Assembly (NCBI RefSeq): GCF_014467015.1
Contig: NZ_CP058559.1
Coordinates: 3,286,001 to 3,350,000, forward strand
Reading direction: 5' to 3'
DNA: 64,000 nt
Origin: Alkalicella caledoniensis
Lineage (GTDB): Bacteria; Bacillota; Proteinivoracia; Proteinivoracales; Proteinivoracaceae
The position numbers and the translations under genes are program-made. Numbering within the stretch: position 1 is the stretch's first letter; every line of letters begins with the position of its first letter. Below, in pieces: positions 1 to 64,000 of this stretch. A model generated the notes under the pieces. That model was not told the origin of the DNA. It made no database searches and saw only the letters and a list, made by a program, of their open reading frames with translations.

Positions 1-606
1 CTACACGCCTTAAACGTAAAAGCTGTTGCTCATCGTTTGGCCAAAGATTTAGGAAATTCCCTTGAAGAAATGAACCTAATAGTTGCACATCTCGGTGGAG
101 GCATATCAATAGTGCCCCTTCAAAAAGGGAAAATGGTGGATGTAAACAATGCCAACGAAATGGGGCCATTTTCACCAGAACGTACTGGTGGCCTACCTGT
201 TGGTGACTTAGCAAAAATGGCTTTTTCGGGGAATTACGACCTAGCTACACTAAAGAAAAAGATTACGCGAGAAGGTGGTTTGGTAGGTTATCTAAACACC
301 AATGATGCTAGAGATGTTGAAAAGCTCATAGAACAAGGTAATAAAAAAGCCAAACTAGTATATGACGCCATGGCTTATCAGATAGCTAAAGAAATAGGCG
401 CCATGGCTACTGTGTTAAACGGCCATGTAGATAACATAGTGCTAACAGGTGGTATGGCCTATTCGCAATATTTAACAGATAAAATAGGGAGTTATGTAGG
501 CTTTATAGCGGAGATTGTTAAGTACCCAGGGGAAGATGAAATGATTGCACTAGCAGAGGGTACCTTAAGGGTACTAAATAAAGAAGAAGAAGCTAAAACT
601 TATTAA
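1..606 (+). CDS. buk: Butyrate kinase, C-terminal part (5' end outside window)
   Basis: The reading frame is open from base 1, so the gene begins upstream; about 201 codons are visible and the stop is at 604-606. The product is an ASKHA-fold acyl kinase that transfers phosphate from butyryl-phosphate or a branched acyl-phosphate to ADP, in the cytosol. The visible part has the HLGGGIS motif, the [15 protein letters not shown] segment and the late LTGGMAYS motif, all shared with the complete butyrate kinase at 2710-3795. It is followed 14 bases later by phosphate butyryltransferase, its usual partner. The TTG at 37 is not the true start, because the frame upstream (LHALNVKAVAHR) also matches the family. 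The two kinases in one operon probably differ in acyl-chain preference; that is inference. Confidence 0.93.
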   Translation, partial: LHALNVKAVAHRLAKDLGNSLEEMNLIVAHLGGGISIVPLQKGKMVDVNNANEMGPFSPERTGGLPVGDLAKMAFSGNYDLATLKKKITREGGLVGYLNTNDARDVEKLIEQGNKKAKLVYDAMAYQIAKEIGAMATVLNGHVDNIVLTGGMAYSQYLTDKIGSYVGFIAEIVKYPGEDEMIALAEGTLRVLNKEEEAKTY

Positions 607-620
607 AGGAGGCTAGTCTG

Positions 621-1526
621 ATGTTAACAACCATACAAGGAATTATAGATAAAGCAAAACAAGTCCCAAAACAGACCTTAGTAGTAGCTGCAGCCGAGGA
701 TAATGAGGTTTTAGCTGCAGTTAGTGAGTCAGTAAAACTTGGAATTGTAGATGCAGTTTTAGTGGGTGATGAAGAACAGATTAACTCAATAGCCAAAGGA
801 AATGGCTATGATATATCTGGTTGTAAGGTAATAAATGAAATTAATAAAATCAAAGCTGCTAGGAAATCTGTTGAAATGGTATCAAAAGGTGAAGCTGATC
901 TTGTAATGAAAGGCTTACTTGGAACTGCGGATATTCTTAGGGCAGTACTAGATAAAGAAATAGGTCTTAGAACAGGTAAAGTATTAAGTCATGTGGCTGT
1001 ATTAGAAGTTCCTGGCTTTGAAAGACTTTTTTTATTGACAGACGGAGCTATGAACATAGCGCCAGATTTAAGTCAAAAAGCTCAGATAGTGCAAAATGCT
1101 GTAACGGTTGCTAAAGCTATAGGTAACAACATGCCTAAAGTTGTTCCCCTAGCTGCAGTAGAATTAGTAAATCCCGATATGCAACCAACTTTAGACGCTG
1201 CTAACCTTTCTAAAATGGCAGATAGAGGTCAAATAAAAGACTGTATAATAGATGGACCATTAGCCTTGGATAATGCAATATCTTTAGAAGCTGCAGAGCA
1301 TAAAGGTATTACCAGTCCTGTGGCAGGAAAAGCTGACATACTTTTGGTTCCAAATATTGAGGCTGGAAATGTACTATATAAATCTATGGTATATTTCGCT
1401 AAAGGGAAAACTGCAGGTATAATCGCTGGAGCAAAAGCTCCTGTTGTTCTTACTTCAAGGTCTGACACTCACGAAGCTAAGCTATATTCAATTGCACTAG
1501 GTGTATTAGTAGCTGCTAATAAGTAG
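621..1526 (+). CDS. ptb: Phosphate butyryltransferase
   Basis: This 301-residue protein is of the phosphate acetyl/butyryltransferase family. It exchanges CoA of butyryl-CoA, or isovaleryl-, isobutyryl- or 2-methylbutyryl-CoA, for phosphate, giving the acyl-phosphate used by butyrate kinase. The length is normal for Ptb. Family segments visible are the VMKGLL block near residue 95 and the DGPLALDNAIS block near residue 213. SD AAAGGAGG lies just before the ATG. It sits between a butyrate kinase and leucine dehydrogenase, which suggests branched acyl-CoA from amino acids is the main substrate, although straight-chain butyryl-CoA cannot be excluded. Confidence 0.95.
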   Translation: MLTTIQGIIDKAKQVPKQTLVVAAAEDNEVLAAVSESVKLGIVDAVLVGDEEQINSIAKGNGYDISGCKVINEINKIKAARKSVEMVSKGEADLVMKGLLGTADILRAVLDKEIGLRTGKVLSHVAVLEVPGFERLFLLTDGAMNIAPDLSQKAQIVQNAVTVAKAIGNNMPKVVPLAAVELVNPDMQPTLDAANLSKMADRGQIKDCIIDGPLALDNAISLEAAEHKGITSPVAGKADILLVPNIEAGNVLYKSMVYFAKGKTAGIIAGAKAPVVLTSRSDTHEAKLYSIALGVLVAANK

Positions 1527-1563
1527 TTACTGTAAATATTAAAAAAACCAAGGAGGAATTTAA

Positions 1564-2634
1564 ATGGAAATTTTCAAGTACATGGAAAAATATGACTACG
1601 AGCAATTGGTAATATGCCACGACAAAACTTCAGGTTTAAAAGCTATTATTGGTATCCATGATACAACTTTAGGACCTGCTTTAGGTGGTACGCGTATGTG
1701 GAACTACGCCACTGAAGAAGAGGCAATTGAAGATGCACTAAGACTTTCTAAAGGTATGACTTATAAAGCAGCAGCAGCAGGGCTTAACCTAGGTGGAGGT
1801 AAAACTGTTATCTGGGGTGACTCAAAAACTCAAAAATCTGAAGAGCTTTTTAGAGCCTTTGGTCGTTATGTACAAAGTTTAAATGGCCGTTATATAACTG
1901 CTGCGGACGTTGGAACCGTAGTAGATGATATGGATAATATCAGGCTAGAAACTAACCATGTAGTAGGTATTTCTTCATCTCAAGGTGGTAGTGGTGACCC
2001 GTCACCAAAAACAGCTTGGGGTGTTTTCAGAGGTATTCAAGCATCTGCAAATGAAGCTTGGGGTTCTGATGACCTAACAGGTAAAGTAGTTGCAGTTCAA
2101 GGAACCGGTAAAGTTGGATACTACGTATGTAAATATTTACATGAAGCTGGCGCTAAACTTATCGTAACAGACATAGACCAAGCTTCCATAGATAGAGTAG
2201 TTAACGAGTTCGGAGCTCAAGTGGTAGCTCTAGATGAAATCTATGGAGTAGAGTGTGATATTTACTCTCCAAACGCACTAGGTGCTACAATCAATGATGA
2301 TACAATTCCTCAGTTCAAGTGCAAAGTTATAGCAGGTGGTGCTAATAACCAACTTAAAGAAGAACGTCATGGTGACATTATCCATGAAAAAGGTTTCATA
2401 TATGCACCTGACTATGTAATCAATGCAGGTGGATTGATTAACGTAGCTGATGAGCTAAAAGGTTATAACGAAGAAAGAGCAATGCAATCTGTATCTAAAA
2501 TATATGACAATATTAAAAGAGTTTACGCTATTGCTAAAAGAGATGGTATTCCCATTTACAAAGCTGCTGACAGAATGGCAGAGGAAAGAATCGAGAAAAT
2601 CGGTAGTGTTCACAGAACGTACCTAAATAAATAA
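1564..2634 (+). CDS. bcd: Leucine (branched-chain amino acid) dehydrogenase
   Basis: This 356-residue protein belongs to the Glu/Leu/Phe/Val dehydrogenase superfamily. It deaminates Leu, Ile or Val to the 2-oxoacid, reducing NAD+. The catalytic lysines are visible in MTYKA (about K68) and GGGK (about K80), positions that match bacterial leucine dehydrogenases. The Rossmann motif GTGKVG is at about residues 180-185. The length is that of the short leucine dehydrogenase type rather than the roughly 420-450 residues of glutamate dehydrogenases. SD AAGGAGGAA precedes the ATG. Its place between ptb and buk, upstream of the oxoacid oxidoreductase, supplies the first step of the fermentation route. 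Valine dehydrogenase is the only serious alternative name. Confidence 0.94.
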
Positions 2635-2648
2635 ACTCAAAAAATGGG

Positions 2649-2681
2649 GGGAGTTGGCTTGGCTTAGCTTAGTCGGCTCCC
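2649..2681 (+). other. Intercistronic RNA hairpin
   Basis: GGGAGTTGGCT (2649-2659) can pair along its full 11 bases, with three G-U wobbles, with AGTCGGCTCCC (2671-2681). No T-run follows, and the SD for the downstream butyrate kinase comes right after. It is therefore more likely an mRNA-stabilising or processing structure than a terminator. Confidence 0.5.
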
Positions 2682-2709
2682 TATCTACGAAGGAGGTAAT
2701 TGAAGAAAT

Positions 2710-3795
2710 ATGGCTAATGGTTTTAGAATTCTGACAATTAATCCTGGATCCACCTCCACAAAGATCGCTGTGTTTGAAAACGATAATCCTTTATTTGAAG
2801 AGGTACTACGACATAGCAATGGCGATTTAGTAGGATTTAAAAATATCATTGATCAGTACCAATTTCGAAAAGAAGTGATTTTAAGAACTTTAGATGAACA
2901 AGGAATTAACCTTACCAAACTTTCAGCAATTGTAGGACGTGGAGGACTTTTAGCCCCAATGCCGGGAGGAACTTATTCAGTTAATGAAATTATGCTTGAA
3001 GATTTAAGCAAAGGGCTCCTTGGTCAACATGCGTCTAACCTAGGAGGAATTATAGCAAATGAAATCGCAGAACAGTTTAATATCCCTGCTTTCATTGTAG
3101 ATCCAGTAGTTGTAGATGAGTTAGAAGATGTGGCAAGGATTTCAGGAATGCCTGAAATAGAAAGAAAGAGTATTTTTCATGCCCTAAATCAAAAAGCAGT
3201 GGTAAGAAGGGCTGCTAAAGATCTAGACGGAAAATATGAAGATTTTAACTTTATTGTGGCCCACTTAGGTGGAGGAATCTCAGTTGGTGCCCATAGGAAT
3301 GGAAGAGTTATTGATGTTAACAATGCCCTAGATGGTGAAGGACCATTTTCTCCAGAAAGAAGTGGAGGATTACCAGTGGGTGACTTGGTAAAACTTTGCA
3401 TGTCCGAAAAGTTTACTCAGGGTGAAATAATGAAAAAGATAGTGGGAAAAGGTGGCTTAGTAGCATACCTAAACACTAACGATGGTAGAGATGTACAGAA
3501 GATGATAGAAAGTGGTGATCATCAAGCTGAACTGGTATATAAAGCCATGGCTTACCAAGTAGCTAAAGAAATCGGTAGCTGTGCTGCAGTACTAAAAGGG
3601 GAAGTTGATGGCATCATATTAACAGGTGGCCTAGCTTACGATAAAGGTTTGGTTGGCTGGATTAAAGAGAAAGTTAACTTTATAGCAGAGGTTTTAGTAT
3701 ACCCTGGAGAAGATGAGATGTTGGCACTTGCTGAAGGTGGCCTAAGGGTATTAAAGGGAGAAGAACAAGCGAAAACCTATGAAGGTATGAAGTAA
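2710..3795 (+). CDS. buk: Butyrate kinase (second copy)
   Basis: This 361-residue protein is a complete butyrate/branched-chain fatty acid kinase. It makes ATP from the acyl-phosphate produced by Ptb. The N-terminal phosphate-binding motif NPGSTSTK is at residues 11-18, HLGGGIS is near residue 185, and the adenine-side motif LTGGLAYD is near residue 306. It is a paralog of the truncated kinase at 1-606, and the C-terminal halves align without visible gaps. SD AAGGAGG is at 2690-2696. The stop overlaps the next ATG (TAATG), so the P-loop ATPase gene is translationally coupled. Why the operon keeps two kinases is not evident from the sequence. Confidence 0.95.
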
Positions 3796-4448
3796 TGTCC
3801 CGATTATTCATTTTTTGTGGTGAATATGGCAGTGGAAAAACACAAGTGGCTGTTAATTATAGCAAGTACCTTGCTAAAAAGCATAAAAGGGCCAAGCTGG
3901 TGGACCTCGATATAGTTAACCCTTTTTTTAGGTCTAGGGATAGCTTAAAGGAGCTGAAGGAGAGCCAAGTTGATGTCATATTTAACAAAGAGTACGGCGA
4001 GGCTGATTTACCTGCATTGCCACCTGAGGTTATTTCTAGCTTTGTAACAGAAGAACCAGTGGTTTTTGATGTAGGCGGTGACGATGGTGCAGTTGTTCTA
4101 GGAAGATACTACTATAAAATAACTCAAACTGACCATGAATTCTGGATGGTTGTTAATACTAACAGACCATACACGTCAACAGTTGAAGGCATAAGGACAA
4201 TAAAAGAGAGAATCGAAAAAAAATCCCGTTTAAAGATAACAGGTTTGATTAACAATTCAAACCTTGGGGAACTAACAGAAGTAGAACATATTTTAGAAGG
4301 CGAAGAGTTGGTACTTAAAGCTGCACAAGAGCTAAAACTAAAGACTATATTTACTGCTGTAAAAACTGAATTAGTTGATGATGTAAAAGATAAACTAAAA
4401 ACAGAGATTTTTCCAGTGCAATTAGATTATAAACTACCATGGTTATAG
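3795..4448 (+). CDS. P-loop ATPase of the CobQ/MinD-like type, function unknown
   Basis: This 217-residue protein has a Walker A motif, GEYGSGKT, at residues 9-16, followed by the DLDIVNPFFRSRD segment near residue 37. That layout is typical of SIMIBI-class (ParA/MinD/CobQ-like) nucleotide-binding proteins. A Walker B-like VFDVGGDDG is near residue 93. It overlaps the butyrate kinase stop by one base and is 16 bases upstream of the ferredoxin subunit of the oxidoreductase. I infer a role in maturing or supporting that Fe-S/TPP enzyme, for example cofactor insertion, but nothing in the sequence proves it. No signal peptide or membrane segment is visible. Confidence 0.75.
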   Translation: MSRLFIFCGEYGSGKTQVAVNYSKYLAKKHKRAKLVDLDIVNPFFRSRDSLKELKESQVDVIFNKEYGEADLPALPPEVISSFVTEEPVVFDVGGDDGAVVLGRYYYKITQTDHEFWMVVNTNRPYTSTVEGIRTIKERIEKKSRLKITGLINNSNLGELTEVEHILEGEELVLKAAQELKLKTIFTAVKTELVDDVKDKLKTEIFPVQLDYKLPWL

Positions 4449-4464
4449 AAAAGGAGGTTTTATA

Positions 4465-4683
4465 ATGCCAAGAGTGATATTTAATGAAGACAGATGTAAA
4501 GGCTGTGAGCTTTGTAATACTGTGTGTCCAGTTAATATTGTTAAAATGCACAAAGATAAAATAAATAAAACTGGATATACACCTGCAACAGTTTACGAGA
4601 TGGAAAAATGCATAGGTTGTGCTCAGTGTGCAAGAATCTGCCCTGATAGCGTAATCGTAGTTGAAAAAGAAGCTAAAAAATAA
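4465..4683 (+). CDS. 2-oxoacid:ferredoxin oxidoreductase, 4Fe-4S delta subunit
   Basis: This 72-residue ferredoxin-like protein has two complete 4Fe-4S motifs: CKGCELCNTVCP with cysteines 11, 14, 17 and 21, and CIGCAQCARICP with cysteines 49, 52, 55 and 59. It is the electron-transfer subunit of the oxidoreductase encoded by the next three genes and passes electrons from the TPP-bound intermediate to free ferredoxin. SD AAGGAGG lies before the ATG. A small delta subunit separate from alpha, beta and gamma is the arrangement of four-subunit VOR/KOR/POR enzymes. Confidence 0.95.
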   Translation: MPRVIFNEDRCKGCELCNTVCPVNIVKMHKDKINKTGYTPATVYEMEKCIGCAQCARICPDSVIVVEKEAKK

Positions 4684-4699
4684 AAAGGAGGGTCTAAAT

Positions 4700-5758
4700 A
4701 TGGCTAAAAAGTTAATGAAAGGTAACGAAGCTTTAGGTGAAGCTGCAATCCAAGCTGGCTGTCGTTACTTTTTTGGATATCCCATAACTCCACAAAACGA
4801 AATTCCATCTTATCTATCTAGGAAACTTCCTGAAGTGGGCGGAGTATATTTACAAGCAGAAAGTGAAGTAGCTGCTATCAACATGGTTTATGGTGCTGCA
4901 GGAGCTGGTGCAAGAGTACTAACATCTTCTTCAAGCCCTGGAATAAGCTTAAAAACTGAAGGTATTTCCTATATCGCTGGTGCACAGCTTCCCTGTGTAA
5001 TAGTAAATATAGTTAGGGGAGGTCCTGGTTTAGGTGGTATTCAACCAGCACAATCGGATTATTTCCAAGCAACAAAAGGTGGAGGGCATGGTGACTATAG
5101 ATTAGTTGTGTTAACACCATCTACTGTGCAAGAGCTAGTTGATTTAACAATGGAAGCATTTGAAATTGCAGACCAATACCGTACACCTGTAATGATATTA
5201 GGTGATGGTATAATGGGTCAAATGATGGAACCAGTTGAGTTTAACCCACCTAAAAAGAGAGAACTTCCTGAAAAAACATGGGCAACAACTGGCTGTGAAG
5301 GTAGAGAACCAAATGTAACTAACTCACTACACATGGCTGCAGAAGACCTAGAAAACCACAACTTGAATTTGTTGGCAAAATATAAGGAAATTGCACAAAA
5401 TGAAACTAAGTATGAAAGCTATGAAACAGGCGATGCTGACATAGTTCTAGTGGCCTATGGAACAACAGCTAGAATTTGTAAAACAGCTATAGCTGAACTT
5501 AGAAAAGAAGGTTTGAAAGTAGGGTTGATTAGACCTATCACTGTATGGCCATATCCTGACAAGGCATTTGAAGAAGTTATGGATACAGCTAAAGAGTTTG
5601 TCTGTATAGAAATGAGTACTGGTCAGATGGTTGAGGACGTAAGACTTGCCGTAAACGGAAGAAAACCTGTACACTTCTACGGAAGAACCGGTGGCGTTAT
5701 ACCTTCTCCACAAGAAGTAGCTGACAAAATTAGAGAAATTGCAGGGGGTGTAAAGTAA
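4700..5758 (+). CDS. vorB: 2-oxoacid:ferredoxin oxidoreductase, alpha subunit (VorB type)
   Basis: This 352-residue protein is the alpha subunit (pyrimidine-binding and transketolase C-terminal-like domains) of a branched-chain 2-oxoacid ferredoxin oxidoreductase. The complex oxidatively decarboxylates 2-oxoacids from Leu/Ile/Val to acyl-CoA and reduces ferredoxin. Family segments visible are the GNEALGEAAI start, FGYPITPQNEIP near residue 32 and a GGxGxG-like stretch near residue 108. I start it at the ATG at 4700, preceded by SD AAAGGAGGG; an in-frame ATG at 4661 lies inside the ferredoxin gene and has no SD. The stop overlaps the ATG of the beta subunit. VOR over KOR or POR is inferred from the leucine dehydrogenase and ptb-buk neighbours. 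Confidence 0.93.
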   Translation: MAKKLMKGNEALGEAAIQAGCRYFFGYPITPQNEIPSYLSRKLPEVGGVYLQAESEVAAINMVYGAAGAGARVLTSSSSPGISLKTEGISYIAGAQLPCVIVNIVRGGPGLGGIQPAQSDYFQATKGGGHGDYRLVVLTPSTVQELVDLTMEAFEIADQYRTPVMILGDGIMGQMMEPVEFNPPKKRELPEKTWATTGCEGREPNVTNSLHMAAEDLENHNLNLLAKYKEIAQNETKYESYETGDADIVLVAYGTTARICKTAIAELRKEGLKVGLIRPITVWPYPDKAFEEVMDTAKEFVCIEMSTGQMVEDVRLAVNGRKPVHFYGRTGGVIPSPQEVADKIREIAGGVK

Positions 5759-6513
5759 TGGATTGGGTTCGCGTATGGGAAAAACCTAAAAGCTTAACTG
5801 ATAAAATGTTACACTACTGCCCAGGATGTACCCATGGTATTATCCATAAAATTGTAGCAGAAGTTATGGATGAATTAGAAATAAGAGAAAAAACAATTGG
5901 AGTTGCACCTGTCGGTTGTGCGGTACTTGCATATAATTACTTCAACTGTGACATGCAACAAGCTGCCCATGGTAGAGCACCTGCAGTAGCCACAGGTATT
6001 AAAAGAGTTCATCCAGATAAAGTAGTATTTACTTACCAAGGGGATGGGGATTTGGCTTCAATTGGTGCAGCAGAGATTGTACATGCAGCGGCAAGGGGAG
6101 AAAAGATAACCACAATCTTTGTAAATAACTCTATCTATGGTATGACTGGTGGGCAAATGTCTCCTACATCCTTAGTTGGTCAGGTTACTACAACTTCACC
6201 ATTTGGTAGGGACGAAAACCATGCTGGTTCACCTATAAAAATTTCTGAAATGTTAGCTACTATCCAAGGAGCAGCATTTGTTGAAAGGGTTTCTGTGCAC
6301 AATGTTCCTCACATTATGAAAGCTAAAAAGGCCATTAAAAAGGCATTTAAACTTCAGCTAGAAGGTAAAGGCTTCGGTATCGTAGAAGTTCTATCTACCT
6401 GTCCTACTAACTGGGGTATAACACCTGTAGAAGGCCTAAAATGGCTGGAAGAAAATATGATTCCTTATTTCCCACTGGGCAACTTAAGAGACCCAGAAAA
6501 GGAGGCTAAATAA
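5758..6513 (+). CDS. vorA: 2-oxoacid:ferredoxin oxidoreductase, beta (TPP-binding) subunit
   Basis: This 251-residue protein binds thiamine diphosphate and Mg2+. The TPP motif begins with QGDGDLASIG near residue 95 and continues to VNNSIYGMTGGQ. A CPGC motif (C21 and C24) near the N-terminus is typical of the beta subunits that ligate a 4Fe-4S cluster; further cysteines such as the one in VGCAV are present. It overlaps the alpha subunit by one base (TAATG) and is separated from the gamma subunit by one base, so the subunits are translationally coupled. It acts in the cytosol. Confidence 0.94.
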   Translation: MDWVRVWEKPKSLTDKMLHYCPGCTHGIIHKIVAEVMDELEIREKTIGVAPVGCAVLAYNYFNCDMQQAAHGRAPAVATGIKRVHPDKVVFTYQGDGDLASIGAAEIVHAAARGEKITTIFVNNSIYGMTGGQMSPTSLVGQVTTTSPFGRDENHAGSPIKISEMLATIQGAAFVERVSVHNVPHIMKAKKAIKKAFKLQLEGKGFGIVEVLSTCPTNWGITPVEGLKWLEENMIPYFPLGNLRDPEKEAK

Positions 6514-6514
6514 C

Positions 6515-7048
6515 ATGATTGATATGATTTTAGCTGGTTTTGGTGGTCAAGGGGTTATGTCCATGGGTCAATTAGTAGCATATTCAGGTATGATAGAAGG
6601 AAAAGAAGTTTCGTGGATGCCTTCCTACGGCCCTGAAATGCGTGGTGGTACTGCTAACTGTACAGTTGTAGTATCAGAAGACCCTATTGGATCTCCTGTT
6701 GTTGTAGAGCCTCAGGTAGTTGTTGCAATGAACCTTCCATCTTTGGATAAATTTGAGTCCATGGTTAAACCTGGTGGTGTACTAATAATCAACTCTTCTC
6801 TTATCAATAGAACATCTGAGAGAGATGACATAACAGTAATTGAAGTACCTGCTAACGAAATAGCAAACGAACTTGGAAATGCAAGGGTTGCGAACATGGT
6901 TGTACTGGGTACAGTAATTGGTCAAACTAATGTTGTAACTAAAGAGTCTGTAATTGAGTCCCTTAAAAAGGTTTTACCAGAACACAGACACAACCTAATC
7001 CCAATGAATGAATCAGCAATAGACAAAGGAGCGGCATACGCTAAATAG
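6515..7048 (+). CDS. 2-oxoacid:ferredoxin oxidoreductase, gamma subunit
   Basis: This 177-residue protein has the typical gamma-subunit start, ILAGFGGQGVMSMG, and the PSYGPEMRGGTANC segment near residue 36. It belongs to the pyruvate/ketoisovalerate oxidoreductase gamma domain family and completes the four-subunit complex. SD AAGGAGG is inside the end of the beta gene. It is the last gene of the operon, since a strong terminator starts just after its stop. Confidence 0.94.
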   Translation: MIDMILAGFGGQGVMSMGQLVAYSGMIEGKEVSWMPSYGPEMRGGTANCTVVVSEDPIGSPVVVEPQVVVAMNLPSLDKFESMVKPGGVLIINSSLINRTSERDDITVIEVPANEIANELGNARVANMVVLGTVIGQTNVVTKESVIESLKKVLPEHRHNLIPMNESAIDKGAAYAK

Positions 7049-7054
7049 TTTATT

Positions 7055-7100
7055 AAAAAAGAATCTCTATGGGCTTTTTTGCTCACAGAGGTTCTTTTTT
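7055..7100 (+). terminator. Rho-independent terminator of the branched-chain fermentation operon
   Basis: The arms at 7055-7071 (AAAAAAGAATCTCTATG) and 7084-7100 (CACAGAGGTTCTTTTTT) pair with G-U wobbles around a 12-base loop. The right arm ends in a six-T run. Confidence 0.85.
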
Positions 7101-7195
7101 CTTATTTGGGCTAAGTAAGGAAACATTTGTTATCTACGGAATATTTTAATTAATATAACAGTATAAAAAAGACAGTTTAGTTAGGGGGAAGAAGG

Positions 7196-9577
7196 ATGTC
7201 TAAAAAATTATTGCTTAGCCCACAAAGCCTTACAAGCCCTTGTCATATCAATGAATTTGATTTTCAAACAACTGAGGACTTAGAACCATTAAAAGGTATT
7301 ATAGGTCAAGATAGAGCTGTGGAAGCCTTGAGTTTTGGTTTACAAGTAAAAAAGAAAGGTTACAACATTTATGTTGCTGGCACAAGTGGAACAGGTAGAA
7401 GTAGTTACGCAAACTCAATAACAGAATCCCTTGCTAAAGGCATGGAAAAGCCCAAGGATTGGTTATATGTTTATAACTTTAAAAAGCCCGACAGCCCTAA
7501 AGCACTAAGCATTAACAGTGGAGAAGGGGAAAGGTTTAAAAAAGATATCGAATGTACTGTTGTTAAAATGATAAAAGAAATACCCAGTGCATTTGACAGT
7601 AGTGATTATCATAACAAAAGAAATGAAATCCTACGACAGTTTCAACAAAAGTCATTAGAAGTTCTTCGAGTACTAAATGAAGTAGCAGAGGAATATGGGT
7701 TTGTTTTTAAAGACACTGAAAATGGATTAGTATCTGTTCCCTTGAAAAATGGGAAATCTATGAGTCAAAAGGAGTACAACGACTTGTCACCAACAGAAAT
7801 AAAGGAAATGAAGGAACGTTCCCACTATTTAGCTAGGGAAACAAACCACCTATTTCAGGAAATTAAACAGATAGAGGAAGAATTTGAATACCAATTTAAT
7901 AACCTCGATAAGATACAAGTCACCCAAATTGCTGATTACTACGTAACAAGACTTTTGAATTCCTATAGAGGAAATTTAAAAGTGAGGCAGTACATTGTTA
8001 GTCTTAGGGATGATATAGTGGATAATATTGAATACTTTAAGAAAACTGACCATGTAGAAGAACAAACGCCATTGACAGACTCATGTGATGAGACGACTAT
8101 TTTAGATAAGGGTTTCTTTAAGAGATATAAGGTTAATTTATTTGTGAACAACAAAGAGTTAAAGTCAGCCCCTATTATTAACGAAAATAATCCATCTTTA
8201 TATAACCTAAATGGTTTCATAGAATATCGTAATGAAATGGGAACTCTAAAAACTGATTTTACACAAATAAAACCTGGCTCCATTCATATGGCAAACGGAG
8301 GGTTTTTATTAATACAAGCAAAGGACCTTATGAGCCAACCTTTTGCATGGGATACTTTAAAAAGAGCCATCAAAACAGGTGTTATCAATATCGAAAATAC
8401 CAATAGACAACCAGGTGACTTGGTTATATCTTCTATGAAACCAGAACCCATACCCATAGATCTAAAAATTATAATTATAGGTGATATTAATCTGTATCAT
8501 GCCCTATACATTTATGATGAAGACTTTAGAAAGCTGTTTAAAATAATGGCAGACTTTGACGTGGAGATAATAAGAAGTAAAGAAAACGTATTAAAAATGG
8601 CAAAATTTATTGCTAATCATTGTAAAGAAGTTGGTTTGAGACATTTTGATAAAACAGCAGTAGGTAGAGTTATTGAATATTGTTCAAGGCTTACAGACCA
8701 CCAAGAAAAAATTAGCTCACAGTTCAATCAAATTCTAGAAATTTTGTATGAATCAGATACTTGGGCAGAATTTGATGATGCTAAGTATGTTAATAGAGAT
8801 CATGTAGAAAAAGCAATTAAACAGAAAATTTATCGTAATAGTAAATACGAGGATAAGTTAAATGAAATGTTCGAAGAAGGATCCCTGCTTATGGATGTAA
8901 CAGGCAGTAAAGTTGGTCAGATAAATGGGTTAGCTGTCATGGGTAATGGACAATATTTTTTCGGCAAGCCAAGCAGAATAACAGTTAGCACTTATAAAGG
9001 TAAGCCAGGAATTATTAACATTGAGAGAGAAGCAAAAAAGAGTGGTAGTTTACATGATAAAGGTATTCTGATATTAAGTGGTTATTTAGGGAGTAAGTAT
9101 GCTCAACATCATGCCATGTCTCTTTCTGTGAGCATTAGTTTTGAGCAAAACTATTCACTGATAGATGGAGATAGTGCGTCTAGTGCAGAGCTTTATGCTA
9201 TCATATCTAGCATGGCAGATGTACCAATAAAGCAAAGTATCGCTGTAACAGGCTCCGTTAATCAAAAGGGTGAGATACAGCCCATAGGCGGAGTAAATGA
9301 AAAGATAGAAGGGTTTTATGATGTATGCGCCTTCAAAGGTTTAAATGGGGAACAAGGAGTAATTATTCCTAAACAAAATGTTAAAAACCTGATGCTAAAA
9401 CAAGAAGTAATTGACTCAGTTAAAAAAGGACAATTTCACATTTACGCAATCGGCCATGTGGATGAAGGAATAGAAATATTAACTAAAATACCTGCAGGGG
9501 CAGAAAAAGATGGAGAATATCCCAAAGGTACAATAAATTTTCTGGTTATGAAAAAACTTGAGAGCTTGAACAAATAA
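7196..9577 (+). CDS. Lon-like ATP-dependent protease (AAA+ and S16 domains)
   Basis: This 793-residue protein has an N-terminal/AAA region and a C-terminal S16 (Lon-type) protease domain. The P-loop region reads GTSGTGRSS near residue 62, with Arg where Lys is usual; I recall the same Arg in other members of this non-canonical Lon family, so it need not be a defect. The protease dyad is Ser660 in GDSASSAE and Lys703 in NEKIEGF. It resembles the YcbZ/LonB-like group rather than classical Lon, lacking the standard Lon N-terminal domain. SD GGGGGAAGAAGG precedes the ATG. It is a single-gene unit between two terminators. Substrates are not predictable. Confidence 0.9.
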   Translation: MSKKLLLSPQSLTSPCHINEFDFQTTEDLEPLKGIIGQDRAVEALSFGLQVKKKGYNIYVAGTSGTGRSSYANSITESLAKGMEKPKDWLYVYNFKKPDSPKALSINSGEGERFKKDIECTVVKMIKEIPSAFDSSDYHNKRNEILRQFQQKSLEVLRVLNEVAEEYGFVFKDTENGLVSVPLKNGKSMSQKEYNDLSPTEIKEMKERSHYLARETNHLFQEIKQIEEEFEYQFNNLDKIQVTQIADYYVTRLLNSYRGNLKVRQYIVSLRDDIVDNIEYFKKTDHVEEQTPLTDSCDETTILDKGFFKRYKVNLFVNNKELKSAPIINENNPSLYNLNGFIEYRNEMGTLKTDFTQIKPGSIHMANGGFLLIQAKDLMSQPFAWDTLKRAIKTGVINIENTNRQPGDLVISSMKPEPIPIDLKIIIIGDINLYHALYIYDEDFRKLFKIMADFDVEIIRSKENVLKMAKFIANHCKEVGLRHFDKTAVGRVIEYCSRLTDHQEKISSQFNQILEILYESDTWAEFDDAKYVNRDHVEKAIKQKIYRNSKYEDKLNEMFEEGSLLMDVTGSKVGQINGLAVMGNGQYFFGKPSRITVSTYKGKPGIINIEREAKKSGSLHDKGILILSGYLGSKYAQHHAMSLSVSISFEQNYSLIDGDSASSAELYAIISSMADVPIKQSIAVTGSVNQKGEIQPIGGVNEKIEGFYDVCAFKGLNGEQGVIIPKQNVKNLMLKQEVIDSVKKGQFHIYAIGHVDEGIEILTKIPAGAEKDGEYPKGTINFLVMKKLESLNK

Positions 9578-9593
9578 AATTAAATAGGCTCAG

Positions 9594-9622
9594 ATGAACC
9601 CTTCGGGGTTCATTTTGTTTTT
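9594..9622 (+). terminator. Rho-independent terminator after the Lon-like gene
   Basis: ATGAACCC and GGGTTCAT form an 8-bp stem closed by a stable TTCG tetraloop, followed by a T-rich tract (TTTGTTTTT). Confidence 0.9.
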
Positions 9623-9824
9623 ATAGTAAAATAGTATGTTTTGTAAAAATTAGAAGTTCTGTAGGAGGGGATATGTAGCATTTAAGCGAATATATGTTAT
9701 ATGGAAAAAGGGATGGATAAGATTAATATATATTTTATTTTATTACCCTAAGCTTGATACTAAGAGAAGGACATTTCCTTTCTTAAGGAGAATATATTAA
9801 TAAATTTAAGGAGATGAGGAGAAC

Positions 9825-10742
9825 ATGTTAAATTATCAAGATTTAACATATGGAGATATTAAAAGCTTAGATAGGGATAAGACCATATTTCTAATGTCAG
9901 TAAGTCCCATAGAGGTACATGGTGACCATCTGCCAACAGGTACTGACGTATTCGTATCAGAGGAGCTCATTAATAGGTATAGGAGGGAGCTTGATAAAAA
10001 ATATCCTGACTATACCTTAGTAAAACTTCCACCACTTTACGCTGGCGCCAATGCCCTTCCTGTTGATGGTTCTTTATCTGTGCCTGCAAAGGTGGTAGAA
10101 GGAATGCTAGAATCCTATGCAAAAGGACTTCAAAAACAAGGGTTTAAATATTTATTTATAGCAGATAACCATGGGGGACCTACACACCAAATGGCAATGG
10201 AATCAGTAAGCCGTAAAATGTGGAAAAGACACAAATTCTACTTTATCAATCCCTTCAATTTAGAATTTAAATACATGGTACATCATGATGAGAGGTTCCT
10301 TGAATCAATAAAGCTACAGCCCAAGGCATGTGGTGACGACGCTGACAGTCATGGAGGAACTAATGAGACTTCCCTTATGCTTGCATCAGCTCCTGATAAA
10401 ATCAAGGGTAATTACAAAGAAGTAGAGGATTCATTACCACCCCAGGTTAAAGGTGCTATAAAAGGTGTTGTTCTACTTTCTAAATTGACTGGCAAACTAG
10501 GAGGTACTGAAGTTTCCAAAGATCTAATACACCTGGCCAATACATTGGCATGGGTTTCTGACGAGGACATGAAGCCTTACATGGGTGCCCCTATGAGGGC
10601 AACAAAAGAAGCCGGCGAGCGCATGCTTGAAGGTAGAGTTAAAGTGGCCATGGGCTTATTTGAGCAAGCACTAATGGGTAAAGAAATAAAATCTACACCT
10701 ATGCTATGGGGTGTGCGCTTTTTAAAAAATGTTTCGGAATAA
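9825..10742 (+). CDS. Creatininase-family amidohydrolase
   Basis: This 305-residue protein has the metal-binding pattern of the creatininase/MftE family: EVHGDHLPTGTD near residue 30, ADNHGG near residue 113, and a DSHGGTNETS block near residue 175. These His, Asp and Glu residues are the expected zinc ligands. Family members hydrolyse cyclic amides or process small peptides; the substrate here is unknown. SD AAGGAGATGAGGAG precedes the ATG. The 247-base stretch upstream holds the previous terminator, no recognisable gene, and a curious SD followed at once by a start-stop pair (ATGTAG at 9673-9678). The downstream neighbours are a peptidase and a DUF3866 gene, so a peptide or amide catabolic role is plausible. 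Confidence 0.85.
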   Translation: MLNYQDLTYGDIKSLDRDKTIFLMSVSPIEVHGDHLPTGTDVFVSEELINRYRRELDKKYPDYTLVKLPPLYAGANALPVDGSLSVPAKVVEGMLESYAKGLQKQGFKYLFIADNHGGPTHQMAMESVSRKMWKRHKFYFINPFNLEFKYMVHHDERFLESIKLQPKACGDDADSHGGTNETSLMLASAPDKIKGNYKEVEDSLPPQVKGAIKGVVLLSKLTGKLGGTEVSKDLIHLANTLAWVSDEDMKPYMGAPMRATKEAGERMLEGRVKVAMGLFEQALMGKEIKSTPMLWGVRFLKNVSE

Positions 10743-10794
10743 ATAACATATTCAAGCTAAAAATATAATTGATTTAAAACAAAGGAGGTTAGAT

Positions 10795-11880
10795 ATGGAA
10801 AAGGTCATTTCTCACTTTAAAAAGCTAGTAAATATAAATTCCCCATCGAAAAAAGAAAAGCCCATGGCCGATTACCTTGTGGATAGATTAAAGGAACTGA
10901 ACTTTCAAGTGACAGTTGACAAAGGTGGAAAAAACATGGGTGATACGGGTAATGTAATAGGTAAAAGGGATGGTAAAGGTCAGCCCCTTTTGCTTTGTGC
11001 CCATATGGACACTGTTGAATCCACTGAGAATATAGTCATAAAAGATGAAGAAGGCAGAATATCAACTGATGGTACTACAATACTAGGTGCAGATGATAAA
11101 GCTGGACTAGTTGCAATTTTAGAAGGTATAAAAATGGCTGGGGAAAATACTCGCCCCTTGGAAATTGTATTTACTTTTGGAGAAGAAGCAGGTCTTAATG
11201 GATCAAAGGCTTTAGATATAAGTCAGTTTAAGAGTAAAAACGCTTTTGTTCTAGACAGTGGCGGAGATGTGGGTACTGTAATAGTTAAAGCTCCATCAGA
11301 AATAGACTTTGCTGTGAAGATTCATGGGAAAGCTGCCCATAGTGGAGTAAATCCTGAAGATGGTGTAAGTGCAATAAAAATAGCAGGAATAGCCATAGGA
11401 AATTTGCCCATGGGTCGTATCGATGAAGAGACAACTGCAAACATAGGTGTTTTAAATGGTGGTACATCAACTAATGTTGTATGTCCCCTTGTGGAGCTAA
11501 AAGGAGAAGTGAGAAGTCATAATTTTTCTAAGGCAGAAAAAATACATGATCAATATAAAGATGTTTTTGAAGTTGCTGCCAAGGAAATGGGTGGTAAAAT
11601 AGAATGGATTAGTGAAGTAGTATTTAAAAATTTTGAGGTCAAAAAAGATGAAGATATAATTCTTTATCTTAAAAAGAAATTTGATGCCTTGAAATTAGAT
11701 ATGGTACTTAAACCACGGGGTGGTGGCAGTGACGCAAATATACTTAATAATAAAGGAATTAAAACTGTAAACTTGGGCGTGGGAATGGAAAAAGGGCATA
11801 GTAAAGAGGAGTACATAACACATCAAAATCTAATAAATGCTACAAAACTAGTAAAAACTTTAGTGGAAGTAGAGGATTAA
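10795..11880 (+). CDS. M20-type metallopeptidase, PepT-like (YqjE type)
   Basis: This 361-residue protein is a zinc aminopeptidase/tripeptidase-like enzyme of clan MH. Metal-ligand motifs in order are CAHMDTV with His70 and Asp72, the bridging Asp in LGADDKAG near residue 101, the catalytic Glu-Glu pair in FGEEAG near residue 129, and a late GGGSDAN. The dimerisation insertion starts near DFAVKIHGKAAHSG. It is shorter than true PepT (about 410 residues) and closest to the PepT-like YqjE group. SD AAAGGAGG precedes the ATG. It is separated from the DUF3866 gene by only three bases, so the two are co-transcribed. Confidence 0.88.
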   Translation: MEKVISHFKKLVNINSPSKKEKPMADYLVDRLKELNFQVTVDKGGKNMGDTGNVIGKRDGKGQPLLLCAHMDTVESTENIVIKDEEGRISTDGTTILGADDKAGLVAILEGIKMAGENTRPLEIVFTFGEEAGLNGSKALDISQFKSKNAFVLDSGGDVGTVIVKAPSEIDFAVKIHGKAAHSGVNPEDGVSAIKIAGIAIGNLPMGRIDEETTANIGVLNGGTSTNVVCPLVELKGEVRSHNFSKAEKIHDQYKDVFEVAAKEMGGKIEWISEVVFKNFEVKKDEDIILYLKKKFDALKLDMVLKPRGGGSDANILNNKGIKTVNLGVGMEKGHSKEEYITHQNLINATKLVKTLVEVED

Positions 11881-11883
11881 AAT

Positions 11884-12966
11884 ATGATAAATACTGCTAT
11901 TATGGAGGTAGAAGGAGTTTTAAAAGATGAAAAGGACCTACAGATTTTAACCTTAGAAGATGGAAGCCGGGCATATAACTATAAAGGCTTTACAGGAGTT
12001 ATAGGGCCGAAAGATAAGGTTGTGGTAAATACTACAGCTGTAGACTTAAAGTTAGGAACTGGTGGTTATCATTTTGTTATATCTAAAGTGTCTCCAACTA
12101 CCCTTAGAGTTTCTGAGCCGGGGCATATAATGAAACTAAGGTATACTCCCCTCCAGCTGAAGACATTTACCTTAGAAGAACAGCTAGGTGAAGAACTAGA
12201 TTATGTTAATGTTAATGGTCATATTGTAATACCCATTGAGTTACACAGTATGCTGGTGCCCATAGTTTTAGCTTTAAAAAAATTAGCACCATCTGTCACA
12301 ATAGGATATGTTATGACAGATGGTGCAGCCCTGCCTGCATTTCATAGTGAGGCTGTTAAGACATTAAAGAAACATAGCTTGATAGAGGGAACTATCACTG
12401 CAGGTCACTCCTTTGGGGGAGACTATGAAAGTGTGAACTTTATTACTGCAATTCAAGGTAGTGTAAAGCTACTAAAAAGCCAAGTAACAATTATAGGTAT
12501 GGGGCCTGGCATAGTAGGTACTGGTACGAAATACGGTTTTTCCGGAGTAGAACAGGGGTTTATAGCAGATATGGCTGCTAATTTGGGATGTAGTGTTTAT
12601 CCTGCCCTAAGAATAGGTTTTGCCGATGTTAGGGAGAGACACAAAGGTATAAGTCATCATAGTTTAACAATATTTAATGACTTGATAAGTAATAGTTTTC
12701 CTCTGGTTTTACCCCACATGGGTAGAAAGGAACTTAAATTGGTATTACATCAACTTAGGAAGCTTCGGGAAAATAAAAAACACCAGATTTACATAGCACC
12801 TGGTGTAGATATAGAGGATGAAGCTAGAAAATACAATCTGCGTCTTTCTTCCATGGGAAGGGGCCCGAAGGAGAATCCAGAATTTTTTGATTGTCTTACA
12901 GCCCTAGCAAAGTTTATTTATGAAAAGAAATTAGTTGATAGTACTGATAGCATCCTTCACAGTTAA
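11884..12966 (+). CDS. DUF3866 family protein
   Basis: This 360-residue protein has no function I can name. Its sequence pattern matches the DUF3866 family known from Firmicutes and actinobacteria: an N-terminal beta-rich part with VGTGGYHFV-like and EPGHIMKLRYTPLQ segments, then a larger domain with a conserved GMGPGIVGTGTKYGFSG block near residue 202. No signal peptide or membrane segment is evident. It follows the PepT-like gene after three bases. Its 3' end overlaps the 3' end of the oppositely oriented mciZ-like gene by 36 bases, so the two transcripts are convergent and complementary there. Confidence 0.75.
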   Translation: MINTAIMEVEGVLKDEKDLQILTLEDGSRAYNYKGFTGVIGPKDKVVVNTTAVDLKLGTGGYHFVISKVSPTTLRVSEPGHIMKLRYTPLQLKTFTLEEQLGEELDYVNVNGHIVIPIELHSMLVPIVLALKKLAPSVTIGYVMTDGAALPAFHSEAVKTLKKHSLIEGTITAGHSFGGDYESVNFITAIQGSVKLLKSQVTIIGMGPGIVGTGTKYGFSGVEQGFIADMAANLGCSVYPALRIGFADVRERHKGISHHSLTIFNDLISNSFPLVLPHMGRKELKLVLHQLRKLRENKKHQIYIAPGVDIEDEARKYNLRLSSMGRGPKENPEFFDCLTALAKFIYEKKLVDSTDSILHS

Positions 12967-13056
12967 ATGTTTTTCACCTAGCTCCTTTAGAAAACTAACT
13001 AAATCTTTGGCTTTACCTTGAAAATAAATACCTTTTTGGTTAATATGTATATACAT
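12931..13056 (-). CDS. mciZ: MciZ-like FtsZ inhibitor, 41 residues
   Basis: This is a small minus-strand gene with ATG at 13056-13054, stop at 12933-12931 and a textbook SD (AGGAGG, 7 bases before the ATG). The product reads MYIHINQKGIYFQGKAKDL then VSFLKELGEKHLTVKDAIS and two or three more residues. Aligned without gaps to B. subtilis MciZ as I recall it (40 residues), it shares K8 G9, G14 K15 A16, L23 K24 E25, G27, V33 K34 D35, I37 and S38. MciZ is made in the mother cell under sigma-E and caps FtsZ filaments to block Z-ring assembly. Neighbouring spoIIM and the EndoQ gene (yqxK in B. subtilis) support the call. It overlaps the DUF3866 gene end. The match rests on recall, so a search is needed to settle it. 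Confidence 0.8.
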   Translation of the reverse strand: MYIHINQKGIYFQGKAKDLVSFLKELGEKHLTVKDAISTIN

Positions 13057-13117
13057 ATTTAATACCTCCTGTGGAATTAGTTAATTAATATTATTCACGG
13101 GAGGTATTAAATATGCA
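13052..13117. repeat. Inverted repeat carrying mirrored translation starts
   Basis: The arms 13052-13073 and 13096-13117 are reverse complements at 20 of 22 positions. Each arm contains an SD (GGAGG), the spacer TATTAAAT and an ATG. The left arm starts the mciZ-like gene on the minus strand; the right arm starts an 11-codon ORF on the plus strand. The 22-base centre is AT-only in the middle (TTAATTAATATTATT). In RNA of either strand the arms could pair and hide the SD. Confidence 0.75.
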
Positions 13118-13148
13118 TGAAAAAATAAAAAAAGAGGTAATAATATGA
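13113..13148 (+). CDS. Possible 11-codon leader ORF before the EndoQ gene
   Basis: ATG at 13113 follows SD GGGAGG at a good distance and encodes MHEKIKKEVII before TGA at 13146-13148. The TGA overlaps the ATG of the EndoQ-like gene (ATGA), so translation of this mini-ORF would deliver ribosomes to the EndoQ start. It may have arisen simply because the SD-ATG block of mciZ was copied in inverted orientation. Whether it is translated or conserved is unknown. Confidence 0.4.
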   Translation: MHEKIKKEVII

Positions 13149-14323
13149 AAATATACAATTGTGATTTGCATATTCATGTGGGGCGCGCATTGAGTAAACC
13201 CGTGAAGGTTACAGCTTCTAGAAATCTAACCATATCAAATATTATTAAAGAATGTACTAATTTTAAGGGGATAGAGATGGCAGGTATTGTGGACTGTGCA
13301 TCGCCAGCTGTGCTTTCAGAATTAACTCTTCTTGTGTCTGAGGGCACCCTATTAGAATTGCCCCAAGCCCAAGGGGGACTAAGGTATAGGGATAGACTCA
13401 CAATAATTCTAGGTAGTGAGGTTGAAACAAGTGAAGGAGTCCATGTTGTTTGTTACTTTCCTGACCTTACAGAAATGATAGCATTTAGCGAATTTTTAGC
13501 CAAAAGGGTTACAAATTCACAATTAAGTACACAAAGGGCAAAGGTTACCTCCATTGAGCTTTTAGATTTTGTCAAAGAGCACAACGGTATTTTTATGCCA
13601 GCGCATATTTTTACACCTCACAAAAGTTACTACGGAAAAGCATTTGAAAGGCTAGAACAGTGCTTTGGCAAAAGGCTAAAGGAGGTAAAAGTGGTGGAGC
13701 TAGGTTTAAGTTCTGATAGTAAATTAGCAGATTGTATACAGGAACTCCATGGGTTTACTTTCCTTACCAATTCCGATGCCCATAGTCAAGGGAAAATAGC
13801 TAGAGAATTCAATAAGATATCCATGAAGGATAATAACTATGAAGAACTAAGGAAGGCTTTATACCGAATAGAGGGTAGACAAGTTATTGCAAACTACGGA
13901 CTAGAACCTGAACTTGGGAAGTATTACAATACCTTTTGTAGCAAATGTGACAAACTACAAGAAAATGAAATGTCAGGTAAATGTTCATATTGTGGCTCAG
14001 CTAAGATTATAAAGGGAGTATCTAATCGAATTAAAGAGATAGCAGATTTGGAAGAAGGAAAACATCCCGCCCATAGACCACAGTACCATTATCAAGTGCC
14101 ACTAGAATTCATACCTAATATTGGGAAAAAAACCCTAGAAAGGCTTCACAAAGAGTTTGGTTTTGAAGTGGATATTTTACATACAGTGGAAGAAGAAAAA
14201 CTAAAAAAATGTTTAGATTTTAATATTGTAGATACAATAATAAAAGGGAGAGAAGGTAGCTTGAAATTGAAAAGAGGAGGTGGAGGACGCTACGGAAAAA
14301 TTATTAATAATAAAACAATATAA
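13145..14323 (+). CDS. EndoQ-like PHP-domain DNA endonuclease
   Basis: This 392-residue protein resembles endonuclease Q of Thermococcales and the B. subtilis homolog YqxK. The N-terminal PHP domain starts with CDLHIHVGRA; further metal-ligand segments are GSEVETSEGVHVVCYF, PAHIFTPHKSYYGK and TNSDAHSQG. A zinc-finger-like region with CSKC and CSYC pairs lies near residues 265-283. The C-terminal part has an IPNIGKKT helix-hairpin-helix-like motif near residue 327. EndoQ nicks 5' of deaminated bases (uracil, hypoxanthine) and abasic sites, so a DNA repair role is expected. The ATG overlaps the stop of a possible 11-codon leader and has a weak SD (AAAGAGG). spoIIM follows, as in bacilli. Confidence 0.85.
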   Translation: MKIYNCDLHIHVGRALSKPVKVTASRNLTISNIIKECTNFKGIEMAGIVDCASPAVLSELTLLVSEGTLLELPQAQGGLRYRDRLTIILGSEVETSEGVHVVCYFPDLTEMIAFSEFLAKRVTNSQLSTQRAKVTSIELLDFVKEHNGIFMPAHIFTPHKSYYGKAFERLEQCFGKRLKEVKVVELGLSSDSKLADCIQELHGFTFLTNSDAHSQGKIAREFNKISMKDNNYEELRKALYRIEGRQVIANYGLEPELGKYYNTFCSKCDKLQENEMSGKCSYCGSAKIIKGVSNRIKEIADLEEGKHPAHRPQYHYQVPLEFIPNIGKKTLERLHKEFGFEVDILHTVEEEKLKKCLDFNIVDTIIKGREGSLKLKRGGGGRYGKIINNKTI

Positions 14324-14400
14324 ATAAAATATAAATAAAGGTCTAAAATTATTCCCACCGGCATAAAGTAATTATATAATTTTTCCGGGAGGGGACTCAC

Positions 14401-15030
14401 TTGTCTGTAAAACATTTGCTACTACGATACCTAAAAGAAAATATGTATGTATTAATTTTTGTAAGCTTAGTACTTGTTATAGGAATCATTTTTGGTTCTG
14501 TCATGGTTAACAAACTTCCTGAGCAACACAACACACTACTTGCAGAAGAATTGAATTTCTATTTTGAAGTTTTGGATGAAACCCCATCTGTTGATCGGTT
14601 GAACATACTAAAACAATCTTTTTTCAGTAATGGACAGTTTATACTGATAGCGTGGTTGGCAGGACTAACAGTAATAGGGATACCAGTAGTAATAGTAATG
14701 CTTTTTACAAGGGGAGTAATTTTAGGTTTTACAGTAGGCTTCATATTTAACCACACATCCTTTAGGGGCCTGTTTTTTGCAATTACAGCCATAGTACCCC
14801 ACAACCTAGTCATCATACCAGCGTTTTTATTAGTATCAGTGGCAAGCATTTCATTTTCCTCTGTTATCTTTATGAAAGTTATTAAAAACAAGAGTATTAA
14901 CATAGCCCCTTATTTTGTGAACTATGGAATAATGTCTATTTTTATTCTGCTAGGTATAGGATTGGCATCAATTATTGAAGCTTACATAATTCCTGTTATT
15001 TTAAAGTGGATTGTACCATTAATGATCTAG
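14401..15030 (+). CDS. spoIIM: Stage II sporulation protein M
   Basis: This 209-residue membrane protein has at least five hydrophobic segments. SpoIIM is part of the DMP complex (SpoIID, SpoIIM, SpoIIP) that degrades septal peptidoglycan so that the mother-cell membrane can engulf the forespore. The first TM segment is near residues 16-36; later segments contain the family-typical GIIFGSVMVNKL and FTRGVILGFTVGFIF stretches. The start is TTG at 14401 behind GGGAGGGGA. The preceding EndoQ and mciZ-like genes and the xerD-dacF-spoIIA block downstream reproduce the neighbourhood in bacilli. Here, however, spoIIM is separated from xerD by a transhydrogenase operon and rubrerythrin. No convincing terminator follows; an AT-only hairpin at 15033-15099 is weak. 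Confidence 0.92.
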   Translation: MSVKHLLLRYLKENMYVLIFVSLVLVIGIIFGSVMVNKLPEQHNTLLAEELNFYFEVLDETPSVDRLNILKQSFFSNGQFILIAWLAGLTVIGIPVVIVMLFTRGVILGFTVGFIFNHTSFRGLFFAITAIVPHNLVIIPAFLLVSVASISFSSVIFMKVIKNKSINIAPYFVNYGIMSIFILLGIGLASIIEAYIIPVILKWIVPLMI

Positions 15031-15264
15031 TGTGCATTTTTTTGCAAGCACATTTGTGCGTACTCTGAAAAAAAATGCATGGTATATTAAGGACAAGTGT
15101 CGTTATACTGAGTTTGTAGCTTTGGCATATTTTTTGCTTATTAATAAAGGTGGAATAGTTTACTACATATTCCATCAAATCAGTAAATACTGTTCGGAAT
15201 GCTATAGGTTTAGTCTTTTAGATTTAAAACTAAAAAACAGTAAAACGATAGGGAGGCATTTGTA

Positions 15265-16425
15265 ATGATTATTGGTGTACCTAAGGAAATCATGAAAGGC
15301 GAAAGGCGTGTGGCTGTTACTCCAGAGATAGTGAGCAAATTTGTAGCTGACGGGGCGACTATTTTAGTTGAAAGTGGTGCTGGCGCTGGTGCTAATTTTC
15401 TAGATAGTGAGTATGAAAAAGCAGGGGCTACCTTAATTGACGACGTGACTGAATTATTCCAAAAGGCAGAAGTAATTATGAAAGTTAAAGAACCACTATT
15501 TAATGAGCAAACTAATATGCATGAGATAGATATGATGCATAAAGGCCAATATCTTATTACATTTATTCACCCAGCTTCACCTGTTAACCACGAGATGGTT
15601 CAAAAGATGGCTGATAAAGGTATTATCGGTTTAACATTAGATGGCGTTCCTAGAATTTCTAGAGCACAAAAAATGGATGCTCTAACTTCTATGAGTACTT
15701 GTGCAGGATATAAAGGCGTTATAATGGCTACTGATCACTTAACTAAATTCGTTCCTCAAATCTTTAGTGCAGTTGGTATGATCAAGCCAGCTAATGTCTT
15801 TGTTGTTGGAGCTGGAGTTTCTGGTTTACAAGCAATAGCAACAGCTAAGAGACTAGGAGCAGTTGTATACGCTACTGATATTCGTCCTGATGCTTGCGAG
15901 CAAGCAAAAAGTCTAGGAGCAAAAATCGTTGATAGTGGAGTGCCTGCAGATATAGCAGTTGGTCAAGGTGGATACGCTAACAGTCTATCTAATGAATGGG
16001 TTCAAAAACAAGTAAGCAACATAAGAGAAGCTATGGTAAAAGCGGATATAGTTATTTTAACTGCATTGGTACCAGGGAAAAAAGCTCCAATCTTAATGAC
16101 AGAGGATATCATCAAAGAAATGAGCCCAGGCTCTGTTGTTGTTGATATTTCTGTTGACCAAGGCGGTAACTGTGATTTAACAGAGCCTGGTGAAATCGTT
16201 CAAAAACATAATGTAACTATTCAAGGTATTAAAAACATCCCAGGTCAAGTACCTACAAGCTCAACATGGATGTTTGCTAACAATGTATATCACTTAGTTA
16301 GTTACCTAACAAAAGATGGTAAGATCAACCTTGATATGAGTGACGAAATTGTTTCTTCTATCATGGTAACTGATGGTGAGAAAATTGTTCATGAAGGTAC
16401 AAAAGAGGCCATGGGCCTTATATAG
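15265..16425 (+). CDS. pntAA: Proton-translocating NAD(P) transhydrogenase, alpha-1 subunit (dI)
   Basis: This 386-residue protein is the NAD(H)-binding dI component of the membrane transhydrogenase, which couples hydride transfer between NADH and NADP+ to proton movement. The N-terminal domain begins MIIGVPKE, like alanine dehydrogenase, and the Rossmann motif VVGAGVSGLQAIATA is near residue 178. The RPDACEQAKSLGAK and VPTSSTWMFANNVYHL segments favour transhydrogenase over alanine dehydrogenase. There are no membrane segments, matching the three-gene (pntAA-pntAB-pntB) form. SD AGGGAGG precedes the ATG. A hairpin follows the stop and may reduce downstream transcription. The 235 bases upstream hold only an unconvincing 77-codon ORF. 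Confidence 0.93.
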   Translation: MIIGVPKEIMKGERRVAVTPEIVSKFVADGATILVESGAGAGANFLDSEYEKAGATLIDDVTELFQKAEVIMKVKEPLFNEQTNMHEIDMMHKGQYLITFIHPASPVNHEMVQKMADKGIIGLTLDGVPRISRAQKMDALTSMSTCAGYKGVIMATDHLTKFVPQIFSAVGMIKPANVFVVGAGVSGLQAIATAKRLGAVVYATDIRPDACEQAKSLGAKIVDSGVPADIAVGQGGYANSLSNEWVQKQVSNIREAMVKADIVILTALVPGKKAPILMTEDIIKEMSPGSVVVDISVDQGGNCDLTEPGEIVQKHNVTIQGIKNIPGQVPTSSTWMFANNVYHLVSYLTKDGKINLDMSDEIVSSIMVTDGEKIVHEGTKEAMGLI

Positions 16426-16436
16426 GTAGAACTATT

Positions 16437-16484
16437 TTTCACTTGTGACTGATAAATTCGGCCACAAGTGAAATATTATTTTTC
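16437..16484 (+). terminator. Hairpin/attenuator between pntAA and pntAB
   Basis: TTTCACTTGTG (16437-16447) pairs perfectly with CACAAGTGAAA (16463-16473), followed by TATTATTTTT. It lies inside the operon, so it probably gives partial termination or sets subunit ratios rather than ending the transcript. Confidence 0.65.
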
Positions 16485-16511
16485 AAAAATATTTTATATG
16501 GAGGGGAACTG

Positions 16512-16808
16512 ATGTCACCTTTAATATTGATATTTATTTTTTTAGTGGCTTCTTTACTCGGCTATAAGCTTATCAAAAACGTACCAAGCCTTTTGCATAC
16601 ACCCTTAATGTCTGGGATGAATGCATTAAGTGGTATTACAATCATTGGTGCATTAACTACAGTTTCTGTATTATTAAAAAACTACAACGAGTTTGTATCA
16701 ATCGTAGTAGGAGGAACTGCTGTGGTGTTAGCTATGATTAACGTCGCAGGAGGATTCGGAGTTACTAATAGAATGCTAAAGATGTTTGATAGAAGGGGGT
16801 CAAAATAA
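16512..16808 (+). CDS. pntAB: NAD(P) transhydrogenase, alpha-2 membrane subunit
   Basis: This 98-residue hydrophobic protein has three predicted transmembrane helices: near residues 3-22, 34-56 and 63-85. It corresponds to the membrane tail of the alpha subunit, which is a separate polypeptide in the three-gene transhydrogenases such as that of Rhodospirillum. It forms part of the dII proton channel with the beta subunit. SD ATGGAGGGG precedes the ATG. The stop overlaps the pntB start (TAATG), so the two membrane subunits are translationally coupled. Confidence 0.92.
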   Translation: MSPLILIFIFLVASLLGYKLIKNVPSLLHTPLMSGMNALSGITIIGALTTVSVLLKNYNEFVSIVVGGTAVVLAMINVAGGFGVTNRMLKMFDRRGSK

Positions 16809-19800
16809 TGGATGCCCTATGGTTCTATGTAATCAGTCTTGTACTATCCATAACTATTCTTTACGGCATATCCCTCATGAGTCAAGTAAAAACAGCGGTT
16901 AACGGAAATAAATTAAGTGCTATGGCTACTGCCTTGGCTGTCCTGGTTACCCTAGTGTACAATGAGATATTTTCAGAGTCATTAGCTATTATTATAATTT
17001 TAGCGTGTATGCTAATAGGAGCATTTATAGGACTTTCACTTTCAAAAAAGGTTCAGATGATACAAATGCCAGAGTTAGTTGCACTACTCAACGGAATCGG
17101 TGGTGCGGCATCTGCCTTTGTTGCTGGAGCAGCAATGTTCACAGCTGTTACCTCCTTTGAAGCTACCACAGGGGTATTAGCTCTGATTATTGGATCGTTA
17201 ACACTTACAGGAAGTATAGTGGCAGCTGGTAAACTATCTAAGAAGATAGATGGTAGGCCAGTAATATGGAACAATCATGAATTTTTGACCACAGTTCCCA
17301 TTATTCTTCTTGGGGCAATAGTTGTAGCAACTATGGTGGTGGATTTGCCAGTTACCATTATACTGCTTATTTCCATAGCTTTAAGTGGATTTTTGGGTGT
17401 AGCTTTTTCAATTAGAGTTGGCGGAGCAGATATGCCCATAACTATTTCCCTTCTAAACTCACTTAGTGGAGTAGCTGGCGCCATTGCAGGTATGGCCATA
17501 GGTAATATTCTACTGGTGGCAGTTGGTGGAATAGTAGGTTCAAGTGGCCTGTTACTGACTCAAATTATGTGTAAGTCCATGAACAGTAGTTTGCTAACTA
17601 TACTTCAGGGAAAAACAAGTGTTGCAGGCAAAAAGACAAAAGTAGAGCCTGTAGTTAAAGAAAGTGTTACTAGTGAAGTTAAACAAGTGCTGGAAGAGAA
17701 AAAAGTAAGTGCAGGAGACATACTTAAAAATGCTAAAAAGGTATTTATCGTACCAGGCTATGGTATGGCCCTAGCCCAAGCACAACATTTAGTGAAACAA
17801 TTAGCTGACACCTTAGAAAAACAAGGTACAGAAGTTAAATACGTAATCCACCCAGTTGCAGGTCGTATGCCAGGACATATGAATGTCTTGTTAGCAGAAG
17901 CGGATGTAGACTATGAACAACTTTACGAGATGGATGATGTAAATGATGAGTTCAGGGAATGTGATGCATGTGTAGTAGTAGGAGCAAATGACGTGCTAAA
18001 CCCAGCAGCAAGGGAGGCAGAAGGCACTCCAATCTACGGTATGCCCATACTAAATGTAGATAAGAGTAAACATATAATCTTCTGTAACTATGACACAAGT
18101 GCAGGTTATGCAGGGGTAGATAATCCACTATATAGCCGTGAAGAAGGAGTTAGTCTACTTTTAGGTGATGCAGCTGAAACACTGCAAAACCTTTTACATG
18201 ATGTAAAAAGTATTAAAGCAGAAGAAAAATCTAGTTCAAATGTAGAACATAGTGCAGGTGCTGTTCTAAAAGGTGCCAAAAAGGTATTTATCGTACCAGG
18301 CTATGGTATGGCCCTAGCCCAAGCACAACATTTAGTGAAACAATTAGCTGACACCTTAGAAAAACAAGGTACAGAAGTTAAATACGTAATCCACCCAGTT
18401 GCAGGTCGTATGCCAGGACATATGAATGTCTTGTTAGCAGAAGCGGATGTAGACTATGAACAACTTTACGAGATGGATGATGTAAATGATGAGTTCAGGG
18501 AATGTGATGCATGTGTAGTAGTAGGAGCAAATGACGTGCTAAACCCAGCAGCAAGGGAAGCAGAAGGCACTCCAATCTACGGTATGCCCATACTAAATGT
18601 AGATAAGAGTAAACATATAATCTTCTGTAACTATGACACAAGTGCAGGTTATGCAGGGGTAGATAATCCGCTGTATAGCCGTGAAGAAGGAGTTAGTCTA
18701 CTTTTAGGTGATGCAGCTGAAACACTGCAAAACCTTTTACATGATGTAAAAAGTATTAAAGCAGAAGAAAAATCTAGTTCAAATGTAGAACATAGTGCAG
18801 GTGCTGTTCTAAAAGGTGCCAAAAAGGTATTTATCGTACCAGGCTATGGTATGGCCCTAGCCCAAGCACAACATTTAGTGAAACAATTAGCTGACACCTT
18901 AGAAAAACAAGGTACAGAAGTTAAATACGTAATCCACCCAGTTGCAGGTCGTATGCCAGGACATATGAATGTCTTGTTAGCAGAAGCGGATGTAGACTAT
19001 GAACAACTTTACGAGATGGATGATGTAAATGACGAATTCAGTGAATGTGATGCATGTGTAGTAGTAGGAGCAAATGACGTGCTAAACCCAGCAGCAAGGG
19101 AGGCAGAAGGCACTCCAATCTACGGTATGCCCATACTAAATGTAGATAAGAGTAAACATATAATCTTCTGTAACTATGACACAAGTGCAGGTTATGCAGG
19201 GGTAGATAATCCGCTGTATAGCCGTGAAGAAGGAGTTAGTCTACTTTTAGGTGATGCAGCTGAAACACTGCAAAACCTTTTAGATGATGTAAAAAGTATT
19301 AAAGCAGAAGAAAAGCCTGAGACCAGTGTGGAAACCAGTGCTGCAAAAGTTTTAAAGGATGCTAAAAAAGTATTCATTGCGCCAGGTTATGGTATGGCCC
19401 TAGCTCAAGCACAACATTTAGTGAAGCAATTAGCTGACACCTTAGAAAAACAAGGTACAGAAGTAAAATACGTGATTCACCCAGTTGCCGGTCGTATGCC
19501 GGGACATATGAATGTCTTGTTAGCAGAAGCGGATGTAGACTATGAGCAACTTTACGAGATGGATGATGTAAACGACGAATTCAGTGAATGTGATGCATGT
19601 GTAGTAGTAGGAGCAAATGATGTGCTAAACCCGGCAGCAAGGGAGGCAGAAGGCACTCCAATCTACGGTATGCCCATACTAAATGTAGATAAGAGTAAAC
19701 ATATAATCTTCTGTAACTATGATACAAGTGCAGGTTATGCAGGAGTAGATAACCCACTTTATAGCCGTGAAGAAGGTGTTAGCCTACTTCTAGGTGATGC

Positions 19801-19840
19801 AGCTGAGACACTGCAAAAACTGTTAGATGAATTGAAGTAA
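16808..19840 (+). CDS. pntB: NAD(P) transhydrogenase beta subunit with four tandem dIII domains
   Basis: PntB normally has about 460 residues: a membrane part (dII) plus one nucleotide-binding dIII domain. This one has 1010. Residues 1 to about 265 form the usual multi-helix dII. A charged linker then leads to four successive dIII domains starting near residues 306, 487, 668 and 849. Each has the VPGYGMALAQAQ loop (APGYG in copy 4), AGRMPGHMNVLLAEA, YEMDDVNDEF, VVVGANDVLNPAA and GYAGVDNPLYSRE. Linkers of about 20 residues (KAEEKSSSNVEHSAG) separate them. In place of the Lys-Arg pair that binds the NADP 2'-phosphate in E. coli PntB, the copies read CNYDTSAGYAG. The reading frame is intact throughout, so this is expressed as one chain unless processed. 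Strong terminator after. Confidence 0.93.
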   Translation: MDALWFYVISLVLSITILYGISLMSQVKTAVNGNKLSAMATALAVLVTLVYNEIFSESLAIIIILACMLIGAFIGLSLSKKVQMIQMPELVALLNGIGGAASAFVAGAAMFTAVTSFEATTGVLALIIGSLTLTGSIVAAGKLSKKIDGRPVIWNNHEFLTTVPIILLGAIVVATMVVDLPVTIILLISIALSGFLGVAFSIRVGGADMPITISLLNSLSGVAGAIAGMAIGNILLVAVGGIVGSSGLLLTQIMCKSMNSSLLTILQGKTSVAGKKTKVEPVVKESVTSEVKQVLEEKKVSAGDILKNAKKVFIVPGYGMALAQAQHLVKQLADTLEKQGTEVKYVIHPVAGRMPGHMNVLLAEADVDYEQLYEMDDVNDEFRECDACVVVGANDVLNPAAREAEGTPIYGMPILNVDKSKHIIFCNYDTSAGYAGVDNPLYSREEGVSLLLGDAAETLQNLLHDVKSIKAEEKSSSNVEHSAGAVLKGAKKVFIVPGYGMALAQAQHLVKQLADTLEKQGTEVKYVIHPVAGRMPGHMNVLLAEADVDYEQLYEMDDVNDEFRECDACVVVGANDVLNPAAREAEGTPIYGMPILNVDKSKHIIFCNYDTSAGYAGVDNPLYSREEGVSLLLGDAAETLQNLLHDVKSIKAEEKSSSNVEHSAGAVLKGAKKVFIVPGYGMALAQAQHLVKQLADTLEKQGTEVKYVIHPVAGRMPGHMNVLLAEADVDYEQLYEMDDVNDEFSECDACVVVGANDVLNPAAREAEGTPIYGMPILNVDKSKHIIFCNYDTSAGYAGVDNPLYSREEGVSLLLGDAAETLQNLLDDVKSIKAEEKPETSVETSAAKVLKDAKKVFIAPGYGMALAQAQHLVKQLADTLEKQGTEVKYVIHPVAGRMPGHMNVLLAEADVDYEQLYEMDDVNDEFSECDACVVVGANDVLNPAAREAEGTPIYGMPILNVDKSKHIIFCNYDTSAGYAGVDNPLYSREEGVSLLLGDAAETLQKLLDELK
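17732..19837 (+). repeat. pntB: 543-bp tandem repeat, four units, coding for dIII domains
   Basis: Matching bases recur at 17751, 18294, 18837 and 19380, an exact 543-base period (181 codons). Units 1, 2 and 3 are nearly identical at DNA level, including silent positions. Unit 4 and its preceding linker differ more (silent changes, a different linker ending PETSVETSAA). Units 1 and 2 encode EFREC, units 3 and 4 EFSEC. The high silent identity indicates recent duplication or continuing gene conversion. Confidence 0.96.
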
Positions 19841-19846
19841 ATTCAT

Positions 19847-19875
19847 AAAGACTCAACCTATAGGTTGAGTCTTTT
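19847..19875 (+). terminator. Rho-independent terminator of the pnt operon
   Basis: AAAGACTCAACC and GGTTGAGTCTTTT form a perfect stem with a TATA loop, ending in a T-run. It lies between pntB and the convergent rubrerythrin gene; the left arm starts with AAA, so it may serve both strands. Confidence 0.88.
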
Positions 19876-19917
19876 ATAATAGTAGTGGCTCTAAAATCCA
19901 GTTATTTTTCCGTAAGA

Positions 19918-20478
19918 CTAGCTTGCAAACTCGGTATATTTTTGTTTAGGTGCCCCACACACTGGGCATTTATCTGGTGCATCATTGGGATGAGTATGAC
20001 CACATACTTCGCAAACATAGACAGATGAAGGTGTATAATCTTTACCTGAGTCTACATCTTTTTTAGCAGCTTCGAAAAGCTCTGCATGTACTTTTTCAAC
20101 TTCCCTTGCCCAGTGGAAGGTTCTTTTAGCATCCTTTTCTTCTTGAAGCTCTGCCACGGCAATATAGCTTGCATACATTTGATCAACTTCAAAAAGTTCT
20201 CCTTCTCGAGCGGCTTCAAGATTTTCTGAGGTACTGCCTACGCCAAAACCAGCCATAGATGGAACTAATTGATCGCCGTGGATGTTTTCGTGAACCTTAA
20301 AGTGGTTTTGTGCGTGTACCTTTTCAGCATATGCAACTGCTTCAAAGAGATTGCCCACATTTTTGAAACCGTCTTTTTCTGCCACTTTGCCCCAGTAACT
20401 ATAACGCATATAAGCTTGGGATTCTCCACCAAATGCAGAACGTAAATTAGCTGCAGTCATGTTATCATCTTTAACCAT
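19918..20478 (-). CDS. rbr: Rubrerythrin
   Basis: This 186-residue protein has an N-terminal ferritin-like diiron domain and a C-terminal rubredoxin-like domain. The diiron ligands are seen in GESQAYMRY, AEKVHAQNH and later ExxH motifs. The rubredoxin iron is bound by two Cys pairs, CEVCG and CPVCG, near residues 155 and 172. It reduces hydrogen peroxide in the cytosol of anaerobes. The start at 20478 has SD AGGAGTG; a later in-frame ATG (residue 7) is less well placed. A palindrome about 90 bases upstream (20568-20588) could be a PerR/Fur-type operator. Confidence 0.95.
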   Translation of the reverse strand: MVKDDNMTAANLRSAFGGESQAYMRYSYWGKVAEKDGFKNVGNLFEAVAYAEKVHAQNHFKVHENIHGDQLVPSMAGFGVGSTSENLEAAREGELFEVDQMYASYIAVAELQEEKDAKRTFHWAREVEKVHAELFEAAKKDVDSGKDYTPSSVYVCEVCGHTHPNDAPDKCPVCGAPKQKYTEFAS

Positions 20479-20567
20479 GTAAAATCACACTCCTATAGAA
20501 TTTTATCTTTAATAATGTATACAAAACCATTATTCCTTATACATATCTGTTTTAGAAAAAAGTACTT

Positions 20568-20588
20568 GATAATTGTTAACAAATTATC
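20568..20588. promoter_or_regulatory. Palindromic operator candidate upstream of rubrerythrin
   Basis: GATAAT (20568-20573) and ATTATC (20583-20588) flank the centre TGTTAACAA, whose core TTGTTAACAA is itself a perfect palindrome. The half-sites match those of Fur/PerR boxes, but the spacing is 9 rather than 7, so the regulator is uncertain. It lies between the divergent rubrerythrin gene and the small ORF at 20671. Confidence 0.45.
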
Positions 20589-20670
20589 TGTGGACTTTGA
20601 CGCCTTAGACTAATAAACTACATACAATGAGCATATAATTTTTAGTGATAAAGAAAGAGGAGTTGATAAT

Positions 20671-20871
20671 ATGAAGATTATGTTTTTAAGGCTACCCATA
20701 AAAATCTTTTGGAAAACCGTTGCCATAATTTTTATCACTGTAAATATTGGGATATATTTTTCTCAATTTACATTTGATAATATTGCAATATCAACGTTTA
20801 CAGGATATAGTTTAAGTAGTTGGGAAAAATTATTGCTATCTGTTAGGGAATTTTATTTGGTAGGTTTCTAA
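20671..20871 (+). CDS. Small membrane protein upstream of xerD (YqzK position)
   Basis: This 66-residue protein has one clear transmembrane segment (about residues 14-31) and a short C-terminal tail. SD AGAGGAG lies a suitable distance before the ATG. I do not recognise the sequence with certainty. In B. subtilis the small membrane protein gene yqzK (DUF4227) sits directly before xerD, so by position this may be a divergent equivalent. It is separated from xerD by 77 bases. Function unknown. Confidence 0.55.
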   Translation: MKIMFLRLPIKIFWKTVAIIFITVNIGIYFSQFTFDNIAISTFTGYSLSSWEKLLLSVREFYLVGF

Positions 20872-20948
20872 ATTGCAAGCAGGAATTTAAAAACTTATAT
20901 TGAAATTAATAAGTAAGATGAAAGTAAAATAAAAGGAGATTTGAGGTA

Positions 20949-21836
20949 ATGGAAAATCTATTGTCAGATTATCTGACCTATTTAAGGGTGGAGAGGGGGC
21001 TGGCAGAAAACACAGTACTTAGCTATGAGAGGGATTTAAAGAAATTCATAAGCTTCGCTAAGAAATCTGGGTTTACTAGCATTGAAAGCATACAAAGACA
21101 GCAAATAATTACATATCTGCTGAAACTACAAGGTGAGAATATGGCTCCTTCATCAGTCACAAGAAATCTGGCATCAATCAGATCTTTTTTCAGTTATCTA
21201 AATATAGAGAATCTAACTAAGAATGATCCTTCTAGTGACTTAGACTCTCCTAAGCTCTCAAAAAAACTACCTAAGGTTATAACAATTGATGAAGTTGAAG
21301 ACTTGCTACAACAGCCTGATGAAACAGATAAATTCGGAATACGAGACAGAGCAATGCTAGAAATACTATACGCTACTGGTCTGAGGGTATCAGAACTAAT
21401 TTCTTTAGATGTTGATGACGTAAATTTAGAACTTGGTTTTTTGAGATGTATTGGTAAGGGATCTAAAGAAAGAATAGTACCCTTAGGCAAAATTGCAATT
21501 AGTTATTTAAAGATTTACCTAGACAACACTAGAAATAAACTTGTAAAAACCATTGAACAAAAATCCTTGTTTGTTAATTTTCACGGTAGGAGACTTACAA
21601 GGCAGGGTTTTTGGAAGATTGTTAAGAAGTATGCAAATCAAGCTGGTATAAAGTCGGAAATAACACCTCATACATTGAGACACTCCTTTGCAACCCATTT
21701 ACTAGAAAATGGTGCAGATTTAAGATCTGTACAAGAAATGCTAGGCCATGCAGATATATCAACAACTCAGATTTATACCCATGTAACTCAGAAAAAACTT
21801 CAAAAGGTCCATAAGGAGTTTCATCCTAGGGCCTAA
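20949..21836 (+). CDS. xerD: Site-specific tyrosine recombinase XerD
   Basis: This 295-residue protein has an N-terminal SAM-like core-binding domain and a C-terminal catalytic domain. The catalytic set is complete: Arg146 in TGLRVSEL, Lys170 in GKGSKE, His241 and Arg244 in HTLRHSF, His267 in LGHA, and nucleophile Tyr276 in QIYTHV. XerD with its partner resolves chromosome dimers at dif. Position before deoB-punA-dacF-spoIIA matches B. subtilis xerD (ripX), which supports a chromosomal Xer role over a phage integrase. SD AAAGGAG precedes the ATG by 11 bases. Confidence 0.95.
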   Translation: MENLLSDYLTYLRVERGLAENTVLSYERDLKKFISFAKKSGFTSIESIQRQQIITYLLKLQGENMAPSSVTRNLASIRSFFSYLNIENLTKNDPSSDLDSPKLSKKLPKVITIDEVEDLLQQPDETDKFGIRDRAMLEILYATGLRVSELISLDVDDVNLELGFLRCIGKGSKERIVPLGKIAISYLKIYLDNTRNKLVKTIEQKSLFVNFHGRRLTRQGFWKIVKKYANQAGIKSEITPHTLRHSFATHLLENGADLRSVQEMLGHADISTTQIYTHVTQKKLQKVHKEFHPRA

Positions 21837-22012
21837 TCTTTTTAATGCAAGAAGTCAGACGTCTTACACTGGTGAAGGTATAATATAAGCTATAAAACTG
21901 ACGTAAGAAGATATATAGCTGATAATATTATTAAAGGCTTCAGATAAGCATAGACAATACTCCCTTGAGGCAATATAAAAATTAGATAAAATACTACTAC
22001 TAAGGAGGAAAA

Positions 22013-23176
22013 ATGATGAATTCAATTAAAAGAGTTATATTGTTAGTACTAGATAGTGTAGGCATTGGTGCCTTGCCAGATGCGGATAAATACAACGATG
22101 TTGGTTCCAACACCTTGGGGAACATTGCCAAAAAAGTAGGAGGACTAAAACTACCTACCTTAGAAAAAATGGGACTAGGCAATATTCATCCCATAGAAGG
22201 TGTCAAAAATGTTGAAGAACCAGTTGCATCCTACGGTAAAATGATGGAAAAATCCCCAGGGAAAGATACCACAACAGGGCACTGGGAACTGGCAGGAATT
22301 ATATTAGATGAGCCGTTCCCCACATACTTAAATGGGTTTCCACAGGACTTGCTAAAGGAGTTCGAAAATAAAATAGGAACTAAAACCATTGGTAACTATG
22401 CTGAATCCGGAACTAAAATCTTAGCTGACTTAGGAGAAGAACATCAAAAAACAGGTTATCCAATTGTTTATACCTCAGCTGATAGCGTTTTTCAAGTTGC
22501 TGCCCATGAAGAAGTTATTCCTTTGGAAAGACTGTACGAAATCTGCAAAATTGCCAGGGAAATGCTACAAGGAGAACATGCAGTTGGTAGAGTAATAGCT
22601 AGACCTTTTATTGGTGAGCCAGGAAATTACGTTAGAACTGAAAATAGAAAAGATTTTTCTCGCTTACCAGATACAAAAATTGTTTTACAGTCTTTAAATG
22701 AGGCTGGATTAGACGTTGTGGCAGTAGGTAAGATACATGACATTTATAGCGGGCTAGGTATTAACAGAAGCTATAAATCAAAATCCAACCTACATGGATT
22801 AAACAAGACCATTGATTTAATTAATGAGGACTTTTCTGGACTCATTATGACAAACCTAGTTGACTTTGATATGATGTACGGTCATAGAAACGATGTGGAA
22901 GGTTACGCTAAAGCACTAGAAGAGACTGATGGTATGTTAGAAGTAATTATTCAAAACATGAAGGATGAAGACCTGCTGATCGTAACAGCTGACCATGGAT
23001 GCGACCCTACACATCCAGGAACAGATCACACTAGAGAGCACGTCCCTGTATTACTATATGGCAAGAATATTAAACCTGTAAACTTAGGTACTTTAGAAAG
23101 TTTTACAGATGTTGCAGTAACACTCACTAAAATATTTGCATTGGATGATAAGTTCCCAGGGAAAAGCCTAATTTAA
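22013..23176 (+). CDS. deoB: Phosphopentomutase
   Basis: This 387-residue protein belongs to the alkaline phosphatase superfamily. It converts ribose-1-phosphate or deoxyribose-1-phosphate to the 5-phosphate in nucleoside catabolism, using two Mn2+ ions. The first metal-ligand Asp is in VLDSVGIGALPDA; the phosphorylated Thr is in GKDTTTGHWE near residue 86; later ligands are in DFDMMYGHR and TADHGCDP. SD AAGGAGG is followed by ATGATG; either ATG could start. It heads a nucleoside salvage operon with two purine and one pyrimidine nucleoside phosphorylases, whose sugar phosphates it uses. Confidence 0.96.
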   Translation: MMNSIKRVILLVLDSVGIGALPDADKYNDVGSNTLGNIAKKVGGLKLPTLEKMGLGNIHPIEGVKNVEEPVASYGKMMEKSPGKDTTTGHWELAGIILDEPFPTYLNGFPQDLLKEFENKIGTKTIGNYAESGTKILADLGEEHQKTGYPIVYTSADSVFQVAAHEEVIPLERLYEICKIAREMLQGEHAVGRVIARPFIGEPGNYVRTENRKDFSRLPDTKIVLQSLNEAGLDVVAVGKIHDIYSGLGINRSYKSKSNLHGLNKTIDLINEDFSGLIMTNLVDFDMMYGHRNDVEGYAKALEETDGMLEVIIQNMKDEDLLIVTADHGCDPTHPGTDHTREHVPVLLYGKNIKPVNLGTLESFTDVAVTLTKIFALDDKFPGKSLI

Positions 23177-23189
23177 AGGAGGTTTTAAA

Positions 23190-24011
23190 ATGAAAAACAT
23201 TATGGAAAGGCTTAAAGAAACAGTAAGTTATATCCAAAAAAAAGTGGATTATAAGCCAGAAATAGGACTGATTTTAGGTTCCGGATTGGGCGTCCTTGCT
23301 GAAGATATTGAAAATCCCATCTATGTTCCATATGGTGATATTCCTAATTTTCCCATCTCAACAGTTGTAGGGCACGCAGGACAGTTGGTTTTTGGTAGCC
23401 TAAATGGCAAGAAAGTTGTGGCAATGCAAGGGAGATTTCACTACTATGAGGGATACTCCCAAATGGAGGTTACCTTTCCTGTAAGGGTTATGAAGTTACT
23501 GGGGGTTGACAAGTTAATAGTTACTAATGCAGCAGGTGGTGTCAATGAAACTTTTAATGTTGGTCAACTAATGCTCATCAAAGACCATATCAATTTAACA
23601 AATTACAATCCCCTTATAGGTCCGAACTTAGATGAGATGGGTGTTAGATTCCCAGACATGGCCAAAGCCTACACACCTGAACTGAGAAAACTTGCTAAAG
23701 CCGTAGCACAAAACCTAAACATAGACCTTGCAGAGGGTGTTTATGTAGGTTTTACAGGCCCTAATTATGAAACACCTGCTGAGATAAGGCTTACTAGGAC
23801 CATAGGCGGCGATGCAGTTGGGATGTCAACTGTGCCAGAAGTTATAGTTGCAAGACATTGTGGGCTAGATGTTTTAGGTATATCATGTATTACCAACATG
23901 GCTGCTGGTATACTAGATGTTGCACTTGACCATAGGGAAGTGATTGAGGTAACCCAACGAGTCAGATCTGAATTTATTACACTTGTTAAAAACATAATTA
24001 GGGAAATGTAG
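23190..24011 (+). CDS. punA: Purine nucleoside phosphorylase I (guanosine/inosine type)
   Basis: This 273-residue trimeric-type PNP cleaves purine (deoxy)nucleosides with phosphate to the base and (deoxy)ribose-1-phosphate. Motifs are GSGLG near residue 30, the VVGHAG phosphate loop, QGRFHYYEGY and AVGMSTVPEVI. The base-recognition residues of 6-oxopurine enzymes are present: Glu in NYETPAE (human Glu201) and Asn in CITNMA (human Asn243), plus the His in LDHREV (human His257). It is therefore the inosine/guanosine enzyme. SD AAAGGAGG precedes the ATG. It is followed 11 bases later by a paralog with altered base-site residues. Confidence 0.95.
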   Translation: MKNIMERLKETVSYIQKKVDYKPEIGLILGSGLGVLAEDIENPIYVPYGDIPNFPISTVVGHAGQLVFGSLNGKKVVAMQGRFHYYEGYSQMEVTFPVRVMKLLGVDKLIVTNAAGGVNETFNVGQLMLIKDHINLTNYNPLIGPNLDEMGVRFPDMAKAYTPELRKLAKAVAQNLNIDLAEGVYVGFTGPNYETPAEIRLTRTIGGDAVGMSTVPEVIVARHCGLDVLGISCITNMAAGILDVALDHREVIEVTQRVRSEFITLVKNIIREM

Positions 24012-24022
24012 GGGGAGATAAC

Positions 24023-24850
24023 ATGCGTCTATTAGATAAAATAAAAGAGGCAAAGGACTATATAAATGGAGTTGCAAATATTGAGCCTCAAGTTGGTCTG
24101 ATATTAGGTTCTGGATTAGGTACTTTAGCTGATGAGATAGAAAATAAGGTAGTGATACCCTATGGGCAGATACCTCATTTCCCAGTATCTACTGTTGTAG
24201 GTCATGAAGGGCAACTTGTTATTGGGAAATTAGAAGGTAAAGAAGTAATAGCCATGCAAGGACGATTCCATTATTATGAAGGCTACACACTTCAAGAATT
24301 AACATTTCCAGTATATGTTATGAACGCTTTAGGGATAAAAGCACTTGTTGTAACTAATGCATGTGGTGGATTAAACAAAAACTTCTCTGCTGGTGATTTA
24401 ATGTTGATTACTGATCATATCAATACATACTTTACAAATCCTCTAATTGGATCAAATTATGAAGAGCTAGGGCCACGCTTTCCAGATATGTCAGAAGCGT
24501 ACAATAGAGAATATATAGCTTTAGCAAAAAAGATAGCAGACGAACTAAATATCGAAATCCAGCATGGTGTATATGCACCGATTACTGGTCCATCATATTC
24601 AACCCCTGCTGAACTTAAGATGCTAATAACATTAGGTGGCGATACAGTAGGGATGTCAACAGTACCAGAAGTTACTGTTGCTAACTATCTAAAAATAAAG
24701 GTCCTAGGAATATCATGTATAACTGATATGGCCATTCCAGATGAATTGGAGCCATTAACCCATGAGCAAGTTGTTAAAATAGCTAACCAAACAAGACCTA
24801 AATTTATCAGTCTAGTTAAAGGATGGCTACAAGAGGTGACAATCTCGTGA
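24023..24850 (+). CDS. Second PNP paralog, possibly adenosine-specific
   Basis: This 275-residue protein is a tandem paralog of the preceding PNP, with the same GSGLG, VVGHEG, QGRFHYYEGY and VGMSTVPEV motifs. The two base-contact residues differ: the Glu of NYETPAE is Ser (SYSTPAE), and the Asn of CITNMA is Asp (CITDMA). Ser and Asp at these sites occur in methylthioadenosine phosphorylase, and the human PNP N243D variant is known to gain adenosine activity. The 5'-OH-binding His is kept (LTHEQV). I infer a 6-aminopurine nucleoside phosphorylase. The stop overlaps the GTG start of the next gene (GTGA). Confidence 0.88.
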   Translation: MRLLDKIKEAKDYINGVANIEPQVGLILGSGLGTLADEIENKVVIPYGQIPHFPVSTVVGHEGQLVIGKLEGKEVIAMQGRFHYYEGYTLQELTFPVYVMNALGIKALVVTNACGGLNKNFSAGDLMLITDHINTYFTNPLIGSNYEELGPRFPDMSEAYNREYIALAKKIADELNIEIQHGVYAPITGPSYSTPAELKMLITLGGDTVGMSTVPEVTVANYLKIKVLGISCITDMAIPDELEPLTHEQVVKIANQTRPKFISLVKGWLQEVTIS

Positions 24851-26172
24851 GAACTGTTGATATAATTCTAAAAAAACGCATGGGAAAAGAATTAAGGGAG
24901 AATGAAATTGAATTTTTAATCCAAGGATACAACAATGGTGAAATACCAGATTACCAGATGTCTGCATTTGCAATGGCAGTCTATTTTAAGGGAATGACCT
25001 CACAAGAGACGGCTTATTTGACCAACAGTATTATATCTTCAGGGGATACCATAGACCTAAGTATGATTGAAGGGATAAAAATTGATAAACACTCCACAGG
25101 GGGTGTGGGCGATACCACCACTTTAGTGCTGGCCCCTTTAGTTGCGGCAGCAGGAGCTCCTGTGGCTAAAATGTCAGGAAGAGGGTTAGGGCATACAGGA
25201 GGAACACTAGATAAGCTAGAGGCCATTCCAGGCTTTAAGATTGATTTAAACAAAGAGGAATTTATAGATATTGTTAATACAACAAAAGCTGCTGTAATGG
25301 GACAAACAGCTAAACTTGCACCTGCCGATGGGAAACTCTATAGTTTAAGGGATGTAACCGCTACCGTTGACAGTATACCCTTAATTGCAAGCTCTATAAT
25401 GAGTAAAAAGCTCGCTGCAGGGGCTGACGGTATAGTATTGGATGTAAAAACCGGTGATGGAGCATTTATGAAAACCAAAGAAGACTCTTTCAGACTAGCC
25501 CAAGAAATGGTTGGTATTGGTACTCACTTAAATAAAGAAACAGTAGCTTTTATTACTGATATGGATCAGCCTTTAGGAGAAGCCATTGGAAACAGTTTAG
25601 AAGTTATTGAAGCCATAGAAACATTAAAAGGCAGAGGGCCAAAGGATTTATTGGAACTATGCCTTGAGTTAGGTGCTCAGATGTTAGTTATTGCAAAAAT
25701 TTATGAATCTGCTGGGGAAGCTAAAGTAAGGCTCCAGGAACTAATTGATGATGGAAGTGCCATTGAAAAACTTAAACAATTCATTGCAGCACAAGGTGGT
25801 AACCCCGAGGTCGTAAATGATTACCATCTGTTGCCTACGGCAAAAGAAAAGTTGGTTGTGTGTAGTGATGTTTGTGGATACGTCAGTAAAATTGAGTCTG
25901 AGGGATTAGGTACACTGGCTATGATTCTTGGTGCAGGCAGAGCGAAGAAGAGTGACCCTATAGATCACGGAGTTGGAATAGTAATTCATAAAAAAGTTGG
26001 TGATGAAGTAACCCAAGGAGAAAAAGTTGCCACACTATATGTAAATACTATTGTTAACGAAGAAGACTTAATAAATGAATGTTTAAATAAATTTACCTTC
26101 TCTGGAGAAAAAACAAAAAAACCAAAGCTAATATATGGGCTAGTTACAAAAGAGGGAATAAAAAAGTACTAG
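24847..26172 (+). CDS. pdp: Pyrimidine-nucleoside phosphorylase
   Basis: This 441-residue protein phosphorolyses uridine, thymidine and deoxyuridine. Motifs visible are KHSTGGVGD (phosphate and K+ site), KMSGRGLGHTGGTLDKLE and LKGRGP. The length fits the Pdp/DeoA family with its N-terminal helical domain, central domain and C-terminal alpha/beta domain. I start it at GTG 24847, overlapping the previous stop and preceded by AGAGGTG; an in-frame ATG at 24823 lies within the PNP coding region without an SD. It is the last gene of the deoB-PNP-PNP-pdp salvage operon. Confidence 0.94.
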   Translation: MRTVDIILKKRMGKELRENEIEFLIQGYNNGEIPDYQMSAFAMAVYFKGMTSQETAYLTNSIISSGDTIDLSMIEGIKIDKHSTGGVGDTTTLVLAPLVAAAGAPVAKMSGRGLGHTGGTLDKLEAIPGFKIDLNKEEFIDIVNTTKAAVMGQTAKLAPADGKLYSLRDVTATVDSIPLIASSIMSKKLAAGADGIVLDVKTGDGAFMKTKEDSFRLAQEMVGIGTHLNKETVAFITDMDQPLGEAIGNSLEVIEAIETLKGRGPKDLLELCLELGAQMLVIAKIYESAGEAKVRLQELIDDGSAIEKLKQFIAAQGGNPEVVNDYHLLPTAKEKLVVCSDVCGYVSKIESEGLGTLAMILGAGRAKKSDPIDHGVGIVIHKKVGDEVTQGEKVATLYVNTIVNEEDLINECLNKFTFSGEKTKKPKLIYGLVTKEGIKKY

Positions 26173-26295
26173 GAGTAACCCTCAACTGTTAACCTGCTTA
26201 CCCTATACAGGCTAAAATTTTATTAATAATTGGTATTATTTTCATAAATACGTGGAATTCTATTAATGAATTTTTTAGCCTAAGGAGGGTTTTTG

Positions 26296-27453
26296 GTGAA
26301 TAGTATGAAGAAAAGTCTGATTTTGTTTTTGTGTGTAGCTTTAACAATGGGTTTTAGTTCAGTTGTAAGTGCTAATGAATTTGAATTAAATAGTCATTCA
26401 GCGGTTCTAATGGAACAGTCTACTGGCAAAGTGATTTACGAAAAAAATCCCCATGACTCATTACCCCTTGCCAGTGTAACGAAAATTATGACCATGTTAC
26501 TGGCTTTAGAAGCTGTGGAGGAAGGTAAAGCCAGCTTAGATGATATGATGACAACCAGTAAAAGAGCCATGGATATGGGAGGAACTCAGATATTTTTAGA
26601 ACATGGCGATCAAATATCCCTGCGAGATGCACTTGTTGCAGTTACCGTGGGATCGGCAAATGATGCTTCAGTTGTAATAGCTGAACATATAGCTGGCAGT
26701 TATGAAGGGTTCATCGACAGAATGAACGAACGGGCATTAGAATTGGGTATGGAAAATACCAAATTTGTTAATTCCTCAGGACTACCTGTTGAAGGTGGTA
26801 GTAATATGAGCTCAGCTTACGATATAGCTCTAATGTCCAGGGAGTTATTAAAACATGAAATAGTTTATGAATGGACTACCATACAATGGGATACAAACTT
26901 CATGGGAAAGGTTTATTTATCTAACACTAACATGAAATTCCTTAGGAATTACCCTGGTGCAGATGGTTTGAAAACTGGCTGGACAACTGAAGCAGGATAC
27001 TGTGTGTCAGCCACAGCAAAGAGAGAAGATACTAGGTTTATAGTAGCCACCATGAAGTCAGAAAATCCTGATTTAAGACTTAAGGATGTTTCAACACTAT
27101 TAAACCATGGGTTCGGGTCTTATAAAACTGTAACCATCAACAAAAAAGGCGATATCATACAAACTGTTGAGGTTGATAAAGGAAAAAACCTGACAGTAGA
27201 TATAGTAGTAAAGGAAGATGTTTCTGCCCTTATGGATAGGAAACAACAAGAAAATGTAGAACATAGGGTTAATCTACCAGAAAAAATCCAGGCACCCCTT
27301 ACGAAAGGCCAAGTTGTAGGCAATATAGAAGTGCTTTATAATGATGAGGTAATAAAGACAGTTGAACTAATAGTGAATGAGGATATTGAAAAGGCAGGGG
27401 TTTTTAGCCTTATGGGTAGAATGTTTAAAAACATGCTAGAGCGGGTAAGATAA
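26296..27453 (+). CDS. dacF: D-alanyl-D-alanine carboxypeptidase DacF
   Basis: This roughly 385-residue penicillin-binding protein removes terminal D-Ala from peptidoglycan stems. An N-terminal signal peptide (about residues 4-26) is followed by the S11 peptidase domain: catalytic Ser60-x-x-Lys63 (SVTK), SAN in VGSANDAS and KTG in LKTGWT. A C-terminal beta domain and a short amphipathic tail suggest membrane anchoring. Its place directly upstream of spoIIAA-AB-sigF is the signature position of DacF, which trims spore cortex precursors. GTG 26296 is the best-spaced start behind AAGGAGGG; TTG 26293 and ATG 26305 are alternatives. A terminator separates it from spoIIAA. Confidence 0.92.
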   Translation: MNSMKKSLILFLCVALTMGFSSVVSANEFELNSHSAVLMEQSTGKVIYEKNPHDSLPLASVTKIMTMLLALEAVEEGKASLDDMMTTSKRAMDMGGTQIFLEHGDQISLRDALVAVTVGSANDASVVIAEHIAGSYEGFIDRMNERALELGMENTKFVNSSGLPVEGGSNMSSAYDIALMSRELLKHEIVYEWTTIQWDTNFMGKVYLSNTNMKFLRNYPGADGLKTGWTTEAGYCVSATAKREDTRFIVATMKSENPDLRLKDVSTLLNHGFGSYKTVTINKKGDIIQTVEVDKGKNLTVDIVVKEDVSALMDRKQQENVEHRVNLPEKIQAPLTKGQVVGNIEVLYNDEVIKTVELIVNEDIEKAGVFSLMGRMFKNMLERVR

Positions 27454-27477
27454 GGGAGCAATATGCTCCCTTTTTTG
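27454..27477 (+). terminator. Rho-independent terminator after dacF
   Basis: GGGAGCA and TGCTCCC form a perfect 7-bp stem with a 3-base loop, followed by TTTTTTG. It begins directly after the dacF stop. Confidence 0.9.
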
Positions 27478-27593
27478 TTTGATATTTATAGTTAGGCAGT
27501 TCACAGTGCAGATTAAAATCAGATGAATTATTTGAGATGTATGTTAATTACCGCAATATCAAATAGTCAATTAAATTCTTTTTGAAATTATGC

Positions 27594-27621
27594 AGGAAAT
27601 ATCCATTTTTTGGCGAAAAAT
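27594..27621 (+). promoter_or_regulatory. Sigma-H-like promoter before spoIIAA
   Basis: AGGAAAT (27594-27600) and GAAAAAT (27615-27621), 14 bases apart, resemble the sigma-H elements (AGGA-A/T-T and GAAT). B. subtilis spoIIA is transcribed by sigma-H with Spo0A. The same ATGCAGGAAATAT block occurs upstream of yqxD-sigA at 58120. Confidence 0.5.
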
Positions 27622-27658
27622 ATAAATAAAATAGTTACGCTAAAGGGGGATACTATTA

Positions 27659-28006
27659 ATGTTCGTAAATCTTAAATATGTTGATAAATTTTTGATTGTA
27701 CAGGTAAAAGGGGAACTGGACCATCACACTGCAGAGGAAATTAAAAACTCTGTAATGAAAGAACTAGAAAAGGAAATTGCCATAAACCTTATTATAGATT
27801 TTAGTGGTTTGAAATTTATGGATAGCTCCGGCATTGGAATGATCCTTGGTAGATACAAAGAAGTTCAAAAATTAGGTGGAAAGATGGCTATAACAGGGTT
27901 AAATAATACAGTGGAAAAAATAATCAAGCTATCTGGAATTCAGAAAATAATTGGTGTCTACAAAACCGCAGAGGAAGCTATTGCAAATTTGAAGGAGGAG
28001 AAATAG
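27659..28006 (+). CDS. spoIIAA: Anti-sigma-F factor antagonist SpoIIAA
   Basis: This 115-residue STAS-domain protein, when unphosphorylated, binds SpoIIAB and frees sigma-F in the forespore. The phosphorylation site lies in KFMDSSGIGM (Ser56-Ser57, equivalent to Ser58 of B. subtilis). It is the first gene of the spoIIAA-spoIIAB-sigF operon; spoIIAB begins directly after its stop. SD AAGGGGGA precedes the ATG. The length is normal. Confidence 0.96.
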   Translation: MFVNLKYVDKFLIVQVKGELDHHTAEEIKNSVMKELEKEIAINLIIDFSGLKFMDSSGIGMILGRYKEVQKLGGKMAITGLNNTVEKIIKLSGIQKIIGVYKTAEEAIANLKEEK

Positions 28007-28441
28007 ATGGAAAACTATATGGAGCTTATTATACCAAGTTACTCTAGAAACGAATCCTTTGCTAGATCAGTTGTTGGAGCTTTTTTAACACAGCTAGACC
28101 CTACATTAGACGAATTAAACGATGTAAAAACTGCTGTGTCAGAAGCAGTAACAAATGCTATAATACACGGGTATGGGAATAATGGAGGGGAAATCAGGAT
28201 TTTATCCAAAATTACAAATAATATTTTTGAAGTTAAAATTATAGATCAAGGGAAGGGCATAGAAGACATAGAACAGGCTAGGGAACCACTTTATACATCT
28301 AAACCTGAAATGGAAAGATCAGGCTTAGGTTTTTCTGTGATGGAAGGATTTATGGATGAAGTAGAGATTATTTCTAAAGTAGGGACTGGAACTCAAATAA
28401 CCCTGCGTAAGAAATTTAATAGTGTCCCCAGTGGACATTAG
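28007..28441 (+). CDS. spoIIAB: Anti-sigma-F factor / serine kinase SpoIIAB
   Basis: This 144-residue GHKL-type kinase binds sigma-F and phosphorylates SpoIIAA. The N box is in AVSEAVTNAIIHGY (near residue 45), the G1 box in IDQGKGIED and the G2 box in RSGLGFSVMEGF. SD AAGGAGGAG ends inside spoIIAA, and the ATG follows the spoIIAA stop directly. sigF begins 11 bases downstream. The length and order are those of B. subtilis. Confidence 0.96.
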   Translation: MENYMELIIPSYSRNESFARSVVGAFLTQLDPTLDELNDVKTAVSEAVTNAIIHGYGNNGGEIRILSKITNNIFEVKIIDQGKGIEDIEQAREPLYTSKPEMERSGLGFSVMEGFMDEVEIISKVGTGTQITLRKKFNSVPSGH

Positions 28442-28452
28442 GGTGCTTTGAC

Positions 28453-29211
28453 ATGTGGGAGAGTATAAGGGATAAAATTACTCAGTATCCTCCATTAAGC
28501 CATGAAGAGGAAATAGAACTGTTTTTGCAAATAAGCCAGGGGGATTTAAAGGCTAGAGAAAGATTTCTGAATCATAACCTAAGATTAGTTGCAAAACTGG
28601 TAGAAAGATATAAAGGCGTCTATGACGAAGAAGATCTTTTTCAGATAGGTTCAATAGGATTATTAAAGGCAATAGATGGATTTGATCACCAGCATGGTAC
28701 AAAATTTTCAACATACGCAGTTCCTAAAATTCTAGGAGAAATAAAAATGTATTTCAGAGATAACAACCCTGTTAAATTAAGTAGGCAGCAGGTTACTATA
28801 TCCAGACTTGTTAAGGACTCTCAAGAACACCTGACAGCAGAGTTAGGAAGGACTCCAAAAATCAGTGAAATAGCAAGCAAATTAAATGTCAGTATTGAAG
28901 AAGTTGTAATGGCTATGGAGTCTTCTAGGAGTATGACATCCTTAGAGCAACCCATGGGGGATGATAGTGAACTAACTTTAAAAGACCTTATAGCTGACCT
29001 TAAATTTGATGAGTATGTAGATAATAAACTTTTATTAAAAGAGATTTTTTCAAAGCTAGATGCTGTTGAGAAAAAAATTATTATTTTGAGATATTTTCAG
29101 GAGAAATCTCAACAGCAAATAGCGGATTTGCTATCAATAAATCAAGTACAAGTTTCACGTTTAGAACGAAAAATAATAGAAAAATTAAAACAGGCCTATA
29201 ATAAGGTATAA
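28453..29211 (+). CDS. sigF: Forespore-specific RNA polymerase sigma factor SigF
   Basis: This 252-residue sigma-70 family factor directs early forespore genes. Region 2 is seen in HNLRLVAKLVERYK, DLFQIGSIGLLKAIDGFD and FSTYAVPKILGEIK; region 3 in SRLVKDSQ; region 4 with the helix-turn-helix in SQQQIADLLSINQVQVSRLE. ATG at 28453 has no strong SD of its own (GGGTGC), so it may depend on coupling to spoIIAB. Its 3' end forms one arm of the terminator. Confidence 0.96.
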   Translation: MWESIRDKITQYPPLSHEEEIELFLQISQGDLKARERFLNHNLRLVAKLVERYKGVYDEEDLFQIGSIGLLKAIDGFDHQHGTKFSTYAVPKILGEIKMYFRDNNPVKLSRQQVTISRLVKDSQEHLTAELGRTPKISEIASKLNVSIEEVVMAMESSRSMTSLEQPMGDDSELTLKDLIADLKFDEYVDNKLLLKEIFSKLDAVEKKIIILRYFQEKSQQQIADLLSINQVQVSRLERKIIEKLKQAYNKV

Positions 29212-29248
29212 CCTTGAGTTGAAATCGAGGTTATACCTTATTATTTTT
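29201..29248 (+). terminator. Terminator of the spoIIA operon
   Basis: ATAAGGTATAACCT (29201-29214, overlapping the sigF stop) is the reverse complement of AGGTTATACCTTAT (29228-29241). TTATTTTT follows. Confidence 0.8.
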
Positions 29249-29277
29249 ATGGAATACTACTAATGGAGGCGTTTTAA

Positions 29278-29445
29278 ATGACTAAGAAAATGTACAAATT
29301 AATATTTATAATTACATTGTTTCTTTTAATAATAAGCGCTACAGCTATTTTTATATATAGGCCTACCCCTTCAGATGAAGAAATTCCTAGAGGTAGTAAA
29401 AGAGTGGAAAAAGAACACAAGGTTGAGACAAAAGAAGTGTGCTAG
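29278..29445 (+). CDS. 55-residue membrane protein between sigF and spoVAA
   Basis: ATG at 29278 follows SD AATGGAGGCG; the frame runs 55 codons to TAG at 29443-29445. The product starts MTKKMYKLIFIITLFLL, has one transmembrane segment (about residues 8-27) and a charged, extracytoplasmic or intermembrane tail ending VETKEVC. The spoVAA GTG start lies inside its last codons (7-base overlap), so spoVAA is translationally coupled to it. I do not recognise the family. Position suggests a spore-membrane component made with the SpoVA proteins; that is inference. Confidence 0.6.
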   Translation: MTKKMYKLIFIITLFLLIISATAIFIYRPTPSDEEIPRGSKRVEKEHKVETKEVC

Positions 29446-29945
29446 TATATCTAAAGTTTAAAGAAAAGGTAATTATATATGAAGGGCATGACTTATTACT
29501 AAGGGATATAGCTGATATAGTAGTAGCTGAAGCGGAAGTTAATAATCAATTACAACAATTCAAATTAGGGTTATTAGATACAAAGAATAAAGGTACTCAG
29601 AAGCTGTTTTCCATTGATATAATCCAAAGAATCTTAGAGAATTTCCCAGATTTAAATCTTGATTTAATTGGAAAAGATGAGATAAACATAGAAATTATTA
29701 CACAGAACTACTCAAACAGATGCTTAGTTATTGTTTTTACCTTGGTGCTTGCTTTTAGTCTAATTTTGATAGTAACTACACCTTTTCAACGGTATATTTA
29801 TTATACAGGACTTGCCTTAGGTCTAATTATATTTTTTTATAGCATTGGGAAAGATATAAAAAGAGCAGAGTATGACATAATTGCTAGTGAAGAATTTGAA
29901 AGTTGCTACCAGTTAGAAGAACGATCTGCTCAAAAAGACAAATAG
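29439..29945 (+). CDS. spoVAA: Stage V sporulation protein AA (short form)
   Basis: This 168-residue protein has an N-terminal domain with the SpoVAA pattern (VYLKFKEKV, LLLRDIADIV, IIQRILENFPDL, LIGKDEINIEI), then two membrane helices near residues 98-132. SpoVAA of B. subtilis has about 206 residues, so this version is shorter at the C-terminus. SpoVA proteins move dipicolinic acid in sporulation and germination. The GTG start at 29439 overlaps the preceding 55-codon gene. spoVAB does not follow; a dodecin gene takes its place. Confidence 0.78.
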   Translation: MLVYLKFKEKVIIYEGHDLLLRDIADIVVAEAEVNNQLQQFKLGLLDTKNKGTQKLFSIDIIQRILENFPDLNLDLIGKDEINIEIITQNYSNRCLVIVFTLVLAFSLILIVTTPFQRYIYYTGLALGLIIFFYSIGKDIKRAEYDIIASEEFESCYQLEERSAQKDK

Positions 29946-29963
29946 GGCAAAGGAGGCTAACTT

Positions 29964-30164
29964 ATGTCAGTTGTGAAAGTTATTGAATTAGTAGGCGACT
30001 CTAACCAATCTTGGGAAGATGCTGCAAGTAAAGCCATATCGAGAGCACAAGATAGTGTAGATGGAATTACAGGTGTTGAAATAAAGAGAATGACTGCAGT
30101 TGTCCAAGACGGGAAAATTGTAGAATACAAAACAAATCTAGACGTGGCTTTCGAAGTGAAATAA
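29964..30164 (+). CDS. Dodecin family flavin-binding protein
   Basis: This 66-residue protein has the dodecin pattern: VVKVIELVGDSNQSWEDAA, a helix, then VKRM-like and YKTNLDVAFEV strands. The Trp in SWEDA is the flavin-stacking residue of bacterial dodecins. Dodecins form hollow dodecamers that store FMN or riboflavin. SD AAAGGAGG precedes the ATG. It lies 18 bases after spoVAA, in the place usually held by spoVAB, and is followed by a terminator. Confidence 0.92.
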   Translation: MSVVKVIELVGDSNQSWEDAASKAISRAQDSVDGITGVEIKRMTAVVQDGKIVEYKTNLDVAFEVK

Positions 30165-30170
30165 TCTACA

Positions 30171-30196
30171 AAAACCGAGTAACCCTCGGTTTTTTA
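30171..30196 (+). terminator. Terminator after the dodecin gene
   Basis: AAAACCGAG and CTCGGTTTT form a 9-bp stem with a TAACC loop, followed by more T. It splits spoVAA-dodecin from spoVAC and later genes, so spoVAC must have its own promoter in 30197-30310; I could not identify it confidently. Confidence 0.88.
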
Positions 30197-30314
30197 TATT
30201 TATTAACTAATTGACCTTACCCTGAGCTAAAGCAGTATAAAGCTTTTTAGAATATTTAACTATCGTTTAGGTGAAAATATTTTTAGACTTATTTAGGGAA
30301 GGTAGGGTAACTTT

Positions 30315-30782
30315 ATGTCTAGTAAGAAACAAAATCAAATAAAACAGCAGAAGAAACAACAAGAATACAAGACTATGATTCAAAAAAAACAACCTAAACC
30401 CCCAGTGTTAAAAAACTGTTTTAATGCATTTTGGGTAGGTGGAAGTATATGTTTAGCTGGGCAGTTTCTTCAAACCTTTTATGCTAACGCCCTAGGTATG
30501 GATATCAAAGAAGCATCAAATCCCACAGTAGCCACTGTTATATTTATTGGAGGCCTATTAACAGGGTTAGGGATATTTGATAACATAGGGAAGTTTGCTG
30601 GGGCTGGCACTGCAGTACCAGTCACAGGGTTTGCTAACTCCATGGTTAGTGCAGCAATGGAATTTAAACGGGAAGGATTGGTGTTGGGTATAGGAAGTAA
30701 AATGTTTATATTAGCGGGCTCTGTTATAGTCTTCGGTGTTGTTACAGCTTTTGTAGTTGGTTTAATTTCTGCAATTATTTAG
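30315..30782 (+). CDS. spoVAC: Stage V sporulation protein AC
   Basis: This 155-residue membrane protein has a charged N-terminal tail (Lys/Gln-rich, residues 1-33) and about four hydrophobic segments. The family stretch FAGAGTAVPVTGFANSMVSAAMEF is clear near residue 95. SpoVAC forms a mechanosensitive-type channel involved in dipicolinic acid passage in the spore inner membrane. Its start at 30315 is preceded by AAGGTAGGG. spoVAD follows after 13 bases. Confidence 0.95.
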   Translation: MSSKKQNQIKQQKKQQEYKTMIQKKQPKPPVLKNCFNAFWVGGSICLAGQFLQTFYANALGMDIKEASNPTVATVIFIGGLLTGLGIFDNIGKFAGAGTAVPVTGFANSMVSAAMEFKREGLVLGIGSKMFILAGSVIVFGVVTAFVVGLISAII

Positions 30783-30795
30783 GAGGTAATTCCAA

Positions 30796-31815
30796 ATGGT
30801 TACAAAAATATCGGATAAGAAATCTAAGAAATTAGGTAAGAGTACATATCAGTTTGAAAACCCACCGACTATTATTTCAAGTGCAACTGTAACTGGCCCA
30901 AAGGAGGGAGTAGGCCCCTACGGAAAATACTTTGACAAAGTTTACGGTGACACAATTATAGGTGAAAAGAGTTTTGAAAAAGCAGAAGCCAAAATGATGG
31001 AGGATGCTGTAAATTTAGCAATGCAAAAGGGAGATGTTACTGAAAAAGACATCGACGTTTTTCTAGCTGGTGACTTGTTAAATCAAACAATAACCTCAAA
31101 CTTCAATGCCCTTCAGTTAGGCATACCCTTTTTAGGACTTTATGGAGCGTGCTCAACCTTTGTGGAATCAATCCTATTGGCATCCATGTTAATTGATGGA
31201 AATTTTGCCAAAAAAGCTTTAATAGCAACATCTAGTCACAACTCTTCTGCAGAAAGGCAATACCGATTTCCAACTGAATATGGTGGTCAGCGTCCTCCCT
31301 ACTCACAACACACAGTAACTGGTTCAGGAAGTGCTGTTTTAGCATATGCGGGTATTGGGCCTAAAGTTACCCATGGAACCATAGGTAAAGTAATGGATAT
31401 GGGCATCAAAGATCCTTGGAACATGGGGGCTGCCATGGCTCCAGCTGCAGCAGATACCATAGTAAACATTTTCAATGATACAAATACGACTCCCGATGAT
31501 TATGATCTCTTAGTTACAGGAGATCTAGGCCTATTTGGCAGTAAAATAAATGAAGAACTTATTGCCTCACAAGGTATTGATATAAGCAAAATATACCAGG
31601 ATTGTGGAGCAGAAATATTTGATTCAACTCAAGATACCCATTCTGGAGGAAGTGGTTGTGCATGTTGTACAGTTATGTCCCTAGGCTACTTCTTAAAACA
31701 AGATAAGTATAGGAAAATCATAGTAGTGGCAACAGGAGCACTACATAGTCCTACCACATATCAGCAGGGCGAAAATATACCAACAATTGCCCATGGGATC
31801 ATAATACAGAAATAG
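30796..31815 (+). CDS. spoVAD: Stage V sporulation protein AD
   Basis: This 339-residue soluble protein of thiolase-like fold binds dipicolinic acid. Family segments are GPKEGVGPYGKYFDKVYGD near residue 35, LYGACSTFVES near residue 115 and DTHSGGSGCACCTVM near residue 279. SD TAGGAGG precedes the ATG. It sits between spoVAC and spoVAE, the universal SpoVA core order in spore formers, and is separated from spoVAE by 12 bases. Confidence 0.96.
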   Translation: MVTKISDKKSKKLGKSTYQFENPPTIISSATVTGPKEGVGPYGKYFDKVYGDTIIGEKSFEKAEAKMMEDAVNLAMQKGDVTEKDIDVFLAGDLLNQTITSNFNALQLGIPFLGLYGACSTFVESILLASMLIDGNFAKKALIATSSHNSSAERQYRFPTEYGGQRPPYSQHTVTGSGSAVLAYAGIGPKVTHGTIGKVMDMGIKDPWNMGAAMAPAAADTIVNIFNDTNTTPDDYDLLVTGDLGLFGSKINEELIASQGIDISKIYQDCGAEIFDSTQDTHSGGSGCACCTVMSLGYFLKQDKYRKIIVVATGALHSPTTYQQGENIPTIAHGIIIQK

Positions 31816-31827
31816 GAGGGAAAATTT

Positions 31828-32181
31828 GTGAATATATACTTGGCAGCTTTTTTAGTAGGTGGATTATTCTGTGTTATAGGCCAGCTGTTATTAGACCTTA
31901 CTACACTAACTCCTGCACATATTTTGTCGGGCTTTGTGGTGGTCGGTGGTATTTTAGGGGGTCTTGGTCTTTATCCAAAGCTTATTGAGTTTGCAGGAGC
32001 TGGTGCTAGTTTGCCGATTTCGAGTTTTGGCAATGCGTTGGCTCAAGGGGCTATGGCCGAAGCTAAACGGACAGGGGTTATAGGGGTATTAACGGGGATG
32101 TTTGAGCTTACAAGTACTGGTATTACAGCAGCCATTGTTTTTGCCTTTTTCTTTGCTTTAATATTTAACCCTAAGGGATAA
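31828..32181 (+). CDS. spoVAE: Stage V sporulation protein AE (membrane, SpoVAEb type)
   Basis: This 117-residue membrane protein has about three hydrophobic segments. It is paralogous to SpoVAC, sharing the EFAGAGASLPISSFGNALAQGAM stretch near residue 50. It starts at GTG 31828 behind TAGGAGGG. SpoVAC, SpoVAD and SpoVAE form the minimal SpoVA set found in Clostridia. It acts in the spore inner membrane. The next gene starts two bases after its stop. Confidence 0.93.
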   Translation: MNIYLAAFLVGGLFCVIGQLLLDLTTLTPAHILSGFVVVGGILGGLGLYPKLIEFAGAGASLPISSFGNALAQGAMAEAKRTGVIGVLTGMFELTSTGITAAIVFAFFFALIFNPKG

Positions 32182-32183
32182 AT

Positions 32184-32561
32184 ATGCTTACTTTGGATAT
32201 ACTAGGTACTTTGATAACACTTTTACTGATGGATATATTTAACTGGAAGAAGGTTTTTACTGCTGTTTTAGTTATGAATTTAATTACCCTTCTAATAGCT
32301 TTATTTTTAAAAACTGAATTTAGCTTTTTTAACATTGGGGGTATATTTAGTTATGTTGAAACTAATGGAGGCATACATTGGTTCATAAATTTGGTCCCAT
32401 TTTTTACGGGAATTATTCTTGCCCAAAGTATTGATAGAGAGAACTTTGACCTAAGAATATTGATACCTTGGCAGTATAAGAACACATGGAATGCAGTGTT
32501 TTATAAATTGGGTTTTTACAGCTTGTTTTACCAGATCACAAAAATTATGTTGAGGGGGTAG
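32184..32561 (+). CDS. Unrecognised membrane protein inside the spoVA operon
   Basis: This 125-residue protein has three to four hydrophobic segments (about residues 4-17, 25-41, 65-79) and a basic, aromatic C-terminus. I do not recognise its family and it does not resemble SpoVAB. It begins two bases after the spoVAE stop and ends six bases before the soluble SpoVAEa gene, so it is certainly co-transcribed with the spoVA genes. Its ATG depends on SD-like AAGGGA inside spoVAE. A spore-membrane role is inferred from position only. Confidence 0.7.
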   Translation: MLTLDILGTLITLLLMDIFNWKKVFTAVLVMNLITLLIALFLKTEFSFFNIGGIFSYVETNGGIHWFINLVPFFTGIILAQSIDRENFDLRILIPWQYKNTWNAVFYKLGFYSLFYQITKIMLRG

Positions 32562-32567
32562 GATTGA

Positions 32568-33125
32568 ATGAAAAAGAAAATCATCATAGTAACAGATGGG
32601 GATAATGTGGCAAAAAGAGCAGTGGAAAGAGCCACAGAACAACTAGGTGGCAGATGTATCTCTGCTTCACACGGCAACCCAACAAAATTAACTGGACCGC
32701 AGATTGCAAGCCTTATAGAAAAGTCTAAAGGTGATCCCATAGTAGTAATGGTTGATGATAGAGGGCAGGCAGGGGAAGGTAGGGGTGAAAGGGTTACTGA
32801 GTATCTGGTCAATCATACAGATATTGAAGTCATTGGGGCATTAGCTGTAGCTTCTAACAGTCCTTATGTGGAAGGAATCACACCTGATGTTTCTATTACA
32901 AATCAAGGGAATATAATAGATGGGGCAGTGGATAAAGATGGGCAACCAGCTAATGAAGAATTGATTTTTGGAGATACCGTGGAAAACTTAGAACTACTTG
33001 GTGTTGAGCATGTTATTGGTATTGGAGATATAGGTAAAATGTGTGGGAAAGATGATTTGCGAAAAGGAGTACCTATTACTTTAAAGGCTCTTAAGGAGAT
33101 ATTAAGTCGCAATAATTATAATTAG
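32568..33125 (+). CDS. spoVAEA: Stage V sporulation protein AE, soluble form (SpoVAEa)
   Basis: This 185-residue soluble protein matches SpoVAEa: it begins KKKIIIVTDGDNVAKRAVE, then has SHGNPTKLTG, VMVDDRGQAGEGRGE and the long GxGDIGKM segment near residue 155. It has no membrane helices and is thought to associate with SpoVAD and the germinant receptor network. SD AGGGGGTAGG precedes the ATG at 32568. spoVAF follows after 18 bases, as in bacilli. Confidence 0.9.
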   Translation: MKKKIIIVTDGDNVAKRAVERATEQLGGRCISASHGNPTKLTGPQIASLIEKSKGDPIVVMVDDRGQAGEGRGERVTEYLVNHTDIEVIGALAVASNSPYVEGITPDVSITNQGNIIDGAVDKDGQPANEELIFGDTVENLELLGVEHVIGIGDIGKMCGKDDLRKGVPITLKALKEILSRNNYN

Positions 33126-33143
33126 TATAAGCGGGGGATAAAG

Positions 33144-34610
33144 TTGAAAGAGGATATTTTAGAGAAAAAACTCCATAAAGATCTTAGTAAAAATGTTGAA
33201 ATCCTGGAGAAAAAGCTAGGAGTAGGTGTTAGCTTTGACGTAATAAATAGAGAGTTTATTATTGGGGGAAAAAAGGTCGCTCTATTTTTTGTAGATGGAT
33301 TTGCAAAAGATGATGTGATGCTGATGATAATGCAGACACTATATCACATTAAAAGGGAAGAGATTGCCCTAAATACTGTAGCTAAATTGATGGACACTAA
33401 GATACCATATATCGAAGTTGACACACAGGAAAACTACGGTGACTGTATAGACAGTATTTTATCAGGTGCTTTAATCTTACTTATTGATGGTGAGAATATA
33501 GCAATTGAAATAGATGCTAGGGAGTATCCTGCTAGGGGTCCTGAAGAACCTGATGTGGAAAGGGTTACCAGAGGGTCTAGGGATGGCTTTGTTGAAACAA
33601 TGGTATTCAACACTGCCCTTATACGAAGAAGAATTAGGGATCCTAGACTCAGGGTAGAGCATCTAAGTGTTGGTACTCGATCAAAAACTGATGTTGCAGT
33701 TTGTTATATACAAGATGTAGTAAATCCAGATTTAGTCAAAGAGATAAAAAATGATGTTGAAAATATCAAGGTGGATGGTTTGCCAATGGCAGAAAAATCT
33801 TTGGAAGAATTTTTGACTAAATCTGGCTTTACCCCTTTTCCTAAGGTGCGGTTTACTGAAAGGCCAGACGTAGCTGCAATCCATCTATTAGAGGGACATG
33901 TTGTTTTAATATGTGATACATCACCTAGTGTAATAATAGCTCCAGCTACATTATTTCACCATTTGCAACATGCGGAAGAATATCGACAAAGCCCACTAGT
34001 TGGGACTTATATACGTTGGATAAGAACAGTTGCTATTTTTTTCTCTTTATTTGTTACACCCCTTTGGCTAGCATTAGCTTACCAACCAGAAATTTTACCT
34101 GAAGGATTAGCTTTCTTAGGACCGGAGCAGGTTGGAAATGTACCCCTTTGGCTTCAATTTTTAATAGCAGAGGTTGGATTGGATATAATTAGAATGGCAA
34201 CCATACACACACCATCACCTTTAGCCACGGCCCTTGGCATTATAGCAGCATTTATGATTGGCGATATTGCCATAGAAGTGGGCCTATTTACCGCTGAAGT
34301 TATTTTATATTTAGCGGTGGCAGCTTTGGGTACATTCGCAACACCTAGCCTAGAAATTGGACATACATTTAGGTTGTACCGTCTATTTCTTTTGATTTTA
34401 GTTGCTATTTTCCAGATTCCAGGGTTGATCGGGGGAACATTTATTTTTGTTATAATGGCAGCCACAACTAGATCATTTAAAGTGCCCTACCTATGGCCAC
34501 TGATACCATTGAATTTATCTGCCCTTTGGGCGGTGATTATTAGAAAACCTGTACCTGTTAGTAAGTCGAGGCCATCGATTATTCGCCCCCAGGACAAGGA
34601 CAGGATTTAA
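33144..34610 (+). CDS. spoVAF: SpoVAF, GerA-type spore germination protein
   Basis: This 488-residue protein resembles the A subunits of germinant receptors (GerA/SpoVAF family). It has a large soluble N-terminal region (to about residue 285), then about five membrane helices, and a short C-terminal tail. Family motifs are ARGPEEPDVERVTRGSRDGF near residue 131 and RIRDPRLRVE near residue 167. In bacilli SpoVAF associates with SpoVA and receptor clusters. It starts at TTG 33144 behind GCGGGGGA and closes the spoVA operon. Confidence 0.93.
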   Translation: MKEDILEKKLHKDLSKNVEILEKKLGVGVSFDVINREFIIGGKKVALFFVDGFAKDDVMLMIMQTLYHIKREEIALNTVAKLMDTKIPYIEVDTQENYGDCIDSILSGALILLIDGENIAIEIDAREYPARGPEEPDVERVTRGSRDGFVETMVFNTALIRRRIRDPRLRVEHLSVGTRSKTDVAVCYIQDVVNPDLVKEIKNDVENIKVDGLPMAEKSLEEFLTKSGFTPFPKVRFTERPDVAAIHLLEGHVVLICDTSPSVIIAPATLFHHLQHAEEYRQSPLVGTYIRWIRTVAIFFSLFVTPLWLALAYQPEILPEGLAFLGPEQVGNVPLWLQFLIAEVGLDIIRMATIHTPSPLATALGIIAAFMIGDIAIEVGLFTAEVILYLAVAALGTFATPSLEIGHTFRLYRLFLLILVAIFQIPGLIGGTFIFVIMAATTRSFKVPYLWPLIPLNLSALWAVIIRKPVPVSKSRPSIIRPQDKDRI

Positions 34611-34626
34611 GGAGGCTATGTTTTAT

Positions 34627-35589
34627 ATGTTTAAAGTTAGTATTGGAATTCCTAGAGCTTTGCTCTATTATGATTTTTTACCCCATGTAGATACGTTTTT
34701 TAAAGCTCTAGGGGTAGAAGTGATTATATCACCCCCCACAACAAAAAAGATTATAGAAAAAGGTAACCAGTTATCCATAGATGAGGCTTGTTTACCCGTA
34801 AAAGTTTGTATGGGACACCTAGCCTACTTTGAAGATACTAAAGTAGATGGAGTGTTTCTACCCAGAGTGATATCCATAGAGAAAAACAAATTTATCTGCC
34901 CAAAATTTCTCGGGCTACCTGATTATGCTAAAGGAGCACTTAAAGGTAAGATAAATATATTCTCTCCAGATATAAAAATTAGTAGTTTAAAAGAATTTAC
35001 TGATTCTTTAACTTATTTTTCTAAAGAACTATCAATACCGAAAAAAAATGTGATTACAGCTTTAAAAGAAGTAAATAAATCCTATGGAAGATATAAAGAT
35101 AAATTGACTAGTGGGACGAACTTAATAGATTTCATAGACAAAAAAAATAGTCCTAAAAAAGACTTGAAAATTGCTTTGTTAGGACATGGTTATAATATCT
35201 ATGACAAAGGAATAAATCTTGATATTTTTGATAAGATGACAGAATGTGCAGAGGTCAAAACCATTGAAATGTATACAGAAAAAGAGTTAGCCATGGGTAG
35301 GCAAGAACTACCTAAGCCCCTTTTTTGGACATATGGTGAGAAAATCCTTGCAGCAGCACTTTATTCCCTAAAATATTCAGATGTAGATGGAATTGTTGTG
35401 GTAACAGCCTTTGGATGTGGCCCTGACTCTTTTATAACTGAGTTAATTGGTCAGGCTCAAAGGAATTATACAAAAACACCACTTATGACACTTACTTTAG
35501 ACGAGCACTCTGCAGAAGCAGGACTAGTAACTCGCCTTGAGGCATTCACAGATTTATTAACATTGAGGAGAAAAAAATTATGGGCATAA
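34627..35589 (+). CDS. Acyl-CoA dehydratase activase-related protein (DUF2229 type), part 1
   Basis: This roughly 320-residue protein begins FKVSIGIPRALLYYDFLP, as in the N-terminal DUF2229 module of large 2-hydroxyacyl-CoA dehydratase activase-related proteins. Conserved cysteines are seen in DEACLPVKVCMGH, KFICPKF and FGCGPDSF, likely Fe-S ligands. The C-terminal LDEHSAEAGLVTRLEAFTDLL segment recurs in the next gene, so the two are paralogous. ATG 34627 is better spaced from GGAGG than ATG 34618. The three genes 34627-37650 overlap and form one unit. By analogy with double-cubane cluster proteins, a low-potential ATP-driven reductase system is possible. Confidence 0.82.
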   Translation: MFKVSIGIPRALLYYDFLPHVDTFFKALGVEVIISPPTTKKIIEKGNQLSIDEACLPVKVCMGHLAYFEDTKVDGVFLPRVISIEKNKFICPKFLGLPDYAKGALKGKINIFSPDIKISSLKEFTDSLTYFSKELSIPKKNVITALKEVNKSYGRYKDKLTSGTNLIDFIDKKNSPKKDLKIALLGHGYNIYDKGINLDIFDKMTECAEVKTIEMYTEKELAMGRQELPKPLFWTYGEKILAAALYSLKYSDVDGIVVVTAFGCGPDSFITELIGQAQRNYTKTPLMTLTLDEHSAEAGLVTRLEAFTDLLTLRRKKLWA

Positions 35590-36683
35590 CATTTCCCCTT
35601 TTCGGTTCAAGTTATATCACTATTAAAAGTTTATTGACCTGGTTGGGCCACGACGTGGTTTTGCCACCCCCAATAACTGAAAAAACCATGGCTTTGGGTA
35701 CTAAACATAGTCCAGAGTTTGCATGTCTACCCCTTAAAATAACAACTGGCAGTTTTATTGAGGCCTTAGATAAAGGTGCAGACAGTATACTTATGGCTGG
35801 CGGAGTTGGACCTTGTAGATTCGGCTATTATGGCTATATTCAAAAAGGTATTTTAGAAGGATTAGGATACCAGTTTGACACATATATCATCGAGCCACCA
35901 GCTAGGGACTTTAAAGGGGCAATGGGAGTTATCAATAAGCTAAAGAGAAAATCATCATGGAAAGACTTGGTGTATTATATGTACCTAGCCTTGGCTAAAC
36001 AGAAATACTTTGATGACTTACATAAGCTTGTTCTAAAAACAGCTCCATATGAGTACGGAAAGATCCAAAGTTTTTCCATATATAATAATTTTTTGAAGCA
36101 GATGGACCCATTATGTGATAAAAGGAAGATGGAAGAGCTTTATTTAAAGTATGTGGAAAAAATATCTAAATTACCCACGGATAAAGGAAAAAATGTTGTT
36201 AAAGTTAAGCTATTGGGAGAAATATATCTGGTATGTGAACCAGCAGCTAATCTATATATGGAAGAAAGACTAGCAAATCTTGGAGTAGAGGTTACACGGA
36301 CAATTTATTTGGCTGACTGGTTTGGAGTGCATGTACTAAAGGATATGATCCCATTTATAAAAAAAGAAAGTTATTTAGATATAGCTAAAGATTACTTAGG
36401 ACATATGATAGGGGGACACGGATTAGAAACAGTGGCTCACACTATTACTGCAGCAGAAGAAAAGTTTGATGGTGTGATTCAGGTTTATCCCTTTACATGC
36501 GCCCCAGAGATTATTGCACAAGGGATAGTAACAAAAATATCTGCTGAAAAGGGAATTCCTATTATTACTTTTTCCCTTGATCAACACTCAGGGGAAGCTG
36601 GAATTCAAACGAGACTAGAAGCGTTTACAGACTTACTATATCAAAAGAAAATGCTGAAGGAGGGGGAGCTACTTTATGTCTAA
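35580..36683 (+). CDS. Acyl-CoA dehydratase activase-related protein (DUF2229 type), part 2
   Basis: This 367-residue protein resembles the dehydratase-like (HgdB/BcrB-related) portion of activase-associated proteins. Conserved cysteines occur in PEFACLPLK, GVGPCRFGYYG, VCEPAAN and FTCAPE. The C-terminus repeats the SLDQHSGEAGIQTRLEAFTDLL motif of the preceding protein. ATG 35580 lies within the last codons of the preceding gene (10-base overlap), and its own end overlaps the activase gene by 8 bases. This tight overlap indicates a three-subunit complex. The substrate is unknown; no 2-hydroxyacyl-CoA genes are nearby. Confidence 0.82.
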   Translation: MGITFPLFGSSYITIKSLLTWLGHDVVLPPPITEKTMALGTKHSPEFACLPLKITTGSFIEALDKGADSILMAGGVGPCRFGYYGYIQKGILEGLGYQFDTYIIEPPARDFKGAMGVINKLKRKSSWKDLVYYMYLALAKQKYFDDLHKLVLKTAPYEYGKIQSFSIYNNFLKQMDPLCDKRKMEELYLKYVEKISKLPTDKGKNVVKVKLLGEIYLVCEPAANLYMEERLANLGVEVTRTIYLADWFGVHVLKDMIPFIKKESYLDIAKDYLGHMIGGHGLETVAHTITAAEEKFDGVIQVYPFTCAPEIIAQGIVTKISAEKGIPIITFSLDQHSGEAGIQTRLEAFTDLLYQKKMLKEGELLYV

Positions 36684-37650
36684 AGGAGTATACCTAGGAA
36701 TCGATGTAGGTTCAGTATCTACTAATGTTGTGTTAATGGATAAAGATAAAAACCTACTGGAAAAACATTATATTAGAACACACGGGAGACCCATAGATGC
36801 TGTAAAAAAAGGATTAGAAAGCATAAAAGGATTTTGTAGTGATAAAAAAGTTCTAGGTGTAGGTACAACAGGGAGTGGTAGAAAACTTGCAGCCCAAATG
36901 GTTGGAGCTGATGTAGTAAAAAATGAAATAACTGCCCATGCTATGGCAGCACTAAGTTATAACGAAAAAGTTCAGACTGTCCTAGAAATAGGTGGACAGG
37001 ATTCTAAAATTATTATTCTAAGGGATGGTATTGTTACAGATTTTGCTATGAATAGTGTATGTGCAGCTGGAACAGGTTCCTTTTTAGATCAGCAAGCATC
37101 TCGCTTAGGGATAAAAATTGAGGAGTTTGGACCATTGGCTTTGAAATCAAATGTGGAATTAAGAATAGCAGGTAGGTGCTCAGTCTTTGCCGAATCAGAT
37201 ATGATCCACAAACAACAGATGGGTAACCATATAACAGATATACTAGCTGGACTGTGTACAGCCTTAGTGAGAAACTATTTAAATAATCTTGGAAAAGGGA
37301 AGGATATACAAGGCCCCATTATGTTCCAAGGTGGTGTTGCCGCAAACCCAGGTATAGTAAAAGCCTTTGAAAAGGAGCTAAATCACAAAATTTTAATCCC
37401 AGAACATTTTGATGTGATGGGAGCCTATGGTAGTGCCATACTAGCACTACTGCTAGAGGATAAGGGTAGTGGAAGCATTTTTAATGGTTTCGGAGCTGTG
37501 GAGGATGACTTTTCTCCATCTTCCTTCATTTGTCAGGACTGTGGAAACGGTTGTGAAGTAGTAGAACTTTACAGAAACGGGGCAGTAAACGGCACATGGG
37601 GTGACAGATGTGGTAAATACCAAAACAAGATACAGCAAAAGACATCGTAG
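36676..37650 (+). CDS. BadF/HgdC-type ATPase (acyl-CoA dehydratase activase)
   Basis: This 324-residue protein is an ASKHA-fold ATPase of the BadF/BadG/HgdC family. It has the phosphate-1 motif GIDVGSVSTN at residues 8-17, TTGSGRKLA, EIGGQDSK near residue 104, and the two cysteines that hold a 4Fe-4S cluster between subunits: NSVCAAGTGSF and AGRCSVFAESD. Unlike plain HgdC (about 260 residues) it has a C-terminal extension with CQDCGNGCE and DRCGKY cysteines, a possible extra metal site. Such ATPases pump electrons to a low-potential dehydratase or double-cubane protein at ATP cost. A terminator follows at 37695. Confidence 0.9.
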   Translation: MSKGVYLGIDVGSVSTNVVLMDKDKNLLEKHYIRTHGRPIDAVKKGLESIKGFCSDKKVLGVGTTGSGRKLAAQMVGADVVKNEITAHAMAALSYNEKVQTVLEIGGQDSKIIILRDGIVTDFAMNSVCAAGTGSFLDQQASRLGIKIEEFGPLALKSNVELRIAGRCSVFAESDMIHKQQMGNHITDILAGLCTALVRNYLNNLGKGKDIQGPIMFQGGVAANPGIVKAFEKELNHKILIPEHFDVMGAYGSAILALLLEDKGSGSIFNGFGAVEDDFSPSSFICQDCGNGCEVVELYRNGAVNGTWGDRCGKYQNKIQQKTS

Positions 37651-37694
37651 AGTTTAAAAGTAATAGTTATAGTAGGCGCACAGGAAAAAATCAA

Positions 37695-37730
37695 GCCCCT
37701 CTAAGTGAGACTTATGAGGGGCCTTTTTTT
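37695..37730 (+). terminator. Terminator after the activase operon
   Basis: GCCCCTCTAAGT pairs with ACTTATGAGGGGC (one bulged base) around GAG, and is followed by CTTTTTTT. Confidence 0.88.
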
Positions 37731-37775
37731 ATACCACAGATAACCCTCTGCCCTCTTATGTCAATTTACAAAAAC

Positions 37776-37805
37776 TTACACTGGTCCACAATTTTATGCT
37801 ATAAT
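37776..37805 (+). promoter_or_regulatory. Probable sigma-A promoter of the DHH-CBS-nucleotidyltransferase gene
   Basis: A consensus -10 TATAAT (37800-37805) is preceded by the weak -35 TTACAC (37776-37781) at 18 bases. It lies 28 bases before the GTG start at 37834. Confidence 0.55.
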
Positions 37806-37833
37806 TTAGAAATAAGGTTAAGGGGGGCTGTAC

Positions 37834-40479
37834 GTGGACATAATTGTTAGTCATACAAATACTGATTTTGATGGGTTTGCTTCAATGCTTGCATGTACCA
37901 AACTATATCCCAACGGAAAAATGGTATTCCCAGGGAAGCTAAACAAGAATCTAAGGGAGTTCTTTTCCCTACATAAAGATGCATTTGAAGTGATTTTGCC
38001 ATCGAAAATAATTCCCCAGGAAGTAAAAAGACTTATAGTTGTGGATACTGTATCCCAAAAACGATTGGGAAGTATAGGACCGCTTCTACTGAATGAAAAA
38101 ATTGAGGTGATAGTTTACGATCACCACCCTATAAATGATCCTTTACCTAATAACATAAAGGCTATGATAGCTGAAGTTGGGGCAACTATAACCCTACTGG
38201 TGGAGGCAATAAAAGAGAGAAACATCCCTATTAGTCCTTTTGAAGCTAGTGTTTTTGCCCTTGGTATCTATGAGGATACAGGTAGTTTAACATATTCTAC
38301 AACTACAGTAAGAGATGTGAAGGCAGTAGCCTATCTTCTTGAAAGAGGGGCAAAGCTTTCTCTAGTGTCAGAGTACATAACAAAGCCTTTAAATCAAGGA
38401 CAACGTGAATTACTTGACCAACTCTTAGAAAATAGTAAGAACATAAAAATTAATGGTTGGAATATTTTACTAACAACAGGAAGTATGGATGAATTTATTG
38501 GTGGAGTAGGTGAAATCACCAAAAAGATTGGAAATTTAGAAGGTGTAGACGGTATATTTACTGTTGTGCATATGATAGATAGGGTTCATGTTGTGGCCCG
38601 TAGCTTAAATGAGGCCATGACTGTTCTTCCTCCAATTAGATCATTAGGTGGTGGGGGACATGAAAAGGCAGCGTCTGCTACTATAAAAGGAGACGACCTA
38701 GAAAAAATTGTTCATGATTTATTAGAGGCTTTAAAAGAAGTCCCCTCACCCATGCTAGCAAAAGATATTATGACAAGACCTGTGAAAACCATACATCAAG
38801 ATACAAAAATAGAAGAGGCGAATAAACTTATGTTAAGATATGGGCACACAGGGTTCCCTGTTGTTGACAAAGACATACTGGTAGGTATAATTTCCCGGCG
38901 AGATGTTGATAAAGCTATCCACCATAAGCTTGGGCACAGCCCTGTAAAAGGGGTTATGTCTAGAAATATAGTTAAGATTAAAGAGAACACTAGTTTTATG
39001 GAAATACAAAAGCTACTTATAGAAAAAGATATAGGTAGACTACCTGTTGTGGATAAACACAATGCCATTGTTGGTATTATAACTAGGACTGATGTTTTAA
39101 AACTGATACATGGGGATGAAACACCTAGGTGGCATAAATCCTTATACAACTCAGAAGACTATAACCTAGCAAGTGTCAACGGCAATCTAAATAACGTGAT
39201 AAACAGCCGACTACCCAAAAAGATTCAAGGACTTCTACTTCTTATAGGACAGAAAGCTGAGAAAGAAGGATACAAAGCTTACGCCATAGGGGGATTTGCT
39301 CGAGATCTTATTTTAGGATTACAGAATTTTGATATTGACATAGTGGTGGAAAACAACGCCATAGAATTTGCGGAAAAGCTTGTTAAATACTTAGGAGGTA
39401 AGCTTAAAACCTTCCCGCAGTTTGGCACTGCCACACTTACTCTAAAAGATGGCAACAAAATTGATTTTGCAACAGCTAGAATGGAGTTTTACCCATTCCC
39501 TGCTGCTATGCCAGAAGTTGAGGAAACAACAATTAAACATGACTTGTACCGTAGGGACTTTACCATAAACACATTGGGATTTAAGTTGAACAGTCCAGTT
39601 TTTGGTGATTTTTTAGATTTTTTCAATGGAAAAGTTGATCTAGAAAAAGGAATTATCCGTGTTCTTTATAATTTAAGTTTTGTGGAAGATCCCACAAGGA
39701 TACTTAGAGCCATAAGGTTTGAAAGTCGTTACGGCTTTACCATTGAGGAACAAACATTAGGATTTCTAACTAATGCCTTGGAAAACAATATGTTAGCACA
39801 AGTAAAACCTAAACGTATTTTAGAGGAATTAAAGTTGATTTTATCTGAGAAAAATGGTTTGTTAAGTATGAATAGATCTATTGAGCTGGGAATCTTAGAG
39901 GGAATTTTCGGTGAAATAAGTAACAAAAAGCTATTAATAAGAGCTCTAGAGGAGACAAAAGTTCATATAAACCTGTACAAAAAGAAGGAAATTAAAGTAG
40001 ACAATGAATTCCTTATATACGTACAAGTTATACTAAGCTTTTGCAATGAAGCTAAGCAGAAGGAGTTTTTAACTGGATTACAATTAGATAAAAGTCAGCT
40101 AGAAGACTTTGATTTCTTTTTTAATAATTACCAGGAGACATTACAATCCTTGAAAAATCCTCGCTATTTTTCAGCTAGCGAAATAGTTGAGACCTTACAG
40201 GGATATAAGAAGGAGAGTATGATTGTTCTACTTGCATTATCCTTTAATAGCACAGTACATAAAAGAATTCTTCTGTATGTAAAAGAATTTTCTAATATTG
40301 ATATTGAAGTGACAGGGGAAGACCTTAAAAAAATGGGATTACAGCCAGGTCCGGTGTTTTCAGATATCATTAAAAAACTCAGAAAAGAAAAGATTGATAA
40401 CAATCTATCTAGTAAAGAAGAAGAACTATTATGGGTAAGATCAGAATATTTATCCCAAGGACAAAAGGAGGATTTTTAA
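37834..40479 (+). CDS. DHH phosphoesterase-CBS-tRNA nucleotidyltransferase fusion
   Basis: This 881-residue protein has four parts. Residues 1 to about 300 form a DHH/DHHA1 phosphoesterase: SHTNTDFDGFAS, VVDTVS, YDHHPIND and the C-terminal GGGGHEKAAS. Two CBS domains follow (about 310-430). The rest is a class II poly(A) polymerase/CCA-adding-type domain: YAIGGFARDLILG near 482, the metal Asp pair in FDIDIVVE and RRDFTINTLGF near 574. Such fusions are known in Aquifex and many Clostridia, usually as A-adding tRNA nucleotidyltransferases. The DHH part may act on RNA 3' ends or cyclic dinucleotides; here it looks catalytically intact. The start is GTG 37834 behind AAGGGGGG. A site-2 protease gene starts at its stop. 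Confidence 0.92.
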   Translation: MDIIVSHTNTDFDGFASMLACTKLYPNGKMVFPGKLNKNLREFFSLHKDAFEVILPSKIIPQEVKRLIVVDTVSQKRLGSIGPLLLNEKIEVIVYDHHPINDPLPNNIKAMIAEVGATITLLVEAIKERNIPISPFEASVFALGIYEDTGSLTYSTTTVRDVKAVAYLLERGAKLSLVSEYITKPLNQGQRELLDQLLENSKNIKINGWNILLTTGSMDEFIGGVGEITKKIGNLEGVDGIFTVVHMIDRVHVVARSLNEAMTVLPPIRSLGGGGHEKAASATIKGDDLEKIVHDLLEALKEVPSPMLAKDIMTRPVKTIHQDTKIEEANKLMLRYGHTGFPVVDKDILVGIISRRDVDKAIHHKLGHSPVKGVMSRNIVKIKENTSFMEIQKLLIEKDIGRLPVVDKHNAIVGIITRTDVLKLIHGDETPRWHKSLYNSEDYNLASVNGNLNNVINSRLPKKIQGLLLLIGQKAEKEGYKAYAIGGFARDLILGLQNFDIDIVVENNAIEFAEKLVKYLGGKLKTFPQFGTATLTLKDGNKIDFATARMEFYPFPAAMPEVEETTIKHDLYRRDFTINTLGFKLNSPVFGDFLDFFNGKVDLEKGIIRVLYNLSFVEDPTRILRAIRFESRYGFTIEEQTLGFLTNALENNMLAQVKPKRILEELKLILSEKNGLLSMNRSIELGILEGIFGEISNKKLLIRALEETKVHINLYKKKEIKVDNEFLIYVQVILSFCNEAKQKEFLTGLQLDKSQLEDFDFFFNNYQETLQSLKNPRYFSASEIVETLQGYKKESMIVLLALSFNSTVHKRILLYVKEFSNIDIEVTGEDLKKMGLQPGPVFSDIIKKLRKEKIDNNLSSKEEELLWVRSEYLSQGQKEDF

Positions 40480-41136
40480 TTGAGAGGATTAAATGAATTT
40501 TTAAACCAGATACACGTAATTCTACCAGCCCTTTTAATAGCACTTACATTCCATGAATATGCCCATGCCAAGGCCGCAGATTTATTAGGTGACCCAACTC
40601 CAAGACGATCTGGAAGGCTTACACTTAATCCTGTTGACCACATAGATCCCATGGGTTTGTTAATGTTAGTTTTTGTTAGGTTTGGGTGGGCAAGACCGGT
40701 GCCAATAAATCCCTTTAATTTTAGGGGAGATAGAAATAGAGGACTTATAATCGTGTCTGTTGCGGGACCATTAGCTAACCTAGTTTTAGGTTTTGTTAGT
40801 GTCATATTGTTTTATTTAGTTATTATTTGGGGGTCTCCCACAAGTAACGTAACCAATTACTTATATACATTTTTTCAATATCTAACCATGTACAACATTT
40901 ACTTGATGCTGTTTAACCTAATTCCTATCCCGCCTTTAGATGGCTCAAAGGTACTTTCTAGTTTATTATCAAGTGATTTGCGTTATAGGTACCAGCAGGT
41001 TGAACAATATGCTCCATTTATTTTGATCTTGCTTCTAATGAGTGGCGTGATTCCTACTATTTTAGGTGAAATGGCCAGTGGTATAATAGGTAGTATGCAT
41101 AGTATTGTAGTAGCTGTACTGAATGCTATCTTATAG
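40480..41136 (+). CDS. Site-2 protease family (M50) membrane metalloprotease
   Basis: This 218-residue membrane protein has the zinc motif HEYAH at residues 25-29 inside the first hydrophobic segment, the NPVDHIDPMG segment near residue 49, and a third ligand in NLIPIPPLDGSK near residue 146. About five membrane helices are predicted. It is of the short YwhC-like S2P group without a PDZ domain. Its substrate is unknown. TTG 40480 follows AAAAGGAGG. It is the gene directly upstream of scpA, a frequent arrangement in Clostridia. Confidence 0.9.
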   Translation: MRGLNEFLNQIHVILPALLIALTFHEYAHAKAADLLGDPTPRRSGRLTLNPVDHIDPMGLLMLVFVRFGWARPVPINPFNFRGDRNRGLIIVSVAGPLANLVLGFVSVILFYLVIIWGSPTSNVTNYLYTFFQYLTMYNIYLMLFNLIPIPPLDGSKVLSSLLSSDLRYRYQQVEQYAPFILILLLMSGVIPTILGEMASGIIGSMHSIVVAVLNAIL

Positions 41137-41150
41137 GAGGGACAGCAAAA

Positions 41151-41879
41151 TTGGAGTATAAAGTTAAACTATCTAGCTTTGAGGGACCCTTTGACCTACT
41201 ACTACACCTTGTGGAAAAGGCACAAGTAGATATTAGTGAGATTTCCATTGGGGAAATAACAGAGGATTTTTTGAACGCCATACAGGACATAGAAGAGCTT
41301 GATTTAGAGACAACCAGTGAATTTTTAGTCGTTGCAGCCACCCTAATAGATATAAAGAGTAGAACATTACTTCCCACAAGGAGAAGTAATGTTGATGAAG
41401 ACATTTTTGATGAAGACCCTAGGCAACAGTTGATTAGACGCTTGTTAGAGTATAAAAAGTATAAAGAGGTTTCTCAAGTTATGTTGGAGCTAGCCTGTGG
41501 GCAAGAACATTACCATACTAGGGCACAAGAAGTTATAGAGCCCCAATATAAGCCATTAACTTTATCTTTAAATCAGCTCTTTGGAGCTTTTCAAAAGGTT
41601 TTGATTAATTCTCAAAGGACCGAGACAACAGTTGAGAAGCAACACCATATAAAAAAAGAAGAAATAACAATAGGCGATCAAATGAATAGTATATTTGCCA
41701 TATTATCTGAAAAGAAACAAGTATCCTTTTACTCCATATTGGAAAAAAGTACTTCCCGATACCATGTTGTTATATCATTTTTAGCAATTTTAGAATTAAT
41801 AAGACTTAAAAAAATAACGGCTATACAGCAAGAAATGTTTGGAGAAATAACTTTAATGTTTAAGGAGGAAGTGGCTTAA
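41151..41879 (+). CDS. scpA: Segregation and condensation protein A
   Basis: This 242-residue protein is the kleisin subunit of the SMC-ScpAB condensin complex. It begins with the family-typical LSSFEGPFDLLLHLVEK and has the EFLVVAATLIDIKSRTLLP helix near residue 64. The C-terminal winged helix contacts SMC. TTG 41151 follows TAGGAGGG. scpB begins directly after its stop, as in B. subtilis. Confidence 0.95.
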   Translation: MEYKVKLSSFEGPFDLLLHLVEKAQVDISEISIGEITEDFLNAIQDIEELDLETTSEFLVVAATLIDIKSRTLLPTRRSNVDEDIFDEDPRQQLIRRLLEYKKYKEVSQVMLELACGQEHYHTRAQEVIEPQYKPLTLSLNQLFGAFQKVLINSQRTETTVEKQHHIKKEEITIGDQMNSIFAILSEKKQVSFYSILEKSTSRYHVVISFLAILELIRLKKITAIQQEMFGEITLMFKEEVA

Positions 41880-42395
41880 ATGGAAGAAAGAAGTGCATTA
41901 AAGGCTTGTATAGAAGCATTGCTATTCTCATCTGGTGAACCCCTAGCTTTAGCACAAATAGCTGAAGTTTTAGATACAACTCCTCTACTGATAAGTAAAG
42001 TTTTAGAGGAATTAAAGTCTGAAAAAGAAGAAAAAGGTGGATTACTCATCAGGGAAGTGGCGGGGGGGATTCAGCTATGTACTAAACCCCAGTACCACAA
42101 ATTCATCCAAAAACTATTTGGGTTTGAGCGTTATAACAATCTAACCCCTGCCACAGTTGAAACCTTAGCAATTGTGGCATACAAGCAGCCCATAACCCGG
42201 GCGGAAATTGAGGATATACGTGGAGTAAAGGTTGAAAAAGCCATTGCTACACTGCAAAATAGAGGCCTTGTGGAAGAAGTGGGTAGAAAAGAGGGAACGG
42301 GTAGACCCATACTCTATGGAACAACCCAAGAATTTCTAAATCAATTTGGACTAAAAGATCTAAAAGAACTACCAAATTTACTAGAAACATCATGA
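41880..42395 (+). CDS. scpB: Segregation and condensation protein B
   Basis: This 171-residue protein has two winged-helix domains and dimerises on ScpA. Family motifs are ALLFSSGEPL near residue 13, the LATVETLAIVAYKQPITRAEIE stretch (ATVETL here) near residue 92, and GRKEGTGRPILYGTT near residue 139. Its ATG follows the scpA stop without a gap, with SD AAGGAGG in scpA. An intergenic repeat element with a terminator hairpin follows. Confidence 0.95.
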   Translation: MEERSALKACIEALLFSSGEPLALAQIAEVLDTTPLLISKVLEELKSEKEEKGGLLIREVAGGIQLCTKPQYHKFIQKLFGFERYNNLTPATVETLAIVAYKQPITRAEIEDIRGVKVEKAIATLQNRGLVEEVGRKEGTGRPILYGTTQEFLNQFGLKDLKELPNLLETS

Positions 42396-42465
42396 TACGT
42401 TCTAGGTTGCTGAAAAACCTTCAGTTTGTTAAAAACACAGAAACCTACCAACCAACTGTAAACCA

Positions 42466-42679
42466 AAACGCCGAGAGGAGTATCAGACTGATGACAAAGT
42501 CATTTTTTAGCCATCCTGACTTCCAAAAAGGCTAGATGGTTTTGAATGTCAGGGTCCTACAAGAGGACCCCCTACCAGTCTCCTCGAATTAATTGTACTG
42601 CTTTTTAATATACACATCTAGGGTCAATGACTTTGTCTTAGGTTTGTCTACAAGCTGAAACGCCGAGAGGCGTTTTTTT
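42466..42679 (+). repeat. Intergenic repeat element, copy A, between duplicated hairpin arms
   Basis: This fills most of the 344-base gap between scpB and the DUF2953 gene. The core (42479-42657) has a conserved left end starting at 42484 (CAGACTGATGACAAAGTC) and a conserved right block from about 42580 to 42657 (ending GTCTACAAGCTG), both found in reverse orientation in copy B near 46348-48280. Its centre (about 42511-42578) is unique and can fold (GGGTCCT/AGGACCC). AAACGCCGAGAGG is present on both sides (42466-42478 and 42658-42670). The right side completes a terminator: AAACGCC, GAGA, GGCGTTT, TTTT. Confidence 0.8.
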
Positions 42680-42739
42680 AATGTTTAAAATGTTATTATT
42701 TGGGAAACATAAGTTATATTCTGATTTATTTACAGCTTT

Positions 42740-43483
42740 TTGAGAGTAGGTGTAGAAGTGTCAGTATACTGGTTTATCCCCCCCGTGCTGTGGTTAATTG
42801 TTATGGTTAGCCCAGTTACACTAAATGTGCAAGTTAAAAAAAGAGGTAAGGATGAAAGAATTGACGTGGGTGTTCGTTTATTTTGGGGCCTTATACATTT
42901 TGATTTAGATGTACCTAAGATATTATTTAGAAAAAATAGTATCCAAGCTGAAACAGAGTTAGAGCAATCCCACAAAAAGCCCTATGTTGATAAAAAGATA
43001 AAATTTCCTTTGAACTTTAAACTGTTTCTCGAAATGGTTTGTGAGCTAATTGTCAAAAAAAATGAGATCTTAAAGAAGCTAAAATTATTTCAGAAAATAA
43101 GTAAAAGAATAGTTAAGCTTGAGTACTTCAACTGGGAAACAGAGTACGGCTTAGATGACGCTGCCTTGACAGGTGTTGTATATGGATTTATTTGGCAAGG
43201 AAAATCAGCCTTACTATTTATAATGAATAAAATGATGAAATTTAAATGTAAACCAAAAATTAAACTTTTCCCTGAATTCAACAGATATGTGTTTAAAACT
43301 GAGTTAAACTGCATATTTAAGCTTAGGGTCGGTTACATTATAATTATCAGTATGTTTTTTTTAACCATGGTTTTAAAATACAAAATTTCCAAAAAACTAG
43401 GAGGTGGAAAAGGTGTCAGAGCATCCAATTCAAGGGTTAATGAAAACGGCAATGGAAAGCATCAAGGAGATGGTAGATGTTAA
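42740..43483 (+). CDS. DUF2953 family protein (YtfI type)
   Basis: This roughly 247-residue protein has an N-terminal membrane segment (about residues 9-25), a middle domain with FNWETEYGLDDAALTG near residue 133, and a second hydrophobic segment near residues 196-215. The pattern and the position directly before gerW (ytfJ) match B. subtilis YtfI. TTG 42740 has no clear SD; GTG 42758 behind GTAGGTG is an alternative. Its last 71 bases overlap the gerW gene, which starts in another frame, so the two are coupled. Function unknown; it is linked to sporulation by its partner. Confidence 0.72.
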   Translation: MRVGVEVSVYWFIPPVLWLIVMVSPVTLNVQVKKRGKDERIDVGVRLFWGLIHFDLDVPKILFRKNSIQAETELEQSHKKPYVDKKIKFPLNFKLFLEMVCELIVKKNEILKKLKLFQKISKRIVKLEYFNWETEYGLDDAALTGVVYGFIWQGKSALLFIMNKMMKFKCKPKIKLFPEFNRYVFKTELNCIFKLRVGYIIIISMFFLTMVLKYKISKKLGGGKGVRASNSRVNENGNGKHQGDGRC

Positions 43484-43868
43484 CACTGTTATAGGTGATG
43501 CAGTTGAAACACCCGATGGTAGTGTAATTATACCAGTTTCAAGAGTAGGATTTGGTTTTGCAGCCGGTGGTACTGAATTTGAAGCCCATGATCATGAGAA
43601 TGAAGAGTTACCTTTCGGTGGTGGTAGTGGTGCTGGTGTTTCTGTACAACCTGTGGGCTTTTTAGTTGTAGGTAATAATCAAGTTAGATTGCTACCAGTG
43701 AGCAACAATGCTATCTACGACAGGTTAATTGATGCAGTTCCTCAACTAATGGAAAGAGTTCAAGAAATGTTTAACGAGAAGGGCAATGGTAATGGTGGAG
43801 ATCAACAGAAACTCCAGAAAATAGAAGCACAACTTGCTCAACTACAAGCACAAGTAGGAAACCCATAA
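43413..43868 (+). CDS. gerW: GerW family sporulation protein (YtfJ)
   Basis: This 151-residue protein begins SEHPIQGLMKTAMESIKEM and has the VIGDAVETPDGSVIIPVSRVGFGFAAGG region typical of YtfJ/GerW, then a Gly-rich stretch (FGGGSGAG) and a Gln-rich C-terminal tail (QLAQLQAQ). B. subtilis GerW is needed for germination with L-alanine. I start it at GTG 43413, well spaced from GGAGGTGG; the earlier GTG at 43404 lies within that SD. It overlaps the end of the DUF2953 gene and ends in a strong terminator. Confidence 0.92.
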   Translation: MSEHPIQGLMKTAMESIKEMVDVNTVIGDAVETPDGSVIIPVSRVGFGFAAGGTEFEAHDHENEELPFGGGSGAGVSVQPVGFLVVGNNQVRLLPVSNNAIYDRLIDAVPQLMERVQEMFNEKGNGNGGDQQKLQKIEAQLAQLQAQVGNP

Positions 43869-43870
43869 AG

Positions 43871-43893
43871 AGAAGGCGAAAGCCTTCTTTTTT
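43871..43893 (+). terminator. Terminator after gerW
   Basis: AGAAGGC and GCCTTCT form a 7-bp stem with a GAAA tetraloop and a T-run. Confidence 0.9.
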
Positions 43894-43901
43894 CATTGTA
43901 A

Positions 43902-43953
43902 ATCCTTTTTCTACTTTCCGCTTTCCAACTTTCGACCTTCCACCTTTCCAACT
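43902..43953. repeat. Low-complexity pyrimidine-rich CTTTCC tract
   Basis: An irregular run of CTTTCC/ACTTTC/CCTTCC units on the plus strand (GGAAAG on the minus strand) lies between gerW and dacB. No ORF or hairpin is evident. It is of a kind often found as degenerate simple repeats between genes. Confidence 0.6.
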
Positions 43954-44032
43954 AACAACTAATGGAATTTTTACTCATATACTCCCAGTTTTAATAATAT
44001 ATTTTAAAAAAAGAAATGGGAGTAGATAAAAT

Positions 44033-45169
44033 ATGTTTAAAAAAATAAGTGTCCTTTTTATAGTGTTTATTTATTTGAGTTCTGGCAGCGTTTTTGCGTA
44101 TGATGCAAGGAGCTATATATTGATGGACCGCCAAACAAAACAGATACTTCTTGCTCACAATGCACAGGAAAAATTAGAAATGGCAAGCACCACCAAGATT
44201 ATGACTGCCCTAGTGGCCATAGAGTTAGCTGATTTAGAAAGTGAGTTTACCATACCAGATGAAGCAGCAGGTATTGAAGGAAGTTCCATATATCTTAGTG
44301 CAGGTGAAACCTTTAAAGTTATAGACTTGCTATACGGCCTAATGATAAGGTCTGGTAATGACTCAGCGGTTGCTCTAGCTATTGCTACAGCAGGAAGTGA
44401 AGCCCATTTTGTACATTTAATGAACCAAAAGGCAGAAATGATAGGGGCATATAATACTGTTTTTGCTAACCCACATGGTCTAGATGGGGCAATTCATTAT
44501 ACAACGGCCTACGACTTAGCACTTATAACCGCACATGCCATGGATAACCCCCTATTAAAGGAGATCGCATCCACAAAGTATTATAAGAGTACAACAAAGC
44601 AAGGTACTGTAAGGGAATTTCACTCAAACAATAAGTTTATACTTAACTATCCCTATGCAACAACATCTAAGACAGGATGGACTACACCAGCTGGACGATG
44701 CCTTACCTCTGCAGCTAAAAAAGACGAAATGGAAATTGTTTCCGTATTACTAAATGCCCCAAATTGGTTTAATGATGCTATGCACATGATGGATTGGGGT
44801 TTTGAAAATTTCGAAGCTGTTGAGCTAGTGGCCAAAGATGCAGTGCTAGATATTGTTGATGTGGTAAACGGGGATAAAAGAGTTGTTCCTGTGGTAGCAG
44901 GAGAAAGTTTGAATTTCCCTGTAAAAAAAGGCTCAGACCCCATAATAACAACAGAAAAACAGATACATAATACATACGCTCCTATTTCAAAGGGGGAAAA
45001 ACTAGGTGTTCTGCAGTTCTACATAGACGGTAAGATATTTTACGAAGTGGATTTACTTGCTTCTGAAGATGTAGCAAAAAAACCCTTGCCATGGTATCTA
45101 AGACTTATAAGCAAGCTAAATTTCATAGGGAATATTCCCTTAGAATCTAAGGGGTGGTATTCATGGTAA
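44033..45169 (+). CDS. dacB: D-alanyl-D-alanine carboxypeptidase DacB
   Basis: This 378-residue protein has a signal peptide (about residues 1-22) and the S11 motifs STTK near residue 52, SGN in RSGNDSA near residue 110 and KTGWT near residue 213. A C-terminal beta domain and a hydrophobic tail follow. Its location directly upstream of spmA-spmB identifies it as the sporulation enzyme DacB (PBP5*), which lowers cortex cross-linking in the developing spore. ATG 44033 follows AAATGGGAG. The stop lies inside the first codons of spmA. Confidence 0.93.
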   Translation: MFKKISVLFIVFIYLSSGSVFAYDARSYILMDRQTKQILLAHNAQEKLEMASTTKIMTALVAIELADLESEFTIPDEAAGIEGSSIYLSAGETFKVIDLLYGLMIRSGNDSAVALAIATAGSEAHFVHLMNQKAEMIGAYNTVFANPHGLDGAIHYTTAYDLALITAHAMDNPLLKEIASTKYYKSTTKQGTVREFHSNNKFILNYPYATTSKTGWTTPAGRCLTSAAKKDEMEIVSVLLNAPNWFNDAMHMMDWGFENFEAVELVAKDAVLDIVDVVNGDKRVVPVVAGESLNFPVKKGSDPIITTEKQIHNTYAPISKGEKLGVLQFYIDGKIFYEVDLLASEDVAKKPLPWYLRLISKLNFIGNIPLESKGWYSW

Positions 45170-45747
45170 ATAAACTTTGGTTTTTCTTTATAGTAGTGGG
45201 TATTGCTGTTGCAGCCATCAGTGGTGATATTCAAAGTGTTACAACTACTTTACTAGACTCTGCTGAAAAAGGGGTTACAGTGGCCTTCGGTCTAATTTCA
45301 ATCCTTACTTTTTGGTTAGGTATAATGAAACTTATTGAAAAATCGGGACTGCTAAATGTTCTAGTAAAAATAATGAAGCCCTTTGCTAAATTTTTATTCC
45401 CAGATGTTCCTGTAAATCACCCTGCCATGTCAGCTATTTTACTAAATATGAGTGCAAACCTTTTAGGCATGGGGAGTGCAGCAACACCATTGGGCCTTAA
45501 AGCTATGGAGCAATTACAAGAACTTAACCAGGACAAAAAAACAGCTTCTGATGCCATGTGTACATTTTTAGCTATAAATACCTCAAGTTTAACAATAATA
45601 CCAACCACTGTAATAGCTTTACGAATGGCTACAGGTTCAACTGACCCTACCAAAATAGTAGGAACAACCATTATAGCAACACTTTGTTCCTCAATTGTGG
45701 CTATAACAGTAGATAGATTGTTTAGAAAAGTTTATAGGGGGCGGTAA
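45163..45747 (+). CDS. spmA: Spore maturation protein A
   Basis: This 194-residue membrane protein has about five hydrophobic segments. Family stretches include VNKLWFFFIVVGI, SAEKGVTVAFGLI, MSANLLGMGSAATPLGLKAM near residue 90 and NTSSLTIIPTT near residue 127. SpmA and SpmB are nucleoside-transporter-gate-like proteins needed for spore core dehydration. I start it at ATG 45163 (SD AAGGGGTGG); GTG 45154 is a less likely upstream start. It overlaps dacB by 7 bases and is followed one base later by spmB. Confidence 0.95.
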   Translation: MVNKLWFFFIVVGIAVAAISGDIQSVTTTLLDSAEKGVTVAFGLISILTFWLGIMKLIEKSGLLNVLVKIMKPFAKFLFPDVPVNHPAMSAILLNMSANLLGMGSAATPLGLKAMEQLQELNQDKKTASDAMCTFLAINTSSLTIIPTTVIALRMATGSTDPTKIVGTTIIATLCSSIVAITVDRLFRKVYRGR

Positions 45748-45748
45748 C

Positions 45749-46279
45749 ATGGGTTTTATATCTATACTATCTCAATGGGCCATACCTGTAATGGTTTTTC
45801 TAGTTGTTCTTTACTCATATATAAAAGGTGTTGAGGTATTCGATACATTTGTTGAAGGGGCTAAGGAAGGTTTTCAAACAGCTGTAAAATTAATTCCTTT
45901 CTTAGTGGCAATGCTTGTGGCAATAGGAATATTTAGGGACTCTGGTGCTTTTGCTATAATTACAAAGCTTTTATCACCTATAACTGAAAGGGTTGGAATA
46001 CCCTCAGAAGTATTACCTTTAGCCCTTATGAGACCTATATCTGGGAGTGGTGCTTTGGCTATGACAACTGAACTAATGCAAACTTATGGACCAGATTCAA
46101 TGCTGGGTTATATAGCTTCAACACTACAAGGCAGTACAGATACAACTTTCTATATATTGACAGTTTATTTTGGTTCAATTGGTATAAGAAGAATAAGATA
46201 TGCAATGACAGTAGGGTTGATAGCAGATGCAGCTGGATTTATAGCAGCAGTTATTGTGTGTAAATTATTACTGACATAA
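45749..46279 (+). CDS. spmB: Spore maturation protein B
   Basis: This 176-residue membrane protein has four to five hydrophobic segments. Family stretches are GAKEGFQTAVKLIPFLVAML near residue 37 and ALMRPISGSGALAM near residue 92, plus DTTFYILTVYFG. It acts with SpmA in the forespore membranes. ATG 45749 follows TAGGGGGCGG. It is the last gene of dacB-spmA-spmB; a hairpin that also bounds repeat copy B follows at 46328. Confidence 0.95.
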   Translation: MGFISILSQWAIPVMVFLVVLYSYIKGVEVFDTFVEGAKEGFQTAVKLIPFLVAMLVAIGIFRDSGAFAIITKLLSPITERVGIPSEVLPLALMRPISGSGALAMTTELMQTYGPDSMLGYIASTLQGSTDTTFYILTVYFGSIGIRRIRYAMTVGLIADAAGFIAAVIVCKLLLT

Positions 46280-46327
46280 CACCTAAATGCCCACTTGAAT
46301 GGAAAAATAACCATAAACCTAACAAGG

Positions 46328-46347
46328 AGCGTCCCTTAGGGCGCTTT
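46328..46347 (+). terminator. Terminator-type hairpin after spmB
   Basis: AGCG-T-CCC and GGG-CGCT pair (one bulged T) around TTA, followed by TT only. A close copy is at 48283-48304 on the far side of the repeat/IS block. Confidence 0.6.
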
Positions 46348-46512
46348 CAGCTTGTAGACAAACCTAAGACAAAGTCATTGACCCTAGATGTGTATATTAA
46401 AAAGCAGTACAATTAATTCGAGGAGGTAGACTTAAGAGCTGAATAGCTAAACGGAAGAAGGGGCGTGAAACAGGACGTCAGACTGTGTGGCTAATCTCTA
46501 AAAACTCAAAGA

Positions 46513-48012
46513 TTAGCCGTAAATTTCCTGTCTTTTGGTGCAATATGACTTAAACATATAAAAATACAATGATAAAGTGGGTCTAAGAGCTACTAATATC
46601 CTTAGTAGTTCTTTCACACCTATAATATTTATTACTCTTTTAAAATTATAGGCTAGCAAAACTAGGGCTGTCTCTGTAGTTACAGAATCCATCCCTCTTG
46701 TTAAAAAATACCCAGCATTCATTGTCCTTTTGATGGTTCCATAAGGATGCTCAACAATCATCTGTCTTTGTAGGTATTTGTCCATATTTGCTTCTGTTCT
46801 AGCATCTATAGTATCCAAAAAATCTTGGCTAGGTGATCGATTTATTATCCTGCCTTTAGCTGCAGTGGTACATTTGCTTTTTGATTCACAGTTTTTACAG
46901 GCATCGTAGTTTCTATATTTTATTCTCTTTGGTTCTTTTGATTTGTGATTTATTCTGCGAAGTTCATGTCCTAAAGGACAAATATATAAATCTTTTTCAG
47001 GCACATAAGTAAATTTATCTCCGTAGAAATCTTTGTCTCCTGTGGCGTTAGAATACGACTGTTTTGGCAAATAGACTGTTGTTTGGTTTCTCTCACATTT
47101 CATAAGATCGTCTGCTTGGTAATAGCCTTTATCTGCTGCTACTTCGAGTTTCCTTTTTCCAAATATATCTTTAGTTTCTTCTGCAAGTGAATTTAGATTG
47201 CCTTGATCTGCGGGATTGTTTGTAACATCATATGCCACTATAATACTATGCTTAGAGTCTACAGCTGTTTGTATGTTATATGCTACAGTAACACCATTGT
47301 TTTTGTTGTCCATTAGCCTAGCATCTTCGTCAACTGTAGATATTTCATTACTTTCGCTATCCTGTAGTTTTTTTTCCAACTCTTCAAATTTAATTTTACG
47401 CTCCTTGAGTTTTTCAATTTTTTGCTGAATTTCTTCAGGTGTATACTTAAGTTTAGGTGAATCGTCTTTGTCACTGCTTTCTAACAAATCTAGATAGGAA
47501 TTAACCTTATCTTCGATATATTGTTTGTGTCTTTGTATTTTTTTCTTTGAGAAATTATTCTTCTTTGAATTATTAGCTTGAATTTTAGTCCCATCTATTG
47601 CTATGAATTCCTCGCCTAATAGTTTGAGATCCTTACACAACTTAGTAAAATCCTTGAAAACTTGTTTTAGCTGAGTTTTATTTTCTTTCCTGAAATCAGC
47701 TATTGTTTTAAAATCAGGTTTTAGTTTTTGTAATAGCCAAACCACTTCTATATTCCTGTGAGATTCTGTTTCTAGCTTTCTAGATGATCTTATGCCATTT
47801 ACATACCCATATAGATATAACTTCAATAAAACAGAGGGATGATATCCTGGTGCACCTCTGCGGTGTTCCTTTGATTTAGTGAATGCACTCATATTGACCA
47901 GTTCTACGTATTCATCAATTACTCTAACGGGATTATCCTCACCTATGTAATCTTCTATGCAGTCAGGAAACATTGTTTTTTGCTTTCTATCTGTACCTTT
48001 TATAAATGACAA
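46513..48012 (-). CDS. IS1182 family transposase
   Basis: This 499-residue DDE transposase is intact. The N-terminal region has the family block GAPGYHPSVLLKLYLYGYVNGIRSSRKLE near residue 53. DDE residues are in AIDGTKI, AADKGYY and the VEHPYGTIKRTM segment near residue 440. A coiled, charged stretch lies near residues 170-225, and a cysteine cluster (YDACKNCESKSKC) near residue 378. SD GGAGAGGGG precedes the ATG at 48012. A promoter -10 (TATAAT on the minus strand, near 48045) and an upstream hairpin are inside the element. Nothing indicates inactivation. Confidence 0.95.
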   Translation of the reverse strand: MSFIKGTDRKQKTMFPDCIEDYIGEDNPVRVIDEYVELVNMSAFTKSKEHRRGAPGYHPSVLLKLYLYGYVNGIRSSRKLETESHRNIEVVWLLQKLKPDFKTIADFRKENKTQLKQVFKDFTKLCKDLKLLGEEFIAIDGTKIQANNSKKNNFSKKKIQRHKQYIEDKVNSYLDLLESSDKDDSPKLKYTPEEIQQKIEKLKERKIKFEELEKKLQDSESNEISTVDEDARLMDNKNNGVTVAYNIQTAVDSKHSIIVAYDVTNNPADQGNLNSLAEETKDIFGKRKLEVAADKGYYQADDLMKCERNQTTVYLPKQSYSNATGDKDFYGDKFTYVPEKDLYICPLGHELRRINHKSKEPKRIKYRNYDACKNCESKSKCTTAAKGRIINRSPSQDFLDTIDARTEANMDKYLQRQMIVEHPYGTIKRTMNAGYFLTRGMDSVTTETALVLLAYNFKRVINIIGVKELLRILVALRPTLSLYFYMFKSYCTKRQEIYG

Positions 48013-48066
48013 TTTAAAATCCCCTCTCCGATATTCTATAACTTAATTATACTACAGAAAAAGGGA

Positions 48067-48090
48067 AAAGTACTGTATTTACAGTACTTT
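48067..48090 (-). terminator. Perfect hairpin upstream of the transposase gene
   Basis: AAAGTACTGTA and TACAGTACTTT form an 11-bp perfect palindrome with a 2-base gap. On the minus strand it is followed by TCCCTTTTT, so it may stop transcription entering the IS from outside. Confidence 0.55.
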
Positions 48091-48282
48091 AGAGCCATTT
48101 AGACATATATTATTCTCTAATTCTCACACAGTCTGACGTTTCGAGAGCTCCACTGAACCATGGACGGTGAATTGGAGCGGTACCCTTCTGGAGTTTAGAT
48201 AGAAGCCTTAAGTCTCGACGGAGAATTTTGTACAGCGTTTAATATGCGACATTCCTAAAAAATGACTTTGGCATCAGTCTGG

Positions 48283-48304
48283 AAGCGTCCCTTAGGGGCG
48301 CTTT
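48283..48304 (+). other. Terminator-type hairpin, second copy beside the repeat
   Basis: AAGCG-T-CCC and GGGGCGCTT pair around TTA. It is nearly the same sequence as the hairpin at 46328-46347, on the opposite side of repeat copy B. Confidence 0.6.
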
Positions 48305-48414
48305 GTTAATTACAACTAATGTCCGTAAATATGGTTGTTTCATAATTAAAACGAGCATTCTAGGGAATATTAACGAATGATATTTAAAAATTATAGCAAC
48401 AGGAGTGGTTAAAG

Positions 48415-49683
48415 ATGGTGAAAGTAGCAGTATTTGGTGGAGGATGGGCAGGCTGTGCAGCTGCCATAGAAGCTAGAAAAGCTGGAGCAGATGTAGAGTT
48501 AGTTGAACGCACAGATATGCTATTAGGAACTGGACTTGTTGGCGGCATAATGAGAAATAATGGTAGGTTTACTGTGGCAGAAGAACTTAAAGCCATGGGA
48601 GCTAACGAGCTTATAGATTTAATAGATAATAATTCTTTGCATAAAAATATCGATTTTCCTGGCCATGAACATAGTTCTTTATACAATGTTGCCATAATAG
48701 AATCAGAAGTGAGAGACCTGGTACATAAAATGGGAATAAAAACTATTTTTCAAATGCGGGGAAAAGAAGTAAGGTTAAAAGATAATAAAGTAACAGAGGT
48801 CTTACTTGATGATGGAAGTAAAATGAAAGCAGATGCATTCATTGATGCAACAGGAAGTGCTGGCCCTATTGAGAACTGTACAAAGCATGGCAATGGGTGT
48901 GTAATGTGTATATATAGATGCCCAACCTTCGGAGGTAGAATTTCTATCTCTGAAAAAGCTGGTGTGAAAGAATCCCAAGGGAAAAAGGAAGATGGCTCAA
49001 CAGGGGCCATGAGTGGATCCTGTAAGCTAATTAAAGAATCTTTAGCAAAGGACATTCAAGATAGATTGAAAAATGCAGGTGTTTGCATAGTCCCTGTACC
49101 TAAGGATCTACAAAAAAAAGATGCACTGGAACTAAAAGTATGTCAACAGTATGCCCATAAAGAATACCAGGAAAACATCATATTGCTTGATTGTGGGAAT
49201 TCAAAGATGATGACAGCATATTATCCATTATCTGTTTTGAGGAACATTCCAGGCTTTGAGAAGGCAAGATTTGCAGACCCAATATCAGCTGGGATTGGTA
49301 ACTCCATGAGGCTTATGAGCTCTGTGCCAAGGGATAATACCATGCAAGTACAAAACATTGATAATCTATACTGTGCTGGTGAAAAAGCAGGTTTTTTAGT
49401 TGGGCATACTGAAGCTATTTGTACGGGAACATTAGCTGGATATAACGCGGTAAAAAAGGTTAAGGGGGAGAAGCCCTTAGAGATAAGTCGTAATCTGGCA
49501 ATAGGTGAGGGTATAGCTTTTAATTTAGAACAAATGCAAACAGAAGAAGGCTTACAGAACAGATACACTTTTTCTGGAACCATATTATTTGAGAGAATTA
49601 AAGAGTTGGATTTGTATACTACAGACATAGGAGATATTAAAGCTAGGGTAGAAGAAAATGGTCTAACTAACATATACAAATGA
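48415..49683 (+). CDS. FAD-dependent oxidoreductase
   Basis: This 422-residue protein begins with an FAD Rossmann motif VAVFGGGWAGCAAAIEARKAG (GxGxxG variant GGGWAG) and has an acidic strand end (VELVER). A cysteine cluster, CTKHGNGCVMCIYRC near residue 155, could bind a metal or be redox active. The C-terminal part has LYCAGEKAGFLVGHTEAICTG, a second FAD-binding region as in GidA/TrmFO-like flavoproteins. The substrate is unknown. It follows the spm genes once the inserted repeat and IS are discounted, and may have belonged to that unit. ATG 48415 has a weak SD (AACAGGAGTGG). Confidence 0.82.
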   Translation: MVKVAVFGGGWAGCAAAIEARKAGADVELVERTDMLLGTGLVGGIMRNNGRFTVAEELKAMGANELIDLIDNNSLHKNIDFPGHEHSSLYNVAIIESEVRDLVHKMGIKTIFQMRGKEVRLKDNKVTEVLLDDGSKMKADAFIDATGSAGPIENCTKHGNGCVMCIYRCPTFGGRISISEKAGVKESQGKKEDGSTGAMSGSCKLIKESLAKDIQDRLKNAGVCIVPVPKDLQKKDALELKVCQQYAHKEYQENIILLDCGNSKMMTAYYPLSVLRNIPGFEKARFADPISAGIGNSMRLMSSVPRDNTMQVQNIDNLYCAGEKAGFLVGHTEAICTGTLAGYNAVKKVKGEKPLEISRNLAIGEGIAFNLEQMQTEEGLQNRYTFSGTILFERIKELDLYTTDIGDIKARVEENGLTNIYK

Positions 49684-49743
49684 ATTTGTATAGCTAATTA
49701 ATAATATATATAAAGGGAGGTGAAGTTTTAGGAGGGAGATTAA

Positions 49744-49851
49744 ATGGGAAAAGGTAATTTTAAAGTCGTCCTTATTGGAATGCTTCTCATCGTGGCTGTG
49801 TTTTTATTTAGCTGCTATCTAGGAAACATACCAATTTATAGCCTTTTTTAA
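49744..49851 (+). CDS. 35-residue membrane peptide
   Basis: ATG 49744 follows a strong SD (AGGAGGGAG); the frame runs 35 codons to TAA at 49849-49851. The product starts MGKGNFKVVLIGMLLIV and is a single transmembrane segment with a short tail (GNIPIYSLF). It lies between the FAD oxidoreductase and a hairpin. A second SD (AAAGGGAGG) with a three-codon GTG frame lies just upstream. I do not recognise it; small membrane peptides of this type occur among spore and stress genes. Confidence 0.5.
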   Translation: MGKGNFKVVLIGMLLIVAVFLFSCYLGNIPIYSLF

Positions 49852-49856
49852 ACTTA

Positions 49857-49891
49857 AAAGTGTCTTAGTGGGTTTTCCACTAAGACACTTT
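49857..49891. terminator. Hairpin between convergent genes
   Basis: AAAGTGTCTTAGTGG pairs perfectly with CCACTAAGACACTTT (15 bp) around GTTTT. T-runs are short on both sides, but its place between convergent genes suggests bidirectional termination. Confidence 0.75.
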
Positions 49892-49913
49892 GCCTTTAAA
49901 AAATAAAGTGATA

Positions 49914-50357
49914 TTACTTTTTAAGTAATATGCTCGAAAGATTTATTAGAAATCTACCATGACTAATTGACACAATATCATCAGAATGAGCTTTTAGATA
50001 AATATACTCTTCAATGTTATCGAATACTAATTTTAAGTATAGTGATTCTAAAAAGGACTCTTTAGTTAAGAAAATGTTTGTTTTACATAGCAGTTCAAGA
50101 CGAGTGGTTTTATCAATACATATTGTACTAGGATTTTGAATTTGAATTTTTCCAGGAAATTCTGCGAATGGTAATTGGATGACAGAATTTTTCCCTAAAC
50201 CACATAATCGCCAGTTAGGCTCCATATTTGTACTTACATGAAAATTATTTGAACCAAAGCTCCTGTTAACATATTGACCCCTTTCATATAATGACATCTC
50301 GAAAAAAGAGCCAATTGATAAACTCAATGGACTAGACAAGAGAAATTCACACGTCAT
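49914..50357 (-). CDS. Hypothetical protein, 147 residues
   Basis: I do not recognise this protein. It has no membrane segment, begins TCEFLLSSPLSLSIGSFFEM and is rich in beta-forming residues; NWRLCGLGKNSVIQLPF lies in the middle. ATG 50357 and TTG 50363 are both possible behind GGGGGTGG. It is a lone gene, convergent with the 35-residue peptide gene and divergent from rluB, in an otherwise plus-strand region, so it could be a recent arrival. No frameshift or repeat is seen. Confidence 0.55.
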   Translation of the reverse strand: MTCEFLLSSPLSLSIGSFFEMSLYERGQYVNRSFGSNNFHVSTNMEPNWRLCGLGKNSVIQLPFAEFPGKIQIQNPSTICIDKTTRLELLCKTNIFLTKESFLESLYLKLVFDNIEEYIYLKAHSDDIVSISHGRFLINLSSILLKK

Positions 50358-50456
50358 TTTCAAGCTACCACCCCCACTCTATTTTATCTTATTCTAAAGG
50401 TAGTGAAATGTTGACCAATAAAATTAAATAATTTAATTTTTTTAAGCTGAACTTAT

Positions 50457-50464
50457 GCTATTAT
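50457..50464 (+). promoter_or_regulatory. Extended -10 promoter candidate at the rluB start
   Basis: TGCTATTAT (TG at 50456-50457, hexamer 50459-50464) would start transcription near 50471, at the A of the rluB ATG (50472). A -35-like TTGACC at 50411 is too far for this -10 but could pair with a weak TAATTT at 50434. Confidence 0.4.
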
Positions 50465-50471
50465 ACTTAAT

Positions 50472-51197
50472 ATGGAAAAGGAGTTGATTAAAATAGAGAG
50501 GCTACAGAAATTTATGGCTAGTGCAGGTGTTGCATCCAGAAGAAAATCAGAGGAACTTATATTAGAAGGTAAAGTAAAGGTTAATGGTCAACTGGTGACA
50601 GAACTAGGGTTTAAGGTTTCTCAAAGTGACTTAGTGGAGGTAGAAGGAAAAGAAATCTACAAGCCCAAAGGACATGTTTACTATCTCCTAAATAAACCAA
50701 CTGGTTATGTTACAACTGTATCAGATCCTCAAGGCAGGAAAACCGTTATGGAATTAGTTCCAAAAGATCATAGAGTATTCCCTGTGGGGAGGCTAGACAT
50801 AATGACAGAAGGGTTGCTTATACTTACCGATGATGGAGAGCTAGCATATAAACTCACACACCCTAAGCATATGGTGGAAAAAGAATATCATGTTAAGGTA
50901 AATGGGATAGTAGCACAAGAACATATAACAAACTTGAGAGAAGGTATTATGTTAGATGATGGAAAAACATCCCCTGCAAAAGTAGAAATCTTAAATATCC
51001 AAGGGGGAGAAGCTACCCTTTCATTGATAATCCATGAAGGGAAAAACAGACAAGTTCGTAGGATGATGGAAGCTGTAGGAAGAAAGGTTATCACGTTACG
51101 TAGGGTAAAATACGGAAACCTGACCCTAGAGGGAGTGCAACTAGGTAAATACCGGAACCTTACTGAAGAAGAAGTTCAATGGTTGATACAAAATTAA
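50472..51197 (+). CDS. rluB: Ribosomal large subunit pseudouridine synthase, RluB type
   Basis: This roughly 241-residue protein has an N-terminal S4 RNA-binding domain (ERLQKFMASAGVASRRKSEE) and a pseudouridine synthase domain with the catalytic Asp in GRLDIMTEGLLILT near residue 100, plus KEYHVKV and GKNRQVRRMMEA. It modifies 23S rRNA in the cytosol. The start is odd. ATG 50472 has no SD and lies where a transcript from the -10 TATTAT would begin; the only SD (AAAAGGAG, 50476-50483) lies after it, 9 bases before an ATA at 50493, which is where the family's usual M(E)RLQKF N-terminus would begin. Confidence 0.92.
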   Translation: MEKELIKIERLQKFMASAGVASRRKSEELILEGKVKVNGQLVTELGFKVSQSDLVEVEGKEIYKPKGHVYYLLNKPTGYVTTVSDPQGRKTVMELVPKDHRVFPVGRLDIMTEGLLILTDDGELAYKLTHPKHMVEKEYHVKVNGIVAQEHITNLREGIMLDDGKTSPAKVEILNIQGGEATLSLIIHEGKNRQVRRMMEAVGRKVITLRRVKYGNLTLEGVQLGKYRNLTEEEVQWLIQN

Positions 51198-51339
51198 CAT
51201 AAATTATAAAAACTATGGACAAAAACAAGCAAATAGTATAACATATATTATAAATGATACATACTTAATGTTTTTAATTGAGATATTTGGATTTAGGTAA
51301 TATTATAAGCTACCAATTATGAATAAGGGAGGTGATCCT

Positions 51340-51972
51340 ATGGAGCTATCTGAAAGACAAAATAAGATTATTGAAATAGTTAGAGCAAACCAACCAATAA
51401 CCGGTGAGGATATAGCACAAAGATTATCTCTTACTAGGGCAACCTTGAGGCCTGATTTGTCAATACTAACAATGTCAGGATTGTTGGATGCCAGACCAAG
51501 GGTTGGGTATTTTTATGTTGATAAAGGTGTAAGTAACCTAACAGGTGAACATATAAAAAAACTTAAGGTAGCAGATGTTAAAAGTATGCCTATCGTTATA
51601 TCTGAAGGACAAAGTGTTTATGATGGTATAGTTACATTATTTTTAGAGGATGTAGGAACTATATATGTTGTAAAAGATGGCTACTTATCTGGTGTGGTAT
51701 CTCGGAAAGATTTATTAAAAAATGCCATGGGGAAAAATGATCTAGAAGCAATACCCATAGATGTTGTGATGACAAGGCTTTCCCATATTATATATGTTGA
51801 AGAACATACATCGGTTTATGAAGCTATGGCAAAAATAATAAACTATCAAGTGGACTCTCTACCAGTTGTGAAAAAAGTTATAACAGATGGAAAAGAACTT
51901 CTTGAAGTTGTGGGGAGATTCTCAAAAACAAATATAGCCAAGTTGTTTTTAGAAATGGCTGAAGGTAAATAG
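51340..51972 (+). CDS. ccpN: CcpN-like transcriptional repressor with CBS domains
   Basis: This 210-residue protein has an N-terminal DeoR-like helix-turn-helix (SERQNKIIEIVRANQPITGEDIAQRLSLTRATLRPDL) and two CBS domains (about residues 75-200). It matches CcpN (YqzB), which in B. subtilis represses gluconeogenic genes and senses adenine nucleotides. The start at 51340 is chosen because GGGAGGTGATCCT precedes it; an ATG at 51319 lies before that SD. It precedes the PPDK regulator and ppdK by 13 bases, so it probably controls this pyruvate/PEP operon. The adjacent YqfL-type gene occurs beside ccpN in bacilli as well. Confidence 0.92.
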   Translation: MELSERQNKIIEIVRANQPITGEDIAQRLSLTRATLRPDLSILTMSGLLDARPRVGYFYVDKGVSNLTGEHIKKLKVADVKSMPIVISEGQSVYDGIVTLFLEDVGTIYVVKDGYLSGVVSRKDLLKNAMGKNDLEAIPIDVVMTRLSHIIYVEEHTSVYEAMAKIINYQVDSLPVVKKVITDGKELLEVVGRFSKTNIAKLFLEMAEGK

Positions 51973-51985
51973 GAGGTTTGGTTAA

Positions 51986-52798
51986 ATGTTAGATCAAAAA
52001 ACATGTGTATATGTGCTATCAGATTCTTTAGGGGAAACCGCAGAACTTGTTGTTAAAGCTGCTGCAAGTCAGTATAATTCAGGGCATGCAGAAATTAACA
52101 GAATTCCATATGTAACAGATAAAGAAACCGTTAAAGAGACAATTGAGGATGCAGAAAAAGACCAAGCAATGGTAGCATTTACCTTTGTTATACCAGAATT
52201 AAGGGAGTATACAGTTAACTTGTGCAAAGAAAAAAATATTCCCTTTGTTGATATAATGGGTCCTGTCATGGAACAGATGGCTAGAATTACCAATAAAAAA
52301 CCAAGATTTGAACCAGGTATATTAAGAAAATTAGATACCGATTACTTCAAAAGAATTGAGGCCATAGAATTTGCCGTTAAATATGATGATGGTAAAGACC
52401 CAAGGGGCTTAATTAGAGCTGATGTGGTATTAGTTGGTGTATCAAGAACATCTAAAACTCCCTTAAGTATGTACCTAGCACACAAGCAAATAAAGGCTGC
52501 TAATGTTCCGTTAGTTCCAGAGGTAAAGCCACCTAAAGAACTATTTGAAATAGACCCTAAAAAGATAATAGGGTTAACTATATCACCACATCAACTTAAT
52601 GAAATACGTAAAGAACGATTATTGGCCCTTGGATTACGAGACCATGCAAGCTATGCATCCATGGAGAGGATACTCGCTGAGCTAGATTACGCAGAAGGAA
52701 TTATGCGTAGATTAAATTGTCCAGTTTTAGACGTAACAAATAAAGCTGTTGAAGAAACTACAGGTAAAATGCTTAGTATACTACGGGAGGGAATATAA
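51986..52798 (+). CDS. PPDK regulatory kinase/phosphatase (DUF299, YqfL type)
   Basis: This 270-residue bifunctional regulator uses ADP to phosphorylate, and phosphate to reactivate, pyruvate phosphate dikinase. The P-loop-like motif GVSRTSKTPLSMYLA is near residue 152, and the N-terminal VYVLSDSLGETAELVVKAA is typical. It lies between ccpN and ppdK, its own target, and its stop is only one base before the ppdK TTG start. The family also contains regulators of PEP synthase, but the adjacent ppdK settles the target. Confidence 0.93.
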   Translation: MLDQKTCVYVLSDSLGETAELVVKAAASQYNSGHAEINRIPYVTDKETVKETIEDAEKDQAMVAFTFVIPELREYTVNLCKEKNIPFVDIMGPVMEQMARITNKKPRFEPGILRKLDTDYFKRIEAIEFAVKYDDGKDPRGLIRADVVLVGVSRTSKTPLSMYLAHKQIKAANVPLVPEVKPPKELFEIDPKKIIGLTISPHQLNEIRKERLLALGLRDHASYASMERILAELDYAEGIMRRLNCPVLDVTNKAVEETTGKMLSILREGI

Positions 52799-52799
52799 C

Positions 52800-55442
52800 T
52801 TGAAAAGATACGTTTATTCATTTAATGAGGGCAATAGGAGTATGAAAGAACTTTTAGGTGGAAAAGGTGCAAACTTAGCAGAAATGACAAAGTTGGGTTT
52901 ACCTGTGCCTCCTGGGTTTACCATATCTACGGAAGCCTGCCATCTCTTCTATGACGAAAATAAGACCATTACAGAAGGTTTAATCCAAGAAATCAAAAAA
53001 GCCATGGCAGAAGTTGAAATTACTTTAGAAAAGAAGTTTGGCTCAAAGGAAAATCCTTTACTAGTTTCTGTTAGATCCGGGGCACCAGTTTCTATGCCAG
53101 GGATGATGGATACTATATTAAATTTAGGTCTTAATGATGAAACTGTATTAGCCTTGGCAGAGGAAACTGACAATGAAAGATTTGCTTATGATTGCTATAG
53201 AAGATTTATACAGATGTTCAGTGATGTAGTACTGGACATACCCCACTATAATTTTGAGAGGGCCCTACAAAGAGCTAAAGAGATTGCTGGTGTTACTGAG
53301 GATACAATGCTAGATGCCGCAATGTTGAAAGACTTAGTGGAAGAGTATAAAAAAATTGTTAGAAAATCTGGAGGTAAATCATTTCCCCAAGACCCTTATG
53401 AACAATTATTGCTTGCAATAAAAGCAGTTTTTGAATCTTGGAACAATCCAAGGGCTCAAATTTATAGAAACATAAACAAAATTCCTTCTCACTATGGAAC
53501 AGCTGTTAATGTTCAGTCCATGGTATTTGGTAACAAAGGAGACGATAGTGGAACAGGGGTACTGTTCACTAGAAATCCATCCACTGGCGAGAATGTGTTA
53601 TTTGGAGAATATTTAATGAATGCCCAAGGGGAGGATGTAGTAGCTGGAATTAGAACACCTCAGCCTATTGCTAAACTCAACACTCACATGCCAGAAATTT
53701 ATGAAGAAATTCTTAAGCTTTGTAATACACTAGAAAACCATCACAGGGATGTTCAAGATATTGAATTTACCATCGAAAAAGGTAGGCTATTTGTACTACA
53801 AACAAGAAGTGGTAAGAGAACATCTAAGGCTGCTGTGAAATTTGCAGTGGACTTAGTTGAGGAAGGACTCCTAACTAAAGAAGAAGCCTTACTAAAGGTT
53901 GATGCTTATCAGTTAGATAAACTTTTACACCGCACTATTAGTAATGAGGGAAATATAGAAGCAATTGCACAAGGACTACCTGCATCCCCTGGAGCTGCAA
54001 CGGGGAAGATAATTTTCGACGCTGATGAAGTAGAGCAAATGGGAAAAAAGGGTGAAAAAGTGTTATTGGTTAGACCCGAAACAACACCTGATGATATACA
54101 TGGGATGGTTGAGGCCCAAGGAGTTCTAACAACTAAAGGTGGTATGACAAGCCATGCAGCAGTTGTTGCAAGGGGCATGGGTAAGCCTTGTGTTTGCGGA
54201 TGTGATAGCTTAGATATCGACCTAGAAGAACAAACACTAAAAATCGGAAATAGGGTATTTAATAAAGGTGATGTTCTAACAATAGATGGTTCAAATGGCA
54301 ATGTTATTATAGGAGAAGTTGAGCTTGTTGAGCCAGAGTTGAACAATGATGTTCTAACTGTTCTTAAATGGGCTGACGAAACTAGGGACTTAGCCGTAAG
54401 AACAAATGCAGACACACCTCAGGACGCCCAAAAAGCTAGAGAATTTGGAGCAGAAGGTATTGGTCTTTGTAGGACTGAGCATATGTTTATGGAACCAGAC
54501 AGACTGCCTATTGTTCAAAAAATGATTTTGGCCGAAACATTAGCTGATAGAAAAAAACAGTTAGACAAACTTTTGCCAATACAGCAAAATGACTTTTACG
54601 GTATTTTAAAGGCAATGGCTGGATTACCTGTAACCATTAGATTGCTAGATCCTCCGTTACATGAATTTTTACCAGATGTAGCAGAGCTGGCTATTGAGTT
54701 AGCATTGCTTAAAGAAGAGGCACAACTGTCTAACCCAGATATTCAAAAGAGGGAAGATTTGCTAAGAAGGGTTAAGGCATTACAAGAATCAAACCCAATG
54801 CTTGGACACCGTGGATGCCGCTTAGCTATTGTGTATCCAGAAATATATGAAATGCAAGTTCACGCAATCTTCGGAGCAGTGATTCAACTTATCAACGAAG
54901 GCGTTGAAGTTTTACCTGAAATTATGATTCCTTTAGTAGGTGAAGCAAAAGAATTAGAAATCCTAAAGGATATGGTAAATAGGATTGCTGAGGAATATAA
55001 AGAAAAATCAAATAAAGAACTAAAATACATGGTTGGTACGATGATTGAACTTCCTAGGGCATGTGTTACAGCTGATAAAATAGCAGAACATGCAGAGTTT
55101 TTCTCCTTTGGAACAAACGACTTAACCCAGACAACCCTAGGCTTCAGTAGGGACGACGCTGAAGGTAAGTTCTTACCTTCTTATATACAGCAGAAAATAT
55201 ATCAAGATAATCCATTTGCTGTTTTAGATCGCGAAGGTGTTGGTGCGTTAATGGATATAGCTGTTTCTAAGGGTAGAAAAACCAGAGAAAACCTTAAAAT
55301 AGGAATATGTGGTGAACATGGTGGAGAACCATCTTCCATAGAGTTTTTCCATAACCTTGGACTAGGTTATGTAAGCTGCTCACCATATAGGGTGCCAATT
55401 GCCAGGTTAGCTGCTGCACAAAGTAGTATAAGGAATAAGTAA
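52800..55442 (+). CDS. ppdK: Pyruvate, phosphate dikinase
   Basis: This roughly 880-residue enzyme interconverts pyruvate, ATP and phosphate with PEP, AMP and PPi. The ATP-grasp domain starts GGKGANLAEMTKLGLPVPPGF; the phosphohistidine domain has GGMTSHAAVVARGMGKPCV with His452; the C-terminal PEP/pyruvate barrel has GLCRTEHMF, GHRGCRLAI, SFGTNDLTQ and the catalytic Cys in ICGEHGGEP. The length is normal. I start it at TTG 52800 behind CGGGAGGG; upstream in-frame codons belong to the regulator gene. In amino acid fermenters the enzyme serves gluconeogenesis or PPi-linked energy conservation. Confidence 0.96.
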   Translation: MKRYVYSFNEGNRSMKELLGGKGANLAEMTKLGLPVPPGFTISTEACHLFYDENKTITEGLIQEIKKAMAEVEITLEKKFGSKENPLLVSVRSGAPVSMPGMMDTILNLGLNDETVLALAEETDNERFAYDCYRRFIQMFSDVVLDIPHYNFERALQRAKEIAGVTEDTMLDAAMLKDLVEEYKKIVRKSGGKSFPQDPYEQLLLAIKAVFESWNNPRAQIYRNINKIPSHYGTAVNVQSMVFGNKGDDSGTGVLFTRNPSTGENVLFGEYLMNAQGEDVVAGIRTPQPIAKLNTHMPEIYEEILKLCNTLENHHRDVQDIEFTIEKGRLFVLQTRSGKRTSKAAVKFAVDLVEEGLLTKEEALLKVDAYQLDKLLHRTISNEGNIEAIAQGLPASPGAATGKIIFDADEVEQMGKKGEKVLLVRPETTPDDIHGMVEAQGVLTTKGGMTSHAAVVARGMGKPCVCGCDSLDIDLEEQTLKIGNRVFNKGDVLTIDGSNGNVIIGEVELVEPELNNDVLTVLKWADETRDLAVRTNADTPQDAQKAREFGAEGIGLCRTEHMFMEPDRLPIVQKMILAETLADRKKQLDKLLPIQQNDFYGILKAMAGLPVTIRLLDPPLHEFLPDVAELAIELALLKEEAQLSNPDIQKREDLLRRVKALQESNPMLGHRGCRLAIVYPEIYEMQVHAIFGAVIQLINEGVEVLPEIMIPLVGEAKELEILKDMVNRIAEEYKEKSNKELKYMVGTMIELPRACVTADKIAEHAEFFSFGTNDLTQTTLGFSRDDAEGKFLPSYIQQKIYQDNPFAVLDREGVGALMDIAVSKGRKTRENLKIGICGEHGGEPSSIEFFHNLGLGYVSCSPYRVPIARLAAAQSSIRNK

Positions 55443-55496
55443 ATGTTAGTTTAGTATAATAAAGGCTATCCCCTTTAAAAGCCTCCATTTGTTTGT

Positions 55497-55548
55497 CAAA
55501 AGCCCAGAACCCCGGCGAATTAAATATCGCTGTGATTCTGGGCTTTTG
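55497..55548 (+). terminator. Terminator-type hairpin after ppdK
   Basis: CAAAAGCCCAGAA and TTCTGGGCTTTTG pair perfectly (13 bp) with a long loop (CCCCGGCGAATT...). The sequence ends TTTTG on the plus strand. Confidence 0.75.
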
Positions 55549-55618
55549 TCTTATAGGGTAGTATGTCCCCTATAAGGCAAGAAGTGGGGTTGGAAAGTGT
55601 ATTACTTTAAAAAGCCAT

Positions 55619-55655
55619 AAAAAATAGGCTTCAGTTGTACTGAAACCTATTTTTT
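55619..55655. terminator. Bidirectional terminator between ppdK and the minus-strand dac gene
   Basis: AAAAAATAGGCTTCAG pairs with CTGAAACCTATTTTTT with one mismatch around TTGTA. The A-run on one side and T-run on the other allow termination on both strands. Confidence 0.85.
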
Positions 55656-55674
55656 ATTATTAGTCTTTTGGCTT

Positions 55675-56880
55675 TTAAAAGAAAGTATTTCTAATTGTGT
55701 TATATATCCATGAGAAAAAGGAACCTATTCCTCTAAAAAATCTCATAAAAATGTTAGCTTGGGGTACATCTTCTAGTACGTATAGGGGAACTGAATAGAC
55801 TTCTTGCTCACCCACTACATATGTTATGGTTCCCACTTCATCGCCTTTACTTAAAGGAGCTTTTATTCCGTCGTTTAAAGTAATTACTTGCTCAGCAGCA
55901 GGATTGGATCTAGGAACCACGATTGATACATCCTTGAGTGTTCCTACAGGGTACGCATTATCTCTAGCCCTTGGGATAGCAATATCTTTTATGGTATCAT
56001 TTTCCCTTGAAACGGAAAGTGGCTGGAACTCGTTACCGATACTTCTCATAAAATCTCCTACATATGTTTCCCTTTGGGCAACACTTTCAGCACCCATAAG
56101 AACTATAATGTACTTTCGACCACTTAAGTTAGCTGTTGCTGTTATACAGTAACCAGCTTGAGAAGTGTAGCCTGTCTTGAGTCCATCAACTTCTGGGTGA
56201 CGTCTTAGTAGGTTTCTAAAAGTTGATGGCTGTGGAGCATATGACCCTCCGAAGGCATCTTTTTGAGTAGGGGGGTGATTATAAATTTGTTGGCGTGAAT
56301 AATTTGTTACATCAGGAAAATCTACCACTAATCTCCTCGATAGCGTAGCTATATCCCTAGCGCTCATGTAATGGTCTTGAGAATCCAGGCCATGGGGGTT
56401 TCTAAACTGGGTATTTGTAAGTCCTAGTTCCCTGGCTTTATCATTCATCATGGTCACAAAGTTAATTTCACTACCTGCGATATGTTCGGCCATGGCGATG
56501 GCTGCATCACTACCTGAAGGTACAGCGATTGCTTTGATCAACTCATCCACTGTGAAAAGCTCACTTCCTGGCTCTATGAAGATTTGGCTATTTCCTGGTC
56601 TTTGAACGGTTCGAACTTGCTCACCAGGAACCACTATTTCATCTTTGGAAATTTGTCCACTTTCTAATGCTTCAAAGATAAGATACATTGTCATGACCTT
56701 AGTAATACTTGCAGGGGCATAAGGAATGTCAGGGTTATTTTCGTATAAGACATAGCCTGTCTCGGAATCTATTACAATATAAGAATTTAAGTTGATGTCT
56801 TCTTGTCCAAAGGCTAAGGAAGATGGAAAAAGTAATATTGTCAATACTAGTATAGAAAGGATTCTGAGATGTTTTTTCAT
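55675..56880 (-). CDS. D-alanyl-D-alanine carboxypeptidase (DacA type)
   Basis: This 401-residue protein has a signal peptide (about residues 1-25) and the S11 motifs SITK near residue 58, SGS in VPSGSDAA near residue 118 and KTGYT near residue 237. The C-terminal beta domain is followed by an amphipathic tail (FMRFFRGIGSFFSWIYNTI) for membrane anchoring, as in PBP5-type enzymes. It is the third carboxypeptidase in the window and, unlike dacF and dacB, lies outside a sporulation cluster, so it is probably the vegetative enzyme. SD AAGGAGG precedes the ATG. It is divergent from the dNTPase gene. Confidence 0.92.
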   Translation of the reverse strand: MKKHLRILSILVLTILLFPSSLAFGQEDINLNSYIVIDSETGYVLYENNPDIPYAPASITKVMTMYLIFEALESGQISKDEIVVPGEQVRTVQRPGNSQIFIEPGSELFTVDELIKAIAVPSGSDAAIAMAEHIAGSEINFVTMMNDKARELGLTNTQFRNPHGLDSQDHYMSARDIATLSRRLVVDFPDVTNYSRQQIYNHPPTQKDAFGGSYAPQPSTFRNLLRRHPEVDGLKTGYTSQAGYCITATANLSGRKYIIVLMGAESVAQRETYVGDFMRSIGNEFQPLSVSRENDTIKDIAIPRARDNAYPVGTLKDVSIVVPRSNPAAEQVITLNDGIKAPLSKGDEVGTITYVVGEQEVYSVPLYVLEDVPQANIFMRFFRGIGSFFSWIYNTIRNTFF

Positions 56881-56976
56881 TTTAGGTTATTGCCTCCTTA
56901 AGGTTTTATATAAGATTGTGAAGAAAAAAGGATTATTGATATAAATGTTGAAATATACATACAAGGGGTGAAAAAG

Positions 56977-57978
56977 GTGAGCATACGACAAATCAGTGAG
57001 GAATTAGAAAAAAAGATGTTTAGCCAATATGCAGCTTTTAGTAGTGAATCCAAAGGTAGAAAAGTACCAGAGCTCCCATGTGCCATTCGAACCCAATACC
57101 AAAGGGATAGAGATAGAATATTACATTCCAAGGCCTTTAGACGTCTCAAACACAAAACTCAAGTGTTTTTATCACCTGAAAGTGATCACTTTCGTACAAG
57201 ATTAACACATACCTTAGAAGTGGCGCAAATATCTAGAACTATAGCAAGGGCACTGCGACTTAACGAAGATTTGACGGAGGCTATAGCTTTAGGCCATGAC
57301 TTAGGACATACTCCATTTGGGCATGCAGGTGAAGAGGCTTTAAACTCAGTGGCTTCATTTGGGTTTAAACACAATGAACAAAGCCTTAGAATAGTTGAAA
57401 CCCTTGAAAAAGATGTAGGCTTAAATTTGACATATGAAGTTTTAGATGGAATTCTAAACCATACAGGTAGTGTAAAGCCTATAACATTAGAAGGACAAAT
57501 AGTAAAAATAGCTGATAGGATTGCTTATATCAATCACGATATTGAGGATGCTATAAGCGCCAGAATAATATCAGCAGACCAATTGCCATATAAACCTATT
57601 CAGATTCTTGGTTTCGAAAAAGGAAAGCGCATCGATACATTAATTAAAGACATAGTTGTATCAAGTGTTTTTAAAGATACAATTAACCAGTCAACAGAAG
57701 TTAAAGAAGCTATGACAGAGTTGAGGAACTTTCTATTCGAAAGGGTGTACATTAACTCACCAGCAAAGCTTCAAGAACAAAAGGCAAAAAACGTCATAAC
57801 ATTATTATACCATTTTTACATGGAATTTCCACGGAAATTGAATACAGAAACAATTACCAAGATAAAAGATGATAATTTAGAAAGAACAGTATGTGATTTC
57901 ATAGCTGGAATGACAGATCGCTATATATTAAAAAAGTTTGGGGAACATTTTTTGCCTCTTCCTTGGCAAGGTTATTGA
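56977..57978 (+). CDS. dgt: dNTP triphosphohydrolase (dGTPase family, HD domain)
   Basis: This 333-residue protein has the HD-domain metal ligands: His in RLTHTLEVA, HD in ALGHDLGHTPFGHAGE, and Asp in KIADRIAYINHD. The N-terminal block RDRDRILHSKAFRRLKHKTQVF is typical of the dGTPase-like family. It cleaves dNTPs to nucleosides and triphosphate and tunes dNTP pools. GTG 56977 fits the SD AAGGGGTG best; GTG 56968 is an alternative. In many Clostridia this gene is directly upstream of dnaG-sigA; here it is followed by yqxD and sigA. Confidence 0.9.
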   Translation: MSIRQISEELEKKMFSQYAAFSSESKGRKVPELPCAIRTQYQRDRDRILHSKAFRRLKHKTQVFLSPESDHFRTRLTHTLEVAQISRTIARALRLNEDLTEAIALGHDLGHTPFGHAGEEALNSVASFGFKHNEQSLRIVETLEKDVGLNLTYEVLDGILNHTGSVKPITLEGQIVKIADRIAYINHDIEDAISARIISADQLPYKPIQILGFEKGKRIDTLIKDIVVSSVFKDTINQSTEVKEAMTELRNFLFERVYINSPAKLQEQKAKNVITLLYHFYMEFPRKLNTETITKIKDDNLERTVCDFIAGMTDRYILKKFGEHFLPLPWQGY

Positions 57979-58120
57979 TAATAATGACATCTTTTGGAAT
58001 AAAAAAAAAGAAAAAGTCAATACTATATATAGTTTGAAGCCCATTTTTTTTCTTATAAATATAGATTTTTAGGTAAAATTACGCATATCTTGTCATTAAT
58101 ATAAAAAAATAATTGAAAAA

Positions 58121-58149
58121 TGCAGGAAATATTGATTCCGAAATAGAAT
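58121..58149 (+). promoter_or_regulatory. Sigma-H-like promoter before yqxD-sigA
   Basis: AGGAAAT (58124-58130) and AGAAT (58145-58149) are 14 bases apart and fit sigma-H elements. The block ATGCAGGAAATAT is identical to that before spoIIAA (27591-27603). In B. subtilis the sigA operon has a sigma-H promoter. Confidence 0.5.
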
Positions 58150-58194
58150 AGTAAAAATAGGAAAATCAATATTAAACTAGCAAAGAGTGATTAA

Positions 58195-58644
58195 ATGAGA
58201 ATACTAATAGATGGGGATGGATGCCCAAGAGTAATTAAAGAAAAAACATATGATCTAGGGCTAGCTTACAATGTGGAAGTTATTTTTTATACCACCATAG
58301 CCCATATTAGTCAAAGGAATCATCCTAATTGTATCATTTTAGACAACGAAATGCAAAGTGTAGATATTAGGATTGCAAATGACACTAAGAAAAAAGATAT
58401 TGTGGTAACTCAGGATTACGGTTTAGCGTCAATGGTTATAGCCAAAGGCGGCAACCCCATAGGTGTAAGAGGTGAAATTTTTACAGCAGAAAACATAGAC
58501 AGTTACCTTCTGGTCAGACATGAGAACCAAAAACTACGCAAGTCTGGACTTCTTAGGGGAGGGCCCCCTAAATTTAGCCACTGTGACTTAGTGGTGTTTC
58601 AAGAAGGTTTGGCGAATTTAGTCGAAAAAAATAGAAAAAAATAA
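58195..58644 (+). CDS. yqxD: YqxD/YaiI family (DUF188) protein
   Basis: This 149-residue protein is of the DUF188 family, with a PIN-like fold. It begins RILIDGDGCP and has DIRIANDTKKKDIVVTQDYGLASM near residue 61 and KGGNPIGVRGE near residue 84. Acidic residues at PIN-like positions (D5, D7, D75) suggest a nuclease, but activity is unproven. It has no good SD (AGAGTGATTAA). In bacilli yqxD sits directly before dnaG-sigA; here sigA follows after 95 bases with no dnaG. Confidence 0.9.
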   Translation: MRILIDGDGCPRVIKEKTYDLGLAYNVEVIFYTTIAHISQRNHPNCIILDNEMQSVDIRIANDTKKKDIVVTQDYGLASMVIAKGGNPIGVRGEIFTAENIDSYLLVRHENQKLRKSGLLRGGPPKFSHCDLVVFQEGLANLVEKNRKK

Positions 58645-58678
58645 AGGGTTTTAAGAAAAAATGGCGAATAAATAGTAT

Positions 58679-58707
58679 TTGTTCATTGCATACATGGAAA
58701 ATATAAC
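58679..58707 (+). promoter_or_regulatory. Sigma-A-type promoter of sigA
   Basis: TTGTTC (58679-58684) and TATAAC (58702-58707) are separated by 17 bases, 32 bases before the GTG of sigA. Confidence 0.55.
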
Positions 58708-58739
58708 TATCTAACTCTCGGAAAGGGGGGGAGTATTAA

Positions 58740-59855
58740 GTGGCAAATCATGATAAAAAGTTGGCAGAGATTAAACAAGAGTTAATGGAAAGAGGAAAAA
58801 ATAGGGGTATTTTAACCTATAAAGATATCATGGATTACCTACAAGAATTTGACTTAAGTTCAGATCAAATTGACGAATACTACGAAAAAATCATTTCCAT
58901 GGGTATCGAAGTGGTAGATGATTCTAATGATGATTTAGAGGTTTTGGAGATTGATTCTGACAGTGAGTCTGAAGAGGATTCTGAAGATGTGGATCTTGAT
59001 ATAGATATTTCTCTACCTGAAGGTATCAGTGTTAACGACCCAGTAAGGATGTATCTTAAGGAAATAGGTAGAGTTCCTCTGCTTTCTGCTACAGAGGAAG
59101 TAAACCTAGCTAAACGTATGGAAAATGGAGATGAAGAAGCAAAAAGGCGATTAGTGGAAGCAAACCTAAGACTCGTTGTTAGTATCGCAAAAAGATATGT
59201 AGGTAGAGGTATGTTGTTCTTGGATTTAATACAAGAAGGAAACCTTGGACTTATAAAAGCTGTTGAAAAATTCGACTATACTAAAGGATATAAATTTAGT
59301 ACTTATGCTACATGGTGGATAAGGCAAGCAATAACTAGAGCTATAGCCGATCAAGCTAGAACTATACGAATTCCTGTTCACATGGTTGAAACCATCAATA
59401 AACTTATTAGAGTTTCCAGACAACTAGTACAAGAGCTCGGAAGGGAACCACTACCTGAGGAAATTGCCAAACATATGGATATGTCTCCTGAAAGGGTAAG
59501 GGAAATCTTAAAGATAGCCCAAGAACCTGTTTCTTTAGAAACGCCCATAGGTGAGGAAGATGATAGTCATCTAGGCGATTTTATCGAAGACCAAGATGCA
59601 AAAGCACCAGCTGAAGCTGCAGCATTTGAACTGCTAAGGGAACAACTAGTAGATGTTTTAGATACCCTTACAGAGAGAGAAAGAAAAGTATTAAGACTTA
59701 GATTTGGGTTAGATGATGGTAGACCAAGGACTCTAGAAGAAGTTGGTCAAGTCTTCGGGGTTACCCGGGAGAGAATCCGTCAGATTGAAGCCAAAGCATT
59801 AAGAAAATTAAGACACCCAAGTAGAAGTAAAAGGCTTAAGGATTACCTAGAGTAA
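58740..59855 (+). CDS. sigA: Primary RNA polymerase sigma factor SigA (RpoD)
   Basis: This 371-residue protein is the housekeeping sigma factor. Region 1.1 (residues 1-80) is followed by an acidic stretch ([14 protein letters not shown]), region 1.2 ([17 protein letters not shown]), region 2 ([41 protein letters not shown]), region 3 and region 4 ([33 protein letters not shown]). It is near full length for Bacillota SigA. GTG 58740 follows GGGGGGGAG. It normally forms an operon with dnaG, absent here. A terminator overlaps its stop. Confidence 0.97.
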
Positions 59856-59875
59856 TCCTTAGGTTTTCTTTTTTT
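59837..59875 (+). terminator. Terminator after sigA
   Basis: TAAGGATTA and TAATCCTTA pair around CCTAGAG, then GGTTTTCTTTTTTT follows. The left arm lies inside the last codons of sigA. Confidence 0.88.
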
Positions 59876-59949
59876 GATGAGCTCCTGGTAGCTTGGAAAG
59901 CAACCTAATAAAAATAAGTGAACTTTTTTTATTTTTTCTTTAAAACATG

Positions 59950-60009
59950 TTGACAAGAAAACAAATAAATAATATAATAATTTTTGTGCTGAGGAACAAT
60001 CCTCACACA
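59950..60009 (+). promoter_or_regulatory. Consensus sigma-A promoter with 5' hairpin, upstream of tRNA cluster
   Basis: TTGACA (59950-59955), 17 bases, TATAAT (59973-59978): a perfect consensus. RNA would start near 59985, where TGTGCTGAGGA pairs with TCCTCACACA (59985-60009, one bulge). No T-run follows, so transcription should continue to the tRNAs. Confidence 0.8.
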
Positions 60010-60045
60010 GACAAAAATATAACCTAATAAAAAATAAAAAAAGTG

Positions 60046-60074
60046 TTGACTTAAAAAAACAAATAGGTTATAAT
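60046..60074 (+). promoter_or_regulatory. Second sigma-A promoter of the tRNA cluster
   Basis: TTGACT (60046-60051), 17 bases, TATAAT (60069-60074). The predicted start near 60081 is 12 bases before tRNA-Asn. Confidence 0.85.
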
Positions 60075-60092
60075 AATAAATGTCGCTAATAT

Positions 60093-60167
60093 TCCTCAGT
60101 AGCTCAGTGGTGGAGCAACCGGCTGTTAACCGGTAGGTCGTAGGTTCAAATCCTACCTGAGGAGCCA
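60093..60167 (+). tRNA. tRNA-Asn (GTT)
   Basis: The acceptor arms TCCTCAG and CTGAGGA pair, with G discriminator and encoded CCA. The anticodon stem ACCGG/CCGGT holds loop CTGTTAA with anticodon GTT. The T-arm has GTTCAAATC. 75 nt. It is the first of three tRNAs in one transcript. Confidence 0.97.
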
Positions 60168-60171
60168 TAGC

Positions 60172-60248
60172 GGGCCCATAGCTCAGTTGGTTAGAGCAAC
60201 CGGCTCATAACCGGTTGGTCCCTGGTTCGAGTCCAGGTGGGCCCACCA
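60172..60248 (+). tRNA. tRNA-Met (CAT), elongator type
   Basis: The acceptor arms GGGCCCA and TGGGCCC pair, with A discriminator and encoded CCA. The anticodon stem ACCGG/CCGGT holds anticodon CAT. The acceptor start is fully paired, unlike initiator tRNA. A CAT tRNA read as Ile after lysidine modification is an alternative that would need a specific check. Confidence 0.9.
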
Positions 60249-60256
60249 TTTATCTT

Positions 60257-60331
60257 GGCCCCTTGGTCAAGCGGTTAAGACACCGCCCTTTCACGGCGGT
60301 ATCAGGGGTTCGATTCCCCTAGGGGTCACCA
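60257..60331 (+). tRNA. tRNA-Glu (TTC)
   Basis: The acceptor arms GGCCCCT and AGGGGTC pair (one G-T), with A discriminator and encoded CCA. The anticodon stem CCGCC/GGCGG holds loop CTTTCAC with anticodon TTC. 75 nt. Confidence 0.97.
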
Positions 60332-60342
60332 TTAACTGCGTA

Positions 60343-60369
60343 AAAAACACACTAAAGTGTGTTTTTTTT
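60343..60369 (+). terminator. Terminator of the tRNA operon
   Basis: AAAAACACAC and GTGTGTTTTT pair around TAAA and end in a T-run. Confidence 0.9.
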
Positions 60370-60476
60370 ATATTACAGCAAAGTATAATGTTAAGTATTT
60401 TTTTACCTATTTCATTTGCTGTGAAATATGAGTATATGATATTATAAAAATGATATTATTGAATAGGAGGAATTTA

Positions 60477-61190
60477 ATGAAACTAACACCCCGCTTATCG
60501 GTAATTGTAGAATTAGTAGACCCAGGGGCTAAGGTAATAGATGTAGGAACAGATCATGGATATATACCCCTTTATTTGATTGAAAATCGTATAGCTCAAA
60601 GGTGCATAGCTAGTGATGTAAATGAAGGCCCCTTAAATGCCGCTAAAGAGACTTTGGCAACTTTTGGGGTATTAGACAAGGTTAGTTTGAGATTAGGCAA
60701 TGGACTACAGGTTCTAAGCTCCTCTGATGACATTGACACAGTAGTAATTGCGGGAATGGGTGGAGAAACAATTATATCAATTTTAGAAAACAGTTTATCA
60801 CTAATATTGAACTCAAAGCTAATTTTACAGCCTATGACAGATGTAATTCTTGTTAGAGAATTCTTGGTCAAAAGGGGATTTACTATAATAGATGAGAAAA
60901 TAGCGAAAGAAGAGAATAGATTTTATGAGATTTTAAAGGCAGTAAAAATGGGTGAAAAGACAGAATATACATATAAGGAACTGAGACTTGGCCCGGTTTT
61001 ATTACAAAAGAATAATAAATTGTTCGTTGAGTATATTAATAAACAAGTTTTGAAAAATGAGAGAATAATTTTAAACTTAAAAAACAGCAATAAGACAGAT
61101 GGAAAAATTAGTGTTTTCGAGAGGGACAATGCGTTATTGAAGGAGGTTCTAGGGGAGATTGAAGGTACAAGAAATAGTACAGATTATTGA
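60477..61190 (+). CDS. trmK: tRNA (adenine(22)-N1)-methyltransferase TrmK
   Basis: This 237-residue SAM-dependent methyltransferase matches B. subtilis TrmK (YqfN). It begins LTPRLSVIVELV and has the SAM motif VIDVGTDHGYIPLYL near residue 21, a SDVNEGPLNAAKE motif and IAGMGGETI near residue 91. It methylates A22 of tRNAs such as tRNA-Ser. ATG 60477 follows AGGAGGAA; an ATG-less upstream extension from 60450 is unlikely. Its 3' end overlaps the Nif3-like gene by 32 bases, the same pairing as yqfN-yqfO next to sigA in bacilli. Confidence 0.93.
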   Translation: MKLTPRLSVIVELVDPGAKVIDVGTDHGYIPLYLIENRIAQRCIASDVNEGPLNAAKETLATFGVLDKVSLRLGNGLQVLSSSDDIDTVVIAGMGGETIISILENSLSLILNSKLILQPMTDVILVREFLVKRGFTIIDEKIAKEENRFYEILKAVKMGEKTEYTYKELRLGPVLLQKNNKLFVEYINKQVLKNERIILNLKNSNKTDGKISVFERDNALLKEVLGEIEGTRNSTDY

Positions 61191-62280
61191 AAGAGTGGCT
61201 CCGAGGTCATATGCATTTTATCCTGATGATAATAATGGGCTTTTAGTAGGGGATTTTACCTCTGAAATAAGCAAAGTGTTAATTGCACTAGATTTAACTG
61301 AAGATGTTTTAGAGGAAGCTATTTCCCTAGGTTGTGAAATGATAATTACTCACCACCCATTCATATTTAAGGGGCTTAAAAATGTTAGAATGGACAACGT
61401 ACATGGTAGACTCCTTACAAAGGCCATCAGAGCGGAAATTAACATTTATGCATGTCACACAAACTTAGACGTTTCTAAAATAGGTGTAAATGAAGCTCTA
61501 AGAAAGAAGCTAGAACTAGATAATGGTCTCAACATTAAAATTTTACAGCCAACCATTGATGAGAAATACTACAAATTAGCTATTTATGTACCACAGGGGG
61601 ATGTAGAGAAAGTTTTAGACTCAATTACAAAGGCGGGGGCTGGTCATGTAGGTAATTATAGTCACTGTACCTTTCAAACAAAGGGTACAGGTACGTTTAC
61701 CCCACTGGATGGTGCTAATCCGTACATAGGTAATGTTAGTGAGATGCAGTATGTAGACGAGGTTAAACTAGAATCGATAGTTCCTGAAAAGATTATAAAT
61801 AGGGTTGTAAGTGCAATGAAAAAAGCGCACCCTTATGAGGAAGTAGCTTATGACGTTCTTCCTTTAGTAAATGAAAGTGAATCTATAGGATTAGGACAAA
61901 TTCTTGTATTAGAAAGATCCATGACTTCAGAAGGGTTAGCAAAACATATTATAGACAGGCTTGGTTGTGAAGCTGTTAAGGTTTTTGGGACTGCGGAAAA
62001 TATTAAAAAAATAGCTATTTGTGGGGGAAGTGGTAGTTCTGTAATTCACCTAGCTAAGTACAATGGATGCCAGGCTTTAATAACAGGGGATGTTGACTAC
62101 CATAAAGGTCAGATGGCTGTAGATCTAGGGTTAACGGTAATCGATGCTGGACATTATTACACAGAGGTGCCTGTATTAGAAGAGCTAAAAAGGTATCTTG
62201 ACGGGGAGATTAAAGGGACTGAGACATTTGTTACAAATATAAACACATGTCCATATAAAATAGTATCAAAGCAGCTTTAA
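61159..62280 (+). CDS. Nif3-like dinuclear metal center protein (YqfO type)
   Basis: This 373-residue protein has the Nif3/NGG1p-interacting-factor fold with an inserted PII-like domain (about residues 125-230), the long form found in Bacillota. Metal ligands are seen in MIITHHPFIFKG near residue 59, CHTNLDV near residue 94, and the C-terminal TGDVDYHKGQMAVDLGLTVIDAGHY segment. The function is unsettled; GTP cyclohydrolase-type activity has been proposed for relatives. TTG 61159 behind AGGGGAG lies inside trmK. It is coupled to trmK and followed by a LemA-like gene after 19 bases. Confidence 0.9.
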   Translation: MKVQEIVQIIERVAPRSYAFYPDDNNGLLVGDFTSEISKVLIALDLTEDVLEEAISLGCEMIITHHPFIFKGLKNVRMDNVHGRLLTKAIRAEINIYACHTNLDVSKIGVNEALRKKLELDNGLNIKILQPTIDEKYYKLAIYVPQGDVEKVLDSITKAGAGHVGNYSHCTFQTKGTGTFTPLDGANPYIGNVSEMQYVDEVKLESIVPEKIINRVVSAMKKAHPYEEVAYDVLPLVNESESIGLGQILVLERSMTSEGLAKHIIDRLGCEAVKVFGTAENIKKIAICGGSGSSVIHLAKYNGCQALITGDVDYHKGQMAVDLGLTVIDAGHYYTEVPVLEELKRYLDGEIKGTETFVTNINTCPYKIVSKQL

Positions 62281-62299
62281 GATCAATGGGGGGAGAAAA

Positions 62300-62833
62300 A
62301 TGCAGTTAGAAAAAAAGAGGTTATCAATAGCGCCCTTACTGCTACTTGTATTCCTTATATCAGTAGGATTTAGCTACATATTTACATACTCTCAGATAGT
62401 TAAATGGGAATCAGAGTTTAATATGATAGTACCTGATGTTAACACTATTTTAAATAAAAGGATAAACTTACAGCACAAGTTATTAGATACCATTAGAGAG
62501 CTAGATATTGACAGAAAAATTTCTTTTGATGGAGATATTGGGGACGTTTTTCTTGTGTTTGAAAGAATTGGGGATAAACCATTGGATCAACTTGCTGAAG
62601 TGCTTAAGTTAGAGATGTACTTTATTCAGCTCTTAGATGAGTCTAGTAGAATCGAAGAGATTGGCCATGACCACAGATACGTATCTAAGGTTGAAGAAAT
62701 TAAACAATTAGATACTTCTATTTTTAATGAATTTAACAAGAAAGTCCAAGTTTTTAACGAGAACATAGGATCTTTTCCATATAACTTCGTTGCTTGGTCC
62801 ACGGGTACAAAAGGGAAATTAGCAATCAAGTAG
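62300..62833 (+). CDS. Membrane-anchored LemA-like protein
   Basis: This 177-residue protein has an N-terminal transmembrane segment (about residues 9-29) and a helical domain outside. The internal layout (VNTILNKRINLQHKLLDTI, then FNEFNKKVQVFNENIGSFPYNFVA) resembles the paired helices and FN-x-V-x-FN-x-I-x-FP ending of LemA proteins, though the match is weak and the usual RR-DLIP motif is altered. SD GGGGGGAG precedes the ATG. It is co-transcribed with trmK and the Nif3-like gene. The LemA assignment needs a profile search. Confidence 0.55.
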   Translation: MQLEKKRLSIAPLLLLVFLISVGFSYIFTYSQIVKWESEFNMIVPDVNTILNKRINLQHKLLDTIRELDIDRKISFDGDIGDVFLVFERIGDKPLDQLAEVLKLEMYFIQLLDESSRIEEIGHDHRYVSKVEEIKQLDTSIFNEFNKKVQVFNENIGSFPYNFVAWSTGTKGKLAIK

Positions 62834-62859
62834 TATGATTTTGAGTTTATATGTAAGCA

Positions 62860-62888
62860 AAAAAAAGTGGCTAATAGCCACTTTTTTT
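62860..62888. terminator. Bidirectional terminator between LemA-like gene and rnpB
   Basis: AAAAAAAGTGGCT and AGCCACTTTTTTT pair around AAT. A-run and T-run flank the stem, so it serves the plus-strand gene and the minus-strand RNase P RNA. Confidence 0.9.
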
Positions 62889-62895
62889 AATATTA

Positions 62896-63270
62896 ATCGA
62901 TTATGAGTAAACTTATAAGCCGAGTTCTGTACTTTCCAATAGAAAGTGATAGTCATCTATCTAGGATGTTAGTTACCTAACACCTCATGCGACCTTACCC
63001 GAGGGAGAGCGGGCAGCTCCTATATTCCCTCCTACTTGGTCTTGCTCCAGATGGGGTTTACCTAGCCAGTTAGTCGCCTAACTGCTGGTGCGCTCTTACC
63101 GCACCTTTCCATCCTTACCTAATAAATTAGGCGGTTTATTTCTGTGGCACTTTCCTTGAGGTTGCCCTCACTGGGTATTACCCAGCACCCTGCCCTATGG
63201 AGCTCGGACTTTCCTCAGATACGACCTTTCGGTACTTGTATCCGCGACTATCCCATTTACTCAAAATCGT
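62896..63270 (-). ncRNA. rnpB: RNase P RNA, type A
   Basis: Read on the minus strand, the region contains the universal GAGGAAAGTCCGAGCTC block and its J5/15 partner, GAGCAAGACCAAGTAGG, AACCCCATCTGGAGC-like P15 and the closing ACAGAACTCGGCTTAT end. P1 forms between ACGATTTTGAGTAAAT near 63270 and GTTTACTCATAATCG near 62900. The P16-P17-like segment (GGAGCTGCCCGCTCTCC) points to type A rather than the Bacillus type B. This RNA is the catalytic part of the enzyme that matures tRNA 5' ends. Ends are approximate to a few bases. Confidence 0.95.
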
Positions 63271-63291
63271 TTATTAACTTACTAGAGTTAT

Positions 63292-63320
63292 ATTATATAA
63301 AGAATATGAACTAAAGTCAA
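63292..63320 (-). promoter_or_regulatory. rnpB: Sigma-A promoter of rnpB
   Basis: On the minus strand, TTGACT (63320-63315), 17 bases, TATAAT (63297-63292). The predicted start is near 63285, 15 bases before the P1 helix. Confidence 0.85.
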
Positions 63321-63579
63321 TTGAAAAATTTGGATAATCTTTTAGTAATAAGAATAAAACCGTACACTGTTTATAAATAATACAGTTACTAAAGAGATCG
63401 TTTGTAATAGTAACGGCTTATCTAAGATAAATGTCAATGTGAATAAGAAACTACTGTCCAACTAGTATGTGATTTTTATACTAATTTTGCAAATGTAATA
63501 TTTGCTATTTAGTATCATTCAGTATGATTTTCGTAAAAGTTGTTCTGTTGTTATTTTAAGTTTTAGTATTTTACTTATT
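63321..63579. other. AT-rich intergenic region with no recognised feature
   Basis: About 260 bases between the rnpB promoter and the ferritin terminator. I see no ORF with an SD, no tRNA-like fold and no clear repeat. Confidence 0.6.
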
Positions 63580-63618
63580 AAAAAGATAAAACACCAGCTG
63601 CTTACAACAACCGGTGTT
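63580..63618 (-). terminator. Terminator after ferritin
   Basis: On the minus strand AACACC (63618-63613) pairs with GGTGTT (63595-63590), with further CGG/CTG contacts inside, followed by TTATCTTTTT. Confidence 0.6.
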
Positions 63619-63623
63619 AGAAA

Positions 63624-64000
63624 CTATTCTGCTGCAGGTGGTGTGAAGGTTCTTTTTGCAAGCTCATCATCTAGCATATAGATACCTGGGTTGTCTTCAC
63701 CTAGCCTTTTGATTTTGCTAAGGATTTGGTTCATACTAGCTTCTTCTTCAACTTGTTCATCAACAAACCATTGTAGGAAGCTAATGGTTGGATAGTGCTT
63801 TTCTTGGTTAGCAAGATCTAATAGGGTATGTATTCTACCTGTAACAAACTGCTCGTGCTTTAGTGCTGCTGTAAAAACTTCCTCAAGGGATTGAAAGTCA
63901 TTTCTTGGATCTTCAAAACCGTAAATTTTCACTTTGCCACCTAAATCATTTATGAAATTGTAGAATTTCATGGCATGGAATCTCTCTTCATCGCCTTGAA
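63624..64000 (-). CDS. ftn: Ferritin, C-terminal part (5' end outside window)
   Basis: The frame is open to the right edge of the window, where it reads QGDEERFHAMKFYNFINDLGG, so the gene starts beyond base 64000. About 125 residues are visible. E-E-x-x-H (EERFH) and a later KHEQFVTG and QWFVDEQVEEE supply the ferroxidase-centre residues of bacterial non-haem ferritin. The protein forms 24-mers that oxidise and store iron. The ATG at 63971 is an internal Met. No heme-binding Met at the bacterioferritin position can be judged from this part. Confidence 0.93.
   Translation of the reverse strand, partial: QGDEERFHAMKFYNFINDLGGKVKIYGFEDPRNDFQSLEEVFTAALKHEQFVTGRIHTLLDLANQEKHYPTISFLQWFVDEQVEEEASMNQILSKIKRLGEDNPGIYMLDDELAKRTFTPPAAE

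Follow-up and report, generated by a model that had tools for sequence, protein, structure and literature searches.

An MciZ-type peptide gene at a conserved locus beside spoIIM in Alkalicella caledoniensis and other spore-forming Bacillota

How spore formers outside Bacillus prevent a second division of the mother cell has been little explored. In sporulating Bacillus subtilis, the peptide MciZ serves to turn off the division protein FtsZ in the mother cell, and the locus described here raises the question of whether a small frame beside spoIIM in Alkalicella caledoniensis encodes a peptide of the same kind. The window we analyzed is a stretch of 64,000 nucleotides (contig NZ_CP058559.1, positions 3,286,001 to 3,350,000), and all coordinates below count from its first letter. 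The frame comprises 41 codons and a stop at 12931–13056 on the minus strand, with its ATG at 13056–13054, and the encoded peptide is MYIHINQKGIYFQGKAKDLVSFLKELGEKHLTVKDAISTIN.

Identity of the 41-codon frame

A sequence-only reading of the window had proposed this frame as an overlooked gene matching MciZ. The frame lies exactly where it was proposed, and the Pfam MciZ model (PF13072) matches it above its curated cut-off of 22.2 bits, with 24.3 bits for the peptide and 22.7 bits in a six-frame search, so the proposed gene does have its profile match; among NCBIfam models none matches. The alignment with B. subtilis MciZ is gap-free, as had been claimed, with 16 identities (41%). The Shine-Dalgarno sequence that had been called ideal is AGGAGG at 13065–13070 (minus strand), ending 8 nt before the ATG.

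Searches against the PDB lead to the same protein. With the window peptide as a single sequence, B. subtilis MciZ (2mrw, 4u39) ranks first, weakly (E = 0.042); with a profile of the window peptide and 18 relatives from outside the bacilli it is again first (E = 0.002), and with the full family profile, in which the B. subtilis sequence is itself included, it is the best match at E = 5e-16. An HMM built from non-bacilli only, with the window excluded, gives 53.2 bits for the window frame and 34.0 bits for B. subtilis MciZ, as compared to a maximum of 27.3 bits among 4000 shuffled peptides, although the relatives in it were originally collected by an HMM seeded with the window and B. subtilis sequences. 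No second frame of the window appears among the best matches of this HMM.

It is also important to consider that the frame may be spurious, open by accident on the strand opposite the 3′ terminus of a DUF3866 gene and resembling MciZ by chance. It is very short, it overlaps by 36 bp the convergent DUF3866 gene at 11884–12966 (plus strand; PF12982, 350.5 bits, and synteny), and a lone Pfam match 2 bits over the cut-off would be thin evidence. However, four independent lines of evidence agree, namely the profile matches, the synteny, the purifying selection and the promoters (the last given below). In gapless pairs of related copies, pN/pS is 0.13–0.42 in nine of ten, the tenth pair (L025/L041) having been put out of frame register by the gapless comparison. 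The frame is under purifying selection, and relatives throughout the Bacillota keep it in the same place, which answers the question of frame conservation that the proposal had left. With a family profile, moreover, matches at E ≤ 0.01 come from 88 of 299 Bacillota genomes, and almost every one of them occupies the same site. The pN/pS values, the synteny and the promoter evidence rule out a spurious antisense frame, to which we assign a practically negligible probability.

Distribution and gene order in the Bacillota

The family profile was built since Pfam MciZ proved too narrow for a census, matching 1 of 13 genomes of the class and 11 of 299 of the phylum. At E ≤ 1e-4 the family profile matches 74 of the 299 genomes. 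Among the 58 copies at this threshold with a listed DUF3866 position (the five genomes of the window's family left out), 54 lie antisense, 14–297 bp past the end of the DUF3866 Pfam domain match; genomes G001–G004, of the window's own family, have a matching small frame at the same site. We also ran the family HMM on every reading frame of 80 named GTDB loci, with DUF3866 as their anchor. Each of the 18 matches at E < 0.02 is antisense and placed at the DUF3866 3′ end; the next match has E = 0.35. The matched loci include those of Geosporobacter ferrireducens, G. subterraneus, Anaeromonas frigoriresistens, A. gelatinilytica, Caldanaerobacter subterraneus and Alkaliphilus transvaalensis, as well as Marinisporobacter and Syntrophomonadaceae MAGs. 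Weak profile matches inside long frames (UvrC GIY-YIG, ATPases) were not counted as members, given the length of the frame and its place away from the locus.

In dozens of spore-forming Bacillota families, this hidden gene is found at one and the same place on the chromosome. MciZ occurs outside the bacilli, and the copy in the window is not an isolated clostridial one but belongs to a Bacillota-wide family. Pfam's MciZ model misses most of this family: single clostridial members match it at E ≤ 0.01 in only 2 of 19 cases, most of them falling below threshold. Most copies have probably gone unrecognized on account of their shortness, their antisense position at a neighbor's end and their scores below the Pfam threshold. 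In the open-access literature we found no report of MciZ beyond Bacillus and its relatives; since the Pfam model already reaches some genomes of non-bacilli, database entries may exist.

A detectable copy is not universal among spore formers. Whole-genome searches of C. difficile, Romboutsia, Tissierella, Peptostreptococcus and Tepidibacter thalassicus gave nothing above chance level (E ≥ 0.04), Alkaliphilus pronyensis and Natronincola gave partial, weak profile matches, and some further lineages that sporulate, among them families of the window's class other than its own, have DUF3866 but no mciZ copy detected by the profile. The gene is therefore widespread but dispensable, or in such lineages too diverged to be seen.

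The constant neighbor of mciZ across the family is DUF3866, followed by nudF, EndoQ and spoIIM. In the window, the next genes are those that had been named as its neighbors: an EndoQ (yqxK-type) gene at 13145–14323, on the plus strand and divergent from mciZ (TIGR00375, 277.9 bits, below the cut-off of 326.6), and spoIIM, for stage II sporulation protein M, at 14401–15030 on the plus strand (TIGR02831, 149.2 bits, above the cut-off of 100.2; PF01944). The order found in Bacilli, with DUF3866 reading toward mciZ, mciZ on the opposite strand, and nudF and then EndoQ or spoIIM reading away, is the same in non-bacilli. Given this shared locus, the gene in the window is an orthologue rather than a mere look-alike. 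The convergent gene of the window is DUF3866, whereas in Bacillus-type loci it is an aldo/keto reductase, which replaces DUF3866 in two Bacilli genomes (L023, L132) whose peptides are the most B. subtilis-like. At one further locus (L050, genome G029) an MciZ-like frame adjoins spoIIM and no DUF3866 was found in the genome, an arrangement that suggests linkage of mciZ to spoIIM itself.

The interval between mciZ and EndoQ has features of its own. An 11-codon leader frame (MHEKIKKEVII) at 13114–13149 on the plus strand has its own Shine-Dalgarno sequence and forms an ATGA overlap with the EndoQ start codon, so that translational coupling between the two is possible. A 34-nt imperfect inverted repeat (79%) at 13040–13129 spans both divergent Shine-Dalgarno regions.

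The constant position of mciZ beside nudF, EndoQ and spoIIM, together with the palindrome that lies between the start sites, could be read as the mark of a peptide acting as leader or attenuator in the regulation of these divergent genes rather than of a division inhibitor acting in trans. Yet mciZ lies on the opposite strand and its transcription runs away from them, its predicted fold is confident (see below), and the gene persists where its neighbors have changed, next to spoIIM alone in L050 and next to the aldo/keto reductase in L023 and L132. We consider a regulatory leader very improbable.

Further along the window, in a transhydrogenase beta-subunit gene (PntB, PF02233) at 16808–19840 on the plus strand, the C-terminal nucleotide-binding domain is present four times in tandem, in units of 181 amino acids at an exact spacing of 543 bp, with 95–100% amino acid and 87–99% nucleotide identity. 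An ordinary PntB has one such domain; this array may be a real expansion or an assembly artefact.

Upstream signals and the link to sporulation

The sigma-E consensus consists of KMATATT and CATACAHT separated by 13–14 bp. Using a matrix derived from this textbook consensus, we scored the 130 bp upstream of 41 mciZ copies against dinucleotide shuffles. A sigma-E-type motif is found at p < 0.05 in 33–34 of the 41 regions, with a combined p of about 1e-30, which is an overstatement as related sequences are not independent. The contrast with the controls is still plain: the motif occurs upstream of DUF3866 in 1 of 36 cases, in mciZ coding sequence in 1 of 40, upstream of EndoQ in 0 of 12 and on the opposite strand in 5 of 40. 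The best example, GAATATT-13-CATACACT, is from Anaeromonas.

In the window itself, the matrix scan places a candidate −35 element, GCATATT, at 13110–13116 on the minus strand, a full match to KMATATT, at 14 bp from a weak candidate −10 element, AATAATAT, at 13088–13095 on the same strand. Their spacing and place are as in the relatives, though as a pair they score no better than shuffles (p = 0.18; p = 0.14 in 250 bp). A predicted sigma-E-type promoter is thus conserved in the MciZ family, with the window's own candidate being weak.

The genome of the window encodes FtsZ and, for its predicted sigma-E sporulation program, sigE (398.8 bits, cut-off 348.6), SpoIVA and SpoIIM. Across the survey, the peptide is present in 73 of 248 SpoIVA-positive genomes vs. 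1 of 51 SpoIVA-negative genomes (Fisher p = 4e-6, with kinship ignored).

Predicted fold, presumed target and proposed role

An AlphaFold2 model of the window peptide, obtained from a 19-sequence alignment and no templates, has a pLDDT of 88.5, with predicted strands at residues 2–5 and 10–13 forming a hairpin and helices at 16–29 and 33–39. A Foldseek search of the PDB returned just two matches, both of them MciZ chains of the FtsZ:MciZ crystal. The better of these, 4u39_J, has TM scores of 0.76/0.85, an rmsd of 1.1 Å over 36 residues and a probability of 0.98; the poor E-value of 0.36 is due to the shortness of the chain. The predicted fold is that of FtsZ-bound MciZ.

The MciZ hairpin completes the C-terminal sheet of FtsZ, contacting H10 and S9 (reviews PMC4929429, PMC8456036), and an I293T change in B. 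subtilis FtsZ confers resistance to MciZ (PMC3618327). With interface residues taken from these sources, we compared the FtsZ of the window's genome (350 aa, L156:841–1890) to that of B. subtilis (449 bits). Ile293 and the S9 core IFGxVI are kept, while the H10 region is just 43% identical, so that binding would have to rely on co-variation. This combination makes binding of the window peptide to FtsZ plausible, if unproven.

The divergence of H10 also bears on whether a true MciZ homologue may have shifted its target or role outside the bacilli, toward another divisome or sporulation protein or toward fine-tuning of the vegetative Z-ring only. Identity within the family is low as well, with a column mean of 30%, and only the glycine of GK and a central leucine are near-invariant. 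Such a shift is nonetheless hard to reconcile with a predicted fold equal to the FtsZ-bound conformation, with the S9 edge strand and Ile293 being kept in FtsZ, and with sigma-E promoters and a sporulation linkage that are kept across the family; it seems unlikely to us, albeit the most credible of the alternatives.

Compared to B. subtilis MciZ (PDB 2MRW, 4U39; PF13072), the window peptide thus shares a length of 40–41 amino acids, the gap-free alignment, the predicted beta-hairpin and helix, and the type of neighborhood (nudF, EndoQ, with spoIIM nearby) in a sporulating host, a trait that for the window's host is read from its genes. It differs in its weak candidate sigma-E promoter, in the diverged H10 surface of its FtsZ and in that its activity is a prediction. 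SulA, MinC and MipZ are FtsZ inhibitors on the C-terminal face (PMC11938149), the same surface presumed for the window MciZ, but they are unrelated to it, much larger and not sporulation-specific.

A recurrent side match of the MciZ profile is the GIY-YIG core of UvrC (IIYVGKAxxLRxRLRSYF), at N-termini in L038, L039, L043, L046, L048, L049, L149 and L150. In a profile–profile comparison by hhalign, the similarity (IIYVGKAxxLRxRLxxY) takes in strand 2 of MciZ as well as the helix, over 25 columns, with a probability of 65% and P = 6e-5. MciZ is a separate gene of 41 amino acids that spans just a short piece of the GIY-YIG domain, and Foldseek with the MciZ model returned no GIY-YIG structure from the PDB. 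MciZ may have originated from a GIY-YIG fragment, or the likeness may be convergent.

We hold with high confidence that the frame encodes an orthologous FtsZ-capping peptide under sigma-E control, in which expression, FtsZ binding and the division block are inferred. After asymmetric division, sigma-E RNA polymerase in the mother cell would transcribe mciZ. The beta-hairpin of the 41-residue peptide would then join the edge of the FtsZ C-terminal sheet at strand S9 and helix H10, with the MciZ helix packing against that sheet, which would cap the polymerizing face of FtsZ and shorten its filaments, and the shortened filaments would allow no second division of the mother cell.

The fact that the gene sits at the same site in dozens of families means that MciZ-type control of FtsZ is probably ancient and not a Bacillus speciality. 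We think it likely, with somewhat less assurance than for the window gene, that a sigma-E-driven FtsZ-capping peptide dates back to the last common ancestor of Bacilli and Clostridia-type spore formers, where it was encoded at the DUF3866–nudF–EndoQ–spoIIM locus, and that it was lost or replaced in some lineages, e.g., Clostridioides. In Bacillota sporulation, MciZ appears to be an old component, stable in its locus and linked to sigma-E, which annotation has mostly overlooked. For dozens of spore formers, anaerobic and thermophilic, this points to a concrete candidate gene whose place can be predicted, together with its promoter and its target, and the family supplies a diverse natural set of putative FtsZ-capping peptides, with the matching FtsZ proteins, for mapping of the interface.
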